This document shows, in pieces, positions 1 through 35,261 of a stretch of 35,261 nt of DNA. Source of the stretch: Deltaproteobacteria bacterium (GTDB lineage Bacteria; Desulfobacterota; DSM-4660; Desulfatiglandales; Desulfatiglandaceae). The notes under the pieces were generated by a model. That model did not search any database and had not been told where the DNA came from. It saw nothing but the letters and a program-made list of their open reading frames with translations. Position numbers and translations under genes: made by a program. The stretch lies in NCBI GenBank assembly GCA_029933075.1, contig JAOZOW010000022.1:1-35261 (forward strand). The letters run 5' to 3'. Position 1 is the first letter of the stretch, and the number at the start of each line of letters is the position of its first letter.

Positions 1-1
1 C

Positions 2-115
2 CGTATCGGTGAAACCGTTGAGCGACAGGGATTCGTTTTTGCGGACATCATCCCCAGAGATGGGAAAGAATGTAGAACCAACCGGATGCAGGCGGCGGCC
101 GATAACCGCGCCTGA
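2..115 (+). CDS. C-terminal end of an unrecognised protein (5' truncated by window edge)
   Basis: The frame starting at base 2 is open from the window edge to a TGA at 113-115 and gives the last 37 residues of a protein. The tail is mixed charged/polar and ends ...QAAADNRA. Another frame is also open over this stretch (to a TAA further on) but is rich in Arg, Pro and Ser and reads less like protein. No family could be assigned from so short a tail. About 110 bp separate it from the MFS gene on the same strand. Confidence is limited because the call rests on an open frame and composition only. Confidence 0.45.
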   Translation, partial: RIGETVERQGFVFADIIPRDGKECRTNRMQAAADNRA

Positions 116-225
116 TCCACACCGTTCAGCAACAAAATAAATGAAATTTTTTGATTACATTGTCGTCGTAGTTGTGGGGTAGGGGGCCTATTATACGCTT
201 ACAATAGAGGCGATTTTCACTTTGA

Positions 226-1407
226 ATGGAGACGGGATTGGGATTTCTATCTGAATTCGGAAACCTGCTTTTTTTGGCCGCAATTTTCTTGCTCAACTTC
301 ATGTCAAGGATCACCTTTGCCCCTCTTATGCCCACAGTGGAAGCTGACCTTGGGATTGCCCATGCACAAGCAGGGTCATTTTTCTTTATAATATCTGTTG
401 GATATTTCATTTCGCTTTTAGGATCAGGCTTTATTTCCTCTAAGATTTCACACCGTGCCACAATTGTCACATCGGCAGTGGTCGTGGGACTTGCCCTTAT
501 CGGGGTTTCTCTAAGTATGGGCATTTGGCAAGTTCGTATTTCTTTACTTTTTTTGGGCCTGGCAGCCGGCATTTATTTGCCCTCTGGCATTGCCACCCTT
601 ACTGCACTTGTGAGGCCAGAGCACTGGGGAAAGGCTGTAGCAGTTCATGAGCTGGCGCCCAATGTGAGCTTTGTGATTGCCCCCCTGGTGGCCGAGGCCC
701 TAATGGAGTGGGTTTCCTGGCGGGGTGTTTTGGCGTGTCTTGGAGGGGTTTCCATACTACTGGGCTTGACCTTTGCCAAAGCTGGCAAAGGGGGACGGTT
801 TTATGGAGAAGCACCAAATATGGCCTCGCTAAAGAACCTATTTGTCCTGCCAGCCTTCTGGATTATGGTAGTACTCTTTAGTCTTGGGATAAGCAGTACT
901 TTGGGTGTTTATACAATGCTTCCCCTTTATTTGGTGACACAGCACGGGATAGAACGCAGTTGGGCCAATACATTGGTGGCCCTTTCCAGGGTCTCCGGCA
1001 TATTTATGGCCCTGGTGGCCGGGTTTATTAATGATCGGCTTGGGCCAAGGAAAACGCTAAGCGGAGTGTTCCTGATTACAGGCTTCCTCACTATGCTCCT
1101 TGGTATAGTCAAAGGTAATTGGATTCCAGCAATTGTCTTTCTTCAGCCAATTATTGCGGTATGTTTTTTCCCCCCAGGGTTTGCAGCCCTTTCCTCCCTT
1201 GGGCCTCCCAGTGCCCGTAATGTGGCCGTTTCCCTCACGGTTCCTGCTGCCTTTGTCATCGGAGGGGGTATGGTGCCGGCCTGGATTGGACTTGCCGGAG
1301 ACGTGGCCTCCTTTGGTCTTGGAATTGCCACAGTGGGTGGCCTGATTTTTATGGGTGCCTTTTTGGCCTTTATACTAAAAGTGGAGTCGGCTGCGGCTTC
1401 ACAATAG
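226..1407 (+). CDS. MFS-type transporter
   Basis: A 393-residue protein made almost entirely of hydrophobic helices, the usual size for a 12-helix major facilitator superfamily permease. Features seen include an N-terminal helix ending in NFMSRITFAPLMPT, a short basic cytoplasmic loop after helix 2 (SSKISHRAT), a central hydrophilic loop around residues 180-200, and a second-half equivalent INDRLGPRKT typical of the MFS inter-helix 8-9 loop. It should act in the inner membrane as a proton- or solute-coupled carrier; the substrate cannot be told. The ATG at 226 has only a distant purine tract upstream. A TTG at 238 is preceded by GGAG with a 6-nt gap and may be the true start. It stands alone, followed by a 260-bp gap before the marR-type gene. 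Confidence 0.85.
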   Translation: METGLGFLSEFGNLLFLAAIFLLNFMSRITFAPLMPTVEADLGIAHAQAGSFFFIISVGYFISLLGSGFISSKISHRATIVTSAVVVGLALIGVSLSMGIWQVRISLLFLGLAAGIYLPSGIATLTALVRPEHWGKAVAVHELAPNVSFVIAPLVAEALMEWVSWRGVLACLGGVSILLGLTFAKAGKGGRFYGEAPNMASLKNLFVLPAFWIMVVLFSLGISSTLGVYTMLPLYLVTQHGIERSWANTLVALSRVSGIFMALVAGFINDRLGPRKTLSGVFLITGFLTMLLGIVKGNWIPAIVFLQPIIAVCFFPPGFAALSSLGPPSARNVAVSLTVPAAFVIGGGMVPAWIGLAGDVASFGLGIATVGGLIFMGAFLAFILKVESAAASQ

Positions 1408-1428
1408 CGATCAGGTGACGTCTATTGT
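1401..1428 (+). terminator. Inverted repeat overlapping the MFS stop codon (possible weak terminator)
   Basis: ACAATAG at 1401-1407, which contains the TAG stop, is matched by its complement CTATTGT at 1422-1428 around a 14-nt loop. An inner CG/CG pair may extend the stem. There is no T-tract directly after it, so termination is uncertain. Confidence 0.25.
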
Positions 1429-1443
1429 ATTATTGGGTTGTCA

Positions 1444-1640
<197 letters not shown>

Positions 1641-1666
1641 GTTTATTGTGATCCGGAGGGTTTTAT

Positions 1667-2110
1667 TTGAATTTAAGTGACAAAGAACTCCGAAGGGAAA
1701 TTGGCAAGACCTGTGCATGCTTCAACCTTAGAAGGGCCGCCAGAATCGTCACCCAGAGATTCGACCAGGTTTTTCGGGATGCCCACATCACGGCAAACCA
1801 GTTTTCTATCCTCATGGCATCATACCATCAAGAGGGTATCTCCCTCACAAAAATGGCCAATGCCCTGGGCATGGAAAGGACTACCCTCAGCCGCAATCTA
1901 TCATTACTAGTGCGCAAAGGATTGGTTACCATCAGTACGGGCGGCGACAGGAGGCAACGGAGAATAAGAATTACGAAGGAGGGGCGGACATTGCTTGAGA
2001 ATGCCCTGCCTTTGTGGCAAAGGGCGCAAAACCAGGTCATCGAGACAGTGGGGCAGGAGCAATGGGAGAGATTGTTGGCCGGCCTTCACAAGGTGGCAAG
2101 GACCTTGTGA
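1667..2110 (+). CDS. MarR-family winged-helix transcriptional regulator
   Basis: A 147-residue protein of typical MarR length. Visible features are an N-terminal helix (ACFNLRRAARIVTQRFD), a winged-helix region with the recognition segment MANALGMERTTLSRNLSLLVRKGLV at about residues 62-86, and the beta-wing GGDRRQRRIRITKEGR, which matches the family's D-R-R wing signature. MarR proteins bind palindromes as dimers and are released by small phenolic or oxidant ligands. The start is TTG at 1667, chosen because GGAGGG sits 6 nt upstream. A 12-bp palindrome in its promoter suggests autoregulation. The iron-sulfur gene follows 70 bp downstream on the same strand, probably in one transcript. Confidence 0.88.
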   Translation: MNLSDKELRREIGKTCACFNLRRAARIVTQRFDQVFRDAHITANQFSILMASYHQEGISLTKMANALGMERTTLSRNLSLLVRKGLVTISTGGDRRQRRIRITKEGRTLLENALPLWQRAQNQVIETVGQEQWERLLAGLHKVARTL

Positions 2111-2180
2111 GGCCTCCGGGCAAACAGGGGCAAAGAGGAAAACCGAGAACTTAGGCTAACAAAAAGGGGAGGGAGAGGTT

Positions 2181-3281
2181 ATGGAAGATGTCTATCAGAA
2201 ATTAAGAGAGCACTTGGATGGTCTGCCGGGGGGTTTTCCTGCCACGGACAGCGGCGTGGAGATTCGGATCCTCAAGCGCCTTTTCACGCCCGAAGAGGCG
2301 GACCTCGCTACATACCTTCGTCTAAAACTGGAACCTGCAGAGGCCATTGCGCAGCGGGCTGGCAAAACCGAGGAGGATATTGCCCCTTTGCTGCAACAGA
2401 TGGCGCGCAAGGGGCTCATATTCAGCATCGAGACCGAGGAAAGACCACCGGCATTCATGGCATCGCAATTTGTCGTGGGGATTTGGGAGTACCATGTAAA
2501 TAACCTGGATAGAGAATTCGTGAAGGATGTAGAAGAATATATGCCTATCCTCGCCAAGGAGGCATTTGACCATGTACCACAGCTTCGCACCATCCCAGTT
2601 GGCAGGAGTATCAGCGCAGGGGTGAAGGTCATGCCATACGAGAAGGCCGAAGAGCTGGTCAAGAAACAGAAGAAATTCTTGGTTGCTCCCTGCATATGCC
2701 GCAAAGAAAAGGAGCTGGAGGGGGATGGTTGTGGAAAACTCATGGAAGCATGTTTGGTCTTCGGGTGGGGCGCTGACTACTACGAACGCAACGGGCTCGG
2801 ACGGGTCATCACCATGGAAGAGACCCTGGAGATTCTCCGGAAGGCGGATGAGGAAGGACTGGTGCTCCAGCCGAGCAATGCCAAGGAAATCGTGAATATC
2901 TGCTGTTGCTGCGGGGACTGCTGCCAGATCCTCATAAATCTCAAAAGGCATCCATTTCCCGCGGCCATGGCCTCAGCTTCATTTGTCGCCAGGGTGGACC
3001 CTGAGGTCTGCATTGGCTGCGAGACCTGTCTGGAGCGTTGCCAAATGGAGGCCTTGAGCATGGAAGATGAGCATGCGGTGGTGAATCCGGATCGCTGTAT
3101 CGGTTGTGGTCTCTGCGTTTCCACCTGCCCCAGTGGTGCATTGAGTTTGTATCGAAAATCTGAAGAGGCGCAACCGGAGATCCCCAGGAACCAAATGGAG
3201 GCCTATGCGCTTCGCATGAAGGCCCGGGAACAAGCGAAGGCCGATCTGAACAATAAGCTAATTCGGCATAAAAGAGTGTAG
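2181..3281 (+). CDS. Multi-cluster 4Fe-4S protein with N-terminal helical domain
   Basis: This 366-residue protein begins with a helical region resembling a winged-helix fold (residues about 20-90). A middle cysteine group follows (C171, C173, C184, C191), then a dense run at 241-248 in which four adjacent cysteines are followed by GDCC. Two C-terminal ferredoxin motifs of CxxCxxCxxxC type sit at C277-C287 and C306-C316. The latter bind two 4Fe-4S clusters; the upstream cysteines could hold a further cluster or metal. It has no membrane segment or signal peptide, so it is probably cytoplasmic and passes electrons. A strong GGGAGGGAGAGG site precedes the ATG. It is followed after 14 bp by a truncated nitronate monooxygenase-like gene, which may once have been its redox partner. 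The exact role is unknown. Confidence 0.82.
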   Translation: MEDVYQKLREHLDGLPGGFPATDSGVEIRILKRLFTPEEADLATYLRLKLEPAEAIAQRAGKTEEDIAPLLQQMARKGLIFSIETEERPPAFMASQFVVGIWEYHVNNLDREFVKDVEEYMPILAKEAFDHVPQLRTIPVGRSISAGVKVMPYEKAEELVKKQKKFLVAPCICRKEKELEGDGCGKLMEACLVFGWGADYYERNGLGRVITMEETLEILRKADEEGLVLQPSNAKEIVNICCCCGDCCQILINLKRHPFPAAMASASFVARVDPEVCIGCETCLERCQMEALSMEDEHAVVNPDRCIGCGLCVSTCPSGALSLYRKSEEAQPEIPRNQMEAYALRMKAREQAKADLNNKLIRHKRV

Positions 3282-3295
3282 AGGGAGGAAAAGAC

Positions 3296-3589
3296 ATGCC
3301 AAGAGTGACTGATCTGCTGGGTTCCCAATACCCCATTATTCAAGGCGCAATGGGCGTCATCTGCAACCCCGAGCTGGTTGCCCCCGTTTCCGAGGCAGGA
3401 GGCTTCGGCCTCCTGGCCACGGCCTTTGCGAGAGACCCGGAGGCGGTGAGGGACCAGGTAAAAGCAACCAAGGAGATCACGAAGAAACCCTTTGGCGCCA
3501 ACCTTTTTGTCATGAACCCGCTGGCTCCAAAATTCGCTGAAGTATTTGCGGAAGAAGGGGTAAAATGCGTCACGGTGTCCGTGAAGTAA
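3296..3589 (+). pseudogene. Nitronate monooxygenase / FabK-like FMN enzyme, N-terminal fragment
   Basis: The 97 encoded residues match the start of the nitronate monooxygenase / enoyl-ACP reductase II TIM-barrel family: a YPIIQGAMG strand near residues 13-21, VAPVSEAGGFGLLAT around 30-44, and KPFGANLFV at 65-73, the usual FMN-phosphate/substrate strands. Family members are about 310-350 residues long, but this frame stops after EEGVKCVTVSVK, just where the third strand should continue. Bases 3590-3743 do not continue the homology in any frame I could read, so the active-site half is absent. It has a good ribosome site (GAGGGAGG) and immediate linkage to the iron-sulfur gene. Most likely a decayed gene; expression of a short product cannot be excluded. 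Confidence 0.75.
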
Positions 3590-3743
3590 CGGTGCCGGAC
3601 CTCAGCGGCCCGTTGCTCAAAAGGATTCTGAGGTTTGAATGTTTCACCTGAATAATTCTGCTCTTTTGACAGGCCGTTTGCTGGCAGAGGAAATAACCTG
3701 AAAAATAGTTTTTCCACAGCCTCGTTAGAAAGAAAATAAAGTC

Positions 3744-4037
3744 ATGAACATATGGTGGTTTATAATAACTCCATTATCGGTCTGTTGGTTTCCATCAATG
3801 TATGCAATGCATCAGATAGGAGCCGCCTGGTGGGTTTTTATTTTATTTGCCCTTTTTTGGGGTATTATCGCGATATTTTCGGAACAGATGTACGACTGGG
3901 GAACGAATATCGGGAAAAAGCTTGGGCATACGCGGATCGTGGCATTACGTGAACGCCTGAAAAATAAAGTTTTACCGCCCGCAAGAGCGGCCTTGGTTAT
4001 TATGTCGTTAATAAGCCTCTATTTCTCAATTGTTTAA
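3744..4037 (+). CDS. Small membrane protein of unknown function
   Basis: A 97-residue product with three hydrophobic segments: about residues 2-18, 26-46 and 80-96. A basic loop between the second and third segments (GKKLGHTRIVALRERLKNK) should face the cytoplasm. No family was recognised. The ribosome site upstream of the ATG at 3744 is weak (an A-rich AAAG stretch). It lies between the truncated monooxygenase and an antitoxin remnant, in a stretch that appears partly decayed. Its regular hydrophobic pattern and the positive-inside loop support a real gene, but this is not certain. Confidence 0.5.
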   Translation: MNIWWFIITPLSVCWFPSMYAMHQIGAAWWVFILFALFWGIIAIFSEQMYDWGTNIGKKLGHTRIVALRERLKNKVLPPARAALVIMSLISLYFSIV

Positions 4038-4053
4038 AGGCATAGATGCGCAG

Positions 4054-4188
4054 ATGGAAAACAAAGCAGTCGACCGCGTTTCAAAGCAGCTCCACACAAG
4101 TCGTTCCGCTTTCACACGAAAGGAACTTCGTGAGGCGCTTTCCCGCTACAACCTTGAGCAATTGGACCGGAAGCACTGCCAAGGGTGA
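4054..4188 (+). pseudogene. Ribbon-helix-helix (CopG/MazE-like) antitoxin remnant
   Basis: A 44-codon frame encodes residues that read like the helical core of a CopG-type ribbon-helix-helix antitoxin: AVDRVSKQLHTSRSAFTR, then ELREALSRYNLEQLDRKH. The in-frame bases just before the ATG (codons for IDAQ) resemble the N-terminal beta strand but have no good start. The frame ends at TGA directly after HCQG, where family members usually continue with a short tail. No toxin gene is visible next to it. This looks like the leftover of a toxin-antitoxin pair. Family recognition is by eye only. Confidence 0.5.
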
Positions 4189-4215
4189 AGACAAAAGGCA
4201 TTTGCTGTACGGGGA

Positions 4216-5385
4216 TTACCTTGGGGATATCGAACCCCAGCCGATGGATTTTTTCCTGCGTGTGGAGCCCTGTTCGATGAACTCATTGAAGTCGCCTGCT
4301 TGCAGGACCATTACGCGCATGAGTGTTGGGGGGCGGGTGGTGAACTGGATTTCGTAGGTCTCGTTCTGGTCCGGGTCGAGCAGCTCGTAGAGTGAAAATT
4401 TCCCCGGGTATTCCCTATTTAACAGGTCGTCCGGACAGTACCCCTGCTGGGGATCCACGTCGACCCATCCGATCTGCCGGACATAGACCTGTATCCATGT
4501 GTGGTCCCAGGGCTTGCCGCCGAAGAATCCAGTGGCCGTGCGGCAGGGTATGTTGGCGTTACGTAGGACTGCGCAGGCAAGGCGTGCGCACTCCACGCAC
4601 GTGCACTTGTGAGAAGCGAGCGCTTCCACCGCACTCTGGATTTTAGTGGGCGGGAACACGGTGTGCAAGCGGGTCGCCCTGCCGAAGGAGAAGGCGTCTA
4701 TATCCTCAACCGCGGCGCAAACGGCCTCGCCGTATGTCAGACCGCTCTTATCAGGTATGATCTTCCGGGCATATTCCCGCACGGCGGGCGAATCAGACTC
4801 CAGTTCCTTACCCGGCTTGAGATACACGGCCACGGATTCCGGGTATGCAGCAGCATCTGGTGGCACTGGCTGGTTTTTCCAGCCCTTGACTTCCCGCTCG
4901 GGTTGTTTTTCGTCTATGGTTCCCGTGTAGTATACGACCACCTTTTCCCTGGGTTTCAGCGCAGGGTACTTGAGATGGAGCAAGCGCGCACCCAGTGCAT
5001 CGGTGAGTATCTCTGCGGTGTCCGCGTCCGCAGGGTAGTAGTAGATTTTGTCCAGGGTGACTCTCTGGAGGCCGTCGTAGGAGCTGGGCAGGTAGAACAC
5101 AGCGTCGAACTCGATATCGGAACTTCCCATGTGCTGGAACCCGATGATGTCGGCGATACGCCCATTTTTGGGCAGCAGGAAGGGGTTGTCGCCCTGCTGT
5201 CCGCCGCGCGGGCCGCGCAGGTGGCGTTGCCCGACCAGGCCACGGTCCCCAGGAGGTCTTCTGCCTCTCGGGGGGCCTGGCTGCGCACTTGCAACCACAC
5301 AGGCAAACAGAATCATCGCCAGACAAATCAGTGAATTCCCGATGACGGCATGTCCAAGGAACAGGGGTGCTTCGGTTTTCTTCAT
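4216..5385 (-). CDS. Exported transglutaminase-like protein
   Basis: A 389-residue protein. Residues 1-35 form a signal peptide (MKKTEAPL, a hydrophobic core, then a VASA/Q cleavage site). A Pro/Gly/Arg-rich linker follows at about 36-68. The C-terminal half carries the transglutaminase core: nucleophile C263 in the C-V-E-C-A-R-L stretch, H295 in WDHTW and D311 in the VDVDPQ strand, giving the Cys-His-Asp triad. Bacterial members act as cysteine proteases or amide-handling enzymes outside the cytoplasm; the substrate is unknown. I start at the ATG at 5385 because AAGAGG lies 9 nt upstream; an ATG at 5394 touches that site. Divergent from the unknown membrane protein at 5616. Confidence 0.82.
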   Translation of the reverse strand: MKKTEAPLFLGHAVIGNSLICLAMILFACVVASAQPGPPRGRRPPGDRGLVGQRHLRGPRGGQQGDNPFLLPKNGRIADIIGFQHMGSSDIEFDAVFYLPSSYDGLQRVTLDKIYYYPADADTAEILTDALGARLLHLKYPALKPREKVVVYYTGTIDEKQPEREVKGWKNQPVPPDAAAYPESVAVYLKPGKELESDSPAVREYARKIIPDKSGLTYGEAVCAAVEDIDAFSFGRATRLHTVFPPTKIQSAVEALASHKCTCVECARLACAVLRNANIPCRTATGFFGGKPWDHTWIQVYVRQIGWVDVDPQQGYCPDDLLNREYPGKFSLYELLDPDQNETYEIQFTTRPPTLMRVMVLQAGDFNEFIEQGSTRRKKSIGWGSISPR

Positions 5386-5413
5386 AGGCGGCATCCTCTT
5401 TTTGATCTTTGTA

Positions 5414-5443
5414 ATATTATCGTAACACAATCCGCAATTGCAA
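5414..5443 (-). promoter_or_regulatory. Possible sigma-70 promoter for the transglutaminase gene
   Basis: Read on the minus strand, TTGCAA (5438-5443) and TAATAT (5414-5419) are separated by 18 bp and lie about 30 bp upstream of the start codon. Both boxes match consensus at four of six positions, so this is a modest candidate in an otherwise unexplained 230-bp divergent gap. Confidence 0.35.
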
Positions 5444-5615
5444 CGCAATCCGCCGCGTAAAAGGAGATGTTGGTTCGAGAACGATTTGACGAGAAAAGAA
5501 GAAAAAGAAGGGGCCTGTGTGGCGGACCGCGCTTTGCTGCAGACGAGAGTGGTTTCACATATGGCTGGTGCTGGCGGGAACAGAGTTGGGCGGTAGGTTC
5601 CATAAGGAGGGTACA

Positions 5616-6191
5616 ATGAAACTGAGACATCCGTTTGAATGGCTATCAAATACCGCACAGAAGCGGGCATTCATAGCACTCCTTATTTTCACATTTGTGG
5701 TGATGATGGGTCTGCAAGTGCTGGACGGTCCCTTGAAGACAAAGGCGGCTCCCCTTGGCATCATATCGTTCGAGTTAGCAGGGGCGCAGGGTCAAGCGCG
5801 GGAGATAGTGGAATCGTGGGGGCCAAGAGGCCGGGTCTATGCCGGTATCAACTTGGGACTGGATTATCTCTTTCTCGTGGCCTATGGAATCTGCTTCGGG
5901 CTGGGGTGTGCGATGGTGGCTCAAAGCCTCACAGGGCGGACCGAGATTCTTTTTTCGGTAGGGGTATTTCTGTCGTGGGGGCAGATTGCAGCAGCGTTGT
6001 TGGATAGCGTGGAAAACTTTGCGCTCATTCGGGTACTGCTTGGCTCTGGGCAAGAGCTGTGGCCTGTGGTAGCGCTCTGGTGTGCAATACCCAAGTTCAT
6101 CGCAGTGACGTTGGGTCTCATTTATATCCTCGGTGGCGTGGTGATGGTGCTGGTGACAGGGGGTCGTGGGCGGAGCGAAGACTCCGCGTAA
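5616..6191 (+). CDS. Four-helix membrane protein of unknown function
   Basis: A 191-residue protein with four predicted membrane helices at about residues 18-36, 78-103, 112-133 and 157-182. Between helix 1 and helix 2 lies an extramembrane loop of some 40 residues (LDGPLKTKAAPLGIISFELAG and on). The start at 5616 is fixed by a perfect AAGGAGG 5 nt upstream; the frame is open further upstream to 5517 but that part does not look coding. No family name is recognised. It lies alone between a divergent transglutaminase-like gene and a convergent persulfide reductase gene, so context gives no function. Confidence 0.75.
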   Translation: MKLRHPFEWLSNTAQKRAFIALLIFTFVVMMGLQVLDGPLKTKAAPLGIISFELAGAQGQAREIVESWGPRGRVYAGINLGLDYLFLVAYGICFGLGCAMVAQSLTGRTEILFSVGVFLSWGQIAAALLDSVENFALIRVLLGSGQELWPVVALWCAIPKFIAVTLGLIYILGGVVMVLVTGGRGRSEDSA

Positions 6192-6331
6192 CACTTGTAA
6201 GACCTCCAGGTGTCAATAGGTGAAAATCCCCTTGCGGAGTTTCCCTTTTATGAATAACGAGCCCGGGCCCTGTTGCGAACCAGGAGGCGGGGTTTTCGTG
6301 TTCCTGTAAAGATAGCTCGGCGGGAAAACGC

Positions 6332-8038
6332 TCAGATTTCAAGGCCCCACTTTTTGACCGCGGCCATGCCTCCCTGGAGATTGTAAGAGTCGGGGATACC
6401 GGCCTGGTCAAGGGTGATCTGGGCCTCGTATGATCTCACCCCGGTGTTGCATATGAGGACGAGCCTCTTGTCTCTGGGGACCTCGGCCAGCCTGTCGCGG
6501 AGCTGGCCCTGGGGTATGTTTTTCCAGTGCCCGGGGTACTTCTCCACAAAGGGTCCCGCGTTTCCCCACTCCCTGCAGTCCAGGAAGAGGGTGTCGCCCT
6601 TGTCCCTCTGCTCCCACCAGCGCGCGAACATGTCCGGATCAATGACCCTGTTCCTTCCTGCAAGGATGTTCTCTGCCGTATTCCCCAAGGCGTTGAGGAT
6701 ATCCATGGCCGATGAAAAGGGAGGCGAGTAGGGAAACTCCAGATTGCTAATGTCCGAGGTGGTGGGCTTCCGGTGCAGGATGGAGGCCACCGCGGCAACC
6801 CTGGCCAGGAGGCCTTCCCCTTTGTTTCCCAGCCCCTGGATGCCCAGGACGCGCCCCGTGTTCTTTTCCACTACCAGCTCCAGGTAGAGGAGATCCTTTT
6901 CCGGGTAGAAGTGGGCGTGATCGAACTGAACCACAAAGGCGCTCACCGCGTCGAACCCCTCGGCCAACGCCTTCTCAAGGCTCAGACCCGCACTGGCCAC
7001 CGAGATGTCAAAAAGCTTTATGATGAAGCTGCCCACGGCCCCCTCGAACCTGTCGCGGCCTCCGGCCAGGTTGGTCCCGATGACACGCCCCTGCCTGTTG
7101 GCCAGGGATCCCAAAGGCCAGTATTCGGGCTTTCCGGTTATCAGGTTGGTGATCTCCACACAATCACCTCCCGCGTATATCCTGGGGTCCGAGGTCTGTA
7201 GGTACTCGTTCACCACCAGGGCCCCTGAAGGGGAGAGGGTCAGGCCAGCTTCCCTGGCCAGGCCAGTGTTGGGCCTGACTCCAACCGCCACTATTACGAG
7301 ATCCGCCTCAAGGAACCCCTCCCGGATGAGGACCCTTTCCACTCCCTGATCTCCCTCGAAGGCCTTTACCTCCTCCCCCAGGAAGAAGGAGACACCCTTT
7401 TCCTCCATGTGGCGCTGGGCCATGCGGGCCATATTGGGCGAGATGTTCCCGGGGAGGATTTGGTCCCTCAGCTCCACCACAGAGGTCTCTATGCCCCAGA
7501 GGTCTGCCAGAGATTCAGCCATTTCCAGGCCTATGGCCCCGCCACCCACCACAACGGCCCGCCCAACTTCGCCTCCGGCCACCCGGTCCCTTATGTCCAC
7601 GGCCTCCTGGAGGTCTGATACCGTGAAGACCCCGGGCAGATCGTCACCGGGCACTCCGAGGCGCATGGGCCTGCTCCCGGTGGCAAGGACCAGCTTGTCG
7701 TAAGGGATGGTTTTCCTCTCCAGCCCCCCGGGCAGATCAACCGTGACGGTCCGGTCGGCCCGGTCGATGGCCACGGCCGTGGTCTCTGAGAGGACCTGGA
7801 TATCCTTTGTGTCCCTGAAGAACTTCTCGTCCCGGAGCATATTGAAGCTGGTTGAGCGGAGATGATCCGGGTCGCTCACGTCGCCCGATACGAAATAGGG
7901 GATGCCGCATCCTCCGTATGAGATCAGGCGGGCCTGGTCGATTATGGTGACGCTGGACTCGGGCTCCAGCCTCTTGAACCGGCAGGCGGCCTTGGGTCCG
8001 GCCGCGACCGCGCCTATGACGACAATGTGCTGTGGCAT
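6332..8038 (-). CDS. CoA-disulfide/persulfide reductase with C-terminal rhodanese domain
   Basis: A 568-residue flavoprotein. Residues 1-40 hold the FAD-binding fold (IVVIGAVAAGPKAA). C44 in SYGGCGIPYFVSG is the single redox cysteine typical of CoA-disulfide reductases. A second nucleotide fold (VVVGGGAIGLEMAESL) binds NAD(P)H near 170-190, and AGGDCVE is the FAD-ribityl motif. The last 100 residues are a rhodanese domain with the C530-N-T-G-V-R active loop. Fused enzymes of this kind (CoADR-Rhd, Npsr) reduce CoA-persulfides or polysulfide with NADH and release sulfide. ATG 8038 has GGAAAGGGGG 8 nt upstream. The start of the first nucleotide motif reads GAVAAGPK, where a second Gly is more usual. 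The candidate promoter lies about 80-100 bp upstream. Confidence 0.88.
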   Translation of the reverse strand: MPQHIVVIGAVAAGPKAACRFKRLEPESSVTIIDQARLISYGGCGIPYFVSGDVSDPDHLRSTSFNMLRDEKFFRDTKDIQVLSETTAVAIDRADRTVTVDLPGGLERKTIPYDKLVLATGSRPMRLGVPGDDLPGVFTVSDLQEAVDIRDRVAGGEVGRAVVVGGGAIGLEMAESLADLWGIETSVVELRDQILPGNISPNMARMAQRHMEEKGVSFFLGEEVKAFEGDQGVERVLIREGFLEADLVIVAVGVRPNTGLAREAGLTLSPSGALVVNEYLQTSDPRIYAGGDCVEITNLITGKPEYWPLGSLANRQGRVIGTNLAGGRDRFEGAVGSFIIKLFDISVASAGLSLEKALAEGFDAVSAFVVQFDHAHFYPEKDLLYLELVVEKNTGRVLGIQGLGNKGEGLLARVAAVASILHRKPTTSDISNLEFPYSPPFSSAMDILNALGNTAENILAGRNRVIDPDMFARWWEQRDKGDTLFLDCREWGNAGPFVEKYPGHWKNIPQGQLRDRLAEVPRDKRLVLICNTGVRSYEAQITLDQAGIPDSYNLQGGMAAVKKWGLEI

Positions 8039-8113
8039 GATAGTAGCCCCCTTTCCTTGGAGATCCCGAGGCCTGCACATGAGGCCCGGACAAGGATAGA
8101 AAAAGGTCAGGCT

Positions 8114-8142
8114 GTAATAGCACACTCCGGTTTCGTCCTCAA
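8114..8142 (-). promoter_or_regulatory. Candidate sigma-70 promoter for the persulfide reductase
   Basis: On the minus strand TTGAGG (8137-8142) and TATTAC (8114-8119) stand 17 bp apart, each matching consensus at four positions, with ideal spacing. The start codon is about 75 bp downstream. No operator is evident. Confidence 0.4.
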
Positions 8143-8244
8143 GCCTGATTCACTATGACCTCACTGGGTAGCAGGCAAGCGCCTTCCTTTGCCTAACGCC
8201 TTTCCTTTCAGCACCCAGGTATGTGTTAAGATCAGATGAAACTC

Positions 8245-8272
8245 TTGACAGTTTTTTTGAATGTCTTACAAT
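8245..8272 (+). promoter_or_regulatory. Strong sigma-70 promoter far upstream of the Crp/Fnr gene
   Basis: TTGACA at 8245-8250 and TACAAT at 8267-8272 are 16 bp apart; the -35 is perfect and the -10 matches five of six. Transcription would start near 8279, leaving a leader of about 270 nt before the Crp/Fnr coding region. The leader (8280-8550) holds no gene I can support. A second TTGACA at 8445-8450 lacks a good -10. Confidence 0.55.
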
Positions 8273-8550
8273 TCACAACATTTTTATAAACCCAACGGCC
8301 ACAAGAGGTCTTTGTGCCGATATGTTGCGAGAGGTTCTTCTATCGTATCAATTGATTACCCCCCCGTTGTTTGCAGGACCGAAAAAAATTCCGGGCAGCA
8401 AGCTCAGGGTGCACGATGATCTGATTTCGGATTTAAATGAATATTGACAGGACCTTCCATTGTCCGTGATTCAACCAGGCTGCGTAATGTCTGGAGGGAT
8501 TGCGGTATTCCCGGATTGAGCGATACAAAGAAGGTTCAGCCAAGGACCTG

Positions 8551-9246
8551 ATGGGAATGAAAGCGATGCTTGACATACTTTCAAGGACCAGCCTCTTCGG
8601 CGGGCTGCCGGAAAGCCAACTTGAGCGGGTCGCGGAAATAGCCGTGACCAGGGATTTTAAGAAGGGTGAAACTATCTTCTTGGAAGGGGATGAGGGCAAT
8701 GGCTTTTATGTTGTTGCAGAGGGGTTGATCAAGGTCTTTAAGGTCTCAGCAGATGGTAAAGAGCAGGTTCTCCACTTCTTTGGCCCTGGAGAGCCAGTTG
8801 GGGAGGTACCCGTGTTCAGCGGGGAGCAGTTTCCTGCCAATGCCGAAGCCATTGCCAAGAGCCGCCTCCTGTTTTTTCCCCGCACTGCCTTTGTTGACTT
8901 GGTCACCAATAACCCCTCCATGGCCCTGAATATGCTTGCAGTGTTGTCCATGAGACTCCGCCAATTTACCGTGCAGATAGAGAACCTCTCACTGAAAGAG
9001 GTCCCCGCCAGGCTGGCCGCCTACCTGATCTATCTCGCAGAAGAGCAGGGAAGAGATGACTTAGTGACCCTGCCCATCTCCAAAGGGCAGCTTGCGAGTC
9101 TGCTGGGGACTATACCTGAGACTCTTTCCAGAATCTTCGGCAAAATGAGCGGCCAGAACTTGATTGAGGTCAAAGAGCGGCGCATCAGCTTGCTTGATCG
9201 AAAGCGGCTTGAAGAACTTGCAGACTTGGGAAAACATCCGGGATAG
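8551..9246 (+). CDS. Crp/Fnr-family transcriptional regulator
   Basis: A 231-residue regulator with an N-terminal cyclic-nucleotide-type sensor domain (LFGGLPESQLERVA, then FLEGDEGNGFYVVAEGLIKVF and PGEPVGEVPVF), a long dimer helix, and a C-terminal winged helix. The recognition helix is GTIPETLSRIFGKM, a pattern common in HcpR/DNR-like members that control nitrosative and redox stress genes. It lacks the N-terminal cysteines of FNR, so it does not carry FNR's oxygen-sensing cluster; heme or another ligand is possible. The start is uncertain: ATG 8551 (AAGGA 4 nt before), ATG 8557 or ATG 8566. A TTG at 8500 has its GGAGGG too close. The glycosyltransferase follows with its own promoter. Confidence 0.85.
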   Translation: MGMKAMLDILSRTSLFGGLPESQLERVAEIAVTRDFKKGETIFLEGDEGNGFYVVAEGLIKVFKVSADGKEQVLHFFGPGEPVGEVPVFSGEQFPANAEAIAKSRLLFFPRTAFVDLVTNNPSMALNMLAVLSMRLRQFTVQIENLSLKEVPARLAAYLIYLAEEQGRDDLVTLPISKGQLASLLGTIPETLSRIFGKMSGQNLIEVKERRISLLDRKRLEELADLGKHPG

Positions 9247-9253
9247 CCTCTAC

Positions 9254-9282
9254 TTGACAACGTTTCCCCCCTTCTCTACTAT
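9254..9282 (+). promoter_or_regulatory. Sigma-70 promoter for the glycosyltransferase
   Basis: TTGACA at 9254-9259 and TACTAT at 9277-9282 are separated by the optimal 17 bp. The predicted start near 9289 lies about 53 bp upstream of the glycosyltransferase ATG. This indicates separate transcription from the Crp/Fnr gene. Confidence 0.6.
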
Positions 9283-9341
9283 GCGTTGAACCTGAGAATG
9301 GTCCATCATCTATTAACGGCAATCAGGAAGGCAGGTGTGTT

Positions 9342-10568
9342 ATGAGACGATCTATCAGGGATATCGAGTTCATCGTGGGGATTCCGTCTTACATGGAAGC
9401 GGATTCAATTTCGTTTGTTACGAGGCAGGTGGATAAGGGAATTTCCCAATATTTCGGCAAGCTCAGGTCTTTGATTGTCAATATGGACAATAACAGCCCT
9501 GATGATACCAAGGGCGCTTTTCTCTCTACTGAAACGGAAACACCGAAGCACTACATAACTACCCCGAAAGGCGTAAAAGGGAAGGGGAATAATTTCCTGA
9601 ATCTCTTTAGGTTCGGAAGCAGGTTCAAAGGTACGCTCAAGGCAGTGGTGGTAGTCGATGCCGACTTGCGCTCCATCACGCCTGAGTGGATCAAATACCT
9701 GGGAGAGCCGATTCTCAAAGGGTATGACTATGCCCTTCCTTATTATTCAAGGCATCAATTCGACGGCAGTATCACAAATCATATCTGCTATCCCCTTCTT
9801 TACGGCCTGCTTGGCGAGGATATCCGTCAGCCCATAGGTGGTGAGTTCGCATTTTCGCCCGCCCTGATGGACCACTGGCTCAAGCAGAAATGGACAAAGA
9901 CCACCCGTCAGTACGGCATCGACATATTCATGACCCTTAATGCCATATGGGGCCGGTTCAAAATCTGCGAGGTGGGCCTGGGAGCAAAGGTGCACAAGGC
10001 CAGCGCCCCCAAACTTGGGCCCATGTTCACACAGGTGGTAACCACCCTCTTTGATTTCCTTGTTCAGACCAAGGACAGCTGGCTCACGACTCCTCCGGCA
10101 CAGCCGAAGCCCAAGAAGAGATTCGGACTCAAGGAACTGGACTCCCCACAAGAGTTGAACATTGATATCAGACAGCTCAAAGAAAACTTGCGCGCCGAGT
10201 ACTTTCAGAGGGAAAGGGTTATAAGGCAACTTCTTACCGAATATTCCGTGATGAATCTCACCAATATGTTTATGCAGGATTACTACAATATCGACACTCT
10301 CATGTGGACTCAGGATGTCTACCAGCTCCTCTACAATTATGACAAGGGATCGCCCAGGACCAGGAAAGACGTCATCGAATCTTTGAAGCCGCTCTATTTT
10401 GGCCGCTCCGTCACCTTTGACTACTTGACCTGGCGATACAATATCAAATATGCCGAAGAGGCAATTGTGACTCAGGCCAAGGCCTTTGCAGCACAGAAGC
10501 CCTACCTAATGGGGCTGTACCTGAGTGATGCCATTAAAAACCGAAAAAGAAAACGGGCGGGACAGTAA
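9342..10568 (+). CDS. GT-A fold glycosyltransferase (GT2/GT78/GT81-like)
   Basis: A 408-residue soluble protein. It opens with a nucleotide-sugar binding strand (FIVGIPSYMEADSI) and carries a DxD metal motif, D106-A-D108, in VVVVDADLRSI, the marks of a GT-A glycosyltransferase. The residues after it (EWIKYLGEPILKGYDY, QPIGGEFAFSP) resemble glucosylglycerate or mannosylglycerate synthases, which build compatible solutes from NDP-sugar and (phospho)glycerate; that specificity is a guess. The last 120 residues are charged and helical. No membrane helix is seen. The ATG is preceded by AGGAAGG and AGG purine tracts. It has its own promoter and converges on the M20 peptidase gene with a 33-bp gap. 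Confidence 0.75.
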   Translation: MRRSIRDIEFIVGIPSYMEADSISFVTRQVDKGISQYFGKLRSLIVNMDNNSPDDTKGAFLSTETETPKHYITTPKGVKGKGNNFLNLFRFGSRFKGTLKAVVVVDADLRSITPEWIKYLGEPILKGYDYALPYYSRHQFDGSITNHICYPLLYGLLGEDIRQPIGGEFAFSPALMDHWLKQKWTKTTRQYGIDIFMTLNAIWGRFKICEVGLGAKVHKASAPKLGPMFTQVVTTLFDFLVQTKDSWLTTPPAQPKPKKRFGLKELDSPQELNIDIRQLKENLRAEYFQRERVIRQLLTEYSVMNLTNMFMQDYYNIDTLMWTQDVYQLLYNYDKGSPRTRKDVIESLKPLYFGRSVTFDYLTWRYNIKYAEEAIVTQAKAFAAQKPYLMGLYLSDAIKNRKRKRAGQ

Positions 10569-10572
10569 GCGG

Positions 10573-10587
10573 AACCCACATCGGGTT
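10573..10587. terminator. Small hairpin in a convergent gap
   Basis: AACCC (10573-10577) pairs with GGGTT (10583-10587) around a 5-nt loop in the 33-bp gap between two convergent genes. The position suits a bidirectional terminator, but the stem is short and no strong T-tract follows. Confidence 0.3.
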
Positions 10588-10601
10588 TGGCGGTCATTTC
10601 A

Positions 10602-11735
10602 TTAAATTCCACACCACCTCCTTGCAATCTCAAAGTAGGCTTCTGCACCCTCTTCGATCTTATGTACGAGGCAGAACTCGTCCGTCTTGTGAGCCATGTC
10701 AGGCTCGCCCGGCCCAAGGATGAGCGTTGGAGGCTTTGCCAGTGCAGGAGCGAGCGCCGATGCGTCCGTAAAGTATGTGGCTGCCCTGGGTAACGGCGTT
10801 TCTTCCAGGAATCCCGTCATGATTTCAAAGACTTCCCGGACCCACCCATTATCGGGATCTGTTGCAATGCTCTCGGCACTCACCACGGGCTCGAGTGTCA
10901 CATCTTGTCCGAGAAAGGCCTGGAGATCTTTGAGGAGTCGTTCATGGGTCTGCGGAGGTATGGTCCGGATATCTATGCCCACGACCACCTCATCCGGTAC
11001 AATATTGATTCCGGTCCCGCCGGAAATGGTGCCGATGTTGATGGTCGGCTCCCCCAGGATGGAGTGGGGAGGCACATTGAATTCATATTGCTGGAGCCTG
11101 GTGATTAGATTGACAGCCTTGTAAATGGCATTCACCCCCTTATGGGGCATGGATCCGTGGGCGGCGACGCCCTCTGTCTTGGCCCTCACCCACATTGCGC
11201 CCTTGTGCCCCACGAGAGGGTAGTTTCCTGTGGGCTCGCCAACGATCAGGGCTCCTACGCGGGGCGGGAGCAGGGCCTTTTGTCTCGCAAGATGATATGC
11301 CCCTTCACAGCCCGCCTCTTCACCGGCGGTGAGCACCAGCAGGATACCCGCCTTTGGATTCGGAGCCCCGGCGGCCATTCTCAGGGCTGCACATACCATG
11401 GCCGCCACGCCCGATTTCATGTCTGAGGCGCCCCTGCCGTAGATCCGATCCCCCTCCAGCTCTCCCCCGAAAGGCGGCTTCGTCCAGGGAGTGCCGCCAA
11501 GGGGCACGGTGTCCAGGTGCCCTGAAAAGCAGAGGGCTGGTTTGTGGCCGGCGCCCTCCAAACGTGCAACGAGGTTTGTTCTTTTGTCCTTGAATTCATC
11601 ATAACTGACCTGGAAACCCGCGTCTTCCAGCAACTTGCCGAGGTAATGGGCGCACTCGCTCTCATTGCCTGGCGGATTAATGGTATCAAAGGAGATCAAT
11701 TTTCGGGTCAATGCCGTTGGCGAAGGTATTTTCAT
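10602..11735 (-). CDS. M20-family metallopeptidase (ArgE/DapE-type deacylase)
   Basis: A 377-residue enzyme of the M20 ArgE/DapE/CPG2 family, which hydrolyses N-acyl amino acids or small peptides with two zinc ions. Metal and catalytic residues seen are H73 in SGHLDT, D105 in GRGASDMKSG, the E139/E140 pair in TAGEEAG, E167 in VGEPTG, and a C-terminal His in MAHKTDE. The dimerisation lid domain lies between, at about residues 175-285. The exact substrate (acetyl-ornithine, succinyl-diaminopimelate or a dipeptide) cannot be decided; no arginine or lysine pathway gene is nearby. The start codon overlaps the methyltransferase stop by four bases (ATGA), so the two are translationally coupled. Confidence 0.87.
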   Translation of the reverse strand: MKIPSPTALTRKLISFDTINPPGNESECAHYLGKLLEDAGFQVSYDEFKDKRTNLVARLEGAGHKPALCFSGHLDTVPLGGTPWTKPPFGGELEGDRIYGRGASDMKSGVAAMVCAALRMAAGAPNPKAGILLVLTAGEEAGCEGAYHLARQKALLPPRVGALIVGEPTGNYPLVGHKGAMWVRAKTEGVAAHGSMPHKGVNAIYKAVNLITRLQQYEFNVPPHSILGEPTINIGTISGGTGINIVPDEVVVGIDIRTIPPQTHERLLKDLQAFLGQDVTLEPVVSAESIATDPDNGWVREVFEIMTGFLEETPLPRAATYFTDASALAPALAKPPTLILGPGEPDMAHKTDEFCLVHKIEEGAEAYFEIARRWCGI

Positions 11736-12367
11736 GGTCTTTTTTCTCCTCGTACTGCCACAAAAGAGCCCTTGCCATAGCCGGGATCTACAGGCTCTTC
11801 TTTTATTATATCAAACAAGTTCCGAAAAATGGTCTGGCGAAATTCAAAGCTCCCGAACCCGCACTGTCCCATGAGATCCACGATTTCATCTACACTGAAA
11901 AAGGTGGCCTCTCTGTAAAACACATTCTCCTGTTGGCGGTTCAGGTAAAGCTTGCCCAGGGGGCTTTCCTTGTCCACCAGCCCCACGACAAAGGATCCAC
12001 CACTGCACAGCACGCGATAGGTCTCGTGAAATGCCCTCACAATATCGTCCAGGAAACAGACCGTGGTAACCATGAGGACGAAACCGAGGCTTTCGCTTCT
12101 GAAAGGCAGTTCCTCGGCCACGCCGCCTATGACCTTGATTCCCCTGCTCTGTGCGATTTCTCCCATAGGGATCGAAGGTTCCAACCCCACTTTGATGCCT
12201 AACGGCGCCGCGAACCTGCCTGTGCCCACTCCGATCTCTGCGCCTGTGCCTACGTTGGGAAGGAGGCTCTCGATTGCCCGCAATTCAGCATCGTAGACCA
12301 GCGGGTATTTGGCAAACCAGTCTTCATAGCGTTGGGCGTGCGTGTCAAAAGGGGTTGTCTTGGGCAT
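11732..12367 (-). CDS. SAM-dependent class I methyltransferase
   Basis: A 211-residue UbiE-like methyltransferase. Motif I is AEIGVGTGRFAAPLG, where the GxGxG loop binds S-adenosylmethionine. Then come a GVAEELPF stretch (motif II region), VCFLDDI and GGSFVVGLVD. The substrate is unknown; such proteins act on small molecules or metal(loid)s. I use ATG 12367, which begins MPKTTPFD as is common in this group, although the nearest GGAG is 12 nt away. A GTG at 12391 in the same frame is an alternative. Coupled by a four-base overlap to the M20 peptidase downstream, and 113 bp after the FAD oxidoreductase on the same strand. Confidence 0.83.
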   Translation of the reverse strand: MPKTTPFDTHAQRYEDWFAKYPLVYDAELRAIESLLPNVGTGAEIGVGTGRFAAPLGIKVGLEPSIPMGEIAQSRGIKVIGGVAEELPFRSESLGFVLMVTTVCFLDDIVRAFHETYRVLCSGGSFVVGLVDKESPLGKLYLNRQQENVFYREATFFSVDEIVDLMGQCGFGSFEFRQTIFRNLFDIIKEEPVDPGYGKGSFVAVRGEKRP

Positions 12368-12395
12368 GGCGTACAATAACTCCGTATCCACTACA

Positions 12396-12410
12396 GCTCA
12401 ACACTTGAGC
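12396..12410 (-). repeat. Short perfect inverted repeat upstream of the methyltransferase
   Basis: GCTCAA and TTGAGC flank a three-base loop (CAC). The repeat sits just upstream of the methyltransferase start region, after the FAD oxidoreductase gene. It could be a small hairpin at the gene junction or a regulator site; nothing decides between these. Confidence 0.35.
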
Positions 12411-12480
12411 TTCCTCTGGGCATGAAGGGGCTGATCATCCGTCATGGTCTGCAGTTTATACGGGGAATGGGCTTTCTTAT

Positions 12481-13668
12481 TTACAGATCGAAACCTTCTG
12501 CAATTAGGTGATCTCTTATCTGGGAGATGTCCTGTTTTAGGGACATGGCTTTTGTCACTTTGGCAAAACCGGTTGTTTCGCCCAGCATAATGCAGCCCAC
12601 AATCTGATTCCCCTTTAGCACGATTTTTTTGTAAATGCCTTCACCAGCGACCGACTTTGACTCCAGCTTTCCTTCAGCATCGATGTCTCCGGCCGAGGCC
12701 AGGTCAATCCCTACTACTTTTAGGGTGTTTGCCATAGTGGTCCCCGTGTATTTCTCACTGCCCCCCGCCATATTAATGCCGGCGATCTTACCCTCCTCCA
12801 TGGCTGCCGGCCATATCCCGTAAGGCATGGCACCAAACTGAGCCACATCTCCTGCCGCGAAAATATCAGCGCGGTTGGTACGCAAGCTCCCATCCACCTT
12901 AATCCCTTTGTCGCACTCGAGTCCCAGGCTTTCAGCCAAGTCGAGGTTGGGGCGAACGCCTGCCGAGACAATCACCATCTGGGCCCCAAGAGTTTCACCC
13001 CCTTCGAGCAGTACGCCCTCCACTTGATTTTCTCCCGAAATACTCTGGGTTTTGGCACCCAGCCTGAATGAAAACCCCATGCCTTCCATTATTTCCTGAA
13101 GCATCCCGGCGCCCTTCACATCGAGCTGTCTCGGGAGAAGCCTGGGAAAAAATTCCACGACCGTAATATTTTTCCCGAGCTTCAGGAGTGCGTTTCCTGC
13201 CTCAAGGCCCAGCAGACCACCGCCAATCAGCACCACATCACGGGCCTCTCGGGCCCAGGCCGCGATCTCCTTGGTGTCCTGCAAAGAGCGTAGCGCAAAA
13301 ACGCCCCGTTTATCAGCCCCTTCTATGGGCGGTATGAATGAATGGCTGCCTACGGCCATCAAAAGGGTGTCATAGAGGATCTCCTGGCCCGGTTCGGTAA
13401 ATATGAGCTTCTTGTCCGCATCTCCCCCAATTGCCCTCGTGTTTAATTTGAGCGCTATTTTTTGGTCTTCATACCAGTCCTTGCTCCTGGCCAGCAGCTC
13501 CTCCTCACGAATCTCCCCGGCCAGATACTCGTTCAGCCTGATGCGCCAGTAGAAGGGGAACCCCTCGTCGGTGATAATCGTGATATTGGCGTCGTGATCC
13601 AGCTTTCGGATGTTTTCGGCAGCCGTTGTTCCGGCGACCCCATTTCCTACAATCAAATAGTGAGTCAT
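12481..13668 (-). CDS. NAD(P)/FAD-dependent oxidoreductase (NirB/rubredoxin-reductase-like)
   Basis: A 395-residue pyridine-nucleotide disulfide-type flavoprotein. The N-terminus has an FAD fold (YLIVGNGVAGTTAAENI). Around residue 150 is the NAD(P)H fold (DVVLIGGGLLGLEAGNALL), then the FAD motif FAAGDVAQ near 275. It lacks a CxxC or the SYGGCG redox cysteine, so it is not a disulfide reductase; the layout fits the N-terminal flavin module of nitrite reductase NirB or NADH:rubredoxin reductase. The ATG at 13668 has AAGGAGG 7 nt upstream; earlier in-frame codons lack a site. It follows the two YeeE/YedE genes, so it may supply electrons for sulfur handling. Rubredoxins about 10 kb away are also possible partners. 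Confidence 0.83.
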   Translation of the reverse strand: MTHYLIVGNGVAGTTAAENIRKLDHDANITIITDEGFPFYWRIRLNEYLAGEIREEELLARSKDWYEDQKIALKLNTRAIGGDADKKLIFTEPGQEILYDTLLMAVGSHSFIPPIEGADKRGVFALRSLQDTKEIAAWAREARDVVLIGGGLLGLEAGNALLKLGKNITVVEFFPRLLPRQLDVKGAGMLQEIMEGMGFSFRLGAKTQSISGENQVEGVLLEGGETLGAQMVIVSAGVRPNLDLAESLGLECDKGIKVDGSLRTNRADIFAAGDVAQFGAMPYGIWPAAMEEGKIAGINMAGGSEKYTGTTMANTLKVVGIDLASAGDIDAEGKLESKSVAGEGIYKKIVLKGNQIVGCIMLGETTGFAKVTKAMSLKQDISQIRDHLIAEGFDL

Positions 13669-13758
13669 TTCAAGACCTCCTTCGGCCAACCTGAAAACGC
13701 GGAGGGAATGCATTTACCGGCAGCTTGCCATGGCAATCCTCAATCCGGGATTTCCAGT

Positions 13759-14526
13759 CTAACAACCTTCATCTTCCAGGATTTTGAATCCTGTGTGGGC
13801 AGGCTCCTGGACGCTCGCCGGGGCAGACGATGGGGCCTTTGCCGCACCTTTGTCAGGGTTGGCGATAGCAAGCACCAAGCCCAGGGCAATGAGTGTGGCT
13901 GCCCCAAGCCCCTTGAGCCTTGGAGAGCTTTTGGGAAGCGAGTCCTTGTCCCCGAATTTCCCCTCCACTTTCTCCACCAGCCAGTAAGCGCCCACGGCCA
14001 TGAGGCAGATCAGCAGGGCCACGATCCCGGAATTCACCTTCAATATATCCGTGAGGCGCACGGCTCCCATATCTCCGGAGCCGTAAAAGCCTTTCAGGAG
14101 GGGAAAGATTTCAGCAAAGATCACCGACCCTATCATCATTCCAACTATGAAAATCATGCCATCCAGTTTTCCCGATACTGTGGCCACCACGGATGTCGTG
14201 GGGCAATATCCCCCCATTACAAAGCCTATGCCGAGAATGAAGCCCCCTATCATCTGAGGCCAGAGATATGTGGGCAAGAGATATACACGGCCGAGATCGA
14301 TCCAGCCGAACAGGGAGAAGTAAAGGAGACCCACGGCGCATACAACGATAGCCGTAAACATGACCTTGAGTACCGCGAAATCCCTGAGGTAAAATATGGC
14401 CGTGAGTTTCTTCGGGTCCCCGAACCCCGCCCTTTCAAGGACGAATCCAAAGAGGAAACCTATGAGCCCCGCCATCTGGAGGCTGTAAGCAAAGTCAAAC
14501 CATCCAAACTTATATAGAGGCCCCAT
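13759..14526 (-). CDS. YeeE/YedE-family sulfur-compound transporter, larger half
   Basis: A 255-residue inner-membrane protein with about six to seven hydrophobic helices. The conserved cysteine motif GGYCPTTSV lies around residue 110, which in YeeE-type proteins lines the path for thiosulfate or other sulfur compounds. A second glycine-rich pair (FLFGFVLERAGFGDPKK) near the start is also typical. The C-terminal 40 residues are an Ala/Pro-rich extra-membrane tail ending in Cys. The ATG at 14526 shares one base with the stop of the upstream half (TAATG), and the AAGGAG inside that gene's last codons serves as ribosome site, so the two halves are coupled. Membrane partner of the 169-residue protein. 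Confidence 0.82.
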   Translation of the reverse strand: MGPLYKFGWFDFAYSLQMAGLIGFLFGFVLERAGFGDPKKLTAIFYLRDFAVLKVMFTAIVVCAVGLLYFSLFGWIDLGRVYLLPTYLWPQMIGGFILGIGFVMGGYCPTTSVVATVSGKLDGMIFIVGMMIGSVIFAEIFPLLKGFYGSGDMGAVRLTDILKVNSGIVALLICLMAVGAYWLVEKVEGKFGDKDSLPKSSPRLKGLGAATLIALGLVLAIANPDKGAAKAPSSAPASVQEPAHTGFKILEDEGC

Positions 14527-15035
14527 TATAACCACTCCTTTCTGAAAAAGTAGGCCGTAGCGTATGCGCCTGCAAAGATGCAGAACATGAAGATCCAGCT
14601 TCCGAACGCCAGCTCAGAGGCGCCTGTTAGGGCCTGGCCGCTCGTGCATCCTCTGGCAAGGCGGGCGGCAAATCCTGATAGAATGCCCCCGCCTAAGGCA
14701 AGCCATAGCCTGACAGTCACGCCTATGGAAGGACCCCGCGCCACTTCGCCCCTGATCCGCCGGGCAATAAACGCGGAGAAGAGGCCGCCCAAGGCCGCTC
14801 CCAACGTGAGAAAGACAAGCCAGGCCATGAGGGGCGATCTCTCATTCTGTAAGTATTTCGAGAAATAGGGATTGGTTTTTGCATGATGTGGCGCTACCAG
14901 CTCGACTCCAGCAGTGGCGATTCTTGTAAAAGATGAAGAGGATCCCACACCTCTTCCCATGGTGTAGAAAGAAAAAAGCAAGACCAGGCCAAGCAAGGCC
15001 CCGATGACATAAGGGTTAGTGTAACGGTCGTTCAT
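14526..15035 (-). CDS. YeeE/YedE-family sulfur-compound transporter, smaller half
   Basis: A 169-residue membrane protein with about four helices. The key motif ARLARGCTSGQALTG near residues 123-137 carries the conserved YeeE/YedE cysteine. A longer periplasmic segment (VAPHHAKTNPYFSKYL) lies after helix 1. Together with the next gene it forms a split transporter similar to PmpA/PmpB pairs, each half giving one cysteine motif. The start is firm: GGAAAGGAGGG directly upstream of the ATG. It begins the sulfur gene block that ends in the FAD oxidoreductase. A GC-rich hairpin separates it from copA. Confidence 0.82.
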   Translation of the reverse strand: MNDRYTNPYVIGALLGLVLLFSFYTMGRGVGSSSSFTRIATAGVELVAPHHAKTNPYFSKYLQNERSPLMAWLVFLTLGAALGGLFSAFIARRIRGEVARGPSIGVTVRLWLALGGGILSGFAARLARGCTSGQALTGASELAFGSWIFMFCIFAGAYATAYFFRKEWL

Positions 15036-15086
15036 AATCCCTCCTTTCCTCAGGTGTTGGAATCAAACGGTCTAAGGCCGAACCTG

Positions 15087-15100
15087 GCCCGTTTTCGGGC
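15087..15100 (-). terminator. GC hairpin between copA and the YeeE genes
   Basis: GCCCG (15087-15091) and CGGGC (15096-15100) form a perfect 5-bp stem with a four-base loop, 40 bp after the copA stop. No clear T-run follows on the minus strand, so it may be a partial terminator or a processing/stability element. Confidence 0.35.
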
Positions 15101-15141
15101 GAGGGTATTGTGCCACAAAAGGAGAAATTCTGCTATTGCAC

Positions 15142-17400
15142 TTATGATAAGGTCCTGGACCACGATCTTCTCAGCCGCAAGGAATTGCTCACGACCGACA
15201 CAGAACTCATGGCCATGGCCGCCGCCGCAAACACGGGGTTGAGGAGTATCCCGAACAGGGGATAGAGTATTCCTGCGGCAATGGGGATGCCGAGGCTGTT
15301 ATAGAAAAACGCCCAGAAAAGGTTCTGCTTGATTACCTTCATGGTCTGGAAAGAGAGCCTTATGGCCATAGGGACGGAGCGCAGGTCATCGGTGATCAAT
15401 GTGATGTCACTGGCCTCCACGGCAACGTCCGTACCGGCCCCGATCGCGATGCCTATATCCGCCGTGCTGAGCGCCGGCGCATCATTGATGCCGTCCCCAA
15501 CCATGGCAACCACGTGGCCCTGATCCTGGAGGCGCTGGATCTCTTTTGCTTTGTCACCAGGGAGAACCTCTGCAAGGATTTCATCGATACCGAGGGTCTG
15601 AGCTATGGCCCGGGCAGTATTTTCATTGTCTCCGGTGATTATGGCCGCCCTTAGTCCCATGGATTTCAGGGATTGGATGGCTTCTGCAGCGGTGGCTTTG
15701 GGTACGTCAGAGAGCGCCATCAAACCTATCACCTGGCCATCTCTTGCCACAAACACGCAAGTCTTTCCTTCGCCCGCGAGCCTTTTTGCTTCCCTATTCA
15801 GGCCGTTCATGGCCATGCTTTTCTGTTCCATAAACCTCTGGTTTCCCATAAGGCACTCTGCGCCATTGACCACCGCCCTTACTCCTAAGCCTGATATGGC
15901 CTCAAAATCAGTGACAGGTTCAGGCGCAAGTTTGTCATTCCGGCCCCTGTCCACGATTGCCTGACCCAGCGGGTGCTCGGAGACCGACTCAATGGATATG
16001 GCCGTTTTGAGCAGTTCTTTTTCCTGGACGTCCCGAGCGGTAACGATGTCTGTCACTTCAGGTTCGCCCTTGGTAAGGGTGCCGGTCTTGTCAAACACGA
16101 TGGTGGTAAGCTTATAAGCCTTTTCCAGGCTTTCTCCTCCCTTGATGAGGATGCCGTTTTCTGCGCCCAAACCCGTGCCTACCATAACAGCCGTTGGGGT
16201 TGCCAGGCCCATAGCGCAGGGGCAGGCGATGATCAGCACCGATACAAAGTTAAGGAGGGCACGGGCAAAGATGGGTTGGGGGACAAAGAAGTACCATATG
16301 ACGAAGGTGATTGCGGCGATACCGAATACCACCGGAACAAAAACGGAGGCAACCTTGTCGGCGAGTCTTTGAATCGGAGCTTTTGACCCCTGGGCCTCTT
16401 CCACCATCCGGATAATCTGGGCCAGCGCCGTCTCGGCGCCGACTTTTGTGGCCCTGAAGGTAAAACTGCCGCTTTTGTTGAGGGTGGCGCCGAATACCTC
16501 GTCCCCTTCCTTTTTGGCCACAGGGATGCTTTCCCCGGTGAGCATGGACTCATCAACGGCCGATGATCCGGAGACGACCTCGCCGTCCGTGGGGATTTTT
16601 TCACCAGGCCGCACCAGGATCAAATCGCCCACCATCACAGAGTCAACCGGGAGGTCCATCTCCTGTCCGTTGCGGATCACCCGTGCTGTGCTTGGCTTGA
16701 GACCCATTAGCCGTTTGATGGCCATGGAGGTCCTGCCCTTGGTCTTGGCTTCCAGCAACCGGCCTAACAGGATGAGTGTGACTATCATTGCCGCTCCGTC
16801 AAAGTAGACATGGGCGGCTATCCCGGCAGATGAGAAAAAACTTGGGAAAAAGGTAGCAGCGGTGGAATAGATGTAGGCTGAGAAGGCGCCTACCGCCACA
16901 AGGGTGTTCATATCCGTGGTCTTCTGCCTGGCAGCCTTGATGGCGCCCGAAAAGAACCGGCTTCCCACCCAGAAGACCACGGGTGTCGCGAGCACGAAGA
17001 GAATGAGAAGCATGGCTTGCCTTGGGACCGGTTTCAGGAATGGAAACCATTCCTGCATGGAGCCCATAAAGATAAAGACGCTGAGAACGGCCCCTGCAAT
17101 GAACTTGGTCTTCAACTCCCTGATATCTCTGATCCGGGCGGCCTCTACCGGGTCTTCAAGGGTCTCTTCGGGAACGCCAAGAAACTCATACCCCGCATCA
17201 ACGATTATCCTTTTGATGGAATCCATGCCGGCCCAGCGCGGAGCGTGACTCAGCGTGGCCCTCCCGGTAGCCAGGTTGACGGCCGCATCATCGATTCCCT
17301 CCGCGGACTTGAGAGCGGCTTCCACCCGCCGCACGCATGCAGCGCAGGTCATGCCGCCGATCGATACGGTGGTTTTTTTGGTAGCAACCTTTTCAGACAA
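15142..17400 (-). CDS. copA: Copper-exporting P1B-type ATPase
   Basis: A 752-residue Cu(+)-ATPase. One N-terminal metal domain holds GMTCAAC (C19, C22). Eight membrane helices follow with the CPC motif at 393-395, phosphorylated D437 in DKTGTLT, SEHPL at 474-478, and GDGIND at 635-640. Helix 7 has the Tyr-Asn pair (700-701) and helix 8 has MSS (731-733); CPC plus YN plus MxxSS is the signature of the P1B-1 copper(I) subgroup. It pumps copper out of the cytoplasm. The start appears to be TTG at 17400, overlapping the end of the copZ-like gene by eight bases, so translation is likely coupled. No later start lies before the metal-binding motif. Confidence 0.93.
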
Positions 17401-17590
17401 CTTCGTACCCTGCCTGTTTGATCTTTTCTTCTATGACACTGATATCCACAGGTTTTTCCTCCACATAGGTGGCCTGTGCAGAGGAAAGATCGACCGTCAC
17501 ATCTCTTAATCCGTCAATTTCGTTCAGCGCCTTGGTGACCGCCACTGCACAATGATTGCATGACATCCCTTTGATCTTAACCGTAGGCAT
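17393..17590 (-). CDS. copZ: CopZ-like copper chaperone (heavy-metal-associated domain)
   Basis: A 65-residue stand-alone heavy-metal-associated domain with the metal loop GMSCNHC (C10 and C13). The rest, [15 protein letters not shown] and [11 protein letters not shown], matches the beta-alpha-beta-beta-alpha-beta fold. Such proteins carry Cu(I) to CopA. A clean GGAGGAG lies upstream of the ATG. It overlaps copA by eight bases. An extended -10 promoter sits about 25 bp upstream. Confidence 0.9.
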
Positions 17591-17609
17591 TTTTTCTCTC
17601 CTCCAACAA

Positions 17610-17632
17610 ATTATAACAGCGGGACACCCCTG
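17610..17632 (-). promoter_or_regulatory. Extended -10 promoter of copZ-copA with adjacent G/C inverted repeat
   Basis: On the minus strand TGTTATAAT (17610-17618) is a perfect extended -10 box; a good -35 is lacking. Just upstream is CAGGGGTGTCCCGCTG, an imperfect inverted repeat in the position where a CsoR- or CueR-type copper regulator would bind. No copper regulator gene is in the window. Confidence 0.45.
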
Positions 17633-17683
17633 CCTTTAATATGAGGGCCGTACTTTGTGCGCCTTTGTGCGTAGAAGAAATTC

Positions 17684-17700
17684 TATATTATTTTAATATA
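17684..17700. repeat. AT-only inverted repeat
   Basis: TATATTA and TAATATA flank TTT, just downstream of the glycosyltransferase stop on the minus strand. It may aid termination of the long upstream gene run, but an A/T stem is weak. Confidence 0.3.
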
Positions 17701-17709
17701 ATAATAAAG

Positions 17710-18936
17710 TCATAGGCGTCCAGGGTCTCTCAAGACCTCTCGGACGGTCATCGCCAGACTATCCTTCCCTTTGATCATTCGAGCGACTGCTGCAGCCCTC
17801 TGCACTATCCAATGGTTTTTCGTACATTCCTCGATGGCTGCTGCCAGTTTCCGCGAGCTGAGCCTGGAGCGCCATATAGGTTTCGGGCCCAAGCCGACGC
17901 GATACACCCGGTTTCCCCAGTAATATTGATCGAGGACATGGGGCACAATGATTTGGGGCACACCGCTGATGGCGCCTGCCGCCGTGGTTCCAGCCCCTCC
18001 ATGGTGGATCACCGCAGCCATACGCGGGAAAAGGTCAAGGTGTGGGTATTTTTGAACGAAAAAGACATCACTGGAGCCGATAAATTCCGAGGGGCCTTCC
18101 CAGAACTTGGCAATCACAACCCGCTGGCCGGCCAAGCGGGCGGCCCGCACAATTATGGGCACGTTCTTGACCTGGTCTTTCTTGGGCATGCTCCCGAATC
18201 CCGCATAAACCGGAGGGGGGCCATGGCTCAGGAATGCTTCAAGATCCGCCAGATGCTGCTTTGGTTGTTCCAGATGAAGATAGCCGGTTTGTGTGAAACC
18301 TCGCCCCACATCGGGCGGTACAGGGGCGATGGCTTGGTCAGAAGCCACGATCACGTTATCGCCCAAGATGTGAGACCACACATCCTTTAGTAGTGGAAGT
18401 CCGAGTTGCTCGCGCTTTTTGTTGATCAGCCGGGTCAGATTAAAGAAGCGATCAAATATTTTTACAATCTGCCAGCTCATGACATTACACCATTTGGGCA
18501 GGTTTTGGTGCTTGAGGGCGATGAAAGGATGGTGTCCAGAGGGGAGTAGCTGGGGCGCAAAGGCAATATAACGGTAACGAATGCCCATTGATTCAGCAAT
18601 GGAGGAGAGGGCAAAGACAAGTGAGGAGGCCAGTACCAGATCAGCGCCGCTTATGATTTGCGAAAGGGTTTTGAACTGTCCGAGGATCTCATAGCGGACA
18701 CGGCGGACAAACCGGAGACCAGTATGGATCGAATGGGCGTTTTCCATACTATCGATAAAGGCGGTAAAATTGCCTCCTAAGGGGTGGAAGGGGCAACCCA
18801 GTTGTCGGGCCCACTCTCCCTTTTCAGGGGGGGCTGCAAGGAGAACATCGTGCCCTGCAGACTTTAGGGCCAAAGAAAGGGTCAACATGGGCTGGACGTC
18901 ACCGCGTGAGCCGAAGGTTGTCAGGACGATCTTCAT
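17710..18936 (-). CDS. UDP-glycosyltransferase (GT1, sterol/macrolide type)
   Basis: A 408-residue GT-B glycosyltransferase. The N-terminus (MKIVLTTFGSRGDVQPMLTL) is the glycosyltransferase-28-like start found in sterol glucosyltransferases. The C-terminal donor site is HHGGAGTTAAG with a following P-Q-I-I-V-P-H-V-L-D-Q segment, which binds UDP-sugar. It probably glycosylates a lipid, polyol or antibiotic-like acceptor. ATG 18936 is chosen for the GGGAG 9 nt before it; the open frame continues upstream for about 75 codons without protein-like character. It lies 82 bp after the zinc-ribbon membrane protein on the same strand, at the end of the long minus-strand run. Confidence 0.83.
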   Translation of the reverse strand: MKIVLTTFGSRGDVQPMLTLSLALKSAGHDVLLAAPPEKGEWARQLGCPFHPLGGNFTAFIDSMENAHSIHTGLRFVRRVRYEILGQFKTLSQIISGADLVLASSLVFALSSIAESMGIRYRYIAFAPQLLPSGHHPFIALKHQNLPKWCNVMSWQIVKIFDRFFNLTRLINKKREQLGLPLLKDVWSHILGDNVIVASDQAIAPVPPDVGRGFTQTGYLHLEQPKQHLADLEAFLSHGPPPVYAGFGSMPKKDQVKNVPIIVRAARLAGQRVVIAKFWEGPSEFIGSSDVFFVQKYPHLDLFPRMAAVIHHGGAGTTAAGAISGVPQIIVPHVLDQYYWGNRVYRVGLGPKPIWRSRLSSRKLAAAIEECTKNHWIVQRAAAVARMIKGKDSLAMTVREVLRDPGRL

Positions 18937-19018
18937 GAATTGTTCTCCCGATAGTAAAGCTGTCGGCCTTTCCCGGACTTGGCCTTCCGCGTTCCTTTCT
19001 TCTTGGGACTTACAGGTC

Positions 19019-19732
19019 CTACTGCCTTTGCCTCGGCCCGTACTTTTGCAAACAGAGTATCCAGTCCAGCTCGTGATCCGTAAGGAGGCCTTTATCTCTA
19101 AGGATTTCCCCGAGCCTTCGATCCATCCTGTTAAGGGCATCATGGATATTCTGGTCATTGAGATACCCTTTGTCTTTCAGGATGTCCCCCAGCTTCTTCC
19201 TTGTCTTTTTTTGGGAGCGTAGCGTATCTTCCAGCTGCTCGGGAGTGATGAGCCCTGCCTTGATCAGGATTTCACCGATCCGGAGCTTCTGCTCTTCCAA
19301 TGCGTCTTCTATCTCTTCCCTGGTAACATAGCCTTCATGGACCATAAGCTTTCCGATCTTGACCCTTTGCCAGATCATTCGAGTTACGGTCCTGTATAAG
19401 AAGTCCACAGCAGAGAACAGACAAAAGGCGATCATGAGCATGACAATTCCCATGAGGAGCGAGTCGGCCCAGATATTGCCGAAGATTTGGAGTGTTCTGG
19501 AAAGAGAATTTCCCGGTGAACGGGAAATCAGCAGGACATAGGAGAACAAGAGGAGGTTGAGGGTGGCGAGGAACAGGCAGAGTCTTGTCCTGGGGGTAAT
19601 CTCCCGCCGAAAAATCCCTTGACCGGCCCTAAGGGAAATAAGGGGCGCTGGGAGAGAAGACAGGGGTCGCCCGCATCGGAGGCAAAGTTCCGCATCTTCA
19701 GGATTCTCGGTCTCACATCCAGGACATTTCAT
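19019..19732 (-). CDS. Zinc-ribbon membrane protein with four MshEN-type motifs
   Basis: A 237-residue protein with three parts. Residues 3-20 are a zinc ribbon (C3, C6, C17, C20). Two membrane helices sit at about 50-70 and 88-112. The cytoplasmic tail holds four copies of a 24-residue unit at 125-148, 151-174, 180-203 and 206-229, separated by 2, 5 and 2 residues. Each reads (R/K)(I/L)G, hydrophobic pair, G at position 10, and Leu/Ile-rich end, mostly finishing with Gln. This matches the MshEN / type II secretion ATPase N-terminal motif, where paired copies bind cyclic-di-GMP. No ATPase domain is present. ATG 19732 has GGAG 6 nt upstream. It follows pgi by 116 bp. Function unknown; second-messenger sensing is inferred. 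Confidence 0.75.
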   Translation of the reverse strand: MKCPGCETENPEDAELCLRCGRPLSSLPAPLISLRAGQGIFRREITPRTRLCLFLATLNLLLFSYVLLISRSPGNSLSRTLQIFGNIWADSLLMGIVMLMIAFCLFSAVDFLYRTVTRMIWQRVKIGKLMVHEGYVTREEIEDALEEQKLRIGEILIKAGLITPEQLEDTLRSQKKTRKKLGDILKDKGYLNDQNIHDALNRMDRRLGEILRDKGLLTDHELDWILCLQKYGPRQRQ

Positions 19733-19848
19733 ATCGCTCTCCATTTTCTCTGAAAAAAGAAAAGAAGTCCAGGGAGGTATTGTGGTATGGAGAGTTGATC
19801 TGCGCCAAGGGGAAGGCGGTCCCCGATAGGAGTTGAGTGAGCATGTAA

Positions 19849-21579
19849 TCATGCAAGGGCGTCTGCTATCAGACGCAATCCCTTTGAAATGTCCTTCCCC
19901 AGATGAAATCTGATCACATGCCTGCCGGCATCCATCAGGGCCTTTCCGTCTCCAAGGGCCTGGGCCATCTTCAGGGTGCCGAAGGTGATGGTAGAGGTCG
20001 TGCTTCCGGCCTCATCCGGTATGGGAACGTCTTCAGCGCTGTCTCCCGTGATCTGGATAAAGAGCCCGTGTCCGGCATCCCCTTTGTGAAGTTGGCCGGT
20101 AGAGTGAAGAAAACGTGGGCCATAGCCCACGGTGGTGGCCATCCGGTATTTTACCTGGATGCGGCTGCGCAGGTCCTGAAGGAGATGATCGGCCTCCGGG
20201 GTGGGGGTGATGTATGCCTGAAGCGCAGTATAGCTTCTTCCCCCCATCCCGGGCTGTCCAGGATTGGCCTGTGAGAAAAAGGCATTTAGGGTTTCCTTCA
20301 GTGTGGCGGCAAAAAAATCCGTGTAGACCTTAACCCCTTCCGCCTCAAGGGTCGGCTGCGGCTCAGGCAACCGGCCTTCTTTCCTGTATTCGGCAACCAT
20401 TTGGCGGGCCGAAGCCTTGGCAGATTCCACATTGGGCTGGTCAAAAGGGTTGATCCCCAGGATGCTTCCTGCTATGGCGGTGGCTATCTCCCAGCGGAAT
20501 ATCTCTTTTCCCAGGTCGTAGAGGTCCGAGAGCCGGATGCGGATCACTATATGTCCCCTTTGCTCAAGGGCGGTGAGCTCGGTTTCATAGGTGTTGTCGC
20601 CCTTGAGACCAAGGTTCACAAAAAGACGGTCATCTGAATAGACAGTGGGCTCCAGTAGCGTCTCACCGTGTACGGGAAGGATGCCTTTTCCTTCTTTGCC
20701 CGTGCTTTCGGCAATCAACTGTTCCACCCACGCACCAAAGGGGGCGATCTGCGGGGATGAAACAAGGGTGAGCTTGTCGCGTCCGGCCCGGGCCATGGCT
20801 CCTATGAGAGCCCCCAGCAAGGCGCCTGGATTGATATCCGCCGGTGCCGTGCAGTCCTTTGCCATAAGGGTCGCCCTCTCGAGCAGCATGGCGAGGTCCA
20901 TTCCGATCAGGGCGGCAGGCACAAGGCCGAAGTAGGAGAGGGCGGAATAGCGACCTCCGATATCCGGGTCGTTCAGGAATGTCCTCCTGAAATCCAGTGT
21001 CCGCGCCAGTGACTCCAGGCTGCTGCCGGGATCGGTGATCGCAATAAAATGGGCCCCGGCAGCATGGCGCCCCAGGGCCTCTGAGACTTTATTGTAAAAA
21101 AACTTCATGAATGAGAGGGTCTCCACGGTCCCTCCCGACTTTGTGGATACCATGAATAGGGTTTTAGAAAAATTAAGTCGCCTGACATGGGTTAAAACCG
21201 CGCCCGGGTCGGTGCTGTCGAGCACTGATAGATCCAGACAGCCCTGTGCGACCGCATGGATATTGCGGAACATTTCAGGGGCCAGGCTGGAGCCCCCCAT
21301 ACCCAGGAGGAGGGCATGGGTGTATCCGGCCTCACGCACCTCTTGAACGAATTGCGTTATCTCAGGGAGGGTCTCCTTCATTTTTTCAGGGCTTTCAAGC
21401 CAGCCTAACCGGTTGGTGATTTCTGCGGGATCCTCCTTCCACACGGTGTGGTCGTGGGCCCAGATCCGCTCCACAATCCTGTCGGACTGGAGTTGCATAA
21501 GGGCGGTCTTCACTGCAGGCTCAAATTCACCGAGGTTCGCCGAATATGTCGCCTGTACGGTTTGGTGTGTCTCCGGCAT
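19849..21579 (-). CDS. pgi: Glucose-6-phosphate isomerase
   Basis: A 576-residue phosphoglucose isomerase interconverting glucose-6-phosphate and fructose-6-phosphate. Seen are the sugar-phosphate loop GMGGSSLAPEMF, STKSGGTVET, GGRYSALSYFG, the catalytic-glutamate signature ESTGKEGKG and a Lys/His-rich C-terminus (GQLHKGDAGHG). It is longer than the approximately 450-residue bacterial form. ATG 21579 follows GAGGAG at 9 nt; a TTG at 21585 lies too close to that site. It is a central-metabolism gene placed between roo and the MshEN-motif protein on the same strand, so it may be co-transcribed or may have its own start in the 176-bp gap. Confidence 0.9.
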   Translation of the reverse strand: MPETHQTVQATYSANLGEFEPAVKTALMQLQSDRIVERIWAHDHTVWKEDPAEITNRLGWLESPEKMKETLPEITQFVQEVREAGYTHALLLGMGGSSLAPEMFRNIHAVAQGCLDLSVLDSTDPGAVLTHVRRLNFSKTLFMVSTKSGGTVETLSFMKFFYNKVSEALGRHAAGAHFIAITDPGSSLESLARTLDFRRTFLNDPDIGGRYSALSYFGLVPAALIGMDLAMLLERATLMAKDCTAPADINPGALLGALIGAMARAGRDKLTLVSSPQIAPFGAWVEQLIAESTGKEGKGILPVHGETLLEPTVYSDDRLFVNLGLKGDNTYETELTALEQRGHIVIRIRLSDLYDLGKEIFRWEIATAIAGSILGINPFDQPNVESAKASARQMVAEYRKEGRLPEPQPTLEAEGVKVYTDFFAATLKETLNAFFSQANPGQPGMGGRSYTALQAYITPTPEADHLLQDLRSRIQVKYRMATTVGYGPRFLHSTGQLHKGDAGHGLFIQITGDSAEDVPIPDEAGSTTSTITFGTLKMAQALGDGKALMDAGRHVIRFHLGKDISKGLRLIADALA

Positions 21580-21761
21580 GCCCAAGATCTCCTCTTATTT
21601 TCTCGCCTCTTCGAGAATGGCGGCATGGGCTTCTCCATCAAAGACTATGCAGGGCACCGCCAATGGCATTCGCCCGCAGGGTGTAGATCCGCATCCAAAA
21701 GCGGTTTCAATTCAAAAAGTGGCGGACGGACTCTATCACGAATTGCCCTGAGCAGGATGAA

Positions 21762-22949
21762 TCATGCGGGAGGCAGGGCTCGGGCGATTTTCCGGGCCAG
21801 CTCCCGGCAGGCCTCGAAGCCCTTTTCATCCGGCACATATTGGATCCTGACACCTGGATCAATCACCTGGAATCTCATGGCCTCCAGTTCTTTGTTGATC
21901 AACTTAACGGACTCTCCGCTCCAGCCGTACGACCCGAATGCCGCCCCTATCTTCCCTTTGGGCCTGAGACCTTTCATGTATGTGAGGAAATCCGCAACCG
22001 TTGGAAACAGGCCGTTGTTGAGCGTAGGAGATCCAATGATGACCGCACCGGCATCCATGACCTCCGTCATTATATCGCTGCGGTGGCAGTGCCTGAGGCT
22101 TAAGGGCTTGACATCAACGCCTTCCCCGGCAAGGCCCTCGGCGATGGCCTCGGCCATTGTCTCCGTGCTGTGCCACATGGTATCGTAAACTACCAGGGCC
22201 TTTCTTTTCGGATTTTGGTGGCACCAATCCAGATAGCTGCTGATAATTTTTGAAGGGTCTTTCCTCCAGATGATCCCGTGATCCGGGCAGATCATGTCAA
22301 AGGGAAGCGCCATCTGCATGACCTTATCCATCAGCTTGAGTATATGTGAGGAATAGAGCATGAGAATATTGGCAAAGTACTTAAGGGCATGGGGCATGAT
22401 TTCATCGCCCACCTCATCGTCAAACCTTTCCATACTGGCGTAATGTTGGCCGAATCCGTCACTTGAGAAAAGGATCTTGTCTTCGTTGAGATACGTAAAC
22501 ATGCTGTCCGGCCAGTGGATCATCCTTGTTTCCAGGAAGGTGAGCGTCCTTTTCCCTATGTTCAACTTATCCCCGGTTTCCACCGGGTGATAGTTCCATT
22601 TCTGGGAGAAATGACGTGAGAGATTCTTGTGCCCCATCTTGGAGCAGTAAAGGGGCTTGTCCTCTCCTATCTTGTGCATCAGCCTGGGCAGGCTGCCGGA
22701 GTGGTCCATTTCGGTATGGTTGCTGATTACATACTCGATTTTTTTGGGGTCCACGATTTGGCTTATTTTTGCAATAAGTTCCTCGGCGAATTCCTTTTTC
22801 ACCGTGTCGATGAGGGTTATCTTGTCATCCATAATAAGGAAGGCATTGTAAGTGGTCCCTTGATAGGTGGAGTACCCGTGGAAATCCCTGATGTTCCAAT
22901 CAATGACTCCTACCCAGTAAATGCCGTCCGCAATCTCAACCGCCTTCAT
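21762..22949 (-). CDS. roo: Flavodiiron protein (rubredoxin:oxygen oxidoreductase / NO reductase)
   Basis: A 395-residue A-type flavoprotein. The beta-lactamase-like domain holds the diiron ligands H78, E80, D82, H83 (HTEMDH), H145, D164 and H224. The flavodoxin domain from about residue 250 binds FMN (YDTMWHSTETMAEAI, SPTLNNGLF, FGSYGWSGES). All ligands expected for an active di-iron site are present. The enzyme takes electrons from rubredoxin and reduces O2 to water or NO to N2O in the cytoplasm. AAGGAGG precedes the ATG. The rubredoxin gene lies 44 bp upstream, the standard rub-roo arrangement. Confidence 0.95.
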   Translation of the reverse strand: MKAVEIADGIYWVGVIDWNIRDFHGYSTYQGTTYNAFLIMDDKITLIDTVKKEFAEELIAKISQIVDPKKIEYVISNHTEMDHSGSLPRLMHKIGEDKPLYCSKMGHKNLSRHFSQKWNYHPVETGDKLNIGKRTLTFLETRMIHWPDSMFTYLNEDKILFSSDGFGQHYASMERFDDEVGDEIMPHALKYFANILMLYSSHILKLMDKVMQMALPFDMICPDHGIIWRKDPSKIISSYLDWCHQNPKRKALVVYDTMWHSTETMAEAIAEGLAGEGVDVKPLSLRHCHRSDIMTEVMDAGAVIIGSPTLNNGLFPTVADFLTYMKGLRPKGKIGAAFGSYGWSGESVKLINKELEAMRFQVIDPGVRIQYVPDEKGFEACRELARKIARALPPA

Positions 22950-22993
22950 TGTGTCCTCCTTATATGCTCCCTTGAGGGGCCTTAACTGTATCT

Positions 22994-23155
22994 CTAATCA
23001 ACCTTTTCAAACATACCTTTTGCGGCCCCGCACACGGGACAGGTCCAGTCGTCAGGAAGATCGTCAAACGAGGTGCCGGGCTCAACTCCATTGTCGGGAT
23101 CGCCTTCGGCCGGATCGTAAATATAACCGCAAACCGTGCACTCATATTTTTCCAT
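22994..23155 (-). CDS. rub: Rubredoxin
   Basis: A 53-residue classical rubredoxin with one iron held by C6, C9, C39 and C42. The motifs are [12 protein letters not shown] and DWTCPVCGA, with the conserved aromatic core. A GGGAGGGA ribosome site precedes the ATG at 23155. It carries single electrons to the flavodiiron protein encoded 44 bp downstream. Compared with the second rubredoxin of this window it has the normal CxxC spacing in both loops. Confidence 0.95.
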
Positions 23156-23459
23156 CTTGTTCCCTCCCTACCTTAATTCCTCAGTCAAGAATGTTCGTAT
23201 CATAATAGGTTTAGTGTTTCAATCAGTTATGACCCCAATAAAGTCAGAGACCGGAACCCCGAGAAGGCACACCTCCGTCCATCTCCTACTCGTCTGGCAT
23301 GGCGGGCACCTTAGACCCTGTCAGGGCTCACACTTCGGGCTTAGGCGCAATCAGAAGATATACCGAAGCACCCTTGGCTGACACGCGGCACCTATTCACG
23401 CCGCTCTCTTCTCACAGCGTGCAGTGGGAGCCGCTTTAACCGGTTGGCACGTTAGGGAT
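23156..23459. other. 304-bp spacer between the 62-aa protein gene and rub
   Basis: No gene or RNA was recognised. It holds the 11-bp palindrome CCCTG-T-CAGGG (23316-23326) and the inverted pair CACGC/GCGTG (23397-23401, 23417-23421). A TTGGCACG at 23443-23450 on the + strand lacks a -12 element. It may contain a separate promoter for rub-roo, but none is convincing. Confidence 0.4.
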
Positions 23460-23648
23460 TCAGGCCTCGGCTTCCAGTGTGCATTTGGTAAAGTCGATCT
23501 CCTGACCGCAGCCCGAGCAGACATGAGGCTTGTCAAACTCGTCTGAGAAGATCTCCTTTTCCTTTCCGCAATTGGGGCACTTGCAGGTGAAGGCCTTGAG
23601 GTTCTTAAGGTCCTGAAATCCTGGGCAGTGCTGAGGCGTAGTAGGCAT
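23460..23648 (-). CDS. 62-aa cysteine-rich small protein
   Basis: The 62-residue product has seven cysteines: C8, C22, C24, C27, C44, C47 and C56. C24/C27 (CPNC) and C44/C47 (CSGC) make a zinc-ribbon- or rubredoxin-like pair of knuckles, followed by the acidic end IDFTKCTLEAEA. The start at 23648 is firm, with AAGGAGG 6 nt upstream; the frame opens earlier but overlaps the flavodoxin gene. No named family is recognised. Its place between flavodoxin and rub suggests a redox or metal role in oxygen defence, by context only. Confidence 0.75.
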   Translation of the reverse strand: MPTTPQHCPGFQDLKNLKAFTCKCPNCGKEKEIFSDEFDKPHVCSGCGQEIDFTKCTLEAEA

Positions 23649-23704
23649 GGCAAACCTCCTTCCCGATTTCTTGATGGTTTGTAACAAGTCGGCCGGGTGA
23701 CGGG

Positions 23705-24139
23705 TTAAGCTTGCTTCTTTGCAATCCCCCGCCCGCAATCCTGGGCCATCTGAATCCCGCCTTCCAATGAGGCGGATTTTAGCATCAATGGGCCGGTTAC
23801 CATATCCATCTCAAGGATATGCTTCATCGTATCAAAGATGCGTCCCGGTGCCTCGCCGCTCCATCCGAAGGCGCCGAATGCCCCACCGACCTTTCCTTCG
23901 AGTCCCGCCTTCTCGGCGAGGAAAAGCATCTTTTTCATGGCCTGCATCATTTCCCCATGGTAGGTGGCGGATCCAAAAGCATACGCATCGTAGCCATGGA
24001 GGTCTGATTCGGTTTTGATATCCGTGATATTGACGACTTTTGCTTCTCCGCCCTCAAATCGGATCCCTTCTGCAATCAGCTCGGCGATCCTTCTGGTTGC
24101 ACCGGTCCTCGTCGCATATATAACAAGCGTTTTTCCCAT
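23705..24139 (-). CDS. Flavodoxin-domain protein
   Basis: A 144-residue flavodoxin. The FMN phosphate loop is IYATRTGATRRIAELI at residues 7-22. FGSATYHGEM and AFGAFGWSGEA supply the isoalloxazine loops. The latter resembles the flavodoxin half of the flavodiiron protein encoded nearby, so it may be a detached relative of that domain. It transfers electrons in the cytoplasm, perhaps to the small Cys proteins or rubrerythrin. GGAG lies 8 nt before the ATG. It follows the 59-aa protein by 21 bp. Confidence 0.88.
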   Translation of the reverse strand: MGKTLVIYATRTGATRRIAELIAEGIRFEGGEAKVVNITDIKTESDLHGYDAYAFGSATYHGEMMQAMKKMLFLAEKAGLEGKVGGAFGAFGWSGEAPGRIFDTMKHILEMDMVTGPLMLKSASLEGGIQMAQDCGRGIAKKQA

Positions 24140-24160
24140 ATCTGGCGCTCCGTCGGTAAG

Positions 24161-24340
24161 TTAATCTTCTTCTATCTCAACCTTTCCCTTTATCTTGGTC
24201 CCGCAATGAGGGCAGAGTATTTCAATTTCTTCTTCGTTCCCGATAAATTTTTCTCTCAATTTCTCCGGCCCCAGAAAACTGACATCCCCGCATGCGCACT
24301 GGGGGCACTCAGCCCTGACCCTATATTTTTTTCCGGACAT
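24161..24340 (-). CDS. 59-aa zinc-ribbon-like small protein
   Basis: A gene of 59 codons, easy to miss by length. Cysteines are C12, C15, C17, C43 and C46 (ECPQCAC ... LCPHCG), giving two knuckles about 26 residues apart, with a charged, acidic C-terminus (GKVEIEED). The ATG at 24340 is preceded by GGAGGAGGG, a very strong ribosome site that supports a real gene. No named family is recognised. It lies between the rubredoxin-like gene and flavodoxin, 21 bp from the latter. Confidence 0.75.
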   Translation of the reverse strand: MSGKKYRVRAECPQCACGDVSFLGPEKLREKFIGNEEEIEILCPHCGTKIKGKVEIEED

Positions 24341-24390
24341 GACAATCCCTCCTCCACTTTCCTGTAAAAATAGTGACCTGACCCTATCAG

Positions 24391-24546
24391 TCAGCCCAAC
24401 CTATTGTCTCGGCCCGTCTCGCCACATTCCGGGATATAACATGAGACATCCGCAAATTCGCATTTCTCCTTGCACGAAGGGTACTGCTCAGGTGGTATTT
24501 CCCCTTGTAGCGTATACCCACAATTCTGACATTTCCAATCCGGCAT
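24391..24546 (-). CDS. Rubredoxin-like 51-aa protein with one metal ligand replaced
   Basis: A 51-residue protein. C6 and C9 ([11 protein letters not shown]) form a normal first rubredoxin knuckle. In the second knuckle the first expected cysteine is Tyr22 (Y-P-S-C25), encoded TAC where TGC would give Cys. Extra cysteines C29, C36 and C41 follow ([14 protein letters not shown]), as in the C-terminal rubredoxin-like domains of some rubrerythrin relatives. Iron binding therefore needs an alternative ligand. AAGGAGGG precedes the ATG. It lies 22 bp after the desulfoferrodoxin gene, clearly in the same transcript. Confidence 0.75.
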
Positions 24547-24568
24547 TATGAACCCTCCTTTCTGGTGG

Positions 24569-24943
24569 CTATGCTTTCCAGAGTCCATGGAGGTTGCAGT
24601 ATTCCCGGGCCGTGACCTGTTCCGCCTTGATACAGAATGTGGCTTCAGGGGCATCCCCAGGTTTCAGGAACTGCCGGTAAGCCTCTCCATCGGCAATGAG
24701 TTCTATCCACTGGATATAGTGTTTTTCTTCCATTGGATGCGCCACGTCGCCTACCTTGACCTTGAAACCGTCCTCTGTCTTCTCAATCACCGGCACATGC
24801 TTTTCCTTGGCCGCGTCCACAGTATTCTCTTTAAAGAGCTTCATTGGTTCTCCACAACAAACCAGCTCCCCTTTGCCACCAAAAAGGACCTCCACGATAT
24901 TGCCACACTTTTCGCATTTATAAATTTCGAGCCTTTCTGCCAT
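24569..24943 (-). CDS. dfx: Desulfoferrodoxin (superoxide reductase)
   Basis: A 124-residue two-iron superoxide reductase. The N-terminal desulforedoxin centre uses C10, C13, C29 and C30. The catalytic square-pyramidal iron is bound by H49, H69, H75, H119 and C116 ([19 protein letters not shown]). It reduces superoxide to peroxide in the cytoplasm using electrons from rubredoxin. All ligands are present and Glu47 of the E-K-H loop, which gates the site in the resting form, is conserved. ATG 24943 has AGGAGG about 7 nt before it. Downstream of rubrerythrin in the defence block. Confidence 0.95.
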
Positions 24944-25015
24944 GATAACACCTCCTGTTTTTTGGGGGTTCATATAGCCGCTCGGCCAGAGGTAGTCCCT
25001 CAGCCGGGTAAATCA

Positions 25016-25591
25016 CTACCAATTTTCCCCGAGCAGTTCAAAATGGGCCTGGGGATGGGCACAGGCAGGGCATTCCTTTGGGGCTTCCTTCCCCCTGTGG
25101 ATGTACCCGCAGTTTCTGCACCGCCATACTACCTCCTCCTCCCGCTTGAACACGCGGTCGGCCTCGATATTGTCGGCGAGGTCTTTGTATCGCTTTTCAT
25201 GTTGTTTCTCGGCCACGGCAATGGCTTCAAAGACAACCGCAATGGCTTCGAATCCCTCTTCCCTGGCCGTTTTTGCAAACTCGGGATACATCTGGGTATG
25301 CTCATAGTTTTCGCCTGCTGCGGCCGCACGCAGGTTTTCCAGGGTCGTGCCTATGACCCCCGCGGGAAAACCTGCCTGGACCTCCACCTCTCCTCCCTGG
25401 AGGAACTTGAAGAGCCGCTTCGCATGCTCCTTTTCCTGGTTGGCGGTTTCTTCGAAGATGGAAGATATCTGGACATATCCTTCCTTTTTCGCCTGGCTGG
25501 CAAAATAGGTATAGCGATTACGTGCCTGGGACTCCCCTGCAAAGGCCGTAAGCAGATTCTTCTCGGTTTGGCTTCCTTTTAGATCACTCAT
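25016..25591 (-). CDS. rbr: Rubrerythrin
   Basis: A 191-residue rubrerythrin. The ferritin-like four-helix part carries the diiron ligands in [24 protein letters not shown] and the later [13 protein letters not shown]. The C-terminal rubredoxin domain has [10 protein letters not shown] and CPACAHPQ. It reduces hydrogen peroxide to water with electrons from rubredoxin, finishing the superoxide pathway begun by desulfoferrodoxin. A GGAAAGGAGGAG site precedes the ATG. A candidate sigma-70 promoter lies about 110 bp upstream, between this gene and the CX4C rubredoxin. Confidence 0.95.
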
Positions 25592-25702
25592 GGGTCTCCT
25601 CCTTTCCTGGACCGGATTACTCCGGGATATTGCTCAAATGTTGCTTCCTTTTTCCAGCGGATCAGCTTTATATTCCTTATTGATTCCTGGGGAATATTCT
25701 TG

Positions 25703-25730
25703 AGGATAGCACCGCTCTCCTCCCTGTCAA
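25703..25730 (-). promoter_or_regulatory. Internal sigma-70 promoter candidate before rubrerythrin
   Basis: On the minus strand TTGACA (25725-25730, perfect) and TATCCT (25703-25708, four of six) are 16 bp apart, in the 145-bp gap between the CX4C rubredoxin and rubrerythrin genes. It would give basal expression of rbr-dfx and following genes independent of the upstream sigma-54 promoter. Confidence 0.45.
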
Positions 25731-25736
25731 GCGGGT

Positions 25737-25949
25737 TTAGGCATCTCCCTTCTCGGCAGTGGATCCCGGGCCTGCAAGTGGCCGGAAATTTTTCTTGCTG
25801 GCTCCGCAGATAGGGCATTTCCAGTCCTCGGGCAGATCCTCAAAGCGTGTGCCCTTAGGGATTTTCCCTTTTCTGTCACCCTTATCGGGATTATAGATAT
25901 ATCCGCAGTTTGTCGTCTGGCACTGCCACATTTCTTCGGGGGCTGCCAT
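25737..25949 (-). CDS. Rubredoxin with CX4C first knuckle
   Basis: A 70-residue rubredoxin. The iron ligands are C10, C15, C45 and C48. The first pair is spaced CX4C (CQTTNCGY) instead of the usual CXXC, a two-residue insertion also known in a second rubredoxin of Desulfovibrio desulfuricans. The second pair is normal (CPICG). A 15-residue tail follows. ATG 25949 is chosen because GGAAAGGAG lies 6 nt upstream. As the second gene after the sigma-54 promoter it probably serves as electron donor to rubrerythrin or desulfoferrodoxin. Confidence 0.9.
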
Positions 25950-26060
25950 TTTTTGCTCCTTTCCCATTGCTTACAACCGGCATCATCTATTTGTCACTGT
26001 GGGGCCATCCAGGATCTTCATGCTCCTCCACAAAATAACAGAAATGAAACCAATCAAATG

Positions 26061-26279
26061 TTAAGTTGGAAAATTATCTTCTTTCCACCAGCCCTTCCTG
26101 ATATGGGCCTCTTTTTCAGCTTCGGCCAGTTTTTTTATCTTAAAAGCGGCATCCCTCACCACGCCGTAGAGGACACCGCAGCCATTGTCTTCGCGATGCC
26201 GGTCCCCTTCGTCGGCCACCTGGAACATCCTGTCCACCAGCTCCAGCGTCTTTTTAATGCTGTGATCGCAACGCCTCAT
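26061..26279 (-). CDS. 72-aa helical protein, first gene of the defence block
   Basis: A 72-residue, strongly helical, charged protein (IKKTLELVDRMFQVADEGDRH, then DAAFKIKKLAEAEKEAH). It has two cysteines, C4 and one in DNGCGVLYG, and ends in GWWKEDNFPT. No named family is recognised; similar short proteins occur beside rubrerythrin genes in sulfate reducers as far as I recall. ATG 26279 has a GGGGGGGAG tract just before it. The sigma-54-type promoter is about 35-45 bp upstream, making it the leader gene of the block. Confidence 0.7.
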   Translation of the reverse strand: MRRCDHSIKKTLELVDRMFQVADEGDRHREDNGCGVLYGVVRDAAFKIKKLAEAEKEAHIRKGWWKEDNFPT

Positions 26280-26310
26280 TTCTCCCCCCCCACTCTTTAT
26301 CATTATTAAA

Positions 26311-26327
26311 TACAAGTTTTGTGCCAA
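26311..26327 (-). promoter_or_regulatory. Sigma-54 (-24/-12) promoter of the oxygen-defence block
   Basis: On the minus strand the sequence is TTGGCAC, AAAAC, TTGTA. TGGCAC at 26321-26326 is a perfect -24 element. The -12 element TTGT follows with the exact N5 spacing and differs from TTGC only at the last base. Transcription would begin near 26301, about 22 bp before the 72-aa protein's start. A perfect heptamer palindrome sits about 140 bp upstream, the normal place for an activator site. Confidence 0.65.
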
Positions 26328-26431
26328 TTTTTGGAAAGGTCGCCAATGGCAAGAAAATAAAATAATATTAGCATGTTATAATAAATTGCCAGGACTTTAT
26401 AATAAAAAATTTCGCCTTGTGGGAGGCAATA

Positions 26432-26449
26432 TGAGACAATGATGTCTCA
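26432..26449. promoter_or_regulatory. TGAGACA palindrome, candidate activator site
   Basis: TGAGACA-N4-TGTCTCA is a perfect 18-bp inverted repeat with a four-base centre. It is centred about 140 bp upstream of the predicted sigma-54 start site, where enhancer-binding activators usually bind. Three more heptamer copies lie 180-260 bp to the right. Confidence 0.6.
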
Positions 26450-26626
26450 AATTTTCGGCCATGTTATTAAGTCCCAGTAATAATTGAATTATCTAAAGCC
26501 GGGCCGGAACGGTAAAAGCTCGCCCCCCATCCAATAAAGGAGGCTGGCGCAAAACCCCAAAGCAATTTCTTCAAAGATCGGTCTTAGAACGATCCGCACC
26601 AGAGCGGAATCAGGGGAGAAGGATTG

Positions 26627-26695
26627 TGTCTCAATTTTGATATTGAGCCATAAGTGTATCATGAGACAGTTTCTGCTTTTCAAGTGCATGTCTCA
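26627..26695. promoter_or_regulatory. Three further TGAGACA/TGTCTCA heptamers
   Basis: TGTCTCA at 26627-26633, TGAGACA at 26662-26668 and TGTCTCA at 26689-26695. The last two are inverted with a 20-bp spacer and end 20 bp before the -35 box of the kinase promoter, so the same regulator could also control the kinase gene. Confidence 0.55.
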
Positions 26696-26714
26696 AAATT
26701 TCTCCATGCCCCCT

Positions 26715-26742
26715 TTGATTTTCATGAAGAACCTAATATAAT
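26715..26742 (+). promoter_or_regulatory. Sigma-70 promoter for the hybrid kinase
   Basis: TTGATT at 26715-26720 and a perfect TATAAT at 26737-26742 are 16 bp apart. The start point near 26749 leaves a leader of about 147 nt before the kinase ATG. Confidence 0.55.
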
Positions 26743-26895
26743 CCCTGCCCAAGTAGCCGCCAAACCGATAAAAGAGAAGGACTTAAATTAGGCATATCGG
26801 ATCGGTTAAGTTCGAAATTCGCATGCCAATGTCCTACTACCGGTTCAGTTCATTGAAAGAGCGGAGAGTGTAACCATGTGGTGAAAGGAGAGGAT

Positions 26896-29800
26896 ATGAT
26901 GTACCTTAAAAATTACCCTATCAGTATTTCCGCCATTCTCATATTCCTCTTTTTTTCTACCTTATCATCTCCATGCATGGCCCATCCCGATATACTCATG
27001 ATCAATTCCTACCATAAAGGCTACCCCTGGACTGACGATCTTGTAAAGACCACCATAGGTGCCATGAAAGAGCGGTTCAGGGATTGTAACCTCTATGTTG
27101 AATACATGGATACAAAGAGAATAAAAACCGCTGGGTATCTAAATCTCTTTCAGAAAATCATGGAGGAGAAATACCGCAATAGAAGGCCGGACATAGTAAT
27201 CGTGTCAGATGACAATGCGTTTCGCTTTATCCTCCACACCCACAAGAAACTATTCCCGGGCACACCGGTCCTGTTCATGGGCGTAAACAACTTTGAGCCG
27301 GCCATGATTACCGGGCATCCTGAAATCACGGGAGTCGTGCAAAGTGTGAATATAGAGGATACCATCAGGGTCGCATTAACATTAACGCCAGGCTTCAAGC
27401 GCGTTGCCGTTATCTACGATAACACGGCTACAGGAAGGGGCTACAGGAAGCAGGTATTAGAGACTGAAGAAAGTTTTGAAGGATTAGATTTCATCCACTT
27501 AAACGGTGCGCTGCTGAGCACCGATGAAATGCTTGAGAGGGTTGAGACATTGCCTGCCAATAGCATTATCCTTCTTTGCATATGGGTAAGGGACAAAACA
27601 GGCGCCTATGTGCCCTGGGAAAGGACATACCCCGAGATAACAAAGAGGTCACCTGTGCCCGTGTATGGGGTTATAGATTATATGCTTGATTTTGGGGTGT
27701 TGGGGGGGATGGTCCAATCTCCAAAGTATCATGCCCTTGAAGCAGCCGGGATGGCTGAAAGGATCCTGAGAGGGGAGTCCCCGGCACGCATACCCGTACA
27801 TATGAGGAGCCACAATGTGCTCATGTTTGATTACAGGGCTATTAGGAAATGGAACATAGACGAGGAGAGACTCCCTGACGGGGTTATCATTAACAGACCC
27901 AAGGGCCTCTACTACAAGTACAGAAAGTGGGTATGGGGCGCATTCGGCACATTGTGTTTTCTGCTTCTTGTGATAATGATTCTTCTCGGGAATATCATCA
28001 GAAGAAAAAGGGCGGAGGCTGCCCTTGCAGAAAGGGAAGAATGGTACAGGTCTCTTTTTGAAGGCTCGTTAGATGCCATAGTCATCACAACAGAAGATGG
28101 GAGGATACTGGATGCGAACGCTGCGTGGTGCAGGCTTTTTGGATACAAAAAAGAGGAACTATCAGGATTAAATGTGAGCAGGGGATGGGCAGACCCCATG
28201 CAAAGAGAGATATGGCAGAAAGAATTGAAGGAAAAAGGTTCTGTCAGGGACTATGAATTCAAGGGGATCGGCAAAGACGGGATCGTGAGAGATCTCCTTC
28301 TTAGCACCACGGTCAGGAAGGATGCCGAGGGCAATGTGGCATATCAAAATATATGCAGGGACATTACCGAACAAAAAGAGGCCGAAAAGCGGGTCACCCG
28401 GTCGGAGAAACGTTTTCGAGACCTGTTCGACTCTGTATCGGATCTTATCTATACCCAGGATCTGGAAGGGCGGTTTCTTACCGCGAACAGGGCGCTAAGC
28501 CGGATCTTCGGCTATGAGGTTGGGGAACTCATTGGTAGGAAGGCGTCGGATTTTATGAAACCTGAATGGAGATCCCTTTTTGAAAAAGAGTACCTGGAAG
28601 GGATAAAGTCATGCGGACATCACGAAGGAATTACCGCTTACTTTACCAGGGGAGGGCGCAAGATCTACATTGAATACCACAGCAACCTGGTTTTACCGGA
28701 GGAGGGAGAGCCCTATATCAGCGGCACGGGAAGGGATGTGACCGAACGCGTCCTGACGGAGAGGCAGATCAAGAAAGTTCAGGACCAGTTGCAACAGGCA
28801 CAGAAGATGGAGGCGATTGGTACGCTGGCAGGAGGGATTTCCCATGACTTCAACAATCTCCTTCAGGCGATCATGGGCTACACGCAGATCATTATGATGG
28901 GGAAAGACAGAGATGATCCTGACCTTGGAAGACTGAAGGAGATAGAGAAGGCGGCGCAAAGGGCAAGCGAATTGACCCAGCAGCTTCTCACCTTCAGCCG
29001 CAAGGTGGAGAGCAAACTGAGACCGGTGGACCTCAATCTTGAGGTCAGGGCGGTGGAGAAGCTCCTTAAGAGGACCATCCCGAAGATGATCCGTATCGAG
29101 CTTCATCTTCAAGAAGGACTCAAGATCATCAATGCCGACCCTGCCCAGATGGAGCAGGTCATGATGAATCTTGGCGTGAATGCGAGGGATGCCATGCCGG
29201 ATGGCGGGAAGCTGGTGATCAAAACGGAAAACGTCATTTTGGATGAAGAATACTCCCGGACCCACATGGGAGCCGTGCCCGGCGAGTATGTCCTTTTGAG
29301 CATATCGGATACGGGTCACGGCATGGACAGGGAGACTCTGGAGCATATCTTTGAGCCCTTTTACACCACCAAGGAGACGGGCAAGGGCACGGGCCTCGGC
29401 CTTTCCATGGTCTATGGGATCGTAAAGAATCACCAGGGATACATTGCGTGTTCCAGCGAGCCCGGAGAAGGCACTACTTTCAGGATCTATTTTCCGGCCA
29501 TTGAATCAGGGACTATGGAACAAGAGGCAGAGAAAGATGAGGAAAGAGATGCCCCGGGCGGCAATGAGACCATCCTGCTGGTGGATGATGAAGCGTTTTT
29601 GCGAGAGCTGGGGGCGGAGATGTTAGGGCGGTTCGGGTATACGGTGCTTCAAGCGGAAAATGGAGAAACCGCCCTTGAGATATATGAGAAAAAGCGGGCA
29701 GAGATTTCTTTGATCGTTTTGGACCTGATCATGCCCGGGATGGGAGGAAAAAAATGCCTTGAGGAGATCCTCAGGATGAACCCCCGGGCAAAAGTGGTGA

Positions 29801-29934
29801 TTGCCAGCGGATATTCGGTCAATGGATCTCCACAGGATGTCCTGGATGCCGGAGCAAGGGGCTACATCAGAAAACCGTACGATTTACGGCAAATGCTCGA
29901 TGCGGTCCGAGAGGCACTGGATGAAAAGGATTGA
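26896..29934 (+). CDS. Hybrid histidine kinase with periplasmic binding-protein sensor
   Basis: A 1012-residue membrane kinase. Order: signal/anchor helix (about 8-28), a periplasmic domain of the ABC-substrate-binding family (about 30-335; ILMINSYHKGYPW, NNFEPAM, VIDYMLDFGVLGG), a membrane helix (about 345-368), two PAS domains (about 380-490 and 505-620), a phospho-acceptor helix with H650 in GGISHDFNN, an ATPase domain (NLGVNARDAMP, DTGHGMD, GTGLGLSM), and a receiver domain (890-1012) with D943 in VLDLIMPG. It should detect a periplasmic ligand and pass phosphate from His to its own Asp. No output domain is attached. AAAGGAGAGG sits before ATG 26896. It converges on the sigma-54 activator gene 73 bp away. 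Confidence 0.92.
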   Translation: MMYLKNYPISISAILIFLFFSTLSSPCMAHPDILMINSYHKGYPWTDDLVKTTIGAMKERFRDCNLYVEYMDTKRIKTAGYLNLFQKIMEEKYRNRRPDIVIVSDDNAFRFILHTHKKLFPGTPVLFMGVNNFEPAMITGHPEITGVVQSVNIEDTIRVALTLTPGFKRVAVIYDNTATGRGYRKQVLETEESFEGLDFIHLNGALLSTDEMLERVETLPANSIILLCIWVRDKTGAYVPWERTYPEITKRSPVPVYGVIDYMLDFGVLGGMVQSPKYHALEAAGMAERILRGESPARIPVHMRSHNVLMFDYRAIRKWNIDEERLPDGVIINRPKGLYYKYRKWVWGAFGTLCFLLLVIMILLGNIIRRKRAEAALAEREEWYRSLFEGSLDAIVITTEDGRILDANAAWCRLFGYKKEELSGLNVSRGWADPMQREIWQKELKEKGSVRDYEFKGIGKDGIVRDLLLSTTVRKDAEGNVAYQNICRDITEQKEAEKRVTRSEKRFRDLFDSVSDLIYTQDLEGRFLTANRALSRIFGYEVGELIGRKASDFMKPEWRSLFEKEYLEGIKSCGHHEGITAYFTRGGRKIYIEYHSNLVLPEEGEPYISGTGRDVTERVLTERQIKKVQDQLQQAQKMEAIGTLAGGISHDFNNLLQAIMGYTQIIMMGKDRDDPDLGRLKEIEKAAQRASELTQQLLTFSRKVESKLRPVDLNLEVRAVEKLLKRTIPKMIRIELHLQEGLKIINADPAQMEQVMMNLGVNARDAMPDGGKLVIKTENVILDEEYSRTHMGAVPGEYVLLSISDTGHGMDRETLEHIFEPFYTTKETGKGTGLGLSMVYGIVKNHQGYIACSSEPGEGTTFRIYFPAIESGTMEQEAEKDEERDAPGGNETILLVDDEAFLRELGAEMLGRFGYTVLQAENGETALEIYEKKRAEISLIVLDLIMPGMGGKKCLEEILRMNPRAKVVIASGYSVNGSPQDVLDAGARGYIRKPYDLRQMLDAVREALDEKD

Positions 29935-30007
29935 GTTGTCAGGCCCGGGTTTCATGTAGATTGATTGTCGGTAGCCCGGTGGGTGTTTAGCAGGGACCCC
30001 GAGGTGG

Positions 30008-31345
30008 CTAATCAATGTCGGGGAATGCGGAGAGAAACCTGTAGAGGGTGGCCCGGCCCACTCTCAGGATCCGGGCTGCCTTGGCTTTGTTGCCACCGCT
30101 CTGGGTCAGAGCGATGCGGACGCTGTCGCGGTCCAGTTTTCTCGATGGCCCGCGGGTACCCGCCTTTCTATGCCATTCATTTAGTTCCATAGGGAGATGT
30201 TCCGGCTTGATGAGCCGCCCCCCGGACCGCATCAGGGCGAATCGGAGGGAGCTCTGGAGTTCACGTACGTTGCCCGGCCAGGGATAGCTCTTCATTACGG
30301 CCAGCGCTTCCTTGGAGATCCCCAGGGTTTCCCGGGTCTCTCCGGCGGCCATGCTGAGAAAGTGCTCAATGAGAAGGGGAATATCGTTTTTCCTGCTTCT
30401 GAGAGGAGGAAGGTGAATTGGAACCACCACCAGGCGATAGTAAAGATCCTCCCGAAAATTCCCCTTTTCCACTTCCTGCTTCAAATCACGGTTGGTGGCA
30501 CTAATCACCCGCACGTTCACTGAGATAGTCTTCTCATCCCCAACGCGCTCAAATGTTCCTTCTTGAAGGACTCTCAACAGCCTCGATTGTACCACTTTTG
30601 GAAGGTCCGCTACCTCGTCCAGGAAAAGTGTCCCGCCGTGGGCCAGTTCGAACCGGCCCTTCTTGTTTCTGATGGCACCGGTGAAGGCTCCTTTGACATG
30701 CCCGAACAGCTCGCTTTCCAGCACGCCTTCGGGAAGGGCGCCGCAGTTTATGGGCACGAAGGGTTTACCGCCCCGCCGACTTTCCTCATGGATGGCATTT
30801 GCCACCAGTTCTTTGCCCGTGCCCGTCTCGCCGCTGATGTGCACAGGGTAGTCATTGCCGGACAGATCCCGGATCTGCTTATAGATCTGGAGCATTTTCG
30901 GATCCCTGCCAATGATTCCGGCAAAGCTCTCCAGCTCTCCTAATTGTATCTTGTACCCGATGAGGTCAGTGACATCCCTAAAAGCGGCGATCACGCCTGC
31001 AAACCGTCCGGACCGATCCATCATCCCGCTCACATTCATCTCCAGGCGGCGGGTCGTCCCATCCTGCCGGACCATGTTAAGAGGATAAAAGATGTGTTCA
31101 ATGGATTCTGGGGAGCTGTCCATGAAGGAACATCTTCCCCCGCAAAAGGGGCCTCCAAAGGCGTCATGGCAATCTTTTCCGAGGACTTTTTCCCTGCGGT
31201 ACCCGGTGATTTCTTCCGCTGCCTTATTGAAAAAAAGGATCCGGCGCTCAGTGTCGTGGGCGATGATCCCTTCAGTGAGATTGTCCAGGATCCGTTCCAG
31301 GTTCTCCTTGTCGGCCAGTGTTTTTTCAAGCTTGAGATCTTTCAT
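30008..31345 (-). CDS. Sigma-54-dependent activator with Cys-bearing PAS domain
   Basis: A 445-residue enhancer-binding protein. Residues 12-128 are a PAS sensor with a C59-H-x7-C68-x3-C72 cysteine cluster (CHDAFGGPFCGGRC). The AAA+ domain follows: Walker A GETGTGKE (172-179), the sigma-54 contact loop GAFTGA (219-224) and Walker B TLFLDEV (239-245). A Fis-type helix-turn-helix (GNKAKAARILRVGRATLYR) is at the C-terminus. It has no receiver domain, so it is not a standard response regulator; the signal probably enters through the PAS domain. ATG 31345 has a poor ribosome site, but no better in-frame start is present. The gene has its own sigma-70 promoter. Likely target, by proximity: the sigma-54 promoter at 26311-26327. 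Confidence 0.92.
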   Translation of the reverse strand: MKDLKLEKTLADKENLERILDNLTEGIIAHDTERRILFFNKAAEEITGYRREKVLGKDCHDAFGGPFCGGRCSFMDSSPESIEHIFYPLNMVRQDGTTRRLEMNVSGMMDRSGRFAGVIAAFRDVTDLIGYKIQLGELESFAGIIGRDPKMLQIYKQIRDLSGNDYPVHISGETGTGKELVANAIHEESRRGGKPFVPINCGALPEGVLESELFGHVKGAFTGAIRNKKGRFELAHGGTLFLDEVADLPKVVQSRLLRVLQEGTFERVGDEKTISVNVRVISATNRDLKQEVEKGNFREDLYYRLVVVPIHLPPLRSRKNDIPLLIEHFLSMAAGETRETLGISKEALAVMKSYPWPGNVRELQSSLRFALMRSGGRLIKPEHLPMELNEWHRKAGTRGPSRKLDRDSVRIALTQSGGNKAKAARILRVGRATLYRFLSAFPDID

Positions 31346-31396
31346 GACTTGATCATTTTCGGGAAAAAGGGCACTAATACCTGAGATGTGGAGAAG

Positions 31397-31425
31397 AATA
31401 TAGTGTAAAGCCCGGGTGGCATCAA
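31397..31425 (-). promoter_or_regulatory. Sigma-70 promoter of the sigma-54 activator gene
   Basis: On the minus strand TTGATG (31420-31425) and TATATT (31397-31402) stand exactly 17 bp apart, matching consensus at four and five positions. The expected start near 31390 leaves a 45-nt leader. Confidence 0.5.
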
Positions 31426-31492
31426 GGGGAAAAGCCCGGAGCCATACGAGGGCGGTTCAAGTCGGATAAGCCAAACAGGAGGGATAGATAAT

Positions 31493-32272
31493 ATGGGCTA
31501 TGAGACCATCCAATATGAGGTCAAAGAGAAAGGCATTGGAATCCTGTCACTCAATCGTCCCCGGAAGTACAACTCGGTAAACCACAGAATGATGGAAGAG
31601 CTGGAGGCATTCTGGAGGGAACGTCTGTATGATCTGGAGACTCATGTCATCATCATGAGGGGCAATGGGAGGCGGGGGTTTTGTGCAGGTCTGGACATGA
31701 AAGAGGCAATGAAAACAGTGCCGGAAATGGACACGCACGCTTTTTATCGCTTTCAGGCCCGGCTTGCAAGGCTCACCCTTGCCATGAGGCAGGTCCCTCA
31801 ACCTATCATCTGCGCGGTTCATGGAGCGGGCGTGGGCCTTGGTTTTAGTTTCGCCCTTGCCTCTGATGTGCGTGTGATAACTCCTGATGCCAGGTTTTCA
31901 GCAGCCTATATCAACATTGGGTTAGGGGGTGCGGATATGGCCTGCAGCTATTTTTTACCCAGGCTCATCGGTGCGGGGAGGGCCTATGAATTTATGCTGA
32001 CCGGCAATTTTATGTCCGCCCAGGAGGCCATGGCCTTAGGGCTCGCAAGCCGCATGGTGGAGAGGGATCAGCTTATTGAAACGGCCCTGGATCTGGCAAG
32101 GGTTATGGAGAGCAAGAATCCCATGGGCCTTCGGTTGACCAAGGAGGCGATCAACATGAATCTGGATGCGGGGGGGCTGGAGCAGGCCCTTCATATGGAA
32201 GACCGGAACCAGGTGCTGCTCGGGATACGCGCCAGGCTGGGAGAAGGAAAGAAGATAGGCAGGTATTTTTGA
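31493..32272 (+). CDS. Enoyl-CoA hydratase/isomerase-family protein without canonical catalytic Glu pair
   Basis: A 259-residue crotonase-fold protein. It keeps the oxyanion-hole segments (RGFCAGLDM at 61-69, GAGVGLGFSFALASD at 111-125) that bind the acyl-CoA thioester. The two glutamates used by classic enoyl-CoA hydratase align with S119 and Y139, and an Asp (D148, in GGADM) lies in the following loop. So it is probably not a normal hydratase but an isomerase, hydrolase or other crotonase. The C-terminus is normal for the family. AGGAGGG precedes the ATG. Divergent from the activator gene, convergent with livF with a 19-bp gap. The branched-chain or aromatic acid transporter next door suggests a role in catabolism of an imported acid. 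Confidence 0.82.
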   Translation: MGYETIQYEVKEKGIGILSLNRPRKYNSVNHRMMEELEAFWRERLYDLETHVIIMRGNGRRGFCAGLDMKEAMKTVPEMDTHAFYRFQARLARLTLAMRQVPQPIICAVHGAGVGLGFSFALASDVRVITPDARFSAAYINIGLGGADMACSYFLPRLIGAGRAYEFMLTGNFMSAQEAMALGLASRMVERDQLIETALDLARVMESKNPMGLRLTKEAINMNLDAGGLEQALHMEDRNQVLLGIRARLGEGKKIGRYF

Positions 32273-32291
32273 TTGAAAATCGAGATTTATA

Positions 32292-32996
32292 TCATACGCC
32301 CAGGTACTCTTTCATCATGGCCTCGTTCTTTCTCAGGCCATCCACGTCTCCATCATACACTATGGCGCCCTTGTCGATTACATAAGCCCGATCGCTGATA
32401 TCCATGGCAAAAAGGGCGTTCTGTTCTGTCAACAGCATGGTAAAGCCTTCTTTACGCAAACCCTTGATCTGCTCCCCGAGGACTTGGGCAACCACAGGCG
32501 CAAGGCCGGCTGTTGGCTCGTCAAGCAATATCAATTCGGGGTTGTTCATCAAGGTCCTTCCCACGGTGAGCATCTGTTGCTCCCCGCCGCTCAGAGTGCC
32601 GGCATTTCTATGTTCCAAGGCCTTCAGTTTGGGGAAAAGCGTGTAGATCCAATCGATTTGCTTTAGAAGATTTGTCCCGCCCCCCTTTCTCCAGCCCAAC
32701 TCAAGATTCTCTCTCACGGTTAATTCTGAAAAGATCCACCGGCTCTCGGGGATGAACCCGATGCCCATTCGGGCAATCTGGTATGGCTTTCTCTTGGTGA
32801 TTTCCATACCCCTGAATCTGATTGTTCCCGACTTAGGCCGGTTTAGACCCACGATGCTTGTCAGGGTAGTGGTTTTCCCTGCACCGTTCCTCCCGAGGAG
32901 ACAGATCACCTCGCCTTTTTCAAGCTCAAGTGATACTTTAAAGATAGCCTGGAATACGCCGTAAAAAGTATCTATTTTATCTACTTGAAGGATCAT
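32292..32996 (-). CDS. livF: Branched-chain amino acid-type ABC transporter ATPase LivF
   Basis: A 234-residue ABC ATPase. Walker A is GRNGAGKTT near residues 34-42, the Q-loop region contains GFIPESRWIF, the signature is LSGGEQQM and Walker B is LILLDEPTAG. This order and the length fit LivF. It powers import of hydrophobic amino acids or related carboxylates from the cytoplasmic face. I start at ATG 32996 (ILQVDKIDTFYG); the frame is open further up but overlaps livG. The overlap with the end of livG is 20 bases, so translation is coupled. Converges on the crotonase gene. Confidence 0.92.
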   Translation of the reverse strand: MILQVDKIDTFYGVFQAIFKVSLELEKGEVICLLGRNGAGKTTTLTSIVGLNRPKSGTIRFRGMEITKRKPYQIARMGIGFIPESRWIFSELTVRENLELGWRKGGGTNLLKQIDWIYTLFPKLKALEHRNAGTLSGGEQQMLTVGRTLMNNPELILLDEPTAGLAPVVAQVLGEQIKGLRKEGFTMLLTEQNALFAMDISDRAYVIDKGAIVYDGDVDGLRKNEAMMKEYLGV

Positions 32997-33735
32997 CGCG
33001 TTTTCCGAAATAGATTTCCTGAACCTGCTGGTTTGCGCGGATATCCTCCGGTTTTCCCGCGGCAATGATAGCCCCGAAATTCATGACAGTGATGTGGGAG
33101 GAAATAGAGAAAACCACATTCATTTTATGCTCTGTAAATAGAACGGTAAGGGATTTTTCCTCTGCGATTTTCCGGATTAAATCAATGGTGTCGGAGGTCT
33201 CCACAGGGGACATGCCGCAGGTTGGCTCATCCAAGAGCAGTAGGTCAGGCCCGGTGGCTAAGACTATGCCCAGTTCCAGCCGTTTTCTGTCACCGGCGGC
33301 CAGCACGCCAGCCGACTCTCCTGACTTGTCAATTAGCCCTACACTGGAGAGAACCTCTTCTGTTTCCTCCCTAAACATCTTCTGTGCATTGGAAAACAGC
33401 CTCAAACCTTGGCCTTTGGCATACAGGACGGCGGCAAGGAGGTTTTCAAAAACGGTCAGTCCGGAGAAAATGTTTGTGACCTGGAAGGAGCGCCCAATGC
33501 CCATCCGGGTGATTTCCTGGGGGGGGAGGTCGGTGATATCCTTCCCCTTGAAGATAACCTGACCCCTATCGCAGCTGTAATAGCCGCTGATCAGATTGAA
33601 GAGGGTGGACTTGCCGGCCCCGTTGGGCCCTATGATGCTGTGAATATGACCTTCGTGGACCTCAAGATTCACGTCAGCCACGGCAGTCAGTCCACCAAAG
33701 GACTTTCTGAGTCCTTTTACCTCAAGAATTGGCAC
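32977..33735 (-). CDS. livG: Branched-chain amino acid-type ABC transporter ATPase LivG
   Basis: A 252-residue ABC ATPase with Walker A GPNGAGKST, Walker B LLLLDEPTCG and the switch His in FTEHKM. The signature region reads LAAGDRKRLELG, the divergent form usual for LivG rather than LSGGQ. The start is GTG at 33735 (VPILEVKGL), two bases after the livM stop, with a G-rich ribosome site (GAGGGGGG) in the livM end. A much longer open frame upstream is not protein-like and overlaps livM. Confidence 0.92.
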   Translation of the reverse strand: MPILEVKGLRKSFGGLTAVADVNLEVHEGHIHSIIGPNGAGKSTLFNLISGYYSCDRGQVIFKGKDITDLPPQEITRMGIGRSFQVTNIFSGLTVFENLLAAVLYAKGQGLRLFSNAQKMFREETEEVLSSVGLIDKSGESAGVLAAGDRKRLELGIVLATGPDLLLLDEPTCGMSPVETSDTIDLIRKIAEEKSLTVLFTEHKMNVVFSISSHITVMNFGAIIAAGKPEDIRANQQVQEIYFGKRDDPSSR

Positions 33736-33737
33736 TC

Positions 33738-34721
33738 TTACCCCCCTCTTTTCTTTATATGTGTCTGGTACAGTTCGTAGGCCAGACCCCCGACCCCTTT
33801 TGGGAAAAACAGCACGATCAGTATCAGCGTAATACCCAACACCAGCGCCCAGTATTCCGTGTAAGAGGTGATGAAAGAGTTGAGCAGCACCATGATTGCC
33901 GCCCCTATAGCAGGGCCTAAGAAGATGGCCATGCCTCCCAGAAGGCCCATGAGGATGACATCCCCCGACGTGGTCCAGAAGAGGAGATCCGGGGCCACGG
34001 AGGTCTCCAATAAGGCATAAAGCACGCCGGCGATACCGGAAAAAAAGGCGGAGATCACGAAAGCCACCAACCGGAAATGCGCCACCTTCATACCCACAAA
34101 AGTGGCCCTCTCGGCATTTTCCCGGATTGACTTGAGCATCAATCCGAAGGGGGATCTGGCGATTTTCCACAGGATATAAATGCAGATCAGTATGATCCCC
34201 AGGGCGAAAAAATAGTAGTGGATGAAGCTTATGTCCGTGCAGATAATGTTGGGCACCGGGATGCCCTGGATGCCGTCGTCGCCGAACGTAAAGCTACGCC
34301 ACTTGAAGGCCAGGATGAACAGCAATTGGGCGAAGCACAGGGTCAGGGTGGCGAAGTAGAAGACCCCGCTTATTCTAACACTGAAATAGCCGATAATGAG
34401 CCCGACGAGGGCTGCGGCAACAGGCGCCGCCGCAAAAGCGAGGGGGAGGGGGCAGGACGACTTCACTAACAGGAGCGAGCAGGTGTAGGCCCCAACCCCG
34501 AAGAACGCTGCATGCCCAAAGGACATCATGCCGCCGTAACCCAGTACCAAGTTGAAGCTCATAGCGAAAAGGGCCCACACCATGATCTTGATGGCAAGAT
34601 AGAGGTAGTACTCTGAGAGTCCTTTTTCCAGGGCAAACGGTAGGGTTATTAGCACGGCGGCCGATATGGTTATGCCTAATGCCTTGGCCTTCCAGGACCT
34701 TGTAGTGTCTTGTACATTCAT
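33738..34721 (-). CDS. livM: Branched-chain amino acid-type ABC permease LivM
   Basis: A 327-residue integral membrane permease with about eight to ten helices. The family motif LGYGGMMSFGHAAFFGVGAY appears at roughly residues 60-80, and the EAA-like cytoplasmic loop (IRENAERATFVGMKV) near 200-215 contacts the ATPases. The C-terminal LFFPKGVGGLA is typical. Start is likely ATG 34721 (MNVQDTTRS); an ATG at 34784 lies inside the livH end. The ribosome site is weak, consistent with coupling to livH. Confidence 0.9.
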   Translation of the reverse strand: MNVQDTTRSWKAKALGITISAAVLITLPFALEKGLSEYYLYLAIKIMVWALFAMSFNLVLGYGGMMSFGHAAFFGVGAYTCSLLLVKSSCPLPLAFAAAPVAAALVGLIIGYFSVRISGVFYFATLTLCFAQLLFILAFKWRSFTFGDDGIQGIPVPNIICTDISFIHYYFFALGIILICIYILWKIARSPFGLMLKSIRENAERATFVGMKVAHFRLVAFVISAFFSGIAGVLYALLETSVAPDLLFWTTSGDVILMGLLGGMAIFLGPAIGAAIMVLLNSFITSYTEYWALVLGITLILIVLFFPKGVGGLAYELYQTHIKKRGG

Positions 34722-34746
34722 ATCGTAACGTAAGCCGGGTTTTTGT

Positions 34747-35261
34747 CTATGCTTTTGTCTGGGCTGCTTTACCCAGAAGTCCATAAGGTTTGAAAAGGAT
34801 GATCAGGGCTGCAAGCACAAAGAGAAACGACATGGCAAACTTGGGTACAACCAGGATGCCGAAGGCGTAAATCTGCCCGGCGATCAGGGCCCCTAACAAT
34901 GCCCCCCAGATATTGCCCAGGCCCCCTACAATCACCACAATAAAGCACTCGATGATGATCTCCATGTCCATCCCAAGGGAGAGACGCACGGTCGGCGCAA
35001 TAACCGCACCAGCCAGGCCGCCCAGCCACGTGGCCATGATGAAGACCAGCGTAAACAGCGCGCTAACGTTATACCCCAGCAGGCTCACCATATCGCCATG
35101 TTCCGCTGACGCCCTCAGCAGCATGCCGAAACGCGTTTTCTTCAGCATCAACCAGAGCAACACCGCTGTAAGCGCGCCTACCGCTATTATGAAAAAATAA
35201 TTTAGGCTAAAATATTGCAAGTTTAAAAATATTCCCCCTCCGTGGGCGTCCTGAATCGATT
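34747..35261 (-). CDS. livH: Branched-chain amino acid-type ABC permease LivH, C-terminal part (cut by window edge)
   Basis: The frame is open to the window edge and gives the last 170 or so residues of LivH. Seen are a membrane helix (YFFIIAVGALTAVLLWLML), the cytoplasmic loop with TRFGMLLRASAEHGDMVSLLGYNV that couples to the ATPase, and the family segment ECFIVVIVGGLGNIWGALLGALIAG. The N-terminal third lies outside. It is the first liv gene visible in transcription order. No periplasmic binding protein (livK) is in the window. Confidence 0.9.
   Translation of the reverse strand, partial: SIQDAHGGGIFLNLQYFSLNYFFIIAVGALTAVLLWLMLKKTRFGMLLRASAEHGDMVSLLGYNVSALFTLVFIMATWLGGLAGAVIAPTVRLSLGMDMEIIIECFIVVIVGGLGNIWGALLGALIAGQIYAFGILVVPKFAMSFLFVLAALIILFKPYGLLGKAAQTKA

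Follow-up and report, generated by a model that had tools for sequence, protein, structure and literature searches.

Canonical sigma-54 promoters are characterized by GG at -24 and GC at -12, the -12 element reading TTGC, their activators use conserved sites at a distance of about 80-200 bp or more on the upstream side, and in the enhancers recognized by NorR three activator sites are situated upstream of the target. For the flavodiiron gene roo of Desulfovibrio gigas, control by a NorR-like activator in connection with nitrosative stress is reported (PMC4287179, citing Varela-Raposo 2013). The sigma-54 regulome of Desulfovibrio vulgaris Hildenborough was described as comprising 36 regulons, with one-component activators co-localized with their target promoter and with three conserved half-sites for DVU2956 (PMC4641369). 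Rubrerythrin, desulfoferrodoxin, oxygen, TGAGACA, and TGTCTCA go unmentioned in the main text of that article, which gives no regulon of the kind presented here. Beyond Desulfovibrio, the control of rubrerythrin, superoxide reductase, and related enzymes in strictly anaerobic sulfate reducers and their relatives is poorly known.

The window, i.e., the whole stretch of 35,261 nucleotides from a member of the Desulfatiglandaceae that was analyzed, contains a run of defense genes on the minus strand. The run is headed by h72 (26061-26279), encoding a protein of 72 amino acids that belongs to a conserved family, has no match in Pfam or NCBIfam, and is encountered in 51 of 148 relatives. In this family, which usually heads the defense run, C4, C34, H59, and acidic residues are near-invariant. 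The predicted structure of h72 is a two-helix hairpin (pLDDT 88.6), for which a fold search returned only weak matches to helical hairpins (best E 1.0). On the same strand follow a rubredoxin with CX4C and CX2C (25737-25952; Pfam/NCBIfam), a rubrerythrin (25016-25591; NF045767 above cut-off), a desulfoferrodoxin, i.e., superoxide reductase (24569-24943; TIGR00320 above cut-off), a rubredoxin-like (RUBY_RBDX) protein of 53 amino acids (24391-24552; domain match), a Cys-rich protein of 59 amino acids (24161-24340; reading of the translation and relatives), a flavodoxin (23705-24139; Pfam/NCBIfam), and a Cys-rich, zinc-ribbon-like protein of 66 amino acids that is conserved in relatives (23460-23660). 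The rubredoxin, whose first knuckle is CX4C, not CX2C, is well kept among relatives. The 59-residue protein has no Pfam match and shows 69-93% identity in those relatives that keep it, with one copy at 38%, a conservation that is unusual for such a small size. Farther downstream on the minus strand, a rubredoxin (22994-23155) and a flavodiiron protein (21762-22949) form a pair at 21762-23155 (Pfam/NCBIfam). The sequence-only reading had described these same genes as one run under common control, and their identities hold; the rubredoxin-flavodiiron pair, however, is preceded by a 305-bp gap with a weak terminator-like match and is possibly transcribed separately. A sigma-54 promoter of its own was discarded for the pair, as neither a promoter match nor a half-site was found upstream of it at five loci. 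A search of positions 21000-32000 against Rfam gave no match.

Upstream of h72, the minus-strand promoter TGGCAC-N5-TTGT of the earlier reading is present at 26326-26312 (TGGCACAAAACTTGT); positions 26326-26311 of the minus strand read TGGCACAAAACTTGTA, i.e., TGGCAC-AAAAC-TTGTA, which is assigned as a putative -24/-12 promoter from reading and from its conserved position at orthologous loci. The start codon of h72 is situated 32 bp past the promoter match, GGGGGGGGAG precedes the ORF, and the transcript is predicted to start at about 26300. The genome encodes sigma-54 (RpoN; Sigma54_DBD match, E 1.1e-61). By itself, the promoter match does not exceed what chance would give in the 35-kb window, and the case therefore rests on comparison. 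The comparative set consisted of the regions upstream of h72 orthologues, taken from whole genomes and from named contigs and numbering 96 once near-duplicates were removed, and the null model of dinucleotide shuffles, which ignore relatedness among the regions. In 63 of the 96 regions, TGGCAY-N5-YTG is located at a distance of 20-120 bp from the start codon that follows (0.33 expected from shuffles), TGGCA(C/T) and the TG of the -12 element recurring at a conserved place. The -12 box is mostly TTGAT, the base after TTG being A in 40, T in 11, C in 9, and G in 3 of these 63 promoters.

The second element of the earlier reading, a perfect 18-bp inverted repeat, is exact at 26432-26449 (TGAGACAATGATGTCTCA; TGAGACA-N4-TGTCTCA) and constitutes a predicted proximal activator site. 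Its 5' end is located 123 bp from the 5' end of the -24 box, and the exact palindrome is present as a single copy in the 2.99-Mb genome. Exact TGAGACA half-sites number five within 26432-26695 and three in the other 35 kb or so, with 3.8 expected for the whole window. Lack of conservation at homologous loci had been named beforehand as an argument against the proposed regulon, and it does not apply: the palindrome is present with at most two mismatches in 60 of 96 h72 regions (0.07 expected from shuffles), and the mean number of exact half-sites per region is 2.07 (0.07 expected). In relatives, the proximal site is usually situated 101-128 bp from the -24 box. At the loci L078, L125, L127, L135, L171, and L014 it is the direct repeat TGTCTCA-N4-TGTCTCA, with the distance to the promoter unchanged.

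Three more half-sites at 26627-26695 had been overlooked. Two of them lie inside a distal composite of 42 bp on the minus strand (26627-26668), TGTCTCA-TGATACA-N4-TGGCTCA-N10-TGAGACA, comprising four half-sites with 2 mismatches in 28 positions, about 210 bp upstream of the proximal palindrome; the third, an exact TGAGACA outside the composite (26689-26695, minus strand), is a feature of the window only. The consensus TGTCTCA-TGAGACA-N4-TGTCTCA-N10 (or N9)-TGAGACA has one half-site order, facing the promoter, and is located 217-393 bp upstream of the -24 box at h72 and other loci. Allowing four mismatches in 28, the composite is found in 48 of 96 h72 regions; allowing three, 22 of the 85 genomes searched in the order carry it, 32 times in all, and a reversed control pattern has no match. 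If the half-sites pair, as we infer, the composite would have room for about three dimers. A helical phasing of the distance between composite and proximal site was hinted at in a few genomes and was gone in the full list.

An IHF-like site, TAACATGCTAATATTAT (26362-26378, minus strand), is situated 52 bp upstream of the -24 box and agrees at 12 of 13 positions with a recurrent motif, TAACN4YDATWTTAA. At this stringency the motif occurs 29 times versus 1.8 expected, a statistic that is biased since the motif was spotted by eye. The general IHF consensus WATCAAN4TTR, which is independent of it, occurs 22 times versus 3.6 expected, the largest value in any shuffle being 6. The IHF-like motif peaks sharply 50-54 bp upstream of the -24 box (19 loci, single orientation). 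On the basis of these elements the predicted operator is multipartite, consisting of distal composite, proximal palindrome, and IHF-like site.

A recurrence of the palindrome near other sigma-54 promoters of relatives had been suggested as a check, and it does recur at other oxidative-stress operons. Defining a cassette as the composite or palindromes together with a sigma-54-like promoter, and naming targets from their translations without a family library, cassettes were found before thiol peroxidase (genomes G025, G036, and G042), a second flavodoxin-rubredoxin-rubrerythrin-desulfoferrodoxin operon (G001), a YyaL-type thioredoxin-domain protein (G003 and G024), FAD-dependent oxidoreductase operons (G066 and G074), a lipoprotein and channel pair (G025), a cluster of a Cys-protein and flavodoxin (G045), and a 109-residue Cys4 protein, accompanied by ferredoxin in G003 and by cytochrome and ferritin-like genes in G066. 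This 109-residue protein with its C-terminal cysteines heads a cassette-bearing operon in two families (L120 5682-6011 and L111 6331-6660). At these other operons the composite is located 379-393 bp from the promoter in eight cassettes and 217-332 bp in others, and the proximal site at about 97-127 bp. Between operons of one genome the spacing agrees to a few bp, for example 264 and 127 versus 267 and 126 in G036, and the two G036 cassettes align at the motifs alone, which argues against a recent duplication. Palindromes within the guaB coding sequence (G008:C30, G020:C331, and G066:C195), sites within other coding sequences (G005:C236, G051:C9, and G003:C1:857539), and sites in G092 and G138 were judged to be due to chance. 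In G003 (L113, G003:C1:2181000-2196000, around 7241), a second activator of the type described below is encoded divergently from a YyaL-type gene, and the space between the two contains a palindrome with one mismatch.

The candidate activator is encoded at 30008-31345 on the minus strand. Domain matches reveal a PAS domain, a sigma-54 AAA+ domain with GAFTGA, and a Fis-type helix-turn-helix, i.e., the layout of a one-component sigma-54 activator (bEBP) with an input domain without receiver. NorR-like control had been brought forward as a parallel for this locus; with 328.1 bits against a cut-off of 476 in the NCBIfam NorR model and with PAS as input, the protein is not a NorR by that model. 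Its PAS domain carries a cysteine triad, C59-X8-C68-X3-C72, and among orthologues two sequence classes of this domain exist, both of which keep CX8CX3C. The triad is also present in two other activators of the genome, which weakens the idea that it is a specific oxygen sensor. The Fis helix GGNKAKAARLLGVGRATLYRFL is near-invariant across orthologues. In 85 genomes of the order, h72 and the activator occur together in 41, h72 without the activator in 7, the activator without h72 in 5, and neither in 32; for the composite, counted at up to three mismatches, and the activator, the respective numbers are 19, 3 (composite only), 27 (activator only), and 36, the Fisher tests of such co-occurrence ignoring phylogeny. 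Because h72 and the activator gene are neighbors at most of the relatives' loci and co-occur, and because the DNA-binding helix is near-invariant, the protein encoded at 30008-31345 is the best candidate for the TGAGACA sites.

We consider it likely, with a probability of about 0.82, that the region upstream of h72 is the enhancer-promoter unit of an operon for defense against oxygen, peroxide, and superoxide, and that it is run by this activator. From the elements observed we infer binding, sigma-54 dependence, DNA bending, and the number of dimers: activator dimers would occupy the TGAGACA/TGTCTCA half-sites of the distal composite, with room for about three, and those of the proximal palindrome, and IHF-like bending would bring them to the RNA polymerase-sigma54 at TGGCAC-N5-TTGT. 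A redox or oxygen-linked signal might be received by the PAS domain, the least certain step, after which the AAA+ ring would open the promoter complex, so that the 72-residue protein, rubredoxin, rubrerythrin, desulfoferrodoxin, flavodoxin, and the small Cys proteins would be transcribed. Weighing against this reading are the 27 genomes of the order that have the activator but no composite at up to three mismatches, and the -12 element, which is mostly TTGAT in place of TTGC. The same enhancer-promoter might instead be bound by another activator, such as a response regulator whose partner is the neighboring hybrid kinase. The genome contains 22 strong matches to sigma-54 activators, and in the window the gene for a hybrid histidine kinase (26878-29934, plus strand; ABC_sub_bind, PAS, PAS, HisKA, HATPase, and receiver) is directly divergent from the operator and separates it from the activator gene. 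In a wider collection, only 27 of the 67 loci whose upstream sequence is long enough have such an activator on the same strand, its gene is not adjacent at many distant loci, and the three composite-bearing genomes of the order mentioned above lack a detected activator orthologue. However, these three are drafts of 65-89% completeness, one of which has part of an activator gene where a contig ends, and at 28 of 35 relatives' loci a homologue of the activator, in some cases a contig-end fragment, is encoded upstream of h72, on its strand and no more than 2.6 kb away, the kinase with its ABC-substrate-binding-like sensor being absent from that place in the relatives examined. Moreover, the activator co-occurs with both composite and lead gene, and in the part of the genome's other activators that was compared, none has a similar Fis helix. 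Another activator is unlikely, if still the least unlikely of the alternatives.

Nearly as much might be said for the composite serving another promoter, that of the divergent kinase in the window or of the activator gene in relatives, with the proximal palindrome alone acting on h72. The composite abuts the stop codon of the activator gene in many relatives, and in the window about 210 bp separate it from the start of the kinase gene. Orientation and distance to the sigma-54 promoter are kept, however, at operons without adjacent activator or kinase, and we regard this possibility as improbable. It is very improbable that a repressor, or another regulator unrelated to sigma-54, uses the TGAGACA sites as its operators and that the TGGCAC match is incidental. 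Inverted repeats of this type are indeed used by many families of regulators, the promoter match does not by itself exceed chance in the window, and its -12 element is non-canonical, but both at the h72 locus and at other operons sites and promoter are found together at conserved distances, and a distance of 100-400 bp upstream corresponds to the position of an enhancer, not of an operator. For the enhancer-promoter unit run by the protein encoded at 30008-31345, conservation, spacing, and co-occurrence thus argue that the sequence-only reading, which had proposed a regulon under a TGAGACA-linked activator, was right in substance, with an element that is larger and a regulon that appears wider than stated there.

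On balance, these data probably point to an undescribed sigma-54 regulon for oxygen and peroxide defense in several strictly anaerobic families of the Desulfobacterota, with a Cys-triad PAS activator, a split enhancer of fixed geometry (distal three-dimer composite, IHF bends, and proximal dimer), and a non-canonical TTGAT as -12 element. No prior description of this operator or this regulon was found in the full-text literature, which mostly comprised papers other than subscription articles and preprints. Cultivated carriers include Desulfoferrobacter suflitae, Desulfacinum, and strain NaphS2; in the first two, a Cys-triad activator is encoded upstream and sites of the TGTCTCA/TGAGACA type are present. 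Since regulator, operator, and promoter are predicted and there are several targets, the system can be tested directly in such carriers, and its split enhancer, the geometry of which is nearly constant, lends itself as a model of how sigma-54 promoters are activated from afar.

Rubrerythrin, superoxide reductase, rubredoxin, and flavodiiron protein are shared with the oxidative-stress operons of Desulfovibrio and Moorella, for which, to our knowledge, no sigma-54 enhancer control has been described. The gene content also resembles the PerR and OxyR peroxide regulons (rubrerythrin and peroxiredoxin), whereas the candidate here belongs to the AAA+ activators of sigma-54, which act from a distance, and is neither a repressor nor an activator of the sigma-70 type. 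With respect to the iron-sulfur PAS oxygen sensor of the NreB type, in which a cluster of cysteines binds the iron-sulfur center, the comparison is limited to a CX8CX3C triad that occurs in both PAS classes and in two other activators of the genome. As to the D. vulgaris sigma-54 regulome, the regulon is of the same type, its candidate activator being co-localized with the promoter. A further parallel are the NorR regulons, norR-norVW of E. coli and roo of D. gigas, in which a one-component sigma-54 activator is likewise encoded beside a defense operon with flavorubredoxin-type genes. In contrast to the GAF domain of NorR, the input domain here is a PAS domain with a cysteine triad, and the site is TGAGACA-N4-TGTCTCA; where NorR has a three-dimer enhancer, the enhancer here seems to be split into a proximal palindrome and a distal composite that itself may accommodate about three dimers.
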